From: a virus
IMG/VR virus record: IMGVR_UViG_3300042294_002782
Location: 1-41,212 of that record
DNA: 41,212 nt
Reading direction: 5' to 3' (one strand)
How positions within the stretch are numbered: position 1 is the stretch's first letter; the number at the start of each line of letters is the position of its first letter. Positions 1-41,212 of this stretch are shown one piece after another. The translations under genes were made by a program, and so were the position numbers. The notes beneath the pieces were generated by a model. The model did no database searches, was not told where the DNA came from, and worked only from the letters and a program-made list of their open reading frames with translations.

Positions 1-227
1 AGGTCGATCATCACATGACGCCCGACGCTGTGGTCGAACGCGGCGACGCGGTTGGAGCGATCGAGCAGCCCGTCAGCCGCCCATTGCAGGAACATCTCTT
101 CGGCCTGCGCCATGAGGGCCTGCACGTCGTTTGCGATGCGCGCCGCAGTCTCGCGGGCTTCCATGCGCCAGTTCGCGTCATCGTTAGCGGCGGCGGCTTC
201 GCGTTCGTTGATCTCGGCGCAGCTCAT
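1..227 (-). CDS. Phage early protein, paralog of the 40729-41058 product, cut by the window edge
   Basis: The frame starts at the ATG at 225-227, overlaps the TGA of the preceding small gene as ATGA, and runs 75 codons off the window start. Residues from about 28 to the edge, which include EEMFLQWAADGLLDRSNRV, are almost identical to the 109-residue protein at 40729-41058; the first 27 residues have diverged. If the map is circular, it continues into the partial frame at 41153-41212 and would be about 95 residues long. The family is unknown to me; it is a soluble, mostly helical protein. Position right after PL suggests an early or host-takeover role, which is inference. Confidence 0.75.
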   Translation of the reverse strand, partial: MSCAEINEREAAAANDDANWRMEARETAARIANDVQALMAQAEEMFLQWAADGLLDRSNRVAAFDHSVGRHVMID

Positions 228-322
228 TGCGCGCGCTCCTTCTTCGGAGCAGGCGGGGTTTGCGGCTGCGGCTTGGCCTTGGCCAGCACGGCGCCGAACT
301 GTGTTGCGATGGGCTTAAGCAT
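224..322 (-). CDS. Small proline/lysine-rich early protein (32 aa)
   Basis: First gene downstream of the leftward promoter. ATG at 320-322, TGA at 224-226 overlapping the next start. A GGAGAG ribosome site lies just upstream but inside a hairpin arm (326-346). The product has a hydrophobic N-terminal half (ATQFGAVLAKAK) and a proline-rich, basic C-terminus. A 33-residue paralog with two extra residues near the C-terminus is at 41055-41156. Conservation of two copies in frame argues that it is translated. It could be a leader peptide or a tiny inhibitor; no function can be assigned. Confidence 0.6.
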   Translation of the reverse strand: MLKPIATQFGAVLAKAKPQPQTPPAPKKERAQ

Positions 323-325
323 GTT

Positions 326-346
326 GTCTCTCCCTGATGGAGAGAC
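326..346 (-). promoter_or_regulatory. Hairpin sequestering the ribosome site of the first PL gene
   Basis: A perfect 8-bp inverted repeat, GTCTCTCC-N5-GGAGAGAC, lies 3 nt upstream of the ATG at 322. In the leftward transcript the 3' arm contains the Shine-Dalgarno GGAGAG, so the stem would hide it. This suggests translational control of the first leftward gene, or an mRNA-stabilising 5' hairpin. The repeat is seen directly; its function is inferred. Confidence 0.55.
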
Positions 347-374
347 GATACGCCGAGTATCGGCCTCACGTCAA
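345..374 (-). promoter_or_regulatory. Leftward early promoter (PL-like)
   Basis: On the reverse strand, TTGACG (369-374) and TATCGT (345-350) are separated by 18 bp, a good sigma-70 type match. Transcription would start near 338, just before the first leftward gene. The -35 overlaps the distal operator (373-387) and the -10 overlaps the proximal one (347-361), the expected layout for a repressor-controlled early promoter. Confidence 0.65.
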
Positions 375-387
375 TACAAAATGTATC
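347..387. promoter_or_regulatory. Left operator pair (OL-like)
   Basis: Two inverted repeats of the form GATAC-N5-GTATC: a perfect copy at 347-361 and AATAC-N5-GTATC at 373-387, start-to-start distance 26 bp. The same motif occurs three times on the other side of the repressor gene (728-790). The distal site ends one base before the repressor stop codon. Location over the PL -35 and -10 makes repressor binding the simplest reading. Confidence 0.7.
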
Positions 388-388
388 A

Positions 389-727
389 CTATTCGCCCGA
401 AGCCTTTTTCCCGGCCAGGGCGCGCAGAACATCGACCGCCGCCCGCTGCTGCCCTGTGGGTATGGCCTTAAAGGTCTGTAACGCCTCGTCGGTCAGGTCC
501 TCTGGGTCGTCCGGTCCTTTGCCGTATCCAGTAAGTAACCAGTCAGCGGACACCCTGTAAACGCGCGTGTAAAGCTGAAGCATTGGCACAGTAGGGACCC
601 GCGCTCCATTTTCGTGATGCCTGATTGCGCCTGGCGTTAACTCTAGCTTTACTGCGACTTCTTCCGTGGATAGTCCGCGCGTGTTTCGGGCTATTCGCAG
701 GCGGCGAGCTAGAGGCGGAATCGACAT
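389..727 (-). CDS. CI-like lysogeny repressor, XRE-type HTH (112 aa)
   Basis: Probable master repressor of lysogeny. Residues about 5-60 form an XRE/Cro-CI helix-turn-helix (ARRLRIARNTRGLSTEEVA, then LTPGAIRHHENGAR). The protein is short and has no visible autocleavage (LexA/S24) domain, so induction would need an antirepressor or another signal. It is divergent from the Cro-like gene and flanked on both sides by GATAC-N5-GTATC operators. The start is ATG 725-727, right beside the operator at 728-742, so the gene probably autoregulates. Its 5' leader must be very short, because no ribosome site stands between operator and ATG. Assignment as repressor rests on domain plus context. Confidence 0.85.
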   Translation of the reverse strand: MSIPPLARRLRIARNTRGLSTEEVAVKLELTPGAIRHHENGARVPTVPMLQLYTRVYRVSADWLLTGYGKGPDDPEDLTDEALQTFKAIPTGQQRAAVDVLRALAGKKASGE

Positions 728-790
728 AGCACACAGCGTATCGTTCCCGCCGCTACGCAGGGTATTGCCTGTGCCGATACTCTGTGTATC
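728..790. promoter_or_regulatory. Right operator array (OR-like), three sites at 24-bp spacing
   Basis: Three 15-bp sites share the pattern GATAC-N5-GTATC: 776-790 (perfect), 752-766 (GCTAC-N5-GTATT) and 728-742 (AGCAC-N5-GTATC). Their starts are exactly 24 bp apart, so they lie nearly on one face of the helix. The perfect site covers the -10 region of the rightward promoter and the weakest site touches the repressor start codon. This is the lambda OR1-OR2-OR3 logic: strongest site over PR, weakest over the repressor's own promoter. Confidence 0.7.
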
Positions 791-792
791 AT
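765..792 (+). promoter_or_regulatory. Rightward early promoter (PR-like)
   Basis: TTGCCT (765-770) and TATCAT (787-792) with a 16-bp spacer. The expected start site, about 7 nt after the -10, coincides with the ATG at 799, and there is no ribosome site before that ATG, so the first transcript looks leaderless. The -10 lies in the perfect operator 776-790. Confidence 0.55.
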
Positions 793-798
793 GGGCGT

Positions 799-1026
799 AT
801 GTCCTTTCGCCCCCTCATTGCCAAATGGCCGTCTAAAGCTGCGATGGCCCACGATGTCGGAACCACTCAGAAAGTGGTTCAGGCGTGGTGGAACCGCGAC
901 AGCATCCCGGCTCAATGGTACCCGACCATAGCACGCGCAGCCGACAGACGCCTAATTCGCGGGGTAAGCGAGAAGGCGCTTGTTTCAGCCGCTGCTAAGC
1001 GCCGCCCCGTTCGGGAGCGCGCTTGA
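799..1026 (+). CDS. Cro-like regulator, small HTH protein (75 aa)
   Basis: First rightward gene, divergent from the repressor. Residues 8-45 (WPSKAAMAHDVGTTQKVV, then WWNRDSIPAQWYPTI) have the pattern of small phage Cro-like helix-turn-helix proteins: a helix, a turn with G-T-T, a recognition helix, then the SIPAxW segment. I choose ATG 799 over an in-frame GTG at 784 because the promoter -10 (787-792) lies between them; translation would begin at the 5' end of the mRNA. The C-terminus is basic (KRRPVRERA). Probable role: switch to lytic growth by binding the shared operators. Fold supported by motif, function by position. Confidence 0.75.
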   Translation: MSFRPLIAKWPSKAAMAHDVGTTQKVVQAWWNRDSIPAQWYPTIARAADRRLIRGVSEKALVSAAAKRRPVRERA

Positions 1027-1028
1027 TG

Positions 1029-1280
1029 TCAGCGCTTCTTTCGCTTCCGGCTCTTGCGCGCCTTCGGCTTGAAATCGACCACATGCGCCTGCTGATTCAG
1101 CAGCACGCCAAGCCGGTGGTGCAACTCCATTGCGTAAGCGGGCGTCATGTGGCCGCTGGCGATGTAGTCCCCGCTACGCCCTCGCATGAGTATGCAGGGG
1201 CCATCCCATTTCAGTTCCACCAACTCGCTGAACAGGGCCGCAGCGCCATCCAGGCGCGCGTTCAGCGCAGTAATCGACAT
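1029..1280 (-). CDS. Hypothetical protein on the reverse strand (83 aa)
   Basis: An 83-codon frame convergent with the Cro-like gene, whose stop lies 2 nt away. A good ribosome site (GAGGGAG, about 7 nt before the ATG at 1278-1280) and a candidate promoter at 1306-1334 support it. The product begins with an amphipathic helix, has a middle segment GDYIASGHMTPAYAMELHH and a very basic lysine/arginine tail (last 13 residues), suggesting nucleic-acid contact. It is the only reverse-strand gene in the rightward early region. No family recognised. A forward frame over the same bases lacks these signals. Confidence 0.65.
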   Translation of the reverse strand: MSITALNARLDGAAALFSELVELKWDGPCILMRGRSGDYIASGHMTPAYAMELHHRLGVLLNQQAHVVDFKPKARKSRKRKKR

Positions 1281-1305
1281 GCAGAAGCTCCCTCAACCAC
1301 TGGTG

Positions 1306-1334
1306 AAAGTTCCGTAGAGGGAACCTTTCGTCAA
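1306..1334 (-). promoter_or_regulatory. Candidate promoter with inverted repeat for the 83-aa gene
   Basis: On the reverse strand, TTGACG (1329-1334) and a weak AACTTT (1306-1311) are 17 bp apart. The spacer is mostly an inverted repeat, AAAGTTCC (1306-1313) against GGAACCTT (1320-1327), with one mismatch. It differs from the GATAC-N5-GTATC operator, so a different regulator may act here. The -10 match is poor. Confidence 0.35.
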
Positions 1335-1345
1335 GGGGGCGAGCG

Positions 1346-1522
1346 ATGACCGTCGCCGTCCCGCTCATCCTCGGATCGTTTGCGATCTGGGCCGCCGTCA
1401 TGGCTGGCATCTGGCTCTTCATCGCAAGCCAACGCGCTGACAGCGAAGAGAGCGCCGCAGATCGCGCGCACGACTGGCGCGAGCAGATGCGCAAGCTCTC
1501 GCATGATCGACAGTACCGCTGA
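1346..1522 (+). CDS. Small membrane protein (58 aa)
   Basis: ATG 1346 is preceded by a G-rich ribosome site (AAGGGGGCGAG). Residues about 5-27 form one hydrophobic helix (VPLILGSFAIWAAVMAGIWL and on), followed by a charged, probably cytoplasmic helix ending in HDRQYR. The stop overlaps the probable start of the HNH gene by 20 nt. Single-pass early membrane proteins of this size in phages are often involved in exclusion or host membrane effects, but nothing here fixes the role. Confidence 0.6.
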   Translation: MTVAVPLILGSFAIWAAVMAGIWLFIASQRADSEESAADRAHDWREQMRKLSHDRQYR

Positions 1523-2063
1523 AATGCTTGTCACCGATCTCCTGGGACTGCCCAGCAAGCGCGTTGGGCGCAGTGCATGCAGAACACCGCTGCCGGTGCT
1601 TATCTTCCGCCGCGCGCGTGTAGACGAAGCATCCGGCTGCTGGGTTTGGACTGGCGCCAAGAATGCCTTGGGGTACGGGCTCGCCTCCAAACCCGGCATC
1701 AAACGTCAGTTTCGCGCTCATCGCGTTGCGTATGAGCTGCTGCGCGGCCCAATCCCTGACGGCCTAGTGATTGATCACAAGTGCCGCAATCCAAGCTGTG
1801 TGAATCCAGATCACTTGGAGCCCGTCACACAGGGCGAAAACGTCAAGCGCGGCCGCGCTGGTTGGCAGAACAAGATCAAGACGCACTGCGTCAACGGCCA
1901 TGAGTTCACGGCTGAAAACACCATCACGCGGAATGGGTCGCATCGCGATTGCCGCGCGTGCCGAACTGCGCGGCTGCAAGCTTTCTATGAAAAAAGGGGA
2001 GGACGAGCATGTTACGACAAGCGTACTTGCAAGAATGGACCGAGCAACAAGTTGCCAAGCTAA
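1503..2063 (+). CDS. HNH homing-type endonuclease
   Basis: Nicking or cutting DNA endonuclease of the HNH_3 type. The beta-beta-alpha-metal core is seen in RAHRVAYELLRGPIPDGLVIDHKCRNPSCVNPDHLEPVTQGEN (given here only as its span, about residues 75-117): H of VIDHKC, N of RNPSC and H of PDHLE are the key residues, and the paired cysteines suggest a structural zinc. A second zinc-knuckle-like segment (HCVNGHEF, CRACRTA) follows. The start is uncertain: ATG 1503 or ATG 1524, neither with a strong ribosome site. The last 55 nt overlap the GcrA-like gene in another frame. Free-standing HNH genes in phages are mobile; role here may be selfish or in recombination. Confidence 0.8.
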   Translation: MIDSTAEMLVTDLLGLPSKRVGRSACRTPLPVLIFRRARVDEASGCWVWTGAKNALGYGLASKPGIKRQFRAHRVAYELLRGPIPDGLVIDHKCRNPSCVNPDHLEPVTQGENVKRGRAGWQNKIKTHCVNGHEFTAENTITRNGSHRDCRACRTARLQAFYEKRGGRACYDKRTCKNGPSNKLPS

Positions 2064-2560
2064 CTTCGCTTTGGGCGGAAGGACACTCAGCGTCTCAGAT
2101 CGCTAACGCGCTTGCGGCGCAGTTCGGTGTTCGCCGTTCTAGAAACAGTTGCATTGGGAAAATCCACCGTCTCGGACTCGCACGGCGCGCTACACCATCA
2201 CGGCCAGCAAGGATCACGGTTCGCACCGTTCGCGCTAAGCCCGCATCGACGATCACCCGCGCGCCGCGGCTCAATCCCGTGCGGATGCCGACGCTCTCCG
2301 AAGATCGCCAGCTCGCAAAGCTGCTGCCGGCGCTTGGCCCTGAACTGACCAAGGCGCCAGACGGCCTCTGCAAGTTCATCCCCGGCGACCCGCTCATTGA
2401 CGCCAGCATTTGCGGCCGCGCCACCGGACACGGCCCGTACTGCGTCCAGCACATCCGGCTTTGCTACGAGCCGTCCAGCAAGAAGCCGCGCGTCCGCTCT
2501 GAGCGCACGGACGAGAAGCGCCGCTGGCTGCGCGCACTTGAGCGCGAGGTACGGGCGTGA
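2009..2560 (+). CDS. gcrA-like: GcrA-family cell-cycle regulator homolog (183 aa)
   Basis: GcrA is an alphaproteobacterial sigma-70 cofactor that activates promoters carrying CcrM-methylated GANTC sites. Residues 10-60 show its N-terminal HTH signature: WTEQQVAKLTSLWAEGHSAS, then SQIANAL, then IGKIHRLGLA. A variable linker follows, and near residues 120-150 the C-terminal cysteine/histidine module (CKFIPGDP, then ICGRATGHGPYCVQHIRLCY) that contacts RNA polymerase in the cellular protein. Start ATG 2009 has AGGGGAGGA upstream. It overlaps the HNH gene and couples by GTGA to the replication gene. Probable role: redirect host transcription or tune phage promoters to host cell cycle; family is clear, target is inference. 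Confidence 0.85.
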   Translation: MLRQAYLQEWTEQQVAKLTSLWAEGHSASQIANALAAQFGVRRSRNSCIGKIHRLGLARRATPSRPARITVRTVRAKPASTITRAPRLNPVRMPTLSEDRQLAKLLPALGPELTKAPDGLCKFIPGDPLIDASICGRATGHGPYCVQHIRLCYEPSSKKPRVRSERTDEKRRWLRALEREVRA

Positions 2561-3426
2561 GCTGGGAGCTAACAGGCCTCGTCTCGTCCAAGGTGATCGG
2601 ATCGCCCGTCAAGCGGCTTGTGCTGCTGACGATGGCCAGCCGCGCCAACGATGACGGGACAGGCATCTACGCCAGCCTGCAAACGATGGCGCGCGACTGC
2701 GAATTAAGCCGCGCCACGGTCAAGCGCGCGATCAAGGATTTGGAGGAGGCCGGGCTCGTCAAACAGGTCGGCACGCGACCCTGCGCCAACGGTCACACCA
2801 ACGACTATTCGATATCTGTAAGGCGCATTACGGCGCTCCCAGACATCAAAAAGAACCGGGGTCAGGCTGAACCGGGTGCAGAGAGAACCGGGGTCACAAA
2901 GCCTAACCGGGGTCAGGCTGAACCCGGGTCACAGTGTGAACCCGGTTCAGAGCGACCCCCCACCCGGGTCACAGTGACCCCCAAACCTATCCTAGAACCT
3001 AGTGTTGTTGTTGTTGCTAAGGGCGCGGGCGATTTCAAATTGATGGTCAAGGAGGCCCAGGCGCGAGCCGGGGCGGCCTGTAACCTCACCAGCGGCCACG
3101 TCCACCACGTCGCGGACCTTCGCCGCCTCATCGACGCGGGCTGCGATTGGGAGGCCGATGTGCTCCCGGCCATCGACGCCCTCTCAGCGGGCATCATCGC
3201 CCGCAAAGCCAAGCCGATAAATTCCTGGGCTCATCCCGGCCTCGTCGACGCCGCGACCACGCTGCGCGATCGCCGCCTTGCCGGGCTGCCCGCACCAACC
3301 AAACCAACGGAGCGAACCAATGGCCGAGCCAGCGCCGAACGAGACGCGTGGGACAGCGTTCTTAGCGAGATGGAGGGCGATGCAGCCGCTCGAACAAGGG
3401 CGCCCGTGGCGCTGGGGGGTAGCTGA
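2557..3426 (+). CDS. Winged-helix phage replication initiator (O-like, 289 aa)
   Basis: Probable origin-binding replication protein. Residues 15-75 form a winged helix of the HTH_36 kind (YASLQTMARDCELSRATVKR, then IKDLEEAGLVKQVG). The middle, about residues 95-145, is a low-complexity linker with repeated NRGQAEPG-like peptides, which are the translation of DNA repeats that look like iterons. The C-terminal third has a helical domain that could contact the helicase or its loader. This architecture, DNA-binding head plus origin encoded in the gene's own middle, is that of lambda O. Start is GTG 2557, overlapping the previous stop as GTGA. The next gene starts inside its 3' end. Confidence 0.75.
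   Translation: MSWELTGLVSSKVIGSPVKRLVLLTMASRANDDGTGIYASLQTMARDCELSRATVKRAIKDLEEAGLVKQVGTRPCANGHTNDYSISVRRITALPDIKKNRGQAEPGAERTGVTKPNRGQAEPGSQCEPGSERPPTRVTVTPKPILEPSVVVVAKGAGDFKLMVKEAQARAGAACNLTSGHVHHVADLRRLIDAGCDWEADVLPAIDALSAGIIARKAKPINSWAHPGLVDAATTLRDRRLAGLPAPTKPTERTNGRASAERDAWDSVLSEMEGDAAARTRAPVALGGS
2853..3020 (+). repeat. Iteron cluster and AT-rich tract, candidate replication origin
   Basis: Inside the initiator gene, copies of a core close to AACC(C)GGG(G)TCA occur at about 2854, 2870, 2886, 2905, 2921, 2939 and 2962, several as the longer unit AACCGGGGTCAGGCTGAACC (2854-2873, 2905-2924). The last ones include the palindrome GGTCACAGTGACC (2967-2979). Immediately after comes a stretch of lower GC (2980-3020) with a GTT trinucleotide run, fitting a DNA-unwinding element. 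Arrangement equals iterons plus AT-rich region in lambda ori. The repeats are seen; origin function is inferred. Confidence 0.65.
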
Positions 3427-3892
3427 CCGCGAGCCGCTGCGCCGCAGCCTCGAAGCGATCCGGCAGCGTTTGGAGATCGAGCTTTCGCCAGCGGGCAGCA
3501 CGTCCGTGCGCCAAGCCTACGAAATGCTGGACGGCGCTTACCAGTCAAAGAACACGGACAACCCGTCCAAGCGCGTGAAGCTCTGGGTCGATACGTTTCA
3601 GGATTGGCCGCACTGCGCGTTGCAGGAAGCTGTCAGGACGTGGGCGCACAAAGACACGCCGTACATGCCGAGCACGGGCCAGTTTTTCCATGCCGGTATC
3701 GGCGCGATCGAGCGGCGCCGGTCTGATCTGACAGACGTGCAGCGCGTCCTGCGCGTCATGGACAAGCCAGAAGACGAGAATTGGGACGAGTTCGTGGTTG
3801 ACCCGGAAGTCGCACGCAAGCTGCGCCGCCTGAGCAAGGCGATGCGCAACGGCGAAGATTTGGAAAAGCTGCACGCACGGGGGGAGATATGA
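3320..3892 (+). CDS. Candidate helicase loader / replication accessory protein (190 aa)
   Basis: Start ATG 3320 has GGAG 7 nt upstream and lies 107 nt inside the initiator gene; an earlier in-frame start is not supported by a ribosome site. The central part (YEMLDGAYQSKNTDNPSKRV, then VDTFQDWPHCALQEAVRTWA, then TPYMPSTGQFFHAGI) resembles the helical layout of phage helicase loaders of the G39P kind, in which a short all-alpha domain ends in a PxxxxF motif. The gene stands directly after the initiator, where lambda has P. No ATPase motif is visible. I cannot exclude another replication accessory role. Confidence 0.5.
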   Translation: MAEPAPNETRGTAFLARWRAMQPLEQGRPWRWGVADREPLRRSLEAIRQRLEIELSPAGSTSVRQAYEMLDGAYQSKNTDNPSKRVKLWVDTFQDWPHCALQEAVRTWAHKDTPYMPSTGQFFHAGIGAIERRRSDLTDVQRVLRVMDKPEDENWDEFVVDPEVARKLRRLSKAMRNGEDLEKLHARGEI

Positions 3893-4359
3893 TCCGCGCC
3901 GAGGAGAAACTTCACGTCGCTGCGGTCCATGCGCTCATGGGGCCGCTGGACAAGCACAGCGGCGGCCGCATCCGTGAACGCGGACTGCTGCCGAAACCGT
4001 GGTTCTGCGCTCACGTTCCGAACGGAGGCGGGCGCTCAAAAGCGGAGGCCGGTATCCTCAAAGCGATGGGCGTCTTGGCCGGTATGCCCGACCTCCTGGT
4101 GTTCGGCCCGCGCGATCACTTCGCTGACGGCACGCCCCTGCCGGGGCCACGCCTCATCGCAATCGAGTTTAAAGCCCCGCCCAAGCGCCTGCGCAGCGGG
4201 GGGCTATCCAAGGCCTCCCCGAGGCTTTCCCCCGCTCAGCGGGCTCGCCAAGCCGATCTAGGGGCATGTGGCGTGCCGTACCTCGTCATCGACGACATCG
4301 CGGACATGATCCAGAGCCTCAAGGCCCTGGGCGTGCCGTTACGGGGGCGCGTCCTATGA
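3889..4359 (+). CDS. VRR-NUC domain nuclease (156 aa)
   Basis: A PD-(D/E)xK superfamily nuclease. The signature residues are visible: PNGGGRS (44-50), GMPDLLVF (65-72, D68), IEFKAP (92-97, E93 and K95), then LSPAQRARQADLGACGVPY (113-131), with Q117 in the usual conserved position. These match the virus-type replication-repair nuclease domain, commonly found as a stand-alone phage enzyme that acts on branched DNA. A loop of basic and serine residues sits between the catalytic strand and the final helix. Start ATG 3889 overlaps the previous stop as ATGA, with GGGGGAG upstream. Probable role: resolution of replication or recombination intermediates. Confidence 0.8.
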   Translation: MIRAEEKLHVAAVHALMGPLDKHSGGRIRERGLLPKPWFCAHVPNGGGRSKAEAGILKAMGVLAGMPDLLVFGPRDHFADGTPLPGPRLIAIEFKAPPKRLRSGGLSKASPRLSPAQRARQADLGACGVPYLVIDDIADMIQSLKALGVPLRGRVL

Positions 4360-4451
4360 AGCCGCTCCGCTGGTACGACCAAGCCCTGATCATCATCGTC
4401 GCCTCGCTGGTGATCTTGGCCTGCATCACGATGTGGGGGCTGTCAGCATGA
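4356..4451 (+). CDS. Tiny membrane protein (31 aa)
   Basis: Starts in an ATGA overlap with the nuclease gene and ends in an ATGA overlap with the winged-helix gene. After a short N-terminus (MKPLRWYDQ) almost the whole product is one transmembrane helix (ALIIIVASLVILACITMWGL). Its translation is supported only by tight coupling and composition. No function assigned. Confidence 0.5.
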   Translation: MKPLRWYDQALIIIVASLVILACITMWGLSA

Positions 4452-4882
4452 GCGCCCAACCCGAAGACGCCCCGCGCGGGTTTGTGACCATGCGCGAGTA
4501 TCTGCGCCTCCAGAGGCGTTTGGAGGCGCTGGAAGATCGCCTCGCCTACCAAGAGATACCCGCATCCAAAACGGACGGGCGGGCGCTGCTGTTCGTGGAA
4601 GCGCTGGCCCTATCACCGCAGCGGGCAGAGTTGCTGGCGTGTCTGGCCGATGGCCGTCTTCGCACATTGCACGCGCTCCAGCGCGCTTCGGGCTGCATCA
4701 GCGATGTCAGTCTGAAAACCCAGATGTTCCATTTGCGGCGAGCGATAGAGGCTCACGGCGCGCCCGTGAGCGCAATCATCAACGCCTGGGGCGTTGGCTA
4801 CCAGATGACCGCGGAAGGCCATCAGTGGCTTCGTGAGCGCGTTCCAGAGGCATTCGACAACCAGCAGAAGGCAAGCCGATGA
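4448..4882 (+). CDS. Orphan OmpR/PhoB-type winged-helix protein (144 aa)
   Basis: An N-terminal coiled coil (residues 15-35, MREYLRLQRRLEALEDRLA) is followed by a Trans_reg_C-like effector domain, about residues 55-130: LSPQRAELLACLADG, then SDVSLKTQMFHLRRAI as recognition helix, then IINAWGVGYQM, the wing with the typical W-G-x-G-Y. No phospho-receiver domain is present. The coiled coil could replace the receiver as a dimerisation device. In Alphaproteobacteria this fold is best known from CtrA. Start ATG 4448 is in an ATGA overlap. A regulator of late phage genes or a competitor at host sites are both possible; DNA binding is the safe inference. Confidence 0.7.
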   Translation: MSAQPEDAPRGFVTMREYLRLQRRLEALEDRLAYQEIPASKTDGRALLFVEALALSPQRAELLACLADGRLRTLHALQRASGCISDVSLKTQMFHLRRAIEAHGAPVSAIINAWGVGYQMTAEGHQWLRERVPEAFDNQQKASR

Positions 4883-5412
4883 GCACGAAACTACTCCACC
4901 AAGTCCGCGAGCAGGATCAGGCCGAGCTTGCCGCCAAGCACAACGGCGAGACACGGCAATCGAGTCGCGTTTGGGTGGTCAAAGCGTTTCGCGCTGAGAT
5001 CACAGAGGCGGAATGGTTTGCCGCCACGCGCGCGATCGAAGATTTCGGCTCGCTGTACGCTGGCAAGGAGCAGGGCGCAGGCTTCCAGATGTACGTTTGC
5101 CCGGTTACCGGAATGCTCACGTCAGGCAAGGAGCAGAGCCAGCTTCGGCAGACCGCAGCGATGCAGGCGCGTGAGAGTTTGCGGCAGGGCGTAGTGCGCC
5201 GGTGCAGCGCTGAGAACGCGGCGAACTGTGTCGAATGGATCGCGGCCTATGAAACGCTCGAAGACGTGACGATGCATCTCGGCTGGTGGCGCAACAAGGG
5301 CAAGGACCGCGCGCCCAGCCCCGACAAGAGCCGGGTGAAGCCGTTCGTGCGCCTCGTCCTGCTGGCGATGGCGGCGTACTACGAAGATTGCGGCCGTACG
5401 GAAGCGGCTTGA
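4879..5412 (+). CDS. Hypothetical protein, last of the coupled early block (177 aa)
   Basis: Starts in an ATGA overlap with the winged-helix gene. Soluble and mixed alpha/beta; a cysteine pair is spread around CPVTGM and RRCSAENAANC, and the C-terminal half is helical (ECVEWI-like, then VKPFVRLVLLAMAAYYED). I recognise no family. It is followed by a 280-bp gene-free stretch before the next ribosome site, so it lies where lambda-like phages carry the late antiterminator Q; that is only a positional hint. Confidence 0.6.
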   Translation: MSTKLLHQVREQDQAELAAKHNGETRQSSRVWVVKAFRAEITEAEWFAATRAIEDFGSLYAGKEQGAGFQMYVCPVTGMLTSGKEQSQLRQTAAMQARESLRQGVVRRCSAENAANCVEWIAAYETLEDVTMHLGWWRNKGKDRAPSPDKSRVKPFVRLVLLAMAAYYEDCGRTEAA

Positions 5413-5692
5413 CGGGCGCCCCAAATCAAGGCCAATTGTGAAAAGCTGTTATTCGCGCGCCAGGGCCAACCCTTGGCGCGCAACTTGTTTCTGGCGAGCG
5501 CGTCCGGACGGCGCATCCCTGTCAGCCCCTTGACGCTAGCCGTTCCACCGCCCGCCAGAAAGCCAACCACAGCAGCCCGCCACGCTGCCATCCCAGATCG
5601 TTCGGCCTGGTTTGCCGGAATTAAGGATGGCGACGTCTCCCTCCCCATCGTCCACGACGGCGGGCTGCTGCGGACCCAACAGGAGCGATACG
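5413..5692 (+). other. 280-bp stretch without a convincing gene
   Basis: The largest gene-free gap in the rightward region. It holds a GC-rich hairpin at 5455-5481, and overlapping frames on both strands that lack ribosome sites and have no recognisable content. I see no clear sigma-70 promoter and no tRNA. A late promoter, antiterminator site or small RNA could lie here, but nothing in the sequence settles it. Confidence 0.4.
5455..5481 (+). terminator. Hairpin, possible terminator or antitermination site
   Basis: GCGCGCCAGGG (5455-5465) pairs with CCCTTGGCGCGC (5470-5481), with one bulged base and a 4-nt loop. The sequence after it, AACTTGTTTCT, is only weakly T-rich, so intrinsic termination would be inefficient. 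It stands about 40 nt after the last early gene, where a transcription punctuation signal is expected. Confidence 0.35.
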
Positions 5693-5899
5693 ATGGACGA
5701 CGAGCAGGCTAGCTCAGAGCCTCAGTGCGCGGATTTGGAATATCTGGGCCGCTTGGCCTACGGGCAGCGGCGCGAGATGCAAATCGTCTTCGGCCGTCGC
5801 ATCGCGCTTCGCGCCGTTCTGGACGCCCTAGACGAAGGCGCGACCATCCGCCAAATCATTGACGCCTGCGCAATCATCGAACCGGAGAGCAAAGCATGA
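5693..5899 (+). CDS. Hypothetical acidic protein (68 aa)
   Basis: ATG 5693 has AGGAGCG 8 nt upstream, the clearest ribosome site in this area, which sets the start and rejects longer in-frame starts. The product is acidic at the N-terminus, then helical (LGRLAYGQRREMQIVFGRR, then TIRQIIDACAII). First gene of a small coupled cluster leading to the terminase genes. No family recognised. Confidence 0.65.
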   Translation: MDDEQASSEPQCADLEYLGRLAYGQRREMQIVFGRRIALRAVLDALDEGATIRQIIDACAIIEPESKA

Positions 5900-5976
5900 C
5901 CAAGCTGAACGCCAAGACCAAGAAAGCCGCCAAGGCCGCGAAGAAAGCACCGGCCAAGAAGGCGAAGGCGCGCTGA
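5896..5976 (+). CDS. Lysine/alanine-rich histone-like mini protein (26 aa)
   Basis: Begins in an ATGA overlap with the previous gene. Of 26 residues, about ten are lysine or arginine and nine alanine (TKKAAKAAKKAPAK motif), the composition of the C-terminal tail of histone H1 or bacterial HC1-like proteins. No acidic residue is present. It could neutralise DNA charge or bind RNA. The coupling to both neighbours supports translation; a role in DNA compaction is inference from composition. Confidence 0.5.
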   Translation: MTKLNAKTKKAAKAAKKAPAKKAKAR

Positions 5977-5982
5977 GCCCGC

Positions 5983-6162
5983 ATGAGCGAGCCGCTGAAC
6001 TTCGAGCCGCAGGCTGCGCCGCTGACGTTCTCCAAAGAGGGTGATTGGTACGTCCGTATCCACCCGAACGGTCGAGTTGAGATCAATGAGAACGTCACGA
6101 TGGACGAAGCCGCTCAAGTGTTCTGGGAGGCCGTGAAGGCATGGCAGGCGTCGCATGGGTGA
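5983..6162 (+). CDS. Hypothetical small phage protein (59 aa)
   Basis: Starts 7 nt after the histone-like frame. The core GDWYVRIHPNGRVEIN followed by TMDEAAQVFWEAVK is a beta-hairpin plus helix. I have the impression this pattern recurs in small proteins upstream of terminase genes in alphaproteobacterial phages, but cannot name a family. It overlaps the next gene by 8 nt. Confidence 0.6.
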   Translation: MSEPLNFEPQAAPLTFSKEGDWYVRIHPNGRVEINENVTMDEAAQVFWEAVKAWQASHG

Positions 6163-6601
6163 GCTAGCCCAAACCCCAGAAGCCACACGCGCAGCAGCGC
6201 TGGCCAAGGTCAAAGCGCGCGAAGACGGCATACGCGCTCAAGCCATACGCCAAGGCCGCGAAGCCGAACGCAAGGACATGCTGCAAGCCCTGGGCGTCCA
6301 GCGCATCGAGGAAGCAAGCCAGCTCGCCCAGCTCCGCGCTGAACGCGACGCACGCCCCACGACAGGCGAAGAAGCCAAACACGGCAGGCACCAACGCTGG
6401 CTAGGCTTCGCCATAGGCGTACCGGCAGGCATGATCCTCGCCTGCGGCGCCATCTTCGCGATGCAGGGCATCATCTGGGACACAGCAACGCGCTCGTTCC
6501 GGGAACAAGCCATGACCGGCGCGCTGATCTCCACGCACGGAGAACAAGAGCGTAGCGACGCTTACACGAACCCTGGGCAAGACGTTACGAGGCGTAACTA
6601 G
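6155..6601 (+). CDS. Membrane-anchored coiled-coil protein (148 aa)
   Basis: Residues 1-70 are a highly charged helix (RAAALAKVKAREDGIRAQAI and on), then one transmembrane helix at about 83-105 (WLGFAIGVPAGMILACGAIF), then a polar tail of 43 residues. Topology is probably N-in. It overlaps the preceding gene and ends at an inverted repeat just before the small terminase gene. No enzymatic motif; a host-membrane effector or replication tether are possible readings. Confidence 0.6.
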   Translation: MGELAQTPEATRAAALAKVKAREDGIRAQAIRQGREAERKDMLQALGVQRIEEASQLAQLRAERDARPTTGEEAKHGRHQRWLGFAIGVPAGMILACGAIFAMQGIIWDTATRSFREQAMTGALISTHGEQERSDAYTNPGQDVTRRN

Positions 6602-6624
6602 GTTACTAAAGTAGGTTAGGTAGT
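6584..6624. promoter_or_regulatory. Inverted and direct repeats before the terminase genes
   Basis: GTTACG-AGG-CGTAAC (6584-6598) is a perfect inverted repeat, followed by two TAGGTTA direct repeats (6599-6605, 6612-6618) and TAGGTAG (6617-6623, overlapping the second). The patch is clearly less GC-rich than its surroundings and has no good ribosome site for the gene that follows. Position next to terS is where packaging sites or a late promoter are found. Function unproven. Confidence 0.35.
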
Positions 6625-6894
6625 ATGGCACGGCCCAAGGGTGGCCCGAAGTATGGCGGACGCCAGAAGGGAACGCCGAACAAAGACAACGCCGCGATCA
6701 AGAGCATGATTGAGCAGGCGCTGAGCAAGGCGGGCGGCGTTAACTATCTCGTTCGCCAGGCGGACGAGAACCCAACGGCCTTCCTGGGCCTAGTGGGCAA
6801 AGTGCTGCCTATGCAAGTGAACCACGCCGACAACGAGGGCAAGAAGCTGGAGGGCTTCAAGGTCGTTTTGGTGACGGGTGCTAGCGACAGTTAA
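6625..6894 (+). CDS. terS: Probable small terminase subunit (89 aa)
   Basis: The N-terminus (RPKGGPKYGGRQKGTPNKD) is the basic, glycine-rich KGxPKxGGRxKGTPN pattern that starts many phage small terminase and terminase-associated proteins; residues 22-70 are helical. It directly precedes and overlaps the large subunit gene. At 89 residues it is short for a TerS and lacks an obvious separate oligomerisation domain, so it may be a reduced form. Proposed role: recognise the packaging site and load the large subunit. Confidence 0.6.
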   Translation: MARPKGGPKYGGRQKGTPNKDNAAIKSMIEQALSKAGGVNYLVRQADENPTAFLGLVGKVLPMQVNHADNEGKKLEGFKVVLVTGASDS

Positions 6895-8161
6895 GCTACC
6901 GGAATACGCGGGCTGTCTTTGGGAGCCTGCCCGACACTACGCACTCTACGGCGGGCGCGGTGGCGGCAAGAGCTGGGCGATCGCGGATCATCTGCTCATC
7001 ACGGCAGCACAGCGAACACTGCGCGTAGGCTGCGCACGCGAGCACATGAAGGACATCAAGGAGAGCGTGAAGCAGCTCCTCGATGACCGCATCGAGGCGC
7101 TTGGCTTGCGCGATCATTTCGAGAGCACGTACAGCCCGCCTTACGAGATACGCGGCAAGAACAACGACAGCCTGTTCATCTTCAAGGGCCTCTGGCGCAA
7201 CCCGGACGGCATGAAGTCGATGGAGGGCATGGACCGCGTGTGGGTCGAGGAAGCGGCGCGCATTAGCCAGCGGACGCTAGACATCCTGATTCCCACGGTT
7301 CGCAAAGACGGGTCAGCGTTGCTGTGGAGCTGGAACCCGGAATACGAGCACGACCCGATCGAGAAGATGTTTCGCAGCGCGAATGGCCCGCCGCCCCGCA
7401 CAATTCTGCGCCGAGTGCGTTGGGACGATAACCCTTGGTTCCCGGCAGAACTGCGGGAGGCGATGGAGGCGATGTATCGGGACGAGCCCGATCGCGCTGA
7501 GCACATCTACGGCGGCGAGTATGTCCGTGAAGTGGACGGCGCATACTTCGCCAAGCAGCTTCGGGCGGCAAGAGAGCAAGGCCGCATAGCCCCGCTCATG
7601 ATGGACCCGAACTTTCAGGTGCGGGCGTATTGGGACTTGGGCCGCAACGATGCCACAGCGATCTGGGTGGCTCAGTTTGCCGGCGAGCGGATCAACGTCA
7701 TCGACTATTGCGAGGGCGTGGGCCAGGCGCCTGGCTATTATTTCAACTGGCTCAGAGCCAACGGTTACGAGGCGTGTCTGTGCGTGCTGCCGCATGACGG
7801 GGCGAGCATTCACCCGGATAACCCTGTGAGCATGAGCTACGAGATGCAGGCCAAAGCGGCGGGCTTCCAGACGCGGGTGATCCGCAATCAGGGGCCGGGC
7901 GCTGCGATGCAGCGTGTGGACGCGGCGCGGCGCTTATTCCCGCGCATCCATTTTGACGAAGACAAGACACGGCCCGGCGTCAGAGCGATTGGGCATTATC
8001 ACGAGAAGCGACACGAGGAGCGGAATGTGGGGCTAGGCCCGGAGCATGATTGGTCAAGCCACGGCGCGGATGCGTTCGGTCTGATGTGCATTGACTACAA
8101 GGCGCCCGAGTTCCGAGCCACTGAGCGCCCGCTCGCGCCGCCTATGGGGACGGTGGCCTAA
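6878..8161 (+). CDS. terL: Large terminase subunit (427 aa)
   Basis: Packaging motor ATPase and nuclease. Walker A is GGRGGGKS (25-32), Walker B is VWVEEA (121-126), followed by the coupling region and the SWNP motif (151-154). The C-terminal RNase H-like nuclease has YWDLGRND (251-258, D253) and acidic residues near the end in HDWSSHGADAF (D391, D398). It looks like a PBSX/Terminase_3-6 type enzyme of normal length. Start is GTG 6878 inside the terS gene; the portal gene starts at the base after its stop codon. Confidence 0.93.
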   Translation: MLATVKLPEYAGCLWEPARHYALYGGRGGGKSWAIADHLLITAAQRTLRVGCAREHMKDIKESVKQLLDDRIEALGLRDHFESTYSPPYEIRGKNNDSLFIFKGLWRNPDGMKSMEGMDRVWVEEAARISQRTLDILIPTVRKDGSALLWSWNPEYEHDPIEKMFRSANGPPPRTILRRVRWDDNPWFPAELREAMEAMYRDEPDRAEHIYGGEYVREVDGAYFAKQLRAAREQGRIAPLMMDPNFQVRAYWDLGRNDATAIWVAQFAGERINVIDYCEGVGQAPGYYFNWLRANGYEACLCVLPHDGASIHPDNPVSMSYEMQAKAAGFQTRVIRNQGPGAAMQRVDAARRLFPRIHFDEDKTRPGVRAIGHYHEKRHEERNVGLGPEHDWSSHGADAFGLMCIDYKAPEFRATERPLAPPMGTVA

Positions 8162-10570
8162 TTGGCTTACGACCGTGGCGACGCTGACAACAGCGGCCTA
8201 GTCGAGGCCCTGCGTGCCGAAGAGCAATGGGCTGCGTCCTACCTCAAGAGCGAGCTTCAGGAAGCGCAGATCAATGCGCTTAAGCGCTATTACGGCGACG
8301 AGTACGGCGATGAGGTGGACGGCCGCAGCCGTGTCACTACGCGCGAGGTCTATGAGATTATCCAGTGGCTGCGGCCTGATCTGCGCCGCACGTTCACCAG
8401 CGGCCCGAAGGTGTTTGAGTTCGCCGGTGTCACGCCTGAGAGCGACCAGCACGCCGAGGCCGCAACCGATCTGGTCAATTACACGTTCCTCAATGACAAC
8501 GAGGGCGAGCGCGAGCTTGATGCGTTCATCTTCGACGGCCTGTTGCAGCGCGTCGGCATCATGGGCTGCGAGTGGAAGGAAGCTGAGTACAGCCCCGCTC
8601 AAGAGGTGAGCGGCCTCAACATGATGCAGGCGCAAGCGCTCATGGCTGACCCGTCCACGGAGATCGTGGGTCAGGACGTAGAGCAAGGCCAGCCAGACGA
8701 AGCGCACCCTGACGGCATGTTCTATGCCTTCAAGATCAGGAAGCGCACCAAGTGCGCATATCCGGAAGTGTTTGCGATCGCGCCTGAGGACTTCCGCATT
8801 GCGGCGCGCACGGTGGACTTGGAGACGGCGCGCTATTGCGGCGACGTGGTTCGCATGATGCGTGGCGAGGCTAAGCGCAAGTGGCCGGAGTACGCCGAAG
8901 AGATAGACAGCCACCAGGGCGATACGTCAGGTTTCAACACCGACGAGCGCCGGGCTGAGCGCTTCCGTGACCTGGAAGGCTGGGACGCTGGCGCCATGCG
9001 CGGCGCTACCGAGGGCGATGCCGGCGAGGTCGAGATCATGCGGGAGTACATCCGCTACGATCTGGACGGCGACGGGATGCCCGAGCTCATCCGCTGCTAT
9101 CGCCTGGGCGATTGCATCCTCGAGAAGGAGGAGGTGGACGAGCACATCTACAGCCACTGGACGCCGAACCCGATCCCGCACCGCTTCTTCGGCTTGAGCA
9201 TTGCCGATGAGGCGATGGACATTCAGCGGGTCAAGACGGTGCTGCTCCGTAACATGCTGGACAGCGTGTATATGAGCGTGGTTCCGCGCACGTATGCCAA
9301 CACGAACATCGTGAGCCAGCGCGGCCTCGATGCGTTGCTGACGGTGCGGCCTGGCGTGGTGATCGAAGGCGCAGGCACTGCGTCCGATGCCCTAATGCCG
9401 ATCGTTACGCCTGACCTGTCCGCGTCTGCGCTGACGGCGATGCAGTGGATCGACCGTGTAGCCGAGAGCCGGACGGGCGTGAACCGATCGGCTCAGCCGA
9501 TGGATCCGGATATCCTGCACGACACGGCCAAGGGCGTGGAGCTGTTGCAGAACGCGGCTAGCGTGCGCAAGGAAGAGATCGCGCGCAATCTGGCGGTCGG
9601 CTTGCAGCAGCTTGGCAAGAAGCTTTATCGGCTCATTCACAAGCACCAGAACGAAGCCCGCAGCATCAAGATCGCGGGCGAGTGGCAGAACATCGACCCG
9701 CGCGCCTGGGCGGCTGACATTCAATGCACGGTGAGCGTCGGTCTTGGTACGGGCGCGCGTGAAAAGCAGCTCATGATGCTTCAGATGATCCAGCAGGATC
9801 AGGTGGCATGGGTGAGCGCTTACGGGCCGGGTACGCCTGTGGTGAAGCCCGAGCACCTCTACAATCTCGTCAGCGAGAAGCTGCGGCTCCTGGGCTTTAA
9901 GACGCCGGACAAGTTCTTCGGGGCGCCGGTTCAGCAGAACCCGCAGACGGGGCAGATGGAGCCCTATGTGCCGCCGCCGCCGCAAGACCCGAACGCGGCC
10001 AAGGTCCAGGCTGAGCTTCAGAAGGCTCAGATGGAGATGCAGGCGTCGGTGCAGATGGAGCAGATGAAGGCTCAGTCTGCCGAGCGCCAGACGGTGTTGC
10101 AGGCCGAAAAGGACATGCAAGTCGCTGCGGCGCAGCAGCGTGATGAGTTGATGCGCGCCCAGATGGATGCGGAGAAGGCGCAGCGCGAGCATCAGATTGA
10201 GATGCTGCGCGTCCAGCTTGAAGCCGAGCGGCTCCAGTTCGAGCGCGAGAAGGCGCAGCTTGAGGCGCAGATCAAGCAGGCCGAGCTTCAGATGAAGGCG
10301 CGTGAGATCGAGTTCAGAGGCGAGGTCGAGAGCGCCAAGCTGGAAGACGGCAAGGCCGCGCGCAAGGAAGGCGCTGCTTTGGAGAAGTTCAAGCTGGCCA
10401 AGGACGATGACGAGCGCGAGGACGCAGAGGCTGAGGTGGATGGCAAGCCGAGCCGCACGGATCGCTTGATTGAGGCGATGATGAAGGGCCAGCAGGAGCT
10501 AATCAAAGAGCTTCGCCGGCCGAAGTCGATTAAGCGCGGGTCTGATGGGCGCGCGGTCGGTGTTGAATAA
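8162..10570 (+). CDS. Portal protein, P22-type (802 aa)
   Basis: Dodecameric DNA channel of the capsid vertex. The N-terminal part (LKRYYGDEYGD, RSRVTTREVYEIIQWLRPDL) and the long central alpha/beta region follow P22 gp1-like portals. Residues about 600-760 form a very long Q/E/K/M-rich coiled coil (repeats of QMEQMKAQ, EKAQREHQIEMLRVQLEAER), which could build an extended internal barrel as in P22. The start is TTG 8162, directly after the terL stop; no ATG is near. The protein is somewhat longer than the 725 residues of P22 gp1, mostly through the tail helix. Confidence 0.88.
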   Translation: MAYDRGDADNSGLVEALRAEEQWAASYLKSELQEAQINALKRYYGDEYGDEVDGRSRVTTREVYEIIQWLRPDLRRTFTSGPKVFEFAGVTPESDQHAEAATDLVNYTFLNDNEGERELDAFIFDGLLQRVGIMGCEWKEAEYSPAQEVSGLNMMQAQALMADPSTEIVGQDVEQGQPDEAHPDGMFYAFKIRKRTKCAYPEVFAIAPEDFRIAARTVDLETARYCGDVVRMMRGEAKRKWPEYAEEIDSHQGDTSGFNTDERRAERFRDLEGWDAGAMRGATEGDAGEVEIMREYIRYDLDGDGMPELIRCYRLGDCILEKEEVDEHIYSHWTPNPIPHRFFGLSIADEAMDIQRVKTVLLRNMLDSVYMSVVPRTYANTNIVSQRGLDALLTVRPGVVIEGAGTASDALMPIVTPDLSASALTAMQWIDRVAESRTGVNRSAQPMDPDILHDTAKGVELLQNAASVRKEEIARNLAVGLQQLGKKLYRLIHKHQNEARSIKIAGEWQNIDPRAWAADIQCTVSVGLGTGAREKQLMMLQMIQQDQVAWVSAYGPGTPVVKPEHLYNLVSEKLRLLGFKTPDKFFGAPVQQNPQTGQMEPYVPPPPQDPNAAKVQAELQKAQMEMQASVQMEQMKAQSAERQTVLQAEKDMQVAAAQQRDELMRAQMDAEKAQREHQIEMLRVQLEAERLQFEREKAQLEAQIKQAELQMKAREIEFRGEVESAKLEDGKAARKEGAALEKFKLAKDDDEREDAEAEVDGKPSRTDRLIEAMMKGQQELIKELRRPKSIKRGSDGRAVGVE

Positions 10571-10845
10571 TGGCGTCCACAGGGACGGCGACAATCGACT
10601 TTGGCTCAACGCCCGTAGCGGACGCTTCGTTTGTGATTGCGGACTCCGGCGTCACGTCAGCCTCGTACATGGAAGCTTACGTGCAGGGTGACGCGACCGT
10701 GGACAATTCAGCCAGTGAGCACGCTTTTGCGGCGGTGTCCTGGCGTCTCTTTTGTGTCCCTGGCAACGGGTCATTCACGCTCAACGTGACGTGTTTGGTT
10801 GGCCTGTGCACCGGGACTTTTGATGTGAGGTACGTTTACACGTGA
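10570..10845 (+). CDS. Small beta-rich structural protein candidate (91 aa)
   Basis: TAATG overlap with the portal stop. The sequence is mostly beta-strands rich in Ser, Thr, Ala and Val with three cysteines (LFCVPG, LNVTCLVGLCTG). Small beta-sandwich proteins next to portal genes are often head decoration or fiber-tip proteins. It couples by GTGA to the next, also beta-rich, protein. Function not established. Confidence 0.6.
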   Translation: MASTGTATIDFGSTPVADASFVIADSGVTSASYMEAYVQGDATVDNSASEHAFAAVSWRLFCVPGNGSFTLNVTCLVGLCTGTFDVRYVYT

Positions 10846-12299
10846 GCTGGTTTCTTAAGCTGATCGGAAGCGCTTCCGGCAATGTGGCCGAGGTCACGTC
10901 GACCAACCGACTGAAGATTGATCTCGCGCAGAACACCAGCCCGGCCGAAGTCGGCGCTGTGCGGCTGTTCTCGGAGAACGATCCAGGCACGAAGACCGGC
11001 ACGGCCTATCTCGCATCGCCTGAGACGGATGACGACGCCAAGCTGCGTATCTCCAGCGAGGCGATTTTCGACATCGAGACGTTCAACTACACGGCTCAGA
11101 ACACTGGCAAGCACGCTTACCGCAACACGACCATGACGATTGGTTGGACGGCTGCGGGCATGACCACCAACAGCGGCAACATCACGACCACGACCACCGG
11201 CGTTCAGTGGAACAGCTATGCTGAGTTTCCGCTGATCGGCGCCGCCAACCTCTACGGCGAGTTCGCGGGCAGCTTCTCGGCGCAGCCAACCACCAACACC
11301 ATCGTGGACTTCGGCTTTGCGCGGCTTGCGACCACGAACCCTTACGCGCCGACTGACGGGATTTACTTCCGCCTGACGAGTGCGGGCCTATTCGGTGTCA
11401 TCAACTCGAACGGCACGGAGACGACTAGCAGCGTCTTTGCCTTCACCTACGCGAACAATCAGAAGTACCAGTTCATCATCTCGATCCACGAGCACGCCGT
11501 TAAGTTCTGGATCGATGATGTGCTCTATGCCGAGATCGAGACGCCGGTAGGCCAAGGCCAGCCGTGCATGAGCGCGTCTCTCCCGGTGGCCTTGCGTCAC
11601 GTCATTACGGGCGGCGCTGCGGGCTCGGCCCTGTCGTTCGTGCTGAACGATTACACCGTGACCGTCGGCGGCCCGAACATCTCACAGACGGCCTCTGTCG
11701 TCGGCAACCGCGCTTATGGCTCCTATCAGGGCCTGTCGGGCGGCACGATGGGCTCGCTTGCGACCTATCCCAACAGCACCAACCCGACCGCTGCTGCGCC
11801 GTCGAACACGGCCCTGACGGCCAACTTGCCAGCAGGCTTGGGCGGGCAAGGCGTTGTCACGGCGGCGGTTGCGGCTGCGACAGACGGCATCTGGGGCAGC
11901 TATCAGATCCCGGCAGGTACGGCCAACGTGCAGGGCCGACGCTGCGTTATCCGTGGCGTTCGCATTGATGCGGTGAACACCGGCGCGGCAGTCGCGACTA
12001 CAGCCACCACGCTTCAATTCTCGCTGGCCTATGGTCACACGGCTGTTTCGCTTGCGACCACTGAAGCAGCCGCCGCCAAAGCGCCGCGTCGCTTGCCGCT
12101 CGGCTATATGACTTGGCCTGTCGGCGCAGCGATCGGCCAAGCTCCACAGCATGGGCCGATTGAAATTTACCTAGGCGACGCGCCAATCTTTGTGAACCCC
12201 GGCGAGTTCGTCCAGCTCGTCGGCAAGTTCATGGTCGGCACGGCCACGGCATCGCAGACGATCACGTTCACCTGGACGCCGATTTACGGCTGGGAATAA
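10842..12299 (+). CDS. Virion surface protein candidate, lectin-like middle domain (485 aa)
   Basis: GTG start at 10842 overlaps the previous stop. Residues 1-75 form an N-terminal segment (WFLKLIGSASGN), 76-280 a jelly-roll or laminin-G-like domain (WNSYAEFPLIG, VDFGFARLA, VKFWIDDVLYAEIETP), and 290-485 a Gly/Ala/Ser/Thr-rich beta-domain with a final hydrophobic strand set. The concanavalin-like middle suggests glycan binding. It lies between portal and scaffold genes, an unusual place for an adhesin, so a head fiber or decoration protein is the best guess. Confidence 0.6.
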   Translation: MSWFLKLIGSASGNVAEVTSTNRLKIDLAQNTSPAEVGAVRLFSENDPGTKTGTAYLASPETDDDAKLRISSEAIFDIETFNYTAQNTGKHAYRNTTMTIGWTAAGMTTNSGNITTTTTGVQWNSYAEFPLIGAANLYGEFAGSFSAQPTTNTIVDFGFARLATTNPYAPTDGIYFRLTSAGLFGVINSNGTETTSSVFAFTYANNQKYQFIISIHEHAVKFWIDDVLYAEIETPVGQGQPCMSASLPVALRHVITGGAAGSALSFVLNDYTVTVGGPNISQTASVVGNRAYGSYQGLSGGTMGSLATYPNSTNPTAAAPSNTALTANLPAGLGGQGVVTAAVAAATDGIWGSYQIPAGTANVQGRRCVIRGVRIDAVNTGAAVATTATTLQFSLAYGHTAVSLATTEAAAAKAPRRLPLGYMTWPVGAAIGQAPQHGPIEIYLGDAPIFVNPGEFVQLVGKFMVGTATASQTITFTWTPIYGWE

Positions 12300-12302
12300 C
12301 GC

Positions 12303-12713
12303 ATGTCGCTACTGCTTGCCCTTGTCGGAGCGGGCAGCGGCGGTGGTGGGGGCGATAGTGCAGCGGTCACGCAACCAAGCGGGGCCGGCGCACACAAGAA
12401 GCGCGGCCATTCCTTGCAGCGTTTCTTGGACGAACTGGCAAGGATGCCGGCTCCAGAACCGGAAGCAACGCCCGAGCCGCAAACGCCCAAGCCGAAGCGG
12501 CGCGTGTATGGCTTGCCGGTGCAGGCGTTTGAGGCGCTGCCGGTGCGCTACCAAGTCCCGGTGGTTCGGGAGTTCGCGGATCAGTTGGCCGAGGTCCGAG
12601 AGGATGCGCGGCGCCGCCAAGCGTTGGCCCAAGAGATAGCCAAGGCCATGCGCGAGGCGATCGAGCAGGCGCAGGAAGAAGACGACGAGGAGATTTTCCT
12701 ATTAGCCGCCTAG
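12303..12713 (+). CDS. Hypothetical virion-region protein (136 aa)
   Basis: Starts 4 nt after the previous stop with GGGA upstream. N-terminus SLLLALVGAGSGGGGG is a short hydrophobic stretch with a glycine run, then a proline-rich linker (PEPEATPEPQTPKPKRR), then a charged helix from about residue 85 ending in acidic residues. Similar small proteins with hydrophobic-glycine starts occur later in this genome. No enzymatic motif. Confidence 0.6.
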   Translation: MSLLLALVGAGSGGGGGDSAAVTQPSGAGAHKKRGHSLQRFLDELARMPAPEPEATPEPQTPKPKRRVYGLPVQAFEALPVRYQVPVVREFADQLAEVREDARRRQALAQEIAKAMREAIEQAQEEDDEEIFLLAA

Positions 12714-13078
12714 AGAAGATCAACAGCTTCCTCCGCAAGGAGATTCGCAGCTTCATCGCTGACGCGGTGCGGCCTTCGCAGCCGATGCCGACCGCACCGG
12801 ACGAGGCGACGCTTATCACGCGCGCATCCGAGGGCGCTGCGGTGCGTCAGTTTCTGGAGAGCACGCAAGTCCAAGACTTCATGGCGCGCTCTGAGGCAAA
12901 CCTGACGCATACGATGCTGAGCTTGCCGCTCGATGACGACGCTGGCCGGCGCAATCTGTCGGTGGCGATCCAATCGCAGCGGCAGATGCTGAAGTACTTG
13001 ACTGAATTGGCCCGCGACGGGCGCGCGGCGGAAGCCGAACTGGACCGCTTGGCCAAGGGCCCGCGTCCGTATTTCTGA
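12701..13078 (+). CDS. Hypothetical helical protein, unusual start (125 aa from ATT)
   Basis: The coding frame shows a plausible N-terminal helix (SRLEKINSFLRKEIRSFIAD) that lies upstream of the first normal start, GTG 12767, which has no ribosome site. An ATT codon at 12701 with GAGGAG (12686-12691) at good distance would give this longer product and overlap the previous gene by 13 nt, like its neighbours. ATT starts are rare but real. The remainder is helical (VRQFLESTQVQDFMARSE). Position before the scaffold gene suggests a head-assembly role. The coding frame is fairly sure; the start is not. Confidence 0.6.
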   Translation: MSRLEKINSFLRKEIRSFIADAVRPSQPMPTAPDEATLITRASEGAAVRQFLESTQVQDFMARSEANLTHTMLSLPLDDDAGRRNLSVAIQSQRQMLKYLTELARDGRAAEAELDRLAKGPRPYF

Positions 13079-13086
13079 GGTAACGC

Positions 13087-14091
13087 ATGAGCATGGAAAG
13101 CACAGAAGCAGCCGCTGAAAGCGCGCTGCTAACGGCAGTCATGGCCCCGGACGAGGGCGATATCGGGCAAGCGCCCTCGCAAGAAGTGCGTGACGCTGAC
13201 CCGGATGCTGCGATCGAAGAGGAAGAGACGCCCGAGCAGGAAGAGACGAAGGCAAAGGCCGACGACAAAGCCGAGCCGGACGAAGACGAGATTGAGATTG
13301 CAGGCGAGGAAGGCCAAGAGCCCAAGCGCCTGAAGGTGGCCGATCTGGTCGAGAAGGCGCAAGCGTATGAGCGCATCGAAGCCCAGAAGGCGCAGATCAT
13401 CGAGCGCGTCGAGCAGGAGGCGGTGAGCCAAGCGACGCAACGCTTGCGTCAGGTTGAGCAAGTGGGCCAGCAAACGGCGTACATGCTGCAAGCGGCGTTG
13501 CAGATGCTGGGCGAGCCGCAGCCGCCGAACGCCGAGGCGATGCTGAACCCGTCCAGCCCGCAATACGACCCGGACGGCTACCACCGCGCCTATGCGCAGT
13601 ATCAGCGCGCGAGCCAGCAGTATGGGCAAGCGCGGCAACTGGGCTCGCAGCTTGTGCAGCAGGCGCAGACCGCGCAAGCGCAGGCTAACGAGCATCGCGA
13701 AACACTGGAGTTGCAGCGTCTGACGCGCGCATGGCCCGAGTTCGGCCAGCGCGAGACGCTAGACAAGTTCGTCAACGACATGGGCAAGTCCTACGGCTTT
13801 TCGGCCGAGGAGCTTGATGCCGTTTTGACAGACCACCGGCAGGCACTCGTTGCCCGGGACGCCTTGGCCTATCGGGCCATGAAGGCGCAGAGCGGGGACG
13901 TGAAGGCGAAGGTGGAAGCGAAGGCGCCGAAGCTGGTTCGGAGCAAACAGGAGGCCAAGGGCTCGCCCGCACAAGCGCGCGACCAGAAGGGCCAATTTGC
14001 ACAGAACGCTTTGGGCCGATTGAAGCAGACCAACTCAGACGATGACGCCGCGGCGTTCTTCACCGGATTGGTGAAGGCCGGGCGCATCTAA
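13087..14091 (+). CDS. Scaffolding protein candidate (334 aa)
   Basis: Acidic N-terminus (residues 30-75, long Glu/Asp runs), a central coiled coil (RLKVADLVEKAQAYERIEAQ and on, rich in Gln and Ala) and a basic C-terminal tail (KAKVEAKAPKLVRSKQEAKG, then RDQKGQFAQNALGRLKQ). This charge layout, with a basic tail that docks to the inner capsid surface, is typical of internal scaffolds, and the gene sits right before the major capsid gene. GAGG precedes ATG 13087. No protease domain is visible, so the scaffold probably exits intact, as in P22. Confidence 0.7.
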   Translation: MSMESTEAAAESALLTAVMAPDEGDIGQAPSQEVRDADPDAAIEEEETPEQEETKAKADDKAEPDEDEIEIAGEEGQEPKRLKVADLVEKAQAYERIEAQKAQIIERVEQEAVSQATQRLRQVEQVGQQTAYMLQAALQMLGEPQPPNAEAMLNPSSPQYDPDGYHRAYAQYQRASQQYGQARQLGSQLVQQAQTAQAQANEHRETLELQRLTRAWPEFGQRETLDKFVNDMGKSYGFSAEELDAVLTDHRQALVARDALAYRAMKAQSGDVKAKVEAKAPKLVRSKQEAKGSPAQARDQKGQFAQNALGRLKQTNSDDDAAAFFTGLVKAGRI

Positions 14092-14109
14092 CCCAAAGGA
14101 CAATTCAAC

Positions 14110-15102
14110 ATGACCACGACAACCTATGGACAGGTTGGCGTTCGGGAAGACTTGTCGGATGCGATTTACAACATCGCGCCGACTGACACGCCGTATCAAT
14201 CCACGGTTCAGAAGGGCAAGAAAGCCACGAACCGCGTGATTGAATGGCAGACCGACACGCTGGCTTCCGCAGACGGTTCGATCACCGTTCTTGAAGGCGC
14301 TTCCGCCACTGACCGCACGTTCACTGCAACGGTTCGCCTGAAGAACCACATGCAGATCATGGACCGCGCAATCATCATCTCTGACTCGGCCGATGCCGTC
14401 ACCGCCGCAGGGCGCGACACGGAAACCGGCTATCAGGTGATGAAGCGCACCAAGGAACTGAAGCGGCACATGGAGGCGCGTCTTGCTGGCAACTGGGCTT
14501 CGGATGACGGTTCGGCGCTTACCGCGCGCCAGTGCGCCGGCTTCGAGGCTTGGATCACCACGAACGACAGCCGCAAAGGCTCAACGGCTTCGACGCAGGG
14601 CGGCTACAACAGCGGCACCGGCATCGTGGCTGCGGCGACGGACGGCTCTTCGACCCGTACCTTTACCGAGACGCTGCTCAAGGGCCGCATCAAGGCCTGC
14701 TGGGATGAAGGCGGCGAGGACAGCATCATCATGCTTGGCTCGTTTGCGAAGCAGACCCTCAGCGGCTTCTCTGGCGTTGCGACGAAGTACAACATCGTGG
14801 ACAAGTCCACGGGCTCGAATGTGATCGTCGGCGCTGTGGACCTTTACGCGTCTGACTTTGGCGTCAAGAAAGCGGTGCCGAACCGCTTCGTGGCCACCTC
14901 GTCAACGCGCGGCGCCAGCACGCCGCGTTCGGTGCTGGGTATCGACCCGAAGATGTGGTCCATCCACTATCTGCAACCGTTCTCCGTCGAGCCTCTGGCG
15001 CGCGTTGGCCACGCCAACCGCAAGCTGCTGAAGATGGAGTTTAGCCAGGCGTCCCGAAACGAAAAGGGCAACTGGATTCTGGCCGACATCGCGACGAGCT
15101 AG
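14110..15102 (+). CDS. Major capsid protein, SU10-like / DUF5309 (330 aa)
   Basis: Forms the icosahedral head. The N-terminal pattern (REDLSDAIYNIAPTDTPYQS), the N-A/E-loop segment (VIEWQTDTLA) and the helix with MKRTKELKRHMEARL match the SU10 major capsid protein family, an HK97-fold group found in podoviruses. The end (RKLLKMEFSQASRNEKGNW) also fits, with LxxRNExG-type closing strand. AAAGGA lies before ATG 14110, and it is the only gene of this cluster with clear gaps on both sides, consistent with high expression. Confidence 0.88.
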   Translation: MTTTTYGQVGVREDLSDAIYNIAPTDTPYQSTVQKGKKATNRVIEWQTDTLASADGSITVLEGASATDRTFTATVRLKNHMQIMDRAIIISDSADAVTAAGRDTETGYQVMKRTKELKRHMEARLAGNWASDDGSALTARQCAGFEAWITTNDSRKGSTASTQGGYNSGTGIVAAATDGSSTRTFTETLLKGRIKACWDEGGEDSIIMLGSFAKQTLSGFSGVATKYNIVDKSTGSNVIVGAVDLYASDFGVKKAVPNRFVATSSTRGASTPRSVLGIDPKMWSIHYLQPFSVEPLARVGHANRKLLKMEFSQASRNEKGNWILADIATS

Positions 15103-15125
15103 GACTAACATAGGGTTTCTGGCTG

Positions 15126-15204
15126 CCTGCTTCGGCAGGGGGTAGCGCAGGGTTTAGGACCGTGGTCAAGCGCCCCGCGAGTGTTGAAATGACCCGACAC
15201 TCGC
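15126..15204 (+). terminator. Two hairpins after the capsid gene, possible partial terminator
   Basis: CCTGC-TTCG-GCAGG (15126-15139) is a stable tetraloop hairpin. GCGAGTGT (15177-15184) pairs perfectly with ACACTCGC (15197-15204), and a T6 run follows at 15215-15221 or so, about 11 nt after the stem. Neither is a textbook intrinsic terminator, but the region is transcribed from the capsid gene and could reduce readthrough or process and stabilise the capsid mRNA. Confidence 0.4.
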
Positions 15205-15230
15205 CAGCCAGAACATTTTTTGGAGTGACA

Positions 15231-15635
15231 ATGGCACAAGACCCAAACGACATGAGCGGCGTAGCGGCCGCGACCGCAGGCGAGAGCGCCAGCATCAAGC
15301 GCGCCCGTCAGCGCACGCTGGAAGGCGACGCGCCGCCCGATGCGAACGTGCTGGCAGACGCGATCAGCAAGGCCATGCAGCGTTCCAGCGCCCTGCCGCC
15401 GCAGAGCCTTGGCGAGATCGTCCGCTGCTCTGTGCGCGCTGGGTACGAGACGGTGCGCCAAGTGAACAGTGACGGCTCGTCCCGCATGGTGACGAGCCCG
15501 AAGAAGGTGGTGTTTACCGGCGACGAGACACCGGACGGCAAGACGTATGAGGTGGCCAATGGCCGTCCTGTGCGCCTGAAGCGCGAGGCGTATGAGCGCC
15601 GCCGCGACATGGGCCATGTGATCATCGCCGAATGA
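15231..15635 (+). CDS. Hypothetical protein downstream of capsid gene (134 aa)
   Basis: ATG 15231 has TTGGAGTGA upstream, which decides against a longer GTG-started form at 15162 that would run through the hairpin. N-terminal half helical (DANVLADAISKAMQRSSALP), then a beta-rich part (YETVRQVNSDGSSRMVTSPKK) and a basic end. Couples by ATGA to the next gene. Position suggests head completion; no family recognised. Confidence 0.65.
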   Translation: MAQDPNDMSGVAAATAGESASIKRARQRTLEGDAPPDANVLADAISKAMQRSSALPPQSLGEIVRCSVRAGYETVRQVNSDGSSRMVTSPKKVVFTGDETPDGKTYEVANGRPVRLKREAYERRRDMGHVIIAE

Positions 15636-16156
15636 GGTTCAAATCGGTTCAGTACACGGGCGACCCCGGCGACGACGAAGCCCGCTTCCTGCACGCAGCC
15701 AAGCATCAGCGCGCCTATTCCAAGTGGGAGCTGATGTTCGATTGGGACCCGTTCTTGGGCGTGCTGGAAGAATACCAGTACGACACCGACACCGGGCAGA
15801 TGACGATCAAGCGAACGCAGGATTGCTCTAGCGTGCTCGATGACAATGCCGAGTGGCGCCAGTCTGAGCAGACGTGGCGCAAGAAGGAAGACAAGTGGCT
15901 GCGCTACGCGTCGATCCCGATGCTGGTGGTCGAGCAGTGGATGAAGGAGGGCATCAACGTCCTCCTTGCCGAGACTGACCGCAACGGCGTGCCGAACGAA
16001 CACTTGAAGCGCGTGCTGAAGAAGCTGCGTGACCCCGATTGGCAGCACTTGAAGACCGTGGACATGGATATGGGCGACGGCTCCACCGAGGGCATGACGC
16101 GCATGATCCACGTTCCGGGCAATGGCCTGATCTGGCCGTGTAAGGACGATCTGTGA
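15632..16156 (+). CDS. Conserved-type phage protein near head genes (174 aa)
   Basis: Soluble alpha/beta protein. The stretch ASIPMLVVEQWMKEGINVL followed by LKRVLKKLRDPDWQHLKT is a pattern I associate with hypothetical proteins beside podovirus head genes, where the arrangement of a helix, NGVP and DPDW is typical. No catalytic motif. Coupled on both sides (ATGA before, GTGA after), the last gene before the glycan cassette. Confidence 0.6.
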   Translation: MRFKSVQYTGDPGDDEARFLHAAKHQRAYSKWELMFDWDPFLGVLEEYQYDTDTGQMTIKRTQDCSSVLDDNAEWRQSEQTWRKKEDKWLRYASIPMLVVEQWMKEGINVLLAETDRNGVPNEHLKRVLKKLRDPDWQHLKTVDMDMGDGSTEGMTRMIHVPGNGLIWPCKDDL

Positions 16157-17601
16157 CCGAGCTAAGCGCCTCCGAACTGACTGACGACAACGATCGCCTG
16201 CTACTGGAAGCCCAGCGCGCCGCTCAGCGTGAGAGCTGGGGCGAGGTCATGGCGTGCGCCGATGAGGTGCTGAAGAACGACCCGCTGCGCACTGAGGCGA
16301 TGTTCCTGTCTGCTCTGGCGCTACGCCGTGCGGGCAATGAAGGGACCGCGGCGCAGCTTCTGAGCTTGGCGACGAAGCTAGAGCCGAACCGCGCGCCGAT
16401 CTGGCTGAACCTTGCGATGTGCCTGCATGAGCGGCACCCGCTGGAAGCGTACCGCGCGGCCATGCGGGCGCAGATGATTGCGCCGGACACGCTGGACGGG
16501 CTCTCCATCCTCTGCAACATCGCCAGCACATGCGGGCGTCATGCCGAGGCGCTGGAATGGGCCGAGCGTTCGGAGCGCAAGTACGGGGTCCAGCCAGAGG
16601 TATGCCATAACAAGAGCTTCGCGCTCTTTGCGCTGGGGCGTTGGAAGGAAGCATGGCGCGAGTTCAAGCCGAGCTTGGGCCAGCCGGATCGCAAGATACG
16701 CAACTACCACGCCGGCAAGGAAACGCCGCGCTGGAACCCGAACAAGCATGAGAAGGCCGTGGTGGTGATCTACGGCGAACAGGGCATTGGCGATGAGGTC
16801 ATGTATGCGAGCATGATCCCGGCAGCGATCGAGGCGGCTCAGGCCAAGGGCTCTGGGGTTATCATCGAGTGTTATGAGCGCAACGCCGAACTGTTCCGGC
16901 GCTCTTTTCCAGACGCGACGGTGTACGGATCGCTGCGGGAGATGTACTCTGAGTGGCCGCGTGACGAGGGCGTTACGCATAAGCTGGAGATGGGCGGTCT
17001 TGGTGAGTTCTTTGCGCCGGAGCCATTTAAGCGCGACCGCTTCCTTGCCTGTGATGATGCTCGCTCTGCTGCGTGGCAAGCGTGGCTTTCGCGATCTGGT
17101 CGAGTGGGTTCACTGGCGCGCCCGCGTGTGGGCATTGCATGGACAGGCGGAAGCTGGGAAACCGGACGCGGCCGACGCTCCGTCCCGTTCGAGGACATCC
17201 TAGCGCTGATGCGCGGCCAGGACTGCACGTTTGTCAGCCTGGAATATGAAGACCGCCGCAAGGACCTAGAGTTCGCGCCCGATGTGCTGAACCCGTATTG
17301 GGCGACGCGCAAGGGCGCCGACATGGACGATCTGGCGGCGATCCTGACCAATCTAGATTTGGTCATCAGCGTGCAGACGAGCGTGGTGGACTATTGCGGC
17401 GCGCTCGGCGTGCCGTGCTGGGCGCTTGCCGATGCGGTCCCGCAATGGCGCTACACCGGATTTTTCGGTGAAGACACGATGGGCTTTTACGAGAGCGTGA
17501 AGGTCTATCGTCAGAAGCAATGGGGCGAATGGAAGCCTGTGATCCAGCAAGTCGCGCGCGATCTTAAGGCGCTGACCGACAGCAAGGCGGCGGCGGCATG
17601 A
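16153..17601 (+). CDS. TPR-domain glycosyltransferase, GT9-like (482 aa)
   Basis: Residues 10-170 form tetratricopeptide repeats (AQRAAQRESWGEVMACADEV, then PLRTEAMFLSALALRRAGNE, then APIWLNLAMCLHE). Residues about 190-470 are a GT-B type transferase like ADP-heptose:LPS heptosyltransferases: VVIYGEQGIGDEVMYASMIP near the start, VGIAWTGGSWETGRGRRSVP in the middle, and the donor-site end ILTNLDLVISVQTSVVDYCG with ALGVPCWAL. Combined TPR-GT9 proteins modify cell-surface glycans or protein glycans. Here it is the first of three coupled carbohydrate genes embedded in virion genes. GTG start in a GTGA overlap. Acceptor unknown. Confidence 0.8.
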   Translation: MTELSASELTDDNDRLLLEAQRAAQRESWGEVMACADEVLKNDPLRTEAMFLSALALRRAGNEGTAAQLLSLATKLEPNRAPIWLNLAMCLHERHPLEAYRAAMRAQMIAPDTLDGLSILCNIASTCGRHAEALEWAERSERKYGVQPEVCHNKSFALFALGRWKEAWREFKPSLGQPDRKIRNYHAGKETPRWNPNKHEKAVVVIYGEQGIGDEVMYASMIPAAIEAAQAKGSGVIIECYERNAELFRRSFPDATVYGSLREMYSEWPRDEGVTHKLEMGGLGEFFAPEPFKRDRFLACDDARSAAWQAWLSRSGRVGSLARPRVGIAWTGGSWETGRGRRSVPFEDILALMRGQDCTFVSLEYEDRRKDLEFAPDVLNPYWATRKGADMDDLAAILTNLDLVISVQTSVVDYCGALGVPCWALADAVPQWRYTGFFGEDTMGFYESVKVYRQKQWGEWKPVIQQVARDLKALTDSKAAAA

Positions 17602-18140
17602 TCCATCCGCTCGCGGTGGTTCACGATGACTGCACCATCGGCAAGAGAACGCGCGTCTGGCAATTCGCCAGCGTGCTCCGCGGCGCTGTGCTGGGCGAGG
17701 ATTGCAATGTGGCCTCCGGCGCGTGCTTTGACGGCTCAGTCGCGGGCGATCGGGTCATCATCTGCCACAACGTAGCGGCGGGGCCGGGTTTCAAGCTCGG
17801 CAATGACGTGTTCATTGGGCCGAACGCGGTTCTGTGCAACGACGCGTGGCCACGCGCGCACAAGGAGGGGTTCGACGTCTCCAAGTTCGACGGCAAGCGC
17901 TGGGCGATCATCATTGACGATGGCGCCACGGTTTGCGCCGGCGCGGTGATCTTGCCGGGCGTTCACATCGGCGCGGGCGCGATGGTTGGCGCGGGCGTGG
18001 TCTGCGGCCATGACGTGCCGCCTGGGATGCTGATGCTTAGCAACAATATGTGCGCGCCGGTCGGGACCGAAGCGCAGAAAGTGCGGATGCGGTTCGCCGG
18101 TGAGCGCATCCGGCCAAGCACGGTCCAGTTGCGCGGATGA
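17598..18140 (+). CDS. Left-handed beta-helix sugar N-acetyltransferase, WbpD/FdtC-like (180 aa)
   Basis: Hexapeptide repeat acetyltransferase. IHPLAVVHDDCTIGKRTRVW at the N-terminus, NDVFIGPNAVLCNDAWPRAH in the centre and the late repeats TVCAGAVILPGVHIGAGAMV follow the layout of amino-sugar acetyltransferases that act on UDP- or dTDP-linked 3-amino sugars; H of ICHNV or H of CGHDV would be candidates near the active site. Forms trimers with acetyl-CoA between subunits in known members. Coupled to glycosyltransferase genes on both sides, so it probably prepares or decorates the transferred sugar. Confidence 0.8.
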   Translation: MIHPLAVVHDDCTIGKRTRVWQFASVLRGAVLGEDCNVASGACFDGSVAGDRVIICHNVAAGPGFKLGNDVFIGPNAVLCNDAWPRAHKEGFDVSKFDGKRWAIIIDDGATVCAGAVILPGVHIGAGAMVGAGVVCGHDVPPGMLMLSNNMCAPVGTEAQKVRMRFAGERIRPSTVQLRG

Positions 18141-18754
18141 TTACGGTCGCGGTTCCGTTTTGGGATGCAAACGAGCAGAGCCTGCCGTTCTCGCGCCACT
18201 ACACGACCGAGGACGTGGAAAAGCTTTACCGGGGCTTTAAGCGCAACCTGACTGTGCCGTTCCGCTTCGTGTGCTTCACCGAGAAGCCGCGCGAGTTCGC
18301 AGAGCCGATCTGGCAGGAGCGCTTGAGCGCGGCCGAGCCGGGCTACAGCGCGTGCATTGAGCCGTATCGGCTTGACGAGCCCATGATCCTCGTCGGGCTG
18401 GATACGGTGATCGTCGGCAATTGCGACGAGCTGGCGCGCTATTGCCTGGAAGGCTCACAATTGGCCGTCCCGCGCGACCCGTTCTTTCCTGAGAAGGTCT
18501 GCAACGGTGTGGCGCTCGTGCCGAAGGGTCACGGCTGGGTGTGGTCAGAGTTTCCGGGCGGCAATGACATGGAGTGGATCAGGTCGCTGCCGGTGGCGGT
18601 GATTGACGACCTGTTTCCGCGCCAAGTGGTCAGCTTCAAGGGCCACACCAAGCATTACGGCATCGAGGACGAGACGCGCATCGTGTACTTCCACGGCGAA
18701 GAAAAGCCGCATCAGTTGGCGCACTTAGATTGGGTCGCTGAGTCATGGCGATAA
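18137..18754 (+). CDS. Glycosyltransferase-like protein, GT-A fold (205 aa)
   Basis: Residues 1-50 form a nucleotide-binding start (ITVAVPFWDAN, then FRFVCFTEKP), and MILVGLDTVIVGNCDEL (about 82-98) has the LDTVIVG motif that carries the metal-binding aspartate in GT8-like enzymes. VPRDPFF, CNGVALVPKG and the late HYGIEDETRIVYFHGEEKPH also resemble that group. Short for a full enzyme but complete through the core. Last of the three-gene carbohydrate cassette and overlaps the following tail-adaptor gene by 10 nt. Confidence 0.65.
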   Translation: MITVAVPFWDANEQSLPFSRHYTTEDVEKLYRGFKRNLTVPFRFVCFTEKPREFAEPIWQERLSAAEPGYSACIEPYRLDEPMILVGLDTVIVGNCDELARYCLEGSQLAVPRDPFFPEKVCNGVALVPKGHGWVWSEFPGGNDMEWIRSLPVAVIDDLFPRQVVSFKGHTKHYGIEDETRIVYFHGEEKPHQLAHLDWVAESWR

Positions 18755-19401
18755 CGAACATCGGCACGCTGCAAACTGCGGTCGAGAGCTGGCTTGAGCG
18801 CACGTTTGACGACTCGCTGTTCCTCGAATGGGCCAATGACGTGGCCGACAAACTGACGAACGGCGTGATGAGCCCGGACGGCAAGACGTGGTTCATGCAG
18901 CCGGTGCGGGTGCGTTCGATGGAGACGCAAGGCACGATCACGACCACCAGCGCCGTGGGCGCGCTGCCGGCGTCATGGCTTGAATTCAAGCGGATCTGGA
19001 TTGATGCTTCGGACGGCTCGGGCAAGGACCTGATTTACACGCCGCTCCGCCAGTTCAAGACGGACCCGGATTCAATCGCAACCGGCACGCCGCAGAAGTA
19101 CACGATCGACGGCGACAATCTCTATGTGGCGCCTACGACCGACGCGACGCTTCAGGTGACGTATTACACCAAGCTCGGCGCGTTCACGGGCGACAGTTCG
19201 ACGGACGACATACTGACCAACCATCCGGGGCTTTATCGCCAGGGCGTCATTGCCGAGGCGTGCGACTGGATGGCCGATTTCGAGCGTGCCAATGTGGAGC
19301 GGTCCAAGATGTTTGCGCAGGCCAATGGTTTGACCGCGATGGAGCGGCGCGCGCAGTCGAGCGGGTCTATTCTGGTCGCGCGTCCAGGGAGCGTCGCCTA
19401 A
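18745..19401 (+). CDS. Head-tail adaptor, P22 gp4-like (218 aa)
   Basis: Helical N-terminus (TLQTAVESWLERTFDDSLFL, then EWANDVADKLTNG), a central beta-domain (FKRIWIDASDGSGKDLIYTP, then YVAPTTDATLQVTYYTKL) and a C-terminal helix (YRQGVIAEACDWMADFERAN) form the pattern of portal-binding tail accessory proteins in short-tailed phages, which assemble as a ring under the portal. No lysozyme motif is visible (P22 gp4 has muralytic activity). Returning to virion genes here shows the glycan cassette is an insertion into this operon. Confidence 0.7.
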   Translation: MAITNIGTLQTAVESWLERTFDDSLFLEWANDVADKLTNGVMSPDGKTWFMQPVRVRSMETQGTITTTSAVGALPASWLEFKRIWIDASDGSGKDLIYTPLRQFKTDPDSIATGTPQKYTIDGDNLYVAPTTDATLQVTYYTKLGAFTGDSSTDDILTNHPGLYRQGVIAEACDWMADFERANVERSKMFAQANGLTAMERRAQSSGSILVARPGSVA

Positions 19402-19889
19402 TGGGTTTCTTAAGCCGCATCCTAGGCATCGTGAATGCCGAGCCGCCGAAGATGATGCCCGCCGCAGAGCCGCATCAGTTTCAGTTCCCGATGGGTCCGG
19501 GCGGCGTGACGGAGGATCCTGCACCGTGGGCGCGTGCTCCAGTGACGCTGCCCGATGATCTGGAAAACAAGCTACGCGGCGTGCCGTTTTCGTCGGTGGT
19601 GGCGCAAGGCGGCGACATGGCACCGTCTAGCTCTAGCTACAACGCGGTCGGGCCAGTGCGCGGCATGGAGCCACTAAGCGCGCCACAAATGCCGATGCCG
19701 TCATACGTGCCGCGTCCTGATCCCGAATTGGCGGCACTCCTGTCGCGCTCGAACGATCAGTTGGACTACTACCGCCGCGAGGGTGAGCAAGATTTGGAGC
19801 GCCTGCGCGAACAGCGCGACCGTTACAACAGGCGAACGGGCGCGCTCGAACGCCAGCGCCGGGGCGGCACTGGCGGCGGCGGCTACTAG
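19401..19889 (+). CDS. Hypothetical virion-associated protein with MGFLSRILG start (162 aa)
   Basis: TAATG overlap with the adaptor gene. The N-terminal MGFLSRILGIV resembles the starts of the products at 23312, 24761, 25403 and 25729. The middle is proline- and methionine-rich; residues 108-155 form a charged helix (PDPELAALLSRSNDQLDYYR and RLREQRDRYNRRTG), ending in a glycine run. Such helix plus low-complexity proteins in this zone are likely minor virion or ejection components. Confidence 0.6.
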   Translation: MGFLSRILGIVNAEPPKMMPAAEPHQFQFPMGPGGVTEDPAPWARAPVTLPDDLENKLRGVPFSSVVAQGGDMAPSSSSYNAVGPVRGMEPLSAPQMPMPSYVPRPDPELAALLSRSNDQLDYYRREGEQDLERLREQRDRYNRRTGALERQRRGGTGGGGY

Positions 19890-20071
19890 TCGGCGCAATA
19901 GTAAACAGTCGGCCCATCTGGGCCACGCTCTGAAACGAGCTTGGCGGGGTCTTCGCAAAGCACGGACGGGCCGAGTTCTTCGCTAGCGGCTGGCGCCTCC
20001 AAGACAGGCGGCGGTGACGGTGGTTGCGGGCTGCACGCGGACAGCGCGACGATGATGAAAATGCGGCGCAT
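19886..20071 (-). CDS. Small lipoprotein (61 aa)
   Basis: Reverse-strand gene within the forward virion operon. Signal peptide MRRIFIIVA with lipobox LSAC (10-13, lipidated C13), then a proline-rich stretch and a short globular end with two further cysteines (VLCEDP, YYCAD). GGAG stands 8 nt before ATG 20069-20071. It lies downstream of the membrane protein gene and its terminator. Outer-membrane or periplasmic anchoring makes receptor masking or superinfection exclusion plausible, as with other phage lipoproteins; this is inference. Its 3' end overlaps the preceding forward gene by 4 nt. Confidence 0.7.
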   Translation of the reverse strand: MRRIFIIVALSACSPQPPSPPPVLEAPAASEELGPSVLCEDPAKLVSERGPDGPTVYYCAD

Positions 20072-20083
20072 GGTTGGCGCTCC

Positions 20084-20118
20084 AAAAAGAAGCGGCCCCG
20101 CACGTTAGCACGGGGCCG
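20084..20118 (-). terminator. Intrinsic terminator between membrane protein and lipoprotein genes
   Basis: In the leftward direction, CGGCCCCG (20118-20111) and CGGGGCCG (20100-20093) form a perfect 8-bp stem with a 10-nt loop, followed by CTTCTTTTT. It stands after the 222-residue gene and 13 nt before the lipoprotein start, so it would make the lipoprotein the less expressed distal gene. Confidence 0.65.
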
Positions 20119-20123
20119 GTGAG

Positions 20124-20792
20124 TTACTTAGTGATGACGAGGCGGGGCTTGGCGGCTTTCGCAGCCTTGCGCGCCTTGCGGGTCGCGGCGGCTTTCTTGC
20201 CGCGCTCTTTGAACATCAGCGCCATCCGCTCTTCTTGCGTGATGGGCGCAGGCACCCGGAACTTCTCGGCCGCGAAGTTGAGGAGGCCGAGGAGCACGAG
20301 TGCGAACCAAAGCTCACCGTCAAGCGGGCTCAAGTTCGCGTTCGTGGGACGGACCAATCGGCGAGCGGCCTCTTGGATTTCCCAGGAGTCCACCGTTTGC
20401 TCCGAGATCGTCAGGCTGGCTTGCGAGGCAAGCGCCTGATCGACTTCGTACGCCGGGGAAGCGTGGTAGGCGTCCCAGGCGGTCTGATCGTTGTGGAGCT
20501 TCACTGCCGACCCGAAGAAGAAAACGGGAAAGCAGAGAAAGGCGATCGCGATGAGGCGAACGATGCCGGCTTGTTTGCGAACGCTGGCGCGCTCGTCGTT
20601 TTTCATTTGGCCGATGAGCGTGAAGCCCAGAGCGGCGAGGATCGCGCCGAGGATAGTGATTGCCGCAAACTGGACGCCCTCAATCGGCGTGGCTTGCGTC
20701 TCGTACGCGAACAGGGCGCTTTTGCTCTCCACGGAGAGGATGAGCACCCACAGGCTGACGGTGATCGCCGCCTGCTGGGTTTGGACTTTCAT
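20124..20792 (-). CDS. Polytopic membrane protein of an inserted (moron) cassette (222 aa)
   Basis: Three clear transmembrane helices at about 40-63 (AAITILGAILAALGFTLIG), 77-97 (LIAIAFLCFPVFFFG) and 160-176 (LWFALVLLGLLNF), plus a weaker one near 9-22. A loop of about 60 residues lies between the third-last and last helix, and the C-terminus is very basic (KKAAATRKARKAAKAAK). AAGGAA precedes the ATG. A strong promoter (TTGACA/TATACT) with an operator in its spacer drives it, divergent from the RHH gene. This isolated, self-regulated, reverse-strand setting is typical of lysogenic-conversion genes. Function unknown. Confidence 0.75.
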   Translation of the reverse strand: MKVQTQQAAITVSLWVLILSVESKSALFAYETQATPIEGVQFAAITILGAILAALGFTLIGQMKNDERASVRKQAGIVRLIAIAFLCFPVFFFGSAVKLHNDQTAWDAYHASPAYEVDQALASQASLTISEQTVDSWEIQEAARRLVRPTNANLSPLDGELWFALVLLGLLNFAAEKFRVPAPITQEERMALMFKERGKKAAATRKARKAAKAAKPRLVITK

Positions 20793-20821
20793 GGTTGGTT
20801 TCCTTTGCTAACCATGAGCCA

Positions 20822-20872
20822 AGTATAGCGTGTGCTATACGCTTGTCAATGACGTATAGCGTGTGCTATGCG
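20822..20872. promoter_or_regulatory. Divergent promoters with two 18-bp operators
   Basis: Operators GTATAGCGTGTGCTATAC (20823-20840, perfect arms) and GTATAGCGTGTGCTATGC (20854-20871, one change) are 31 bp apart, about three helical turns. Leftward promoter: TTGACA (20844-20849), 16-bp spacer, TATACT (20822-20827), a near-consensus match with its spacer occupied by the first operator. Rightward: TTGTCA (20843-20848) and TATGCG (20867-20872), the -10 within the second operator. The RHH protein encoded just to the right is the obvious binder. Confidence 0.75.
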
Positions 20873-20881
20873 GGGTGCATT

Positions 20882-21076
20882 ATGGCAAAAGCACCCAAAA
20901 CGCCGGTTTCTGTGCGGTTATCCACAGAAGAGTTAGAGCTGCTGGAGCGCGTCGCTGAGCGAAGCCACGGCGGCAACAAGACGAAGGCCATCGTGGAGAG
21001 CTTGCAGCTCCGCGAGGCCAAGCGCGAATTAACGAAGGAGCAATTGCTTGCTGAATTGGAACGAAGGCTCAGGTGA
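20882..21076 (+). CDS. Ribbon-helix-helix regulator, CopG/Arc type (64 aa)
   Basis: Residues 7-42 show the fold: TPVSVRLSTEELELLERVAE (DNA-contacting strand VSVRL, then helix A), the turn HGGNKTKAIVESL (helix B). The rest is a charged helix. Arc/CopG dimers bind inverted or tandem half-sites in the major groove, consistent with the two palindromes directly upstream. ATG 20882 is used; in-frame upstream codons would lie within the operator. Likely a repressor of itself and of the divergent membrane protein operon. It could also be the antitoxin part of a toxin pair, but no toxin-like neighbour is recognisable. Confidence 0.8.
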   Translation: MAKAPKTPVSVRLSTEELELLERVAERSHGGNKTKAIVESLQLREAKRELTKEQLLAELERRLR

Positions 21077-21237
21077 CGCCAGAGTTTACTGAGCGCACCG
21101 ACGCGCGCGGGCGGCTTATCATCTGCCGCATAGGCGACCACGAAGGCCGCGCGCGCGTGTTCAGCGCAGGCGAGCAAGACGCGAAGGACCGCGCAGAAAA
21201 GCAAGCGCGCGAAAAGGCGGAACGTGCCGACAGTTGA
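21073..21237 (+). CDS. Small charged protein coupled to the RHH regulator (54 aa)
   Basis: GTG 21073 overlaps the RHH stop as GTGA, and the stop lies 14 nt inside the gp10-like gene. The first half could form beta-strands (GRLIICRIGDHEGRARVFS), the second is a highly charged helix. No ribosome site of its own, so translation depends on coupling. May belong to the inserted cassette. No family recognised. Confidence 0.5.
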   Translation: MTPEFTERTDARGRLIICRIGDHEGRARVFSAGEQDAKDRAEKQAREKAERADS

Positions 21238-22687
21238 CTTCGGCCCGTGGGAGCCAGACCGCGCCGACATCGGCCCGCCGCTGCATCTCTACACGGCCAA
21301 GAATTGCGTACCGGTCAGCGACCACTACCACCCACTGCAAACGCTGACGGCAACGACCGGCGCGCTGACGGCCCGCTGTATTGGCGTTATCGCAGTGCGC
21401 GACATCGACAACGCCGCACACATGTACGCAGGCGACGCCACCAAGCTTTACGAGCTTGAGGCGGGCACGTGGACAGATCGCAGCAAGGTTGGCGGCTATA
21501 CGACGGCAACAAGCACAACGCGCTGGCGCTTTGCCACGTTCGGGGATCGCGTCATCGCCACGAACGCGCTGGACCCGATCCAGTACATTGATGCTAGCAC
21601 TGCGGCGACGGCGTTCGCCGATCTGGGCGGATCGCCGGGGCTGGCCAAGTACATCGCCACGTATGGCGAGTTTGTGTTTCTGGGCGCGCTCGGCACGAAC
21701 GGCATGAGCATCAAGTGGAGCGCGATCGGCAACAGCGCGGGTTGGACGGCGGGTGTCAACCTCTCCGACGAGCAAGAGTTCGCGGACGGCGGCAACATCA
21801 CCGGCTTCGCAGCCACGCAGGCCGCGCTCTACGTGTTTCAGGAAAAGTGCATTCGCCGCGTTCTGTTCGTGGGCGGCGATGTCATCATGCAGATTGACAA
21901 GCTGGTAGAGAAGATCGGCTGCATTGAGCCGAACAGCCTCGTTCAATATGGCCAGGTCTGCTTCTTCCTCGATGAGGACGGCTGGTACATGTGGGACTTC
22001 CAATCCCAGCCTGTGCCGATCGGGCATGAGAAGTTCGATGATTGGTTCATCGAGGACTCAGAGCGCACGGCGTGGCCGTATATGTCGGTGGTGGTTGATC
22101 CGCGCCGGCGTGTGTTCGCCGCGGGCTATGTGAGCACGGGCAACGCCACGACGCTGCCGGATCGGGTGCTGTTCTTCAACTACCAGCTCGGCCGCGCAAC
22201 TTATGCAGACGTGAGCCACGAAATCCTAGCGCCGTCGATTGCGCTGGGCGTCACGCTCGATGACCTAACCGGCGATCTGGATAACGATTACAACATCAGC
22301 TTCGATGACCCTTACTATCAGGGCGGCGCGTTCTATTTCGGGGCGTTCACAAGCGAGCATAAGCTTGGCGGCTTCAGCGGCGCGAACATGGAAGCGACAT
22401 TCCAGACCGCAGAGCAGGCGCTTTACCCAAGCCGCCGCACTGGCATTCAGTGGATCAAGCCGCTGACCGATGCGAGCGGAGCGACGGCAGCGGCGGGCTC
22501 GAAGGTGAAGCCGTCCGACGCGATCAGCTTTCAAAGCCAAGTGGCGCAGCAAGCGAGCGGGCGTTGTCCGCAGCGTGGCGCGGATGGGTTTTATCACGCC
22601 GTTAAGGTGGTCATCCCGTCCGGTGAGACGTGGACGTATGCGCGCGGGTTTGAGTTTGAGCCTGCGAAGGCGCGGGGCGTGCGTTGA
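21224..22687 (+). CDS. Tail hub / DNA stabilization protein, P22 gp10-like (487 aa)
   Basis: Large beta-propeller-like protein of the short tail. PLQTLTATTGALTARCIGVI, TTRWRFATFGDRVIATNALD (with DPIQYID), and repeated blade-like segments such as ENGWYMWDFQ-type (here DEDGWYMWDFQSQPVP, then GHEKFDDWFIED) follow gp10-like packaged-DNA stabilization proteins that close the tail after packaging. RRVFAAGYVS, RVLFFNYQLGRAT and the final WTYARGFEFEP also fit. Start GTG 21224 has GGCGGA upstream. Confidence 0.75.
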   Translation: MPTVDFGPWEPDRADIGPPLHLYTAKNCVPVSDHYHPLQTLTATTGALTARCIGVIAVRDIDNAAHMYAGDATKLYELEAGTWTDRSKVGGYTTATSTTRWRFATFGDRVIATNALDPIQYIDASTAATAFADLGGSPGLAKYIATYGEFVFLGALGTNGMSIKWSAIGNSAGWTAGVNLSDEQEFADGGNITGFAATQAALYVFQEKCIRRVLFVGGDVIMQIDKLVEKIGCIEPNSLVQYGQVCFFLDEDGWYMWDFQSQPVPIGHEKFDDWFIEDSERTAWPYMSVVVDPRRRVFAAGYVSTGNATTLPDRVLFFNYQLGRATYADVSHEILAPSIALGVTLDDLTGDLDNDYNISFDDPYYQGGAFYFGAFTSEHKLGGFSGANMEATFQTAEQALYPSRRTGIQWIKPLTDASGATAAAGSKVKPSDAISFQSQVAQQASGRCPQRGADGFYHAVKVVIPSGETWTYARGFEFEPAKARGVR

Positions 22688-22902
22688 CTGCTATCGCACG
22701 CCGCAGCCCGAAGCTGCCGCCGAACTACGGCAAGCAGGAAGTGCGCGACGCGATTGAGGCGCTGGAGGACCGGCCCTACATCCCGCGCAAAACGCCGGTC
22801 AGCGGCGACAATGGCTACGAGGGCGAAATCTGCCGCGATGATGCGCGGGGTTATATCTATTCGGGCGGTGCATGGCGTTACTGGACACTGACGACACTGT
22901 GA
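22684..22902 (+). CDS. Small tail-region protein (72 aa)
   Basis: Unusual TTGA overlap: TTG start (22684) inside the previous stop. Proline-rich middle (EDRPYIPRKTPVSG) and an aromatic end (RGYIYSGGAWRYWTL). Its end overlaps the next gene by 31 nt. It is in the place of small tail accessory proteins. No family recognised. Confidence 0.55.
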   Translation: MTAIARRSPKLPPNYGKQEVRDAIEALEDRPYIPRKTPVSGDNGYEGEICRDDARGYIYSGGAWRYWTLTTL

Positions 22903-23312
22903 CGGCCGACGAGCCGGTTTTGGTTCTGATCGAGCCGCACATGCTGCAAGCGGGATGGCCGCACATTGGGCCGATGCTTGAGCAGGCGTGCGCCGATAGT
23001 CGCGGTCAGTTCAACGTGGCGACCATCCTCGCCAATCTCGAAAACTGGCCAATTCTCGGCATTGTCAAAGGCGGCAAACTACAAGCGGTTATGGTGACGT
23101 GCATCGTGCAGCTTGAAGGCCGGCGCGTGCTGGATTGCCTCTTGGCGACCGGCGATCAGGCCAAGCAATGGCCCGCCGTGGACGATGCGTTTGACGATTT
23201 CGCGCGCCAGTTCGGGTGTTCGTCTGTGCGGATACCGTGCGCGCGCAAGGGCTGGGCCAAGGCGCTGCCGCATTGGCGAATTGTTGGTTACGTTATGGAG
23301 CGTGAAATCTAA
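22872..23312 (+). CDS. GNAT-like phage protein (146 aa)
   Basis: Fold pattern of an acyl-CoA N-acyltransferase: strand-helix start, ILGIVKGGKLQAVMVTCIVQ with beta-bulge strands, a central RVLDCLLATGDQAKQWPAVDD, then DFARQFGCSSVRIPCARKGW and the last strand WRIVGYVMEREI. The final part (RxGWAKxLPxW...GYVMEK) is a recurring ending in proteins near tail genes of short-tailed phages. The usual acetyl-CoA P-loop (RxxGxG/A) is not obvious, so it may be structural or inactive. ATG 22872 overlaps the previous gene. Confidence 0.6.
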   Translation: MALLDTDDTVTADEPVLVLIEPHMLQAGWPHIGPMLEQACADSRGQFNVATILANLENWPILGIVKGGKLQAVMVTCIVQLEGRRVLDCLLATGDQAKQWPAVDDAFDDFARQFGCSSVRIPCARKGWAKALPHWRIVGYVMEREI

Positions 23313-23599
23313 TGGGACTGCTTTCAAGACTAGGCTCCATGATGGGCAGAGGCAGTCGCGCCGCTGCCGGTGGTGGTGATAACGCCATGATGGGTGGCAT
23401 GGGCCAAGCAATGCCCGCTGCGCCTATGAGCGCCCCGACCGCGATGTCAGCACAGGGGCAGGCGTTCGTGCAGCGCTTGCAGCAACGCGCCGCCGAACTT
23501 CAGCAGCAGCCGTTCTTGCCGCCACGCCTTCGCAACGAACTGAACGAGATCACCGATCTCATCCGCCGGATTGAGTCCGGTGAGCAAGCGCTAGGTTAA
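23312..23599 (+). CDS. Small virion-region protein with MGLLSRLGSMMGRG start (95 aa)
   Basis: TAATG overlap. Amphipathic N-terminal helix MGLLSRLGSMMGRG, then a Gly/Met/Ala-rich linker and a C-terminal helical pair (FVQRLQQRAAELQQQPFLPP, then NEITDLIRRIESGEQ). It is clearly related in layout to the 106-residue product at 25403, whose N-terminus reads MGLLGRLGRMMGRG although the codons differ. Proposed as a minor internal virion protein because it leads the ejection gene block. Confidence 0.65.
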   Translation: MGLLSRLGSMMGRGSRAAAGGGDNAMMGGMGQAMPAAPMSAPTAMSAQGQAFVQRLQQRAAELQQQPFLPPRLRNELNEITDLIRRIESGEQALG

Positions 23600-23603
23600 G
23601 AAC

Positions 23604-24761
23604 ATGGGTGGCCAATCCAGCGGCAGCCAAACCGTCACTAACCGGACGGAGATTGATCCGGTAACGCAGGCATGGCGCCAGAACATCATCAACGCGGGCG
23701 GGGCGCTCTACAACCAAGGCACGCCTGCTTACTATCCCGGCCAAACCGTTGTCCCGTTCAGCGATCAAACGCAGAGCGGAATGAACTATCTGCAAAACCA
23801 AGCCATGCAGGGTGCGCCGAACTTGCAGGCTGCAAACGACTCTGCCGGGCGCGCTCTCTCGGGCTGGAACCCGGCAATGCCGTTCGCAGCGAACGCGGCG
23901 ATGGGCGGGCTTTCCAACAATCCGGCGATGCAGGGCTTGAGCCAGTACGGCACGGGTAACAACCAATACGCCCAGAGCATGTTCCAGAACGCGTCCAACG
24001 ACATCGGCAACGCGGTCAATGCGCAGTTCGCTCAATCGGGCCGCTATGGCAACAACGCTGCACGCACCGACACAATGACGCGCGGCATCGGCAACGCGTA
24101 CAATCAGATCATGACGCCGGTTTACGAGGCAGAGCGCAATCGTGGGCTAACCGCTCAGCAGACGATGGGCTCGCTCTATGACAGCGGCGCCAATCGCCAG
24201 CTTCAGGGCGCGGAGTTGTTTGGCGGGCTCTACAGCCAGGGCAACCAAGACGCAGCACGTCAGCAGGCGTTGCTTCCGGGCCTCTTCAGTTATGGCCAGA
24301 TGCCAGGCCAAGCGATGCTTGACATCGGCGGCATGTACGAGGGCCAAGCGCAGAACTATCTCGACGCCGATCGCGCGCGTTACGACTACAACGCCAACGC
24401 GCCGTGGGATTTGCTCAACCGCTACAGCCAAGTGGTCAGCGGAATGCCGGACTTCAGTTCGCAAGTGCAGACGCAGCGCGGGCCGGGTGAAAACCGCTTG
24501 ATGCAGGGCCTGGGCACTGCGGCTTCAATCGCCAGCATCTTCGCGGCGTTTGGTGGCTCAGACATTCGCATCAAGAAGAACATCGAGTTCGTCGGCTCCG
24601 ACGAGCGCGGCCATCGCTGGTACGACTTCCACTACATCGGTGAAGACGAGAGCGAGCCGAAGCGCCGTGGCGTCATGGCTCAAGAAGCGGCGCGCATCGC
24701 GCCGGAAGCGGTAACGATGCATCCGCTTGGTTTCTACTGCGTCGATTACGGGGCTTTGTAA
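23604..24761 (+). CDS. Virion protein with C-terminal peptidase S74 (ICA) domain (385 aa)
   Basis: Residues 1-315 are rich in Asn, Gln, Gly, Ala and Tyr, helical and repetitive. The last 67 residues (319-385) fit the intramolecular chaperone auto-processing domain: SDIRIKKNIEFVG with the Ser-Asp start and Lys of the catalytic pair, WYDFHYI, RRGVMAQEAARIAPEAV and YCVDYGAL. In fibers this domain trimerises and cleaves itself off before its serine. Here it is attached to a non-fiber-like protein in the ejection gene block, as a compact version. Weak ribosome site. Stop and next start overlap (TAATG). Confidence 0.75.
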   Translation: MGGQSSGSQTVTNRTEIDPVTQAWRQNIINAGGALYNQGTPAYYPGQTVVPFSDQTQSGMNYLQNQAMQGAPNLQAANDSAGRALSGWNPAMPFAANAAMGGLSNNPAMQGLSQYGTGNNQYAQSMFQNASNDIGNAVNAQFAQSGRYGNNAARTDTMTRGIGNAYNQIMTPVYEAERNRGLTAQQTMGSLYDSGANRQLQGAELFGGLYSQGNQDAARQQALLPGLFSYGQMPGQAMLDIGGMYEGQAQNYLDADRARYDYNANAPWDLLNRYSQVVSGMPDFSSQVQTQRGPGENRLMQGLGTAASIASIFAAFGGSDIRIKKNIEFVGSDERGHRWYDFHYIGEDESEPKRRGVMAQEAARIAPEAVTMHPLGFYCVDYGAL

Positions 24762-25390
24762 TGGGAATGCTTTCGCGACTACTCGGCGGCGCAATGGCTG
24801 GCGAGGGACAAAACGGCATGCTCGGCCTGCTGCCGATGTTGATGCAGCGCCAAGGCGATCACGGCGGCGAAGGCCAGCAACAACAGCAACAGCCGGGGAT
24901 GATGGGACGGCTCGGCAACTTGGCCACCGATCCGATGTTCCAGCACAACATGCAAATGGCGATGACGGGCGAGTCTCAGGGCGTGCCGCCGCCAAGGATG
25001 GGTGGCGAGCCATTTCCAACCATGCGCCCGCCGATGATGAATCCGGGCGGCGGGATTGGCGGCGGACTTCAGCCTCCGCAGATGCCACCGGGCCAAGGCG
25101 GCATGGGCGCGCTGATGGGCGGCTTCTCCACGTCACCAGAGTTTCAGAACCAACTCGGCGCGATCCACGGCGGCACATCGCCGGGCCGGATGCCGGTGCA
25201 GTTCACACCGCCGCAAACGCCGGTCCCGCCGATGAACGTGAACACCGGCAACACACGCGGCGGGCGCTCGATTGCGGGCGTTCCGATCAGCGGGCCGGGA
25301 GGCTTGCGCGATGGTATGGGCGGCTACACTGGCCAAGCGCCGTCTGCTGGCCTGCATCACGATGCGTTCCGCTATTTGCGCGGGCTTTGA
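24761..25390 (+). CDS. Low-complexity virion protein with MGMLSRLLGG start (209 aa)
   Basis: N-terminal helix MGMLSRLLGGAM, then long segments of Gly, Met, Pro and Gln (a run of six glutamines, PPQMPPGQGGMG, MNPGGGIGGG). Contains an internal repeat of the motif (GMMGRLGNLA, about residues 46-55). Likely disordered. With neighbours it forms a set of proteins sharing the start motif. Disordered, methionine-rich proteins could pass through the tail channel during ejection; that is inference. Confidence 0.6.
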   Translation: MGMLSRLLGGAMAGEGQNGMLGLLPMLMQRQGDHGGEGQQQQQQPGMMGRLGNLATDPMFQHNMQMAMTGESQGVPPPRMGGEPFPTMRPPMMNPGGGIGGGLQPPQMPPGQGGMGALMGGFSTSPEFQNQLGAIHGGTSPGRMPVQFTPPQTPVPPMNVNTGNTRGGRSIAGVPISGPGGLRDGMGGYTGQAPSAGLHHDAFRYLRGL

Positions 25391-25402
25391 GGAGAGAGCG
25401 AG

Positions 25403-25723
25403 ATGGGTTTGTTGGGTAGGCTTGGCCGCATGATGGGCCGAGGCGGCGGTGGCGCTATGGACAACGCAGCGCCGCAAATGATGCGCCCAGCAATGCAGTC
25501 GGGTGGCGGCATGGCCGACGATGCCGCGTTTCAGTCATTCAAGATCACCGCAGCGTCGCGGCTGTCTCAGACAAACCCGCAAGCGGCCGAGGCAATCAGC
25601 CAAGCTAACTCCATCGAAGAAATCAACGCGATCCTTCGACAAGTCGCGCAGGCCAGTGACCCGGCCTATGCGACGCGGGCGGCAGTCACACAGCAGCGTA
25701 GTTCTCCTTACGGTTCGTACTGA
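25403..25723 (+). CDS. Small virion-region protein with MGLLGRLGRMMGRG start (106 aa)
   Basis: Strong ribosome site (GAGGAGAGAG) before ATG 25403. The N-terminus is nearly the same as that of the 95-residue protein at 23312, followed by a glycine run, AMDNAAPQMM and a helical C-terminal half (NPQAAEAISQANSIEEINAI). Probable paralog. The good ribosome site suggests higher output than its coupled neighbours. Function inferred only from position in the ejection block. Confidence 0.65.
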   Translation: MGLLGRLGRMMGRGGGGAMDNAAPQMMRPAMQSGGGMADDAAFQSFKITAASRLSQTNPQAAEAISQANSIEEINAILRQVAQASDPAYATRAAVTQQRSSPYGSY

Positions 25724-25728
25724 TCACA

Positions 25729-27288
25729 ATGGGCCTCCTCTCCCGCCTCTCCATGTTCGGTCAGCAATCGTGGCTCCCGCCGTGGATCACGCCATACGGC
25801 ACGCCAGCGCAAGCGCCTCAACAGCAACAAGAGTCGTTCAATCCGAACTGGGCCGCGACGCTTGGCACGAGCCAGCCGCAAGCGCAGCCCATGCCGCAAC
25901 CGGCCACACCGCGTCCACAGCAACGCCGCCCGCAGCCGATTTCGTTCACGCCGCAGACCGCTCAGATGCTGCCGACAACAGGCACGGAGCTGATGGCGGC
26001 GCCGGGACAGAGCCAAGCGCAAGTTCGCGCGCCATCGTTCACCGAACGCCTCGGCACATGGTCAGAGAGCCCGCTTTTGCAGATGGGCTTGTCGCTGCTT
26101 GGCAACTCGCGCAACGGCGGCGATTGGGGCGCGGTGGGGCAAGACTTGCGCCAGTTCGGGCAGGATCGCACGCAGCGGCAACGGCAGGCGAACGAGGATC
26201 GGCGTTTGGCGGCGGCTGAAGGGCGCGAGACTGAGCAGTTTGGCTGGATGCGGGATGAGCGCTCGAGTGTTTCACAGCGTCGCCAGTTGGCGCGAGACTT
26301 CATTGCAAGCCGCCCCGAGGCTGAGCGTGCAGAGCTTGCCATGATCGACCCGGACGAGCTGGGGACGTATCTGCAACAACGGCGCCAGTCTGAACTTCAG
26401 CAACAGCAGTTGGAGCTACAAACGCAGGAGGCGCGCGATAATCGCGCCTATCGCGGCGCCTCGCTCGCACTTGATCGGCAGCGGCTTGAGCAGGATCGCG
26501 TGCTTAACTCGGCCGATTCGCTGCTTGGCCGGGGTGAGGCTACGCGCATCAATGACTGGATGGGCCGCTTGGATGGCTGGAACCTTGTGCAAAACGACAT
26601 CGCCTCGCTTGAGGAGATTTTGCAACGCAACCCTGCGGCCTTTGACCAAATACTAGACGGTGACCAGTCGCTGGTCCTTGCGCGCGTCCGCGACCCTCAG
26701 ATGCGGGCGGACTTGAACACAATCTACGCCGTGTCCGGCAATCTCGCGCGCGAAGATTTGCGTGGTCAGACGCCGGTTTCAAACATCGACTTCCTCGCGG
26801 CCGTTCGCTCCAATCCCAACGTGCAATCAGGCTCTCTTTTTGCACGCGATTGGCTGGCGCGTGCGCGGCAGGACCGCCAGAATCTCGAAGGCCAAGTCCA
26901 GAGTGCGCTTCGGTATCGCCAGGGCGGCGAGGGCGGCGCGTCGCGCTCGCTTTATGAGCCCGATCCGCAGACGGGGCGGAACTGGTATCAAAGCCCCGAT
27001 GGCTACACGCGCTTCGGTCGCCAAGGTGGCGGCGCATCTGCTGGTGGTGGACAATCCGACGAAGCGCGCCAAGCGGCAGCGGCACTGGCTGCGCGCGGTG
27101 GTGGAACGCCGGCGCCGCAGGGCGGCACGGCAGGCGGGCGCGCTGGCGCACCGCGCCTGCTTCGCCAGCCGGATTCTATCTTTGAACAACAGCTTGTACG
27201 CGAATACACAGTGGCGCGCGATCGTGGCCAAACGGCACGCGCAAACACGCTGGAGATTCGGATGCGTAGAGCGGGGCTTATTCCATGA
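25729..27288 (+). CDS. Internal virion / ejection protein candidate (519 aa)
   Basis: Starts with MGLLSRLSMFGQQ, then a Pro/Gln-rich linker (to about 85), a hydrophobic patch (SPLLQMGLSLLGNS, about 115-128), a very long Arg/Gln/Glu coiled coil (130-280; RQANEDRRLAAAEGRETEQF, QQQQLELQTQEARDNRAYRG), then a globular domain (WMGRLDGWNLVQNDIASLEE) and a helical C-terminus. This mix of coiled coil, disorder and size next to the 695-residue membrane-active protein fits podovirus ejection proteins such as P22 gp20 or gp16 class. It ends in an ATGA overlap. Confidence 0.65.
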   Translation: MGLLSRLSMFGQQSWLPPWITPYGTPAQAPQQQQESFNPNWAATLGTSQPQAQPMPQPATPRPQQRRPQPISFTPQTAQMLPTTGTELMAAPGQSQAQVRAPSFTERLGTWSESPLLQMGLSLLGNSRNGGDWGAVGQDLRQFGQDRTQRQRQANEDRRLAAAEGRETEQFGWMRDERSSVSQRRQLARDFIASRPEAERAELAMIDPDELGTYLQQRRQSELQQQQLELQTQEARDNRAYRGASLALDRQRLEQDRVLNSADSLLGRGEATRINDWMGRLDGWNLVQNDIASLEEILQRNPAAFDQILDGDQSLVLARVRDPQMRADLNTIYAVSGNLAREDLRGQTPVSNIDFLAAVRSNPNVQSGSLFARDWLARARQDRQNLEGQVQSALRYRQGGEGGASRSLYEPDPQTGRNWYQSPDGYTRFGRQGGGASAGGGQSDEARQAAAALAARGGGTPAPQGGTAGGRAGAPRLLRQPDSIFEQQLVREYTVARDRGQTARANTLEIRMRRAGLIP

Positions 27289-29372
27289 CGCGCGGCTGGG
27301 ATGACTTCAGCAACGAAGAATTGCAGCGCATCGCGTCTGGTCGCGCGTCCCGTTTTGACATTCAACAAGAGCGTCGCCTAAACCGCCTGCAAGGTGCGGG
27401 CGGTGAGTATGGGTCGTTTCTTTCGTCTGCTGGCGACTCTTTGAGCCTTGGCTTTGGTGACGAACTCATGGGGCTTGGGGCTGGCATTGGCGCCAGTCTG
27501 AGTGGCGGCGACTTCGGCTCTGCGTACACAAATCAAGCCGAGCGTTCACGCCAGCGCTTGCGCGACGCATGGCAGTATCACGCGGGCTCGGCTCTTGGCG
27601 GCGCCATTGCCGGATCGCTGCCGCTTGGCGGCGCAATCGGTCTTGCGGCGCGCGGGGCGCGCGGCGCAGCAGCGGGGGCAAACGCGCTCCGCAACCTTAC
27701 GCCCGCTCAGCGCATCATGGCGGCTGGCGGTTCTGGTGCGGGCTTTGGCGCGGTCTATGGAGCGGGCTCCGACAATGATGATCGCCTGGACGCCGAAGGT
27801 CTAGGCAATCGCGCGATGGGAGCCTTGGGCGGCGCCGCGCTGGGCGGCGTTACGGGCGCGGCGTTCCAGGGCGTCGGCATGGGCCTAGGCCATGCGTGGC
27901 GCTCAGCGGTTTCGCCCATGCTCAACCCAACCGAACGAGCGGCGCAAGAGCTTGGGCGGGCAATCAATCGCTCTGACATTCCAGAAGAGGCGGCGCGGCG
28001 CGGGATCAGCGTTGAGCAAGAACTAGAGCGCCGCCGCCGTGGTTTGGCGCGTATGGAGCAATTCTCCCCCGGCTCTAACCCTATGGTTATGGACGTTCTA
28101 GATGAGGCTGGAACGAACATGGCGATGGTTGCGGGCGCGCGGCCAAGTGCTGGACGCCGCGCGATGCAGCAGGCGCTTGAGCAGCGCAATGCGGGCGCTC
28201 GTGAGCGTGTTGAGGCCGCGCTTGTGCGCGATCTGGGCGGTGGACAGCGCCGCACGGTAGCGCAGACCTGGGATGAGTTAGACGAGGTGCAGCGCACGGA
28301 GTCGGCGCCGCTGTTCGAGGAGGCGATGCGTCAGACCGTGCAAGCTGTCCCGCGCGAACTTCGCGACTTCGTTTCGTTCAACAGCCGACCCGGCGCACGC
28401 TTCCGCGATGCGGTGGAGCAGGCGCGCGAATCCATGCGTCGTCTGATGCAGAATCCCAGCGCGACGGATGATGAAATTATGCGTTCGCCGCGCTTCTGGC
28501 ACAAACTGCAAGGGAACGTCAGCGCGGAGATCAATGCGATTTATCGCTCCGCCCAGATGCAGCCGCTGGCTACGCCGCGCGGCGACGCGGTTGGCGAGAT
28601 GGTCGCGGACGATCAAATGGTCAACCGCGCCGTCATTGACATGCTTGGCGGCAGACAAAGCCCATACGGCCAGGCAATGGCCAAGTACGCGGGGACAGAA
28701 CGTCTGCGCTCTGCGTGGCGCTTTGGCGAGCAGGCGTCGCGCATGGATGGCGGCGAGGTCGATCTCGCGGACTTCGCTCGTCGCATGTCGCGGATGAGTG
28801 AGTCGGAACGCGAAGCCACGCGCATGGCGGCGATTTCCGGCCTGCGTCAGATGCTGGCTCGCGCTGACACCGGAACGGGTCGTTCCGATGTGCTGCGGGC
28901 GTTGATCGGCAATGAGGCCAAGCGCAACAATCTGCGGGCTATCTTTGGCGGCGAGGCGCGGCTAAACCGTGTCATGCGAACGCTGGATTACGAGCGTAGG
29001 CTCTTCCAGAACTACGCGGACACCAATATCGGGCGCGGCTCTCCGACCGCAGACAAGCTTCAGGGCGCGGACCAAATGTTCGGCGCTGACGGCACGCCGA
29101 TTGCGCGGGTTCGCAGGGCGCTTGGACGCGATGCGCAGGCCCGCTACGACGAGCAACTGGCTACAGACGTTCTGGACTTGCTGCGCACGCCTTTGACAGG
29201 CCAAGGCGCGCCTGCAAATATTCAGCAGTTCGCGCAGCAGCGCGGCCTTCTTTCCAGGGCGCTCAGGCGTGCGCAAGAGCAGCGAGATTTACGCTCGCGC
29301 GCAGGCGTGCAAGCTTTGCAGATGGGCGGCGTTAACGCGCTCGGGTTTGCTCCAAACGAGTTCTTCGCATGA
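27285..29372 (+). CDS. DNA ejection protein candidate with Gly-rich membrane segments (695 aa)
   Basis: Residues 50-215 contain Gly/Ala-rich hydrophobic stretches (ELMGLGAGIGASLSGGDFG, SALGGAIAGSLPLGGAIGLA, GNRAMGALGGAALGGVTGAA) able to insert in membranes. From 230 to 690 it is a long, soluble, mostly helical part with many Arg, Glu and Met. Such proteins leave the capsid before the DNA and make a channel across the cell envelope. No transglycosylase signature is visible. Largest gene of the ejection block and the last major one before a terminator. Confidence 0.65.
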   Translation: MTRGWDDFSNEELQRIASGRASRFDIQQERRLNRLQGAGGEYGSFLSSAGDSLSLGFGDELMGLGAGIGASLSGGDFGSAYTNQAERSRQRLRDAWQYHAGSALGGAIAGSLPLGGAIGLAARGARGAAAGANALRNLTPAQRIMAAGGSGAGFGAVYGAGSDNDDRLDAEGLGNRAMGALGGAALGGVTGAAFQGVGMGLGHAWRSAVSPMLNPTERAAQELGRAINRSDIPEEAARRGISVEQELERRRRGLARMEQFSPGSNPMVMDVLDEAGTNMAMVAGARPSAGRRAMQQALEQRNAGARERVEAALVRDLGGGQRRTVAQTWDELDEVQRTESAPLFEEAMRQTVQAVPRELRDFVSFNSRPGARFRDAVEQARESMRRLMQNPSATDDEIMRSPRFWHKLQGNVSAEINAIYRSAQMQPLATPRGDAVGEMVADDQMVNRAVIDMLGGRQSPYGQAMAKYAGTERLRSAWRFGEQASRMDGGEVDLADFARRMSRMSESEREATRMAAISGLRQMLARADTGTGRSDVLRALIGNEAKRNNLRAIFGGEARLNRVMRTLDYERRLFQNYADTNIGRGSPTADKLQGADQMFGADGTPIARVRRALGRDAQARYDEQLATDVLDLLRTPLTGQGAPANIQQFAQQRGLLSRALRRAQEQRDLRSRAGVQALQMGGVNALGFAPNEFFA

Positions 29373-29521
29373 TGTTCGATGACCCCCATTTCGCCTACAC
29401 CTACATCAGGCCTGTGGCCGTCGTGGCCGGCATCGGGCTCGGGTATTGGCTTGTGAATGCCATTTTGGATTGGCGCGACGCACGGCGACAGAAGCGCCTG
29501 CGAAACGTGACGCCCCGCTAA
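29369..29521 (+). CDS. Small membrane protein (50 aa)
   Basis: ATGA overlap with the preceding gene. One transmembrane helix (VAVVAGIGLGYWLVNAI, about 17-33), then a basic tail (DARRQKRLRNVTPR), so topology is probably N-out, C-in. It ends 24 nt before a strong terminator. Its place at the end of the ejection operon is compatible with a membrane adaptor or a holin-like helper; nothing more can be said. Confidence 0.6.
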   Translation: MMFDDPHFAYTYIRPVAVVAGIGLGYWLVNAILDWRDARRQKRLRNVTPR

Positions 29522-29545
29522 CCCATGCCCCCATCGCTGCACCCC

Positions 29546-29573
29546 AGCCCCGCTTCGGCGGGGCTTTTTCTTT
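29546..29573 (+). terminator. Strong intrinsic terminator
   Basis: AGCCCCGC (29546-29553), TTCG loop, GCGGGGCT (29558-29565), followed by T5-C-T3. A perfect 8-bp GC-rich stem with a stable tetraloop and a U-tract. It separates head, tail-machine and ejection genes from fiber and lysis genes. The ribosome site of the next gene (GGAG, 29574-29577) lies directly behind it, so downstream genes need antitermination or partial readthrough. Confidence 0.9.
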
Positions 29574-29586
29574 GGAGCAAACGTAA

Positions 29587-30903
29587 GTGACCGTAGGCGT
29601 ACAAAAAGCGTGGTCATTGACCGCAAGCGACAACGGCAGCGCCGACGATAACATCAACTTTGCCGAGCAACAGACGCCCGCGTCGCTGAACAACTCCGCG
29701 CGCGCGTTGATGGCTAGCGTTAAGGGCTGGGCCAACCAGATCAGCGCGGCCAAGACCACGGGCGGATCGTCCAACGCCTACACATTCACGTCGGACTCGG
29801 TGGCGGCGATCGCCACATCATACGCCGCAGGCATGGCGTTTGCGTTCAAGGCTAACCACACGAACACCGGCGCGGCTACGCTCAACGTGGACAGCGTGGG
29901 CGCCAAGAACATCCGCAAGGGCGGGGCGCAGGCAGCGCTTGTCGCCAACGACATCGTGTCAGGCGGCATCTATCTCGTCATGTACGAGGCGAGCGGGGAT
30001 TGCTTTGCGCTGCTGAACCCGGAGACGGGTGCGACAGCGCAGGACGCCACGCTAACCGCGCTTGCGGCGCTTTCGTGGTCATCCGGCTCTCCGCTCGTCC
30101 AGTTCACCGCAGCGGACACGGTGAGCCTGACGCTGACGCCGAGCGTGAGCAGCATCACGGCAAGTCAGGGCGGTGGCGCGACAACGCCCAGCGCTAATTT
30201 CACGAACAGCACTGACAACGCATCCGTGCAGGTGCTGCGCTTGCAGGGAGATCGGGCAACGCCAGCAAGCGCTGACGAAGCGTATGTGTCGTTTTACCTA
30301 TCCGACAGCGCCGGCAACCAAGACGAGTTCGCGCGCATCGTGGCGCGGGCCACGACCGTTACAAGCTTGTCAGAGGCCGGCCGCTTAGATTTCTACGTCG
30401 CCAACTCTGGCGCCATTGGCAGCTCACAGATTTCGCTTGGCGCAGGCGTGCTTCGCCCAAGCTTCAACGATGGCGTGACGCTTGGGAACACTTCATTTGG
30501 CTGGGCGGATTACTTTGGCGCATCGGGCCACACTTGGAACTGCAATAACGGGAACGTAATTCTCGCACACAACAACACGCAAGCCGTGATCGAAGCCACG
30601 ACCGGCAAGCTGGTGTCGGGCCTCAAGGCGTCCACAGAAACCAGTGGCACGCTGACGGTTGCGTCACGCAATCGCGTGGTGAATTGCTCGGGCGGCGTGA
30701 CGCTGGATGATGGCGTGTTCGCCACCGACGATTGGATCATCTTCGACCCTGGCACGTCAGCGCGCACGTTCACGCGCGCGTCGGGTCTGACCATGTACGT
30801 TAACGGCGTTGACTCCGCGTCCGCTACGCTCGCCGCCAACCAGATGGGTAGCGCTTACTGGCGCTCGGCAACTGTGGTGGTGCTTGCGGGGGCGTTCACC
30901 TAA
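29587..30903 (+). CDS. Tail fiber candidate (438 aa)
   Basis: GTG 29587 with GGAG upstream. Residues 1-60 (VQKAWSLTASDNGSADDNIN, LNNSARALMASVKGWANQI) resemble the N-terminal attachment part of phage fibers, in which NSARxLMAAVK recurs. Residues 60-170 include a repeated beta-element (AYTFTSDSVAAIATSYAAGM, ATLNVDSVGAKNIRKGG, GGIYLVMYEASGDCF). The rest is Ser/Thr/Gly-rich beta structure with ITLGNTSFGW-like fiber blocks and a final beta-domain. Likely binds the host surface. No S74 domain on this protein. Confidence 0.75.
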   Translation: MTVGVQKAWSLTASDNGSADDNINFAEQQTPASLNNSARALMASVKGWANQISAAKTTGGSSNAYTFTSDSVAAIATSYAAGMAFAFKANHTNTGAATLNVDSVGAKNIRKGGAQAALVANDIVSGGIYLVMYEASGDCFALLNPETGATAQDATLTALAALSWSSGSPLVQFTAADTVSLTLTPSVSSITASQGGGATTPSANFTNSTDNASVQVLRLQGDRATPASADEAYVSFYLSDSAGNQDEFARIVARATTVTSLSEAGRLDFYVANSGAIGSSQISLGAGVLRPSFNDGVTLGNTSFGWADYFGASGHTWNCNNGNVILAHNNTQAVIEATTGKLVSGLKASTETSGTLTVASRNRVVNCSGGVTLDDGVFATDDWIIFDPGTSARTFTRASGLTMYVNGVDSASATLAANQMGSAYWRSATVVVLAGAFT

Positions 30904-31247
30904 TGCACCCGCTCATCGCTACGTTCACAGCGCGGGCCGCGCTCACGTTCAGCGGCGTTTTCACTACATCGTCGGCATCGTCGCCGGTCACGTCCGCAAC
31001 GCGCACGATTACTGGAACCGGGACGCTGTTGTTCGACACTATCGGCGGCATAACGGTGTCTGTTGAGTACAGCAAGAACGGCGGCGCGTGGACGACGATT
31101 ACCGAGGGTCTGACGCTCGCCATGACTAATGGCGACACGCTGGCGGTGCGTTCGACCATCGCCATCGTCAGCAACACCACGACCTTCAACATCAAGAACA
31201 ACAGCGGCGGCGCTCTGATTGAGGCCGTGACGCTGACGCGCACATAA
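30903..31247 (+). CDS. Small beta-rich tail protein (114 aa)
   Basis: TAATG overlap with the fiber gene. Almost purely beta (TFTARAALTFSGVFTTSSAS, GGITVSVEYSKNGGAWTTIT, LAVRSTIAIVSNTTTFNIKN), an Ig-like or fibronectin-like single domain. Lying between fiber and spike genes, it probably belongs to the same host-binding apparatus. No specific family assigned. Confidence 0.6.
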   Translation: MHPLIATFTARAALTFSGVFTTSSASSPVTSATRTITGTGTLLFDTIGGITVSVEYSKNGGAWTTITEGLTLAMTNGDTLAVRSTIAIVSNTTTFNIKNNSGGALIEAVTLTRT

Positions 31248-31258
31248 AGCGGGGTACG

Positions 31259-32329
31259 ATGAGCACAGTCACGATAAGCGCCGCGCCCTCTGGCAACGCG
31301 GCGCGAATTGCCGACGCATTAGCGGTGGCGGAAGTGATCGAGCTGGACGGCGATTATATCACAGAAGCGCCCATCGTCGTGACGGACGGACGCACGATCA
31401 AAGGCCGAGCTAACGTCATACCAAACGGTAATTTCGACGTATTCGACATGCAGGGCGGCTCGCGCGTGTGCGGCGACATCCGCGTCGTCACAAAGGAAAC
31501 GCCGTCATGGAATGCCGCCGCTGCTGTGTTTCGTGGATCATGGGAGTCGGGCGGCATCCCTACCAATCTGCGCCCCGGTGATCGCACGTTCTGCGAGATG
31601 GAAGTGATCGGCGCGGAAACCGGCTCCGGTCACGGCACGGCGCTGGACTTTCGCACCAACCCTAACGCCACATCAAACGAATGGATCATGGGCGTTCGCG
31701 CCAAGGTGTCAGGGCGCGGCACGGATGCAATCGTGCGCATGAATTGCGGCGCTGACATCATGCGCACGTTCGTCACGTCGAACATTGTGGACTTCAACTG
31801 GCTCTACGCCCTGCAAAGCGTCGTGATGACGAGCCTGCATCAATACGGCTGGGGCATCGACGGCAACACCATCACAGGCAAGGCGCAATCGCGGGAAATC
31901 GAGCAGCCGCTCTCTCCGATGATTACGTGCGGGCGCTATAACGATATAAGATTCCTGCAATGGGATTGGGCTAACCCGCTTGTGAAGCGGCTGACGCAGC
32001 ACCCTAACTCGCTTAACGAAGTTATTGACTACGCGCTGCCGCTTTTGACCGTGCATCCAGACGGCGACACGCTTGTTCGTAGTTCGCGTCACATCGTCAT
32101 GAACGCAGCGGCGGGGTCTGGGTATTACTTCCGCCAAGCTGGCTCAAACATCGCGTACTTTGATAACTTTGGCCGTCTGACGCTGATGCACGACTTGGTT
32201 ATGGCAAGCGGCAAGCGGCTGAGCGCGGCGTCGAGCGCTGCGCAAGTCAACCCTGCGGGACCAATCAAGCAAATGGCCGTCGTGATCGACGGCGTAGAAA
32301 TGTTGGTTGAAGCGAGGTCAAAACTCTAA
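31259..32329 (+). CDS. Tailspike candidate, beta-helix type (356 aa)
   Basis: Residues about 5-130 have the short-strand rhythm of a right-handed parallel beta-helix (ADALAVAEVIELDGDYITEA, IVVTDGRTIKGRANVIPNGN, FDMQGGSRVCGDIRVVT), continued more loosely to about 220. The final 60 residues (YYFRQAGSNIAYFDNFGRLT, VMASGKRLSAASSAAQV) look like a fiber trimerisation end. Such spikes bind and may cleave capsule or O-antigen; catalytic acids cannot be assigned from sequence alone. It has a short 11-nt gap before it and a TAATG overlap after it. Confidence 0.65.
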   Translation: MSTVTISAAPSGNAARIADALAVAEVIELDGDYITEAPIVVTDGRTIKGRANVIPNGNFDVFDMQGGSRVCGDIRVVTKETPSWNAAAAVFRGSWESGGIPTNLRPGDRTFCEMEVIGAETGSGHGTALDFRTNPNATSNEWIMGVRAKVSGRGTDAIVRMNCGADIMRTFVTSNIVDFNWLYALQSVVMTSLHQYGWGIDGNTITGKAQSREIEQPLSPMITCGRYNDIRFLQWDWANPLVKRLTQHPNSLNEVIDYALPLLTVHPDGDTLVRSSRHIVMNAAAGSGYYFRQAGSNIAYFDNFGRLTLMHDLVMASGKRLSAASSAAQVNPAGPIKQMAVVIDGVEMLVEARSKL

Positions 32330-33384
32330 TGGGTCTGTTCAAGGAAATACTGACGCGCGATGGATTTGCCGCGCGCTACCATCGCATTGATCCTGAGAGC
32401 GTGCGTCACGAAGCGGACAGCACTCACTTCGATGTGTTGTCCTACGCGGTCGAAGATCAGGCTATTGGCGGCTACTGGCTTGAGCGCACGCCCGAAGTGC
32501 TGGCTGGCCACATCACGCAACTGCCCGAGCTTTATGCCGGTCTGCGTGCGCTGCCGCGCTATGCCGGGGCCGGTGATGTTGAGGCATCACCAGAGGCCGC
32601 AGCGTTGCTCGCAGCGGCTGGCTGGAAGCCGCATCCCAAGTGGGGCGTTTACACGCGCGGCACGCTCGTCATGGGCGGCGATCTACAGGGCGGGTTTCAC
32701 GTCAAGGATTGGGGCTTAGACATTCACGGCCCCGACACGCCAGACACGGCAGAAGAGGCGGCAGCGTGGCTTGTGCAGCGTTTCGCGCCCGTTGCATCCG
32801 CGCCCGAACCGGAGCAGATTCCAGCGCATGAGACACACGGCGAAACTGGCGAAGCTGAAGGCCGAGAAGAATCGGCAGAGCCGATGGCTCCAGAAGATGA
32901 CTCTGGCGCAATCGATCTATTCCATCCCGTCTCCGGCGGAAGCGGAATGGGTGAGGCTGAGGGAGACGATGCGTCCGACATTCTCGACGCCGACTACCTC
33001 GAAACCAACCAGCTAGACGACTACTCGCTCGGGGCCGAGATTGATGACGCGGAGTCCGAAGCGTCCGGCGCGTTCATCTTTGGCGACAATCTGGACCAAA
33101 AGCGCACGGCGGCGATTGGTCTTGTGGTGCAAGCCGCCATCGTGCGGATGCCCGCGCCGATCGACTACGCCGTCCTAAGCGAGCTGCGCAACTTCACGCT
33201 TGGCGTATCTGAGGGCCGTTGGCCGGACGATCCGGCGCAGCGGGCAGAGCTGGACGTGCTGGAAGCGCGAGAGCGCCGGCGCCGCGCCATCGAGACGGCG
33301 CGCGACGATAAGACGGCGTTCCTCGTCTCCGCGACGCGCGAGCAGATCGAGGCGTTCGACCCTGAGAGCGATTGGCCTGCATGA
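32329..33384 (+). CDS. Hypothetical acidic protein (351 aa)
   Basis: Residues 1-135 form a globular domain (GLFKEILTRDGFAARYHRID, VLSYAVEDQAIGGYWLERTP); 155-255 is an acidic, probably disordered linker (EGREESAEPMAPEDDSG, DDASDILDADYLETNQLDD); 260-351 is a helical domain that contains LGVSEGRWPDDPAQRAELDV, which resembles the tail-assembly chaperone-like helical ends of other phage proteins. It lies between the spike and the lysis genes. No lysozyme, amidase or peptidase motif could be found, although this is a place where an endolysin could be expected. Confidence 0.6.
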   Translation: MGLFKEILTRDGFAARYHRIDPESVRHEADSTHFDVLSYAVEDQAIGGYWLERTPEVLAGHITQLPELYAGLRALPRYAGAGDVEASPEAAALLAAAGWKPHPKWGVYTRGTLVMGGDLQGGFHVKDWGLDIHGPDTPDTAEEAAAWLVQRFAPVASAPEPEQIPAHETHGETGEAEGREESAEPMAPEDDSGAIDLFHPVSGGSGMGEAEGDDASDILDADYLETNQLDDYSLGAEIDDAESEASGAFIFGDNLDQKRTAAIGLVVQAAIVRMPAPIDYAVLSELRNFTLGVSEGRWPDDPAQRAELDVLEARERRRRAIETARDDKTAFLVSATREQIEAFDPESDWPA

Positions 33385-33758
33385 CCCCGCCGCGCCCTGA
33401 AGGCTGGCTCCACCGCGCGCCGCGCCCGCTCGTCATGTGGCTGGCCGTGCTCATGGTGGTGTGCGTCATCGCCTTCTTCATCGCCATCGGCACAGCCATC
33501 GCCACGGCGTTCCAGCGCGCCGCAGAGACGGGCCAGCCGGTCCCGGACATGAGCGGGGGCCTTGCCGCCGTCATGACGGGCCTCGCGGCGCTCCTGCCTG
33601 CGCTGGCGTCGTTCTGGCAGATCTTCAACCAGCGCCACATCGAGCGCAGGGACGAAATCGCGCGCGGGGGTGCGCCTAGCCCTTTTCCCCAAGCCGCGCC
33701 GCCGCCCGAGCCTTCGCCAACTGGCGGGCTCGTCAACAACGAGGCCCTAGAACAATGA
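33381..33758 (+). CDS. Holin-like membrane protein (125 aa)
   Basis: ATG 33381 overlaps the previous stop. Two hydrophobic helices, at about 18-42 (LVMWLAVLMVVCVIAFFIAI) and 62-83 (AAVMTGLAALLPALASFWQIF), followed by the charged motif NQRHIERRDEIARGG and a proline-rich tail. Two helices, a charged C-terminal part and the position directly upstream of the spanin genes suggest a holin of class II type. Alternatives are a membrane anchor protein without lytic function. Confidence 0.55.
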   Translation: MTPPRPEGWLHRAPRPLVMWLAVLMVVCVIAFFIAIGTAIATAFQRAAETGQPVPDMSGGLAAVMTGLAALLPALASFWQIFNQRHIERRDEIARGGAPSPFPQAAPPPEPSPTGGLVNNEALEQ

Positions 33759-34546
33759 CCCTACACCCCGCTCTGGCCCGTCTAGCGCGGGGTGCTACCC
33801 GGCTCTACTGGGAGACGCCCAAGCGGCTCATCCTGGGCGCGCGCGGCTATCGTTTCGAGGGCGAGCAAGAAGCGCACGCCGAGCAGTTACGCGAGACGCA
33901 AGTGTCGCTCTCGCTCATGGCCACGGCGAGCGACGACCCCGAACACATCCGCATGGCGTCGGAGATCGAGCACGGCGCGGAAAACCGCCTGACCGTGCTC
34001 TTGGGCAAAGCCCGGCTCACGATGGAAGAGAAGGGCGAGCGCGACGCGATCCAGCGGGCCATCTCGGCGCGGCGGCAGAGCTTTGCGCCTGCGGCTGTTG
34101 TTGCGCCGCGGCGCTTCCTGCCCGCGCTGGCCACCGGCCCCATGCTGGGCGTGCTCCTAAGCCCCTGGACGTGGCTCGTCGCCCTAGGCGCGTTCTGCGT
34201 GCTTCAGATGGGCCTGAAGGAGCGCGTGGAGAACCAGCGTGACGAGGCGCGGCGCGAGCTCGAGCAAGCGCGCGAGAGCCTGGATGCGTCCGTGGCGCTG
34301 ACTGAGCGCCTACAACGCGACATCAACAACGCCAACCGGGATTCGGCCCAGACGGCGGCAACCATCGAAGCAGAGAGAGCGCGACGCCTAGCGGCCGAGC
34401 GCGAAGCCCGGAGGATCAGAAATGAAATCGAGCGTGCGCGTGCTGGCGCTCCTAGCATCGACTACGGCTTTGGGAGCGTGCGGGACGATGGAGCGGTTCC
34501 GCCCGGCTCCGGTGGTGGTGACGCAGCCAGTGATCGTCCCGGCTGA
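33755..34546 (+). CDS. Rz-like: Inner-membrane spanin, Rz-like, with long N-terminal domain (263 aa)
   Basis: A transmembrane helix at about 133-153 (LGVLLSPWTWLVALGAFCVL) is followed by a periplasmic coiled coil (157-230; RVENQRDEARRELEQARESL, then LQRDINNANRDSAQTAATIE), the i-spanin layout. The next gene, an outer-membrane lipoprotein, starts inside this one in a different frame, the hallmark of Rz/Rz1 pairs. Unlike typical Rz proteins with the helix at residue 5-25, this one has about 130 cytoplasmic residues in front. The C-terminus ends in a Gly/Pro-rich tail. Confidence 0.75.
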   Translation: MTLHPALARLARGATRLYWETPKRLILGARGYRFEGEQEAHAEQLRETQVSLSLMATASDDPEHIRMASEIEHGAENRLTVLLGKARLTMEEKGERDAIQRAISARRQSFAPAAVVAPRRFLPALATGPMLGVLLSPWTWLVALGAFCVLQMGLKERVENQRDEARRELEQARESLDASVALTERLQRDINNANRDSAQTAATIEAERARRLAAEREARRIRNEIERARAGAPSIDYGFGSVRDDGAVPPGSGGGDAASDRPG

Positions 34547-34766
34547 GTGCCGCCTTGATCCGGTGGAGCCCCGCGAGGTTTCTGAGCCGTCTCTCCTTCC
34601 TGAAAGTGGCGTCACGCCGATGGAAGTCGCCCGCAACTCGCTAGCGAACGCGCGGCTGGCTTTCCTGTTCTGGCAGGACAAGGCGTCAGCCGAGCGCGAG
34701 GCGCGCGAGACGAACGCGGCGACGCAAAGCGCGTGCGCGGCGTGGGCGCGGAGGCAGGATCAATGA
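34422..34766 (+). CDS. Rz1-like: Outer-membrane spanin lipoprotein, Rz1-like (114 aa)
   Basis: Signal peptide with lipobox LGAC (17-20, lipidated C20). The mature part is proline-rich near the start (RPAPVVVTQPVIVP), then helical (NSLANARLAFLFWQDKASAE). The gene lies 125 nt inside the Rz-like gene in another frame, with GGAGG before ATG 34422. O-spanins bridge to the i-spanin and fuse inner and outer membranes in the last step of lysis. Lipobox and nested position make this assignment strong. Confidence 0.85.
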   Translation: MKSSVRVLALLASTTALGACGTMERFRPAPVVVTQPVIVPAECRLDPVEPREVSEPSLLPESGVTPMEVARNSLANARLAFLFWQDKASAEREARETNAATQSACAAWARRQDQ

Positions 34767-34828
34767 CCGCCTTCCTCGCCATCGTCTGCACGCCCCTCAT
34801 GGCGGCGATCTGGGACGCGCTGCAATGA
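34763..34828 (+). CDS. Tiny hydrophobic peptide (21 aa)
   Basis: ATGA overlaps at both ends. Almost entirely hydrophobic (TAFLAIVCTPLMAAIWDAL). Part of a string of three very short membrane-like frames. Translation supported only by coupling and composition; role unknown. Confidence 0.4.
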   Translation: MTAFLAIVCTPLMAAIWDALQ

Positions 34829-34908
34829 GCGGCGCCCTCGTGATCTTCCTGTTGGCCGTGTTCATCATCCTAGGCGTCGGCGCCTGGATTGCTGGCGGCG
34901 ACCGGTGA
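34825..34908 (+). CDS. Tiny membrane peptide (27 aa)
   Basis: ATGA overlap with the previous frame, GTGA with the next. One transmembrane helix (GALVIFLLAVFIILGVGAWI) with a charged end. Could be a pinholin-like or regulatory lysis peptide, or an envelope stress factor; no evidence decides. Confidence 0.45.
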   Translation: MSGALVIFLLAVFIILGVGAWIAGGDR

Positions 34909-34985
34909 GCCGCAAAACCATCATCGAACTGGCGCTCGTGGTGCTCGTCATCGCGGCCGCGCTTTACTTGCTGGGGACGCAATGA
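34905..34985 (+). CDS. Tiny membrane peptide (26 aa)
   Basis: GTG start inside the previous stop, ATGA overlap with the next gene. Basic N-terminus (SRKTIIE) and one transmembrane helix (LALVVLVIAAALYLL), so probably N-in. Third of the coupled tiny membrane frames between the spanins and the 115-residue protein. Confidence 0.45.
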   Translation: MSRKTIIELALVVLVIAAALYLLGTQ

Positions 34986-35329
34986 GCGACGAGTACCACA
35001 ACCAACAAGCACCCTGGCAGCAACCCGGCATGTGGCGCCCGCACGTTCCCACTCCCTACGTCACGCATCAGGACCTGGCGCCTATGCATTCCAAAATTGG
35101 CTCTTTGGAGCAGGGACAGCAATCGGTGCTCCAAGCTTATGGCCACCTTCGCGGCGAAATGCTGCACGGCTTCGATGAGATCAAAGCCATCATGAAAGAG
35201 CAGCGGCCGAACGAAACGCCGAAAGGCGAGGTCAGTCTCACCGTCCGCGAGCTGGTCATCATAGCCATTGCGCTTGTGATCGCTGGCGGCTTCCTCGGGC
35301 GCGTGGCGCCGCAACTGTTGAGCATGTAA
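34982..35329 (+). CDS. C-tail-anchored protein (115 aa)
   Basis: Polar N-terminal half rich in Gln, Pro and His (HNQQAPWQQPGMWRPHVPTP), a helix (LEQGQQSVLQAYGHLRGEML, EIKAIMKEQ) and one C-terminal transmembrane helix (LVIIAIALVIAGGFLGRV, about 92-109). Tail-anchored topology. Coupled to the tiny membrane frames and to the large membrane protein after it. Lysis role possible by location only. Confidence 0.55.
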   Translation: MSDEYHNQQAPWQQPGMWRPHVPTPYVTHQDLAPMHSKIGSLEQGQQSVLQAYGHLRGEMLHGFDEIKAIMKEQRPNETPKGEVSLTVRELVIIAIALVIAGGFLGRVAPQLLSM

Positions 35330-36924
35330 TGATTTCCAAGCTAAAAGAGGCGGCGGCTTCCGCGCGCCTGAAAGCTGGCGTGTGGTGGCGTGAGCGCAAG
35401 GAGAAGCAAGAGGCGCAGAAGGCGCTGAACAGCGAGCACGGCCACGGACGCTTTTTCCTCCTCCATGTGCCGGCGCTGGCGACGATCTGCGCGGCTATCA
35501 CGGAATGGTACTGGGCGATCCTGTTCTGCATCGAGGCCACCGGCCGCGTTGATTGGAACTATGAGACGAGCTTCGGCAACACAGCCGCCGCCGCCTCGGT
35601 CTGGAACTTCGCTTTCTCCACGCACTGGCCCGTTTTCCTCGGCCTCGTCTGCGCGACCATCCCGATCGTCATGCTCTCGATGGTGTGGCTCCCGGTCCAG
35701 TTCGCCATGCGCGGCTCTGGCATGTGGCGGCGCGGCTCGGTCATCGTCGTGGGCGTGCTGGCGAACATCCTCGTCATCGTGTCCGGCACGGTGGTCATGA
35801 ACCACAACCGCCAAGATCAGGTGCGCGATGCGGTGGTGATCGAGCAGACCGCAGCGCAAGGACGGGCGGCGATCGACGCGCGGCTGGCGTTCGAGCAAGA
35901 GCAGCTTCGCCTCGCTCTGACCAACGCGAACCCGTATCTGAACCAAGCCGCCAGCGTCGGCGCGGAGGAGTGGGAGCGCTCGTATGTGGCACAAGCGCGC
36001 GCCACCAATGACCCGCGCCTTCCCCAGCTTGAACGCGCTCTAGGCGCGGCACGCGCTGCCGACGAGCGCAGGGCCAACATCGAGCGCCTGACCATCGAAC
36101 GCGCCACAGCGGCCCCGGAGGCCGCAAGCGCTGCCAACGTGACCGACACGGTAGGCCAAGAGCTAAACACGTTCGCGCAGTACGTGGAGGTCTGGCGCCC
36201 GCCGTTCATTGCCGTCATCTGCACGCTCATCGGCATCTTCGGCGCGTGGTGGGTGCTTGCGCTCATGCAGGGGCTTAACCCGCGTGACGTGATGCGCTCG
36301 GGCTGGGCCGACGAAGCGCACCGGATCGAGGATCTGCGCGATGAACCGTCTGTGGTCCCGCAGCCGATGAAGCCGCAGCGCGAGGCGATCTTTGACGGCG
36401 AGACGGGCGAGGAATTGGCGCCGGTCAATTACCCGAAGTTCCGCAAGAAGCCGCAGAAGGGCAAGCGCGTGAAAGCGGAGACGAAGCCGGACATCCCGCC
36501 CGACGAAACCGGCGTTGACCATGACGGCGGCGGGCGCGTGGGGTCAGTCGGGCCAGCGCCAGCGGACCAAGGCGCTGAGAGCGCGGCTGAGCAAGTAGCC
36601 CACGATGACAACAGCGATCAGCTCAGCGTTGCTGAGGCCAGTGTCGGCGTTGAGCCAGTCTATCCAGAAGTCGAACAACCCATCTCTCCTGATTACAGCG
36701 ACGAAGAGCTAGCCGCGATTGAGCGCGAGCTAGCGACGGCGACGGACGAGCCGGTCAACGATGCGGTTGAGCCAACTGCGGTGGTCGATAGCGATCCAGA
36801 GCCCGTAAGTGAGCAGCGCGAGAACGCCGAGCAGGACGAGAACGTCGCTCAAGACACACCCCCACGCGAAGAACCTGAACAAGACGAACGCCGCATGATC
36901 GCGGCAAACGTAGCAGCGGAGTAA
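35329..36924 (+). CDS. Four-helix membrane protein with periplasmic coiled coil and acidic tail (531 aa)
   Basis: TAATG overlap with the previous gene. Helices at about 43-70 (LLHVPALATICAAITEWYWA), 101-125 (VFLGLVCATIPIVMLSMVWL), 136-157 (SVIVVGVLANILVIVSGTVV) and 292-314 (PFIAVICTLIGIFGAWWVLA). Between the third and fourth lies a 130-residue charged coiled coil; after the fourth, a 210-residue tail that is basic to about 390 and then extremely acidic (runs of Asp/Glu with Val, Pro). No enzyme motif. Possibly a lysis-timing, secretion-like or exclusion protein; I cannot assign it. Confidence 0.65.
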   Translation: MISKLKEAAASARLKAGVWWRERKEKQEAQKALNSEHGHGRFFLLHVPALATICAAITEWYWAILFCIEATGRVDWNYETSFGNTAAAASVWNFAFSTHWPVFLGLVCATIPIVMLSMVWLPVQFAMRGSGMWRRGSVIVVGVLANILVIVSGTVVMNHNRQDQVRDAVVIEQTAAQGRAAIDARLAFEQEQLRLALTNANPYLNQAASVGAEEWERSYVAQARATNDPRLPQLERALGAARAADERRANIERLTIERATAAPEAASAANVTDTVGQELNTFAQYVEVWRPPFIAVICTLIGIFGAWWVLALMQGLNPRDVMRSGWADEAHRIEDLRDEPSVVPQPMKPQREAIFDGETGEELAPVNYPKFRKKPQKGKRVKAETKPDIPPDETGVDHDGGGRVGSVGPAPADQGAESAAEQVAHDDNSDQLSVAEASVGVEPVYPEVEQPISPDYSDEELAAIERELATATDEPVNDAVEPTAVVDSDPEPVSEQRENAEQDENVAQDTPPREEPEQDERRMIAANVAAE

Positions 36925-36930
36925 TAGCAC

Positions 36931-37059
36931 ATGGCATCCGTCTCCATCGACGCTAACTCAATCATCCCGTTCGCCCTACGCTGGACCTTCGCCGGCTTCT
37001 GGGCTTTCTTCGGCTGGAAGCTCGCGCAGATCGTTTACGCCGCTATCCCGTGGCCGTAG
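36931..37059 (+). CDS. Small membrane protein (42 aa)
   Basis: GGAG stands 9 nt before ATG 36931. One aromatic-rich transmembrane helix (LRWTFAGFWAFFGWKLAQIV). Last forward gene before the attachment region. The abundance of Trp and Phe at the membrane interface is notable; function unknown. Confidence 0.55.
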   Translation: MASVSIDANSIIPFALRWTFAGFWAFFGWKLAQIVYAAIPWP

Positions 37060-37075
37060 GGCTGCTTGCGCGGCT

Positions 37076-37103
37076 TTGCGTCTAGCGTTTTCATATTTAT
37101 CGT
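37076..37103 (+). promoter_or_regulatory. Candidate promoter reading into the tRNA half
   Basis: TTGCGT (37076-37081) and TATCGT (37098-37103) with a 16-bp spacer, in a patch that is less GC-rich than its surroundings (37085-37113). Transcription would start near 37110 and run into the tRNA-Ser sequence at 37153. No gene follows on this strand, which makes the tRNA the likely target after integration. Confidence 0.4.
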
Positions 37104-37152
37104 ATATCGGTATGGCGCTCATGGTCGAAACAATCCTGTTGTTTCAACGCTC

Positions 37153-37199
37153 GGAGAGATGGCGGAGCGGTCTATCGCAGCGGTCTTGAAAACCTCTGC
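37153..37199 (+). other. attP: 5' half of a tRNA-Ser(UGA) gene, probable attP core
   Basis: GGAGAGA acceptor strand (37153-37159), TG, D-arm stem GCG/CGC (37162-37164, 37176-37178), anticodon stem GCGGT/ACCTC with one mismatch (37180-37184, 37192-37196) and loop CTTGAAA with anticodon TGA (37187-37189). The T-arm and 3' acceptor strand are absent: no GGTTCGA-like sequence follows, and nothing pairs with GGAGAGA. The integrase gene is 620 bp away and points to this site. This fits a phage attachment core matching the 5' half of the host gene. From 37200 to 37345 I see nothing else of note. Confidence 0.7.
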
Positions 37200-37345
37200 G
37201 TATGCGTGAGCCACAAGGCGCGCGCTGTATATCGCGGGCCGGAATGAAGCTGTTTGCATCGTTACTCGGCCTGTTTGATGTATACGGCCTCGTCCCGACA
37301 AGTGTTCGTTTGCCGTCAATGGTGTAGGGGAAACGTGTACGACCA

Positions 37346-37789
37346 TCACGGCACCTCATCCGCTATTGCCTTGAGAGCGGCGATGAGAATGGCGAGGGGT
37401 GCTGTTGGCGCGCGTGACGTTTCGGGCGGGCCCACTTGCGTGCGCGGAAAGACCGCCGCCGTGAATGTGTCTCGCGTCTCAGGATTCGGCCCCGCCGTGC
37501 AGTAAACGCTCCACCACCACCCCGGCAGCACGCGCTCAACAAGCGCTAGGGCGGCGTCGAGAGAGGCGGTGTAGTTCGCTGGCGTGTATGAACGAACAAG
37601 TCCAGCAGCGCTCCAGCACTCCACTTGCCAATCATCGTGATGCGGACGGCGCGGCGGGCAAGCGCCGAGCTTGAAAGCTTTAGGCGGGTCGGGGATGTCG
37701 TAAAGTGCAGCGCATAGGCGCGCATCAATCTCACGATCCGGCCCTTCGGCTTTCTCCAGCCGTTCGATCAGCGCCTGCACCTCCATCAC
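37346..37789 (-). CDS. Hypothetical phage protein at the end of the leftward operon (147 aa)
   Basis: N-terminal helix VQALIERLEKAEGPDREIDA, then a middle with a tryptophan-rich region (DDWQVECW, LPGWWWSVYC) and the recurring block YTASLDAALALVERVLPGWW, which I associate with small proteins of prophages in Alphaproteobacteria. The end is a hydrophobic helix (PLAILIAALKAIADE). Last gene of the leftward operon, between the integrase and attP. No known function. Confidence 0.7.
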   Translation of the reverse strand: MMEVQALIERLEKAEGPDREIDARLCAALYDIPDPPKAFKLGACPPRRPHHDDWQVECWSAAGLVRSYTPANYTASLDAALALVERVLPGWWWSVYCTAGPNPETRDTFTAAVFPRTQVGPPETSRAPTAPLAILIAALKAIADEVP

Positions 37790-37820
37790 ACCCTCCTAAA
37801 CCGCTTCAACAGCGCGTCCG

Positions 37821-38882
37821 TCACAGCGCTTCCTCGTTGACATAAATCGCAGACATCGCCTCAGCGTCGCCCTCAGACCAGCCAAGCACTTGCGCGATGC
37901 GGCGGCTCGATGCGCCCTGTTGCGCCAGATGCGTTGCAGCCGAGCGCCGAAGCCCATGCAGGCGACCGGAAACCCCCAGCCGCTTCAACTCGATGTTAAC
38001 CGCGTGCGCCATGCCGTCCACGCTCCACGCGCCGCCATGCGCGTTGCGCAGGATCGGGCCTTCGCGTTGCGGGCCAATCTCTTGCAGCACAGCACGGAGA
38101 GGGCGCGTCAGCGGGATCACGATGCGGCGGCCGGCGCGTTCGCCCTTGGACGTGACAAGCCGGATGACGCCCGCCTGCCAGTCCACGTTTGTCCACGCAA
38201 CACGGCACAGATCGGCGCGGCGTAAGCCGGTGTTGAGCGCCACGAGCAGGATGCGGCGGACGCCGGGGCGGGCCTTGGTCAGGCGCTCCAGATCCAGCAG
38301 CGACCACGCATCTTGCGGCGGGGCCTTGTAGGCGTTCTTAAAGTCCTTGGTGGGCTCGAACCCTGACGGCAGGCGCGTCTCCCGTGGCCGCTCTGGCGCA
38401 CGGCCCCAGGCTGCGACAGACGACAGCGCCGACTTCGCATGATCACGCGCCCGCTTGCCGTGGGCCGCTTCCATGTCGCGCAGCCATTCGCTAACCGCGT
38501 CCATCGTGACTTCAGCCGCAGAGCATGAGCCGAAGCGATCGCGCACGCGGTCAAGCCAAACGCGCTTCGTCTTGCGGGTCATGGGCTTAAGCGCCGCGTA
38601 ATCGGTGCTTGAAACGTAATCCACGATAACTCGCCCGAACTGTCCTATAGCGGGGCGCTTATCCTTGGCGCTGGCCCATGCGCGTGCGAGCGCTATCACA
38701 GCCTCGTCCGTGGCTTCCTTGGCCTCAGCCTCAGCGCGGGTCGCGCCGTCATAGACCGCGATCCGCGGCCCGCCGCGCCAGGCATACCAATAGATCGCCC
38801 AGCGCCCGCCGGCGCGTTCGTGGGCTTGCCTATGGGCGCCGCGCATGACGCCTCCCGATCCGTTCCTTAAGCGCTTGGACAT
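37821..38882 (-). CDS. int: Tyrosine site-specific integrase (353 aa)
   Basis: Integrates the phage at the host attachment site and, with a helper, excises it. N-terminal arm-binding region with AWRGGPRIAVYDGATRAEAE (35-54), core-binding domain (about 80-165), catalytic domain with R221 in NTGLRRADL, K246 in TSKGER, H309 and R312 in HGLRRS, W335 in the usual His/Trp position (VLGW), and nucleophile Y347. All catalytic positions are present. The 3' end points to the tRNA-Ser half at 37153. It overlaps the end of the upstream gene by 53 nt. Confidence 0.92.
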   Translation of the reverse strand: MSKRLRNGSGGVMRGAHRQAHERAGGRWAIYWYAWRGGPRIAVYDGATRAEAEAKEATDEAVIALARAWASAKDKRPAIGQFGRVIVDYVSSTDYAALKPMTRKTKRVWLDRVRDRFGSCSAAEVTMDAVSEWLRDMEAAHGKRARDHAKSALSSVAAWGRAPERPRETRLPSGFEPTKDFKNAYKAPPQDAWSLLDLERLTKARPGVRRILLVALNTGLRRADLCRVAWTNVDWQAGVIRLVTSKGERAGRRIVIPLTRPLRAVLQEIGPQREGPILRNAHGGAWSVDGMAHAVNIELKRLGVSGRLHGLRRSAATHLAQQGASSRRIAQVLGWSEGDAEAMSAIYVNEEAL

Positions 38883-39060
38883 CGACTGCCTCCCTAACGG
38901 GTGCAGCGGGCGCCGATTCCGGGCTGAGTGTCACGTCCACGCAGGGAACGCCTTGATGGAACGAGACTTTATAGCCCGCGACCGGCAGGCCCATCTTGCG
39001 GGCGGGCTCCAGCGCTGCCTTGACGGCGCGCATGATGGTGGCCTGGGACCACTCAGCCAC
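38830..39060 (-). CDS. Small DNA-binding-like protein, possible excisionase-position gene (76 aa)
   Basis: I use GTG 39060 because the resulting start (AEWSQATIMRAVKAALEPAR) matches the usual beginning of this kind of small phage protein, SxxTxxRxxKAA; a TTG at 39075 is an alternative. The first half is a helix followed by GLPVAGYKVSFHQGVPCVDV, a beta-hairpin; the end is a basic helix. It sits just upstream of int, where excisionases lie, but I see no clear winged-helix or MerR-like motif. Confidence 0.6.
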   Translation of the reverse strand: MAEWSQATIMRAVKAALEPARKMGLPVAGYKVSFHQGVPCVDVTLSPESAPAAPVREAVDVQALKERIGRRHARRP

Positions 39061-39469
39061 GGCGCATCTTCTCAAGGCTAATCGGCGCCTTGTCGCTGAA
39101 CACCACGCCTTTCTCTGCGCCGAACGCCAGCGCCAGCTCGATCATGTCGCTCATCTCAGGGATTGTCATATCGCGCGTGCGCAGACCCACCGGCACGAAC
39201 GAGCCCGGATCAATGCCCGGAACCACGCGCACCTTTTGCAGCGACGCTGCGAACACGCGTTTCCAATCTTCGACGCAGAGCTTTTGGCCGTACCAGACGA
39301 CTTGCTCAGCAATCTCGTCAAGCAGGGCGTGCAGCTTGGCGTTCTGCTCCAGCGAACGCGTCGGCGGCTTGATCTCCACGACATAGCCCATCGGCGCGCT
39401 CTGGACGTGCTGCACGGCCATTGCGCGGGCTGTGGCGTGTTGGAGCCTGTAGAGGGCGCGGTCAGTCAT
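39053..39469 (-). CDS. ninB: NinB-family recombination protein (138 aa)
   Basis: NinB (Orf in lambda) binds single-stranded DNA and stimulates RecA loading, replacing RecFOR functions. The signature is clear: RSLEQNAKLHALLDEIAEQV (38-57), then LCVEDWKRVFAASLQK, RVVPGIDPGSFVPVGLRTRD and EMSDMIELALAFGAEKGVVF. Length is close to the family's usual 140 or so residues. Overlaps its upstream neighbour by ATGA. With the RecT-like protein it makes up the phage recombination set. Confidence 0.9.
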   Translation of the reverse strand: MTDRALYRLQHATARAMAVQHVQSAPMGYVVEIKPPTRSLEQNAKLHALLDEIAEQVVWYGQKLCVEDWKRVFAASLQKVRVVPGIDPGSFVPVGLRTRDMTIPEMSDMIELALAFGAEKGVVFSDKAPISLEKMRRG

Positions 39470-39780
39470 TGGTTTTTCCAGATACGGAATGCCTCTGAAT
39501 CGCGTGCGTGCGCCCGGAGGCGACCTTCAACCCATGGGTGACGATCAGCCACCTTCATGATAAATACGCTCAAATAGCCGGAGACTTCCTCCTCCGGAAT
39601 GTTGGTAAACAGAATTCCAAAAACGTCGCCAAGCGTCTCAACTGCGGTCAAGGCTGACATTGCGCCTGCGTGTTCGTTTGAAGGACAGGCGACGGAGAGC
39701 ACATTCAAGATGGCGAGCGTAGCGTCGCTGCACTCTGTGTCAGCGTCCACAATGACTTCGCTTGTTTTATCGCTCATCAC
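39466..39780 (-). CDS. Hypothetical protein between recT-like and ninB (104 aa)
   Basis: ATGA overlaps on both sides. Acidic start (DKTSEVIVDADTECSDATLA), hydrophobic helix (MSALTAVETLGDVFGILFTN), then FIMKVADRHPWVEGRLRAHA. Soluble, small, alpha/beta. It could be an accessory of the recombination set. No family recognised. Confidence 0.65.
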   Translation of the reverse strand: MMSDKTSEVIVDADTECSDATLAILNVLSVACPSNEHAGAMSALTAVETLGDVFGILFTNIPEEEVSGYLSVFIMKVADRHPWVEGRLRAHARDSEAFRIWKNQ

Positions 39781-40553
39781 GGCCTCCCAGCGCCCATCAA
39801 AGCTTCTTGCTTCTTCTCGTACTCCTCATGCGCTTGCTCGGGCCATTGGCCGGGCATCTCATCCACGGCCCTCTGCGTGGACGCAGACGACCACCAGCGC
39901 TCTAGCTCGTCCAAGTCCTCGAACGAACGCAGCTTCTCGACAAAGCGCGGCCACACGTCGGCTTTCTTCGCTTGGCTCGCATTGACGGGGGGCTGCTGGC
40001 GGGGTGGGGATTGCGGGTCAGGCTCCCCGCCAGCAGCTTCCGGGTGGGAGACGGCGCCCGGAATTGTCTCAACTTCGGTTTCATCAAGCAGGCCAAGCCC
40101 GCAGATGGAGAGCGTCGCGCGGCGCTTGGCCTTCGTGGACGCTTTCATGATCGCATTGGCGCGCGCTTCGCCTTTCAACCCGCCGATATTGACGGAGCCG
40201 ATGTCCATGTCTTCGCGGCCATGCTTGTCGCGCACCTTGACGGTGACGCTGTAGAGGCCTTCGCGCTCCTCCTGATCCATGTCCACGACGCTGACTTGAT
40301 GCAGCGCGCGCAGTTGGTCGGTGCAGGACTTGCGCGCGTACAAGACAAGCTTGCCGTTCAGCGTCAGGTACTCAAACGGCTGCGTCAGCGGGTTAAGGCC
40401 GGTGACGTGGCAGAGGCGCAAGTAGTACTGGTTGCGCTGCTCTGCGTTGAGTGATTTGAGATCGCCGCGAATGAGCACGTCTTCGATGACATCGCCTGCC
40501 GGTTGGAGCGCGGCGACTTCGCGCGATTGGCGTTTTTCTGCGAGGGTGGTCAT
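39777..40553 (-). CDS. recT-like: RecT/Bet-like single-strand annealing protein (258 aa)
   Basis: Phage annealase. HVTGLNPLTQPFEYLTLNGK (49-68) corresponds to the GLNPLTxxIY start of Redbeta/RecT-type proteins; GLKGEARANAIMKASTKAKR and RATLSICGLGLLDETEVE (about 124-160) match the AxTKAxRRxL motif followed by the end of the core. The C-terminal 90 residues are a Pro/Gln-rich linker and an acidic helical domain (FEDLDELERWWSSA), probably binding host SSB or RecA partner proteins. No partner 5'-3' exonuclease lies beside it. Confidence 0.7.
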   Translation of the reverse strand: MTTLAEKRQSREVAALQPAGDVIEDVLIRGDLKSLNAEQRNQYYLRLCHVTGLNPLTQPFEYLTLNGKLVLYARKSCTDQLRALHQVSVVDMDQEEREGLYSVTVKVRDKHGREDMDIGSVNIGGLKGEARANAIMKASTKAKRRATLSICGLGLLDETEVETIPGAVSHPEAAGGEPDPQSPPRQQPPVNASQAKKADVWPRFVEKLRSFEDLDELERWWSSASTQRAVDEMPGQWPEQAHEEYEKKQEALMGAGRP

Positions 40554-40732
40554 TGGTCGTCTACTTCCTTCTCAGCAGGCTCATCCTTCGCGCGCTCGCG
40601 CGCTTCATCGACACGGCGCCAGTAGTCGTCGTCGTTCGGGAATAGGCGAGGGCTTCCGTCAATCAGATGGCCCCGGCCTGCGTCGCGGATGTCTTGGCGT
40701 TCGCGCTCGGACAGATAGTCGGTGGTTCTCAT
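40550..40732 (-). CDS. Hypothetical acidic protein (60 aa)
   Basis: ATGA overlaps on both sides. Very charged (LSERERQDIRDAGRGHLIDG, then DDDYWRRVDEARERAKDEPA). Helical and acidic toward the end. Its place right before the annealing protein gene suggests an early role. No family recognised. Confidence 0.6.
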   Translation of the reverse strand: MRTTDYLSERERQDIRDAGRGHLIDGSPRLFPNDDDYWRRVDEARERAKDEPAEKEVDDQ

Positions 40733-41058
40733 TGCGCGTCCACCGCTTCACGTGCCGACACTGACAGCGCGTCCATAGCGACTTCACGCACCATGCTGGC
40801 GTAGCGCGCCGACGCTTCCAGCGCAGAGCGGCGCGGTAGGTCGATCATCACATGGCGCCCGACGCTGTGGTCGAACGCGGCGACGCGGTTGGAGCGATCG
40901 AGCAGCCCGTCAGCCGCCCATTGCAGGAACATCTCTTCGGCCTGCGCCATGAGGGCCTGCACGTCGTTTGCGATGCGCGCTGCTGTCTCGCGCGCTTCGA
41001 TATGCCAGTTGACGTCATCCAGCGCGGCGGCGGCTTGTTTCTCGGCTTGGAGGCTCAT
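40729..41058 (-). CDS. Phage early protein, duplicated family, full copy (109 aa)
   Basis: Complete copy of the protein cut at position 1. Helical throughout: AARIANDVQALMAQAEEMFL (residues 25-44), LQWAADGLLDRSNRVAAFDH, then HVMIDLPRRSALEASARYAS and a final helix. The last 32 or so residues differ from the other copy (from 41212 to 41153 in the circular map), so only the middle has been kept identical. Coupled by ATGA to the 33-residue gene before it and the 60-residue gene after it. Confidence 0.75.
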   Translation of the reverse strand: MSLQAEKQAAAALDDVNWHIEARETAARIANDVQALMAQAEEMFLQWAADGLLDRSNRVAAFDHSVGRHVMIDLPRRSALEASARYASMVREVAMDALSVSAREAVDAQ

Positions 41059-41156
41059 TGCGCGCGCTCCTTCTTCGGAGCTGGCTGCGGCGGGGTTTGC
41101 GGCTGCGGCTTGGCCTTGGCCAGCACGGCGCCGAAGTGTGATGCGATGGGCTTCAT
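40838..41156. repeat. Diverged direct repeat, copy 2 (two-gene unit)
   Basis: Counterpart of 1-322. Bases 40833-40837 before it, GCGGT, also match the last four window bases (GCGG) plus one missing T, which is how the two window ends are recognised as adjacent. The strongest identity is over 40838-40980. Confidence 0.85.
41055..41156 (-). CDS. Small proline/lysine-rich early protein, second copy (33 aa)
   Basis: Paralog of the 32-residue product at 224-322: KPIASHFGAVLAKAKPQPQ, then TPPQPAPKKERAQ, with a two-residue insertion. ATG 41154-41156 overlaps the stop of the upstream partial gene (ATGA), and its own TGA overlaps the next ATG. Unlike copy 1 it lacks the 5' hairpin, since here the gene is internal to the operon. 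Confidence 0.6.
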   Translation of the reverse strand: MKPIASHFGAVLAKAKPQPQTPPQPAPKKERAQ

Positions 41157-41212
41157 TGCGCAGCCTCCGCCCAGAGTGCGAAGGCTGCGTCGATCTTAGC
41201 GCGCTGGTGCGG
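41153..41212 (-). CDS. 3' end of a gene cut by the window edge
   Basis: Nineteen codons and a TGA (41153-41155): PHQRAKIDAAFALWAEAAQ. In the circular map, with one base supplied at the junction, it is the end of the gene that starts at 227: codons ATC-GAC-CT(A) at the left edge continue as CCG, giving I-D-L-P, the same four residues as the paralog at 40837-40848. Confidence 0.7.
   Translation of the reverse strand, partial: PHQRAKIDAAFALWAEAAQ

Follow-up and report, generated by a model that had tools for sequence, protein, structure and literature searches.

The closest described parallel to the locus analysed here is the immI/ant moron of phage P22, which comprises sieA, orf59a, mnt, arc and ant and lies between the late genes 16 and 9 (PMC8022706, PMC2629481). 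SieA is a protein of 162-164 aa with three segments and the motif FxRYPxEAxxFNK (PMC10883804). In the P22 record sieA is antisense, the mnt and arc/ant promoters are divergent, and the Arc operator sits inside the Pant spacer, TTGACA-TGATAGAAGCACTCTAC-TATATT; sieA itself has a separate promoter of its own. Exclusion lipoproteins form a second term of comparison, with T5 Llp and the phage Cor proteins as examples. Ltp of TP-J34 is a further one (PMC3952083).

The locus belongs to a virus record of 41,212 bases, the whole of which is referred to here as the window. It encodes a SU10-type major capsid protein, a portal, a terminase and an adaptor, as well as a gp10-like stabilisation/nozzle protein (21224-22687), a tyrosine integrase (37821-38882) and a NinB homologue. 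Because the integrase accompanies SU10-type capsid, portal, terminase and adaptor genes, the gene content identifies the window as a temperate podovirus-like phage. The best matches of the integrase among GenBank phages are ~27-30% identical and belong mostly to phages of alphaproteobacteria (Rhizobium, Mesorhizobium, Paracoccus), and a search of GTDB genomes with the integrase found no host; an alphaproteobacterial host, drawn from matches as weak as these, is only a guess. Elsewhere in the window, iteron-like repeats (AACCGGGGTCA and variants) at 2854-2976 lie inside an O-like replication initiation gene (2557-3426) and are likely the replication origin. The product of 784-1026 has a weak YdaS-like (Cro-like) match and may regulate the choice between lysis and lysogeny. 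The lysis region (33372-34766) contains a small membrane protein with a weak holin-like match, an Rz-like spanin (33755-34546) and an embedded Rz1-type lipoprotein (34422-34766). A distant, integrase-bearing podovirus, EBPR podovirus 2 (L026), has a similar gene order and carries a lone reverse-strand gene (21030-21359) after its main late genes.

Genes and control region of the cassette

Three ORFs make up the cassette, as described in the original prediction made on this DNA: a lipoprotein gene (19886-20071, reverse strand, 61 aa), a membrane-protein gene (20124-20792, reverse strand, 222 aa) and a gene for an RHH-like (MetJ/Arc-type) putative autorepressor (20882-21076, forward strand, 64 aa). 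The cassette had been drawn as far as 21237. It ends at about 21076, and the ORF at 21073-21237 (forward strand, 54 aa) is a core late gene that lies near the gp10-like gene in cassette-free relatives. At the other end a variable late gene (19401-19889, forward strand) has a stop codon that overlaps the lipoprotein stop (CTAG); it accompanies the cassette in 4/4 contigs, its relatives sharing 42-55% amino acid identity. A search for the three-gene set elsewhere, suggested with the original prediction, found it complete in four IMG/VR contigs besides the window. One of them (L005) does not differ from the window in this region and was left out as independent evidence; the other three (L006, L007 and L008) are independent.

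Purifying selection acts on all three cassette genes: among related contigs, dN/dS (NG86) is ~0.08-0.22 in the membrane-protein gene and 0.07-0.28 in the lipoprotein gene, and it does not exceed ~0.05 in the RHH gene. The membrane protein, 91-98% identical at the amino acid level in relatives, has approximately four hydrophobic segments by eye, two of which exceed a cut-off of 1.6 on the Kyte-Doolittle scale, an acidic ~65-residue loop and a Lys/Ala-rich basic C-terminal tail (46 residues, with 15 K/R and 3 D/E). Together these features fit an N-in, C-in inner-membrane protein. No significant match was found for it in families, GenBank phages, plasmids or GTDB genomes; matches to Claudin_2 (E 0.002, below the cut-off) and CARF_TM (E 0.006) were read as composition effects, and its AlphaFold model (pLDDT 45) is too poor for a fold search. 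The lipoprotein has the lipobox LSAC with Ser at +2, and its lipobox Cys and a further pair, Cys39 and Cys59, are invariant; the gene is present in 4/4 cassette contigs, and searches of families and GenBank phages gave no significant match. Likewise, the RHH protein has no significant match in families or GenBank phages, and the plasmid search was also empty. Against PHROG it shows a weak Arc-like repressor match (E 0.07), and its counterpart in L007 has weak matches to TraY, HicB and RelB. The model of the RHH protein (pLDDT 66) contains helices at residues 15-28 and 31-46, the strand is not modelled, and Foldseek with this model returned no RHH structure and no good PDB match. PADLOC gave no match of any weight on the cassette.

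The membrane-protein gene is preceded by a reverse-strand promoter (20822-20849) with a -35 TTGACA (20849-20844), a 16-bp spacer and a -10 TATACT (20827-20822). As had been predicted, it is near consensus: 11/12 positions are matched, and it is the sole promoter-like site in 2.4 kb, compared to 0.3 in shuffles. The promoter is kept in G001 and G003, reads TTGACA-17-TATCTT in G002 and occupies the same place in four contigs. A probable promoter for the RHH gene (20843-20872, forward strand; -35 TTGTCA, 18-bp spacer, weak -10 TATGCG, TG upstream) matches 8/12 consensus positions, which is weak when taken alone, and is found at the same position in 4/4 contigs. The two divergent promoters overlap at one near-palindromic -35, TTGACAA/TTGTCAA. 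Each harbours a putative operator of 18 bp. Operator 1 (GTATAGCGTGTGCTATAC, 20823-20840) extends over the greater part of the spacer and takes in five of the six bases of the membrane-protein -10; operator 2 (GTATAGCGTGTGCTATGC, 20854-20871) has the corresponding position, over spacer and -10, in the RHH promoter. The two are near-identical, the palindrome having 7-bp arms that flank four central nucleotides (GTGT), and no other good copy exists in the whole record. The palindrome by itself is less striking (206/2000 shuffles) than the exact 16-nt repeat, which was reached in 0/2000 dinucleotide shuffles. The presence of a second copy at the RHH promoter, 31 bp from the first, thus bears out what had been noted from the sequence. 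The earlier description of the first palindrome as the promoter spacer stands in part: the palindrome is there, but the spacer measures 16 bp and the palindrome overlaps the -10. Because the 31-bp spacing corresponds to ~3 helical turns, both operators would face the same side of the DNA.

A predicted intrinsic terminator (20118-20093, reverse strand; 11-bp stem and T run) is located between the membrane-protein and lipoprotein genes. It is kept in 4/4 contigs, with another stem sequence in L008, and the ribosome-binding site of the lipoprotein gene (GGAG) directly follows its T run. The promoter scan over 2.4 kb found no other promoter for the lipoprotein gene, and, because the terminator precedes this gene, the lipoprotein is probably made by terminator read-through, at a lower level. 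The view of the two reverse-strand genes as one simple operon is therefore abandoned, since a conserved terminator separates them. The unit does bring a strong terminator, as had been proposed, but it stands between the pair rather than after it, and none follows the RHH gene in the window, where the RHH stop overlaps the next late gene at 21073. Complete independence from lytic transcription is not supported either, as the RHH gene of the window runs straight into the late operon. In L007 and L008 a terminator is present after the RHH gene. A terminator hairpin followed immediately by GGAG and the next start codon is a recurrent arrangement (window 20071-20118; after the RHH gene in L007 and L008). 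A terminator-like site at 19925-19910 was dropped, as it is not kept in L007.

Mobility of the cassette and exchange of its regulator

The cassette forms a discrete module, ~1.2 kb of DNA, that occurs at two sites. DNA homology between L008 and the window covers exactly 19888-21079 at 82% identity, beginning at the stop codon of the lipoprotein gene and ending just beyond that of the RHH gene, and within the stretch compared the flanks of L008 show no DNA alignment to the window outside these limits. In the window and L006 the cassette lies next to the adaptor gene; in L007 and L008 it is found between a homologue of the 19401-19889 gene and tail-fibre genes. Empty sites are also represented. 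In L032 homology to the window ends at 19408 and restarts at 21074, the cassette is absent from that site, and a short unrelated gene joins the adaptor, 54-aa ORF and gp10-like genes; L030 and L031 are also without the cassette. On these alignments, the slot in the late operon is a variable region. Genes with an ART-PolyVal (ADP-ribosyltransferase) domain are seen in or near the slot in three cassette-free contigs (L030, 4256-5014; L031, 3870-4340; L032, 3346-3963). Several slot genes, including the one at 19401-19889 in the window, have short hydrophobic starts that resemble one another (MGFLSRI, MSLLSRA, VGLLNRL), perhaps a common packaging or ejection signal.

The features expected of a moron can be followed individually. 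A promoter of its own, TTGACA-16-TATACT, is found in the same place in 4/4 contigs, the break in L032 (19408/21074) together with the cassette-free L030 and L031 gives the unit an inserted look, and, as for a terminator at the end, a strong one follows the membrane-protein gene but precedes the lipoprotein gene, with none after the RHH gene in the window and one there in L007 and L008. The idea of a self-regulated, autonomous moron-like unit is sustained: each of the two divergent promoters belonging to the cassette contains an operator, the unit moves as a block between two genomic sites, relatives lack it at the same site, and regulator and operators have changed together.

The L007 contig connects the regulator to the operators. 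Its membrane protein is 95% identical to that of the window and its RHH protein 37% identical, and where the window has its two GTATAGC operators L007 carries two copies of TGGCTAGCCG (2/2000 shuffles), while the same -35, CGCTTGTCAA, is retained between the exchanged operators. We link the RHH protein to the operators because the gene and both sites have been exchanged together; this is one exchange event only, but the pattern is the one expected of a cognate repressor-operator pair. In L008, by comparison, the RHH protein shares 94% identity with that of the window and the arms of the operators persist; the centre of operator 1 is changed and the outer arm of operator 2 is partly degraded. 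On this comparative evidence we hold the regulatory reading, a self-repressed mobile cassette, to be strong and very probably correct.

Likeness to P22 immI and possible functions

How does the cassette compare with the P22 unit? The original prediction regarded it as a composition with no described counterpart, yet immI with sieA is a close architectural parallel. Both belong to temperate podoviruses and lie among virion genes within the late operon, in a region that is variable or missing among relatives (PMC2629481, PMC8022706). Both contain an antisense membrane-protein gene, RHH regulators (a putative one in the cassette) and overlapping divergent promoters, and in both an RHH operator extends through a promoter spacer up to the -10, a likeness of position only in which the cassette operator is putative. 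The cassette has one RHH gene instead of two, it alone adds a lipoprotein, and its RHH protein would control the membrane protein directly, unlike the arrangement of sieA with its separate promoter. No ant-like antirepressor gene was found next to the cassette, where core late genes follow the RHH gene, and an Rfam search of the cassette region revealed no RNA, including a sar RNA of the P22 type. BLASTP produced no alignment of the cassette RHH protein with Arc or Mnt at E values up to 100. SieA and the membrane protein are alike in being phage-encoded, multi-pass, likely located in the inner membrane and antisense in the late region; they differ in that SieA has 162-164 aa and three segments, and the membrane protein 222 aa, ~4 hydrophobic segments and a basic tail (PMC10883804). 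Their BLASTP comparison (E 0.65 over 9 residues) amounts to no similarity, and the SieA motif was not seen in the membrane protein. The cassette lipoprotein resembles Llp, Cor and Ltp in being small, phage-encoded and equipped with a signal peptide, but it is encoded by a second gene behind a terminator, and in the comparison with exclusion lipoproteins nothing reached significance (E 0.35 for the Cor PHROG). As judged from these searches, the proteins of the cassette are new, and its layout closely resembles that of P22. We consider the cassette to be built, and probably to work, like the P22 immI unit; because similarity to SieA, Arc and Mnt is lacking, we do not file it as a member.

Based on this likeness, we propose that the cassette is a mobile, self-repressed moron in the late operon of a temperate podovirus, organized on the plan of P22 immI/ant and with exclusion as its likeliest role, a proposal that we place at about an even chance as a whole. 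The RHH protein would bind one operator in each of the back-to-back promoters and repress both its own gene and that of the membrane protein. In a newly entered cell that contains no RHH protein, both proteins would be made in a burst, and in the lysogen their level would then settle at a low, constant value. The membrane protein would reside in the inner membrane and the lipoprotein, arising from read-through, would be anchored in the envelope, and related short-tailed phages might then be excluded at the stage of DNA entry, as they are by SieA. In the window phage, late transcription would run in the sense direction through the RHH gene and antisense through the other two, so that these two may be shut off late. 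Superinfection exclusion as the purpose of the cassette, argued by analogy with SieA, is our best guess, put at slightly less than an even chance. Further points weigh against the proposal: autorepression may keep expression in the lysogen low, the joint expression of membrane protein and lipoprotein is in question because a terminator lies between their genes, and no more than four contigs in addition to the window contain the cassette, L005 among them.

In an alternative reading, the cassette acts during infection rather than in the lysogen. Autorepressed promoters are unrepressed at first in a naive cell, and an early burst of membrane protein from the near-consensus promoter might protect the infecting genome or alter the host envelope, as counter-defence or takeover, before the RHH protein stops it. 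The RHH gene of the window, with no terminator before 21073, is also placed for a boost by late transcription. However, in L007 and L008 the gene has a terminator of its own, so a late boost that carries on downstream is no general feature, and the searches showed no resemblance to known proteins for counter-defence or takeover. We regard a role at the infection stage as unlikely. Morons often carry traits that concern the host envelope or the lysogenic state, and the absence of a known relative for any cassette protein would also suit another envelope trait of the lysogen (conversion, fitness or stress) with no phage exclusion. This appears less likely still, given that in position, antisense direction and control by an RHH protein the cassette corresponds to the P22 unit containing sieA. 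A lysis accessory, in which the lipoprotein would serve as outer spanin of the Rz1 kind and the membrane protein as holin or inner spanin, is highly improbable in spite of the size, lipobox and proline-rich start that the lipoprotein shares with Rz1: it has no overlapping Rz partner and is not needed as a spanin because the phage possesses its own Rz/Rz1-type pair in a separate lysis region (33755-34766), and moreover the cassette is antisense to the late operon, its lipoprotein has a conserved Cys pair and relatives do without it. RHH proteins are common antitoxins that autorepress, but an RHH antitoxin paired with a membrane toxin is just as improbable, since the genes are divergent, no toxin match was obtained with PADLOC or NCBIfam, and the exchange of the RHH protein in L007 next to a membrane protein 95% identical to that of the window argues against binding between the two, because two proteins that bind each other would scarcely tolerate such a change.

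What are the implications of exclusion by a self-repressed cassette? A bolder version, to which we assign a low probability, is that the membrane protein and lipoprotein constitute a two-protein envelope barrier of a new family, which is kept while the RHH-operator specificity is exchanged between phages. Phages with differing RHH types would then switch the barrier on in each other's lysogens, and the cassette would in effect serve as a second immunity system with swappable types. The swap in L007 would supply a ready pair of regulator-operator specificities. If the exclusion proposal is true, the P22 plan of RHH-regulated antisense exclusion genes in the late operon would have emerged in, or reached, phages far removed from those of enterobacteria, using unrelated proteins, and the late-operon slot of podoviruses would be a place to seek unknown exclusion systems.

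Follow-up and report, generated by a model that had tools for sequence, protein, structure and literature searches.

A tRNA-Ser(UGA) 5' half at the probable attachment site of a temperate SU10-like podovirus

A temperate SU10-like podovirus very probably has its attachment site (attP) between the late genes and the integrase gene of IMG/VR record IMGVR_UViG_3300042294_002782. Its tyrosine integrase would recombine there with a tRNA-Ser(UGA) gene of the host, at the anticodon loop, and join a 5' half carried by the phage to the 3' half of the host. The window analysed here is the whole record of 41,212 bases, which is classed as linear, has 62.9% G+C and is without end repeats. The reading draws on features present in the sequence, namely a half tRNA, the point at which it ends, a dyad around the putative core and an integrase, together with a relative (G001) that has neither integrase nor half tRNA. 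Because the region lies past the integrase gene, because the tRNA identity ends within the dyad and because int and the half are jointly absent from G001, the region most likely represents an attP that includes a tRNA 5' half.

The tRNA half and the attachment core

The late genes of the phage are transcribed rightward and end with a gene for a 42-aa predicted protein, int, the NinB gene and others are directed leftward, and the tRNA half lies between both blocks (Table 1). The portal and capsid genes have their matches among SU10-like families, and the terminase is 44% identical to that of EBPR podovirus 2 and approximately 40% identical to those of Sulfitobacter, Bradyrhizobium, Rhizobium and Paracoccus phages. 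A TPR-repeat protein is encoded amid the structural genes (16153-17601).

Table 1. Features of the attachment region and its surroundings (window coordinates)
Feature	Position	Strand	Remarks
42-aa predicted protein	36931..37059	+	Final gene of rightward block; conserved in relative G001
A+T-rich stretch	37086..37120		60% A+T; where a promoter would have to lie
Second dyad	37124..37148		GTCGAAACA ATCCTGT TGTTTCAAC, 8/9 pairs, geometry as in att core
tRNA-Ser(UGA) 5' half	37153..37194	+	tRNA-derived part of putative attP; 42 nt, base 1 to position 41
attP core dyad	37176..37200		Predicted crossover region; CGCAGCGGT CTTGAAA ACCTCTGCG
Small ORF, 147 aa	37346..37789	-	No assigned function; between attP and int
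Tyrosine integrase, 353 aa	37821..38882	-	PF00589 E 1.7e-16; PHROG 1 integrase E 3.7e-32
NinB recombination gene	39053..39469	-	PF05772 E 5.3e-36; right neighbour of int block

The 5' half of tRNA-Ser(UGA) is real. It comprises the seven-base acceptor strand, the GCG/CGC D stem, the 5' strand of the anticodon stem, the loop CTTGAAA and a final ACC, the start of the 3' strand of the anticodon stem. Bacterial tRNA-Ser(UGA) genes for comparison were taken from 15 contigs of genome_contigs recovered with a shorter degenerate pattern, and all 15 were confirmed by ARAGORN. The best matches, in Rubellimicrobium (L022) and in a member of the Verrucomicrobiales (L020), reach 39/42, as compared with a maximum of 26/42 for the L022 query after dinucleotide shuffling of the window (40 replicates); a preliminary description had proposed a match from base 1 into the anticodon stem, and this is borne out. 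Independent support comes from blastn, which aligned the half with tRNA-Ser genes of phages, plasmids and E. coli. It falls below the reporting level of the Rfam tRNA model (E<=5 not reached). The single anticodon-stem mispair proposed earlier is likewise present (37181 x 37195).

A search of the 41,212 bases for a T arm with one mismatch allowed gave no match, and the 3' halves of nine tRNAs found no counterpart at the site, the best score elsewhere in the window being 28/48. Therefore only the 5' half is present, and a canonical 3'-half attP was rejected on the same grounds. ARAGORN found no complete tRNA gene in the window.

The tRNA identity extends three bases beyond the anticodon loop and stops there; this seven-nucleotide loop is centred in a dyad of nine-nucleotide arms with 8/9 pairs, four of them beyond the five-base-pair stem of the tRNA itself. 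Such a 9-7-9 geometry at 8/9 occurs at 12 of 41,187 window positions, two of which are at the attP region. The other is the second dyad, just upstream of the tRNA half and 52 bp upstream of the att core, for which a regulatory, Xis or leader role is conceivable. IHF-like sites near attP were found only as matches with two mismatches.

The integrase module and its relatives

Both components of a tyrosine-integrase element with a tRNA-gene attP are present, that is, an integrase (PF00589) and, near its gene, a fragment starting at tRNA base 1. Residues R221, K246, H309 and R312, which we take to be the catalytic positions, do not vary across an alignment that includes four phage integrases, which are 23-32% identical to the phage protein. 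The stop codon of int is located about 630 bp from the core, on the opposite strand, with one small ORF in between. Close relatives of the integrase were absent from viral_contigs and, at E<=1e-30, from 394 Rhodobacteraceae genomes; a search of eight genomes gave weak matches only, in four of them.

The relative G001 (terminase 72%) shares the NinB/ERF side and the side with the 42-aa and late genes, yet is without int. No tRNA-like sequence follows its 42-aa gene, and two other small genes occupy the place of int and attP (L036 1595-2240). Since G001 lacks both, int and the tRNA half seem to move as one module, and the locus resembles a place where relatives exchange genes; G001 may represent a different lineage instead of a simple loss. 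This synteny also bears on the notion of an assembly chimera between a host tRNA fragment and phage DNA. The junction is known from a single metagenome contig and recurs in no close relative, but the flanks on both sides are phage DNA syntenic with G001, the core dyad crosses the border between tRNA and non-tRNA sequence, and a fragment of this kind is what is expected next to an integrase; a chimera is thus very improbable.

Nine distant integrase relatives, chosen from 26 phage and 8 plasmid records, were examined for tRNA halves, with Rhizobium Y48 representing several near-identical records. Eight of the nine possess the 3' half of a tRNA gene, beginning at the anticodon stem and complete to the 3' end; these halves read towards int from the opposite strand. 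They are tRNA-Trp in EBPR podovirus 2 and Psul1, tRNA-Lys in TM3_3_14B and a Bradyrhizobium plasmid, tRNA-Thr in N3_2, tRNA-Pro in Pyei1 and tRNA-Gly in Mesorhizobium P1 and Rhizobium Y48. Isotypes were read by the analyst except for Trp and Pro, which are named in the records; a T-arm regular expression recognised six of the nine relatives, and both tRNA-Gly halves were identified by eye. No tRNA half was seen in Azospirillum Cd, and no 5' half was found in the nine with the few motifs used for 5' halves. The tRNA identity of the eight relatives begins at the anticodon stem-loop, the place where that of the phage ends. The phage site keeps the strand relation of these relatives to int but holds the opposite tRNA half, and judging from sequence it is a mirror arrangement in which a phage 5' half would be combined with a host 3' half. 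The preliminary description had set the phage apart from the common 3'-part arrangement, a contrast that the eight relatives reproduce. In Mesorhizobium phage vB_MseS-P1 (L002, L046), a tRNA-Gly 3' fragment is found at both ends of the circular record, and the deposited sequence probably retains both prophage att copies.

EBPR podovirus 2 (JF412295) illustrates this gene order. Like the phage it has NinB, int, one small gene and a tRNA fragment on the opposite strand; the fragment is annotated as a pseudo-tRNA past int and an endonuclease gene, the latter placed as the 147-aa ORF of the phage. Its integrase is about 29% identical to that of the phage. EBPR podovirus 2 differs in its 3' half of tRNA-Trp, with which the host promoter is kept, whereas the phage holds a 5' half.

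The position of the core also counts against the half tRNA being a leftover from an earlier attachment, or an accidental acquisition, in a phage whose integrase uses another site. Such a history would fit with the lack of an integrated copy and of close integrase relatives in viral_contigs or the 394 Rhodobacteraceae genomes. However, the D stem, the acceptor strand and the anticodon arm show no decay, the core sits at the attP position of the relatives and is centred in its dyad, and neither ARAGORN nor the T-arm search showed a further tRNA fragment in the window. A relic is accordingly quite unlikely.

The rebuilt tRNA and the upstream DNA

From these features we infer the integration itself, the position of the crossover, transcription driven by the phage and the function of the site. 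Crossover would take place in the anticodon loop of the host tRNA-Ser(UGA) gene. After integration, the late-gene end of the prophage would hold the phage 5' half fused to the 3' half of the host, and the host promoter with its 5' half would be displaced to the integrase end, reading towards int on the opposite strand. As the host promoter would stay with the displaced half, phage DNA would have to supply the promoter of the rebuilt gene, and transcription of the rebuilt tRNA, if needed, would come from the phage side, upstream of 37153. Such a need would be expected for a single-copy tRNA. The tRNA half most likely lets the phage insert and leave the host tRNA gene whole. When the phage half was joined in a script to three bacterial tRNA-Ser 3' parts, ARAGORN called tRNA-Ser(tga) in 3/3 cases, and acceptor pairing was complete only with the E. 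coli part. The mispaired stem base had been thought to alter the rebuilt tRNA slightly, which does not hold for a crossover in the loop: position 37195 lies outside the loop and would go to the other junction, and the host would supply the 3' strand of the stem, so the mispair would be absent from the rebuilt tRNA.

A sigma-70-like promoter upstream of the half had also been proposed. A standard promoter scan of 36850-37400 returned no site. With an approximate scoring matrix, the proposed pair TTGCGT-16-TATCGT (37076-37103) ranks second best in 37060-37152, and the best score in this interval was equalled by 740 of 1000 base shuffles, which leaves the proposal without support. The A+T content of 37086-37120 is reached by 0.35% of 35-nt windows; this richness suits a promoter and equally an attP arm. 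Capture of a host promoter was considered by comparing 37060-37152 with the leaders of 14 bacterial tRNA-Ser genes and was rejected as not convincing after 14 tests. Only the leader of Tabrizicola aquatica (L019) stood out, being matched as well in 2 of 300 shuffles and 5 of 400 random windows; leader L026 (7/300 and 31/400, respectively) aligned elsewhere. The earlier proposal that the prophage both completes the tRNA and drives its transcription thus stands in part: the phage would supply the front of the rebuilt gene, as a mirror of eight of the nine relatives, but the specific promoter is not retained.

The upstream DNA is also relevant to an RNA-level role, in which the phage would express the 5' half as a tRNA fragment acting as a decoy for an anticodon-cleaving defence or as a regulatory RNA. 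The anticodon stem-loop and D arm are kept and a hairpin-forming dyad lies just upstream, as such an RNA might require. Folding of 37108-37200 is nevertheless no better than that of shuffles (z -0.93), no promoter rises above chance, and it would be left unexplained why the half is linked to int and stops exactly at the anticodon, all of which makes this role extremely improbable.

Any 5'-half element that keeps the tRNA working must bring along the DNA upstream of its half, and control of a serine tRNA in lysogens, as suggested earlier, is speculation. It is unlikely, in our estimate, that an anticodon-loop integrase of this lineage switched from the 3' to the 5' half with the effect that an essential serine tRNA of the lysogen is transcribed solely from phage DNA, possibly under regulation through the 37124-37148 dyad, which lies between the A+T-rich stretch and the tRNA. 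Were this so, the switch would tie host UCA decoding to the state of the prophage.

Known systems and the search for a host

A tRNA 5' half as attP belongs to an uncommon but already known minority class. In the Islander report (PMC4383910), 3760 of 3919 islands carry 3' and 159 carry 5' tRNA-gene fragments, in agreement with the earlier statement that most tRNA-targeting elements carry the 3' part. As in the Islander 5' class, the phage holds the 5' part of its target tRNA gene; Islander also counts an anticodon-centred site as one of two site classes, to which the phage site corresponds. Islander comprises mapped integrated islands, whereas the phage is known here from a free attP alone.

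According to an archaeal review, pTN3-like integrases (PMC8371274, PMC5495485) use the 5' half, the rebuilt tRNA being expressed from the integrase promoter; the review adds, citing Williams 2002, that 5'-half use is rarely encountered in bacteria. The pTN3-like attP is likewise a tRNA 5' half (41 bp shared, tRNA-Leu), and in both systems the rebuilt gene is, or in the phage would be, parted from its original promoter. The pTN3-like enzyme is, in contrast, an archaeal suicidal integrase whose gene holds attP and is split, whereas the attP of the phage is intergenic and int stays whole. In tRNA-dependent lysogeny (PMC10865867), an interrupted host tRNA must also be made good, but in that mode the core, of about 10 bp, restores no part of the gene and the phage brings a whole tRNA; here 42 bp are shared and no whole tRNA is present. 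This mode was rejected for the phage on the basis of the 42-nt identity extending past the anticodon loop and of the absence of ARAGORN tRNA genes from the window, a contig that may be incomplete.

No other bacterial phage with a 5' half was evident from titles and abstract openings in a partial body of literature in which the term 5' cannot be searched. The phage is a clear bacterial-virus case of a 5' half, set against 3'-half relatives with the same strand relation, and the comparison could show how one integrase lineage changes the tRNA half that it carries. A lysogen, if found, would provide a direct test of whether the promoter of an essential tRNA can belong to a prophage; apart from that, the attP represents ordinary integration biology.

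The exact 42-mer occurs neither in viral_contigs nor in genome_contigs (84,980 species genomes), and allowing three mismatches retrieved it from 0/385 Alphaproteobacteria and 0/398 Pseudomonadota genomes sampled. A relaxed tRNA pattern had no match in viral_contigs, and no lysogen, attB, attL or attR was found in viral_contigs, genome_contigs or the sampled genomes. The 15 contigs of the comparison set include some titled Rhodobacter, Tabrizicola (3), Rubellimicrobium, Xinfangfangia and Fuscovulum, all of them Rhodobacteraceae. GGAGAGA, the acceptor strand of the phage, would not pair fully with CTCCTCC of the well-matching Rhodobacteraceae genes; the host is therefore probably none of those, and is probably a species beyond the genomes searched. 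Relatives of the major capsid protein (37-44%) are encoded in 8 of the 385 Alphaproteobacteria genomes (L054-L061), which likely contain prophages of the SU10-like phage type.
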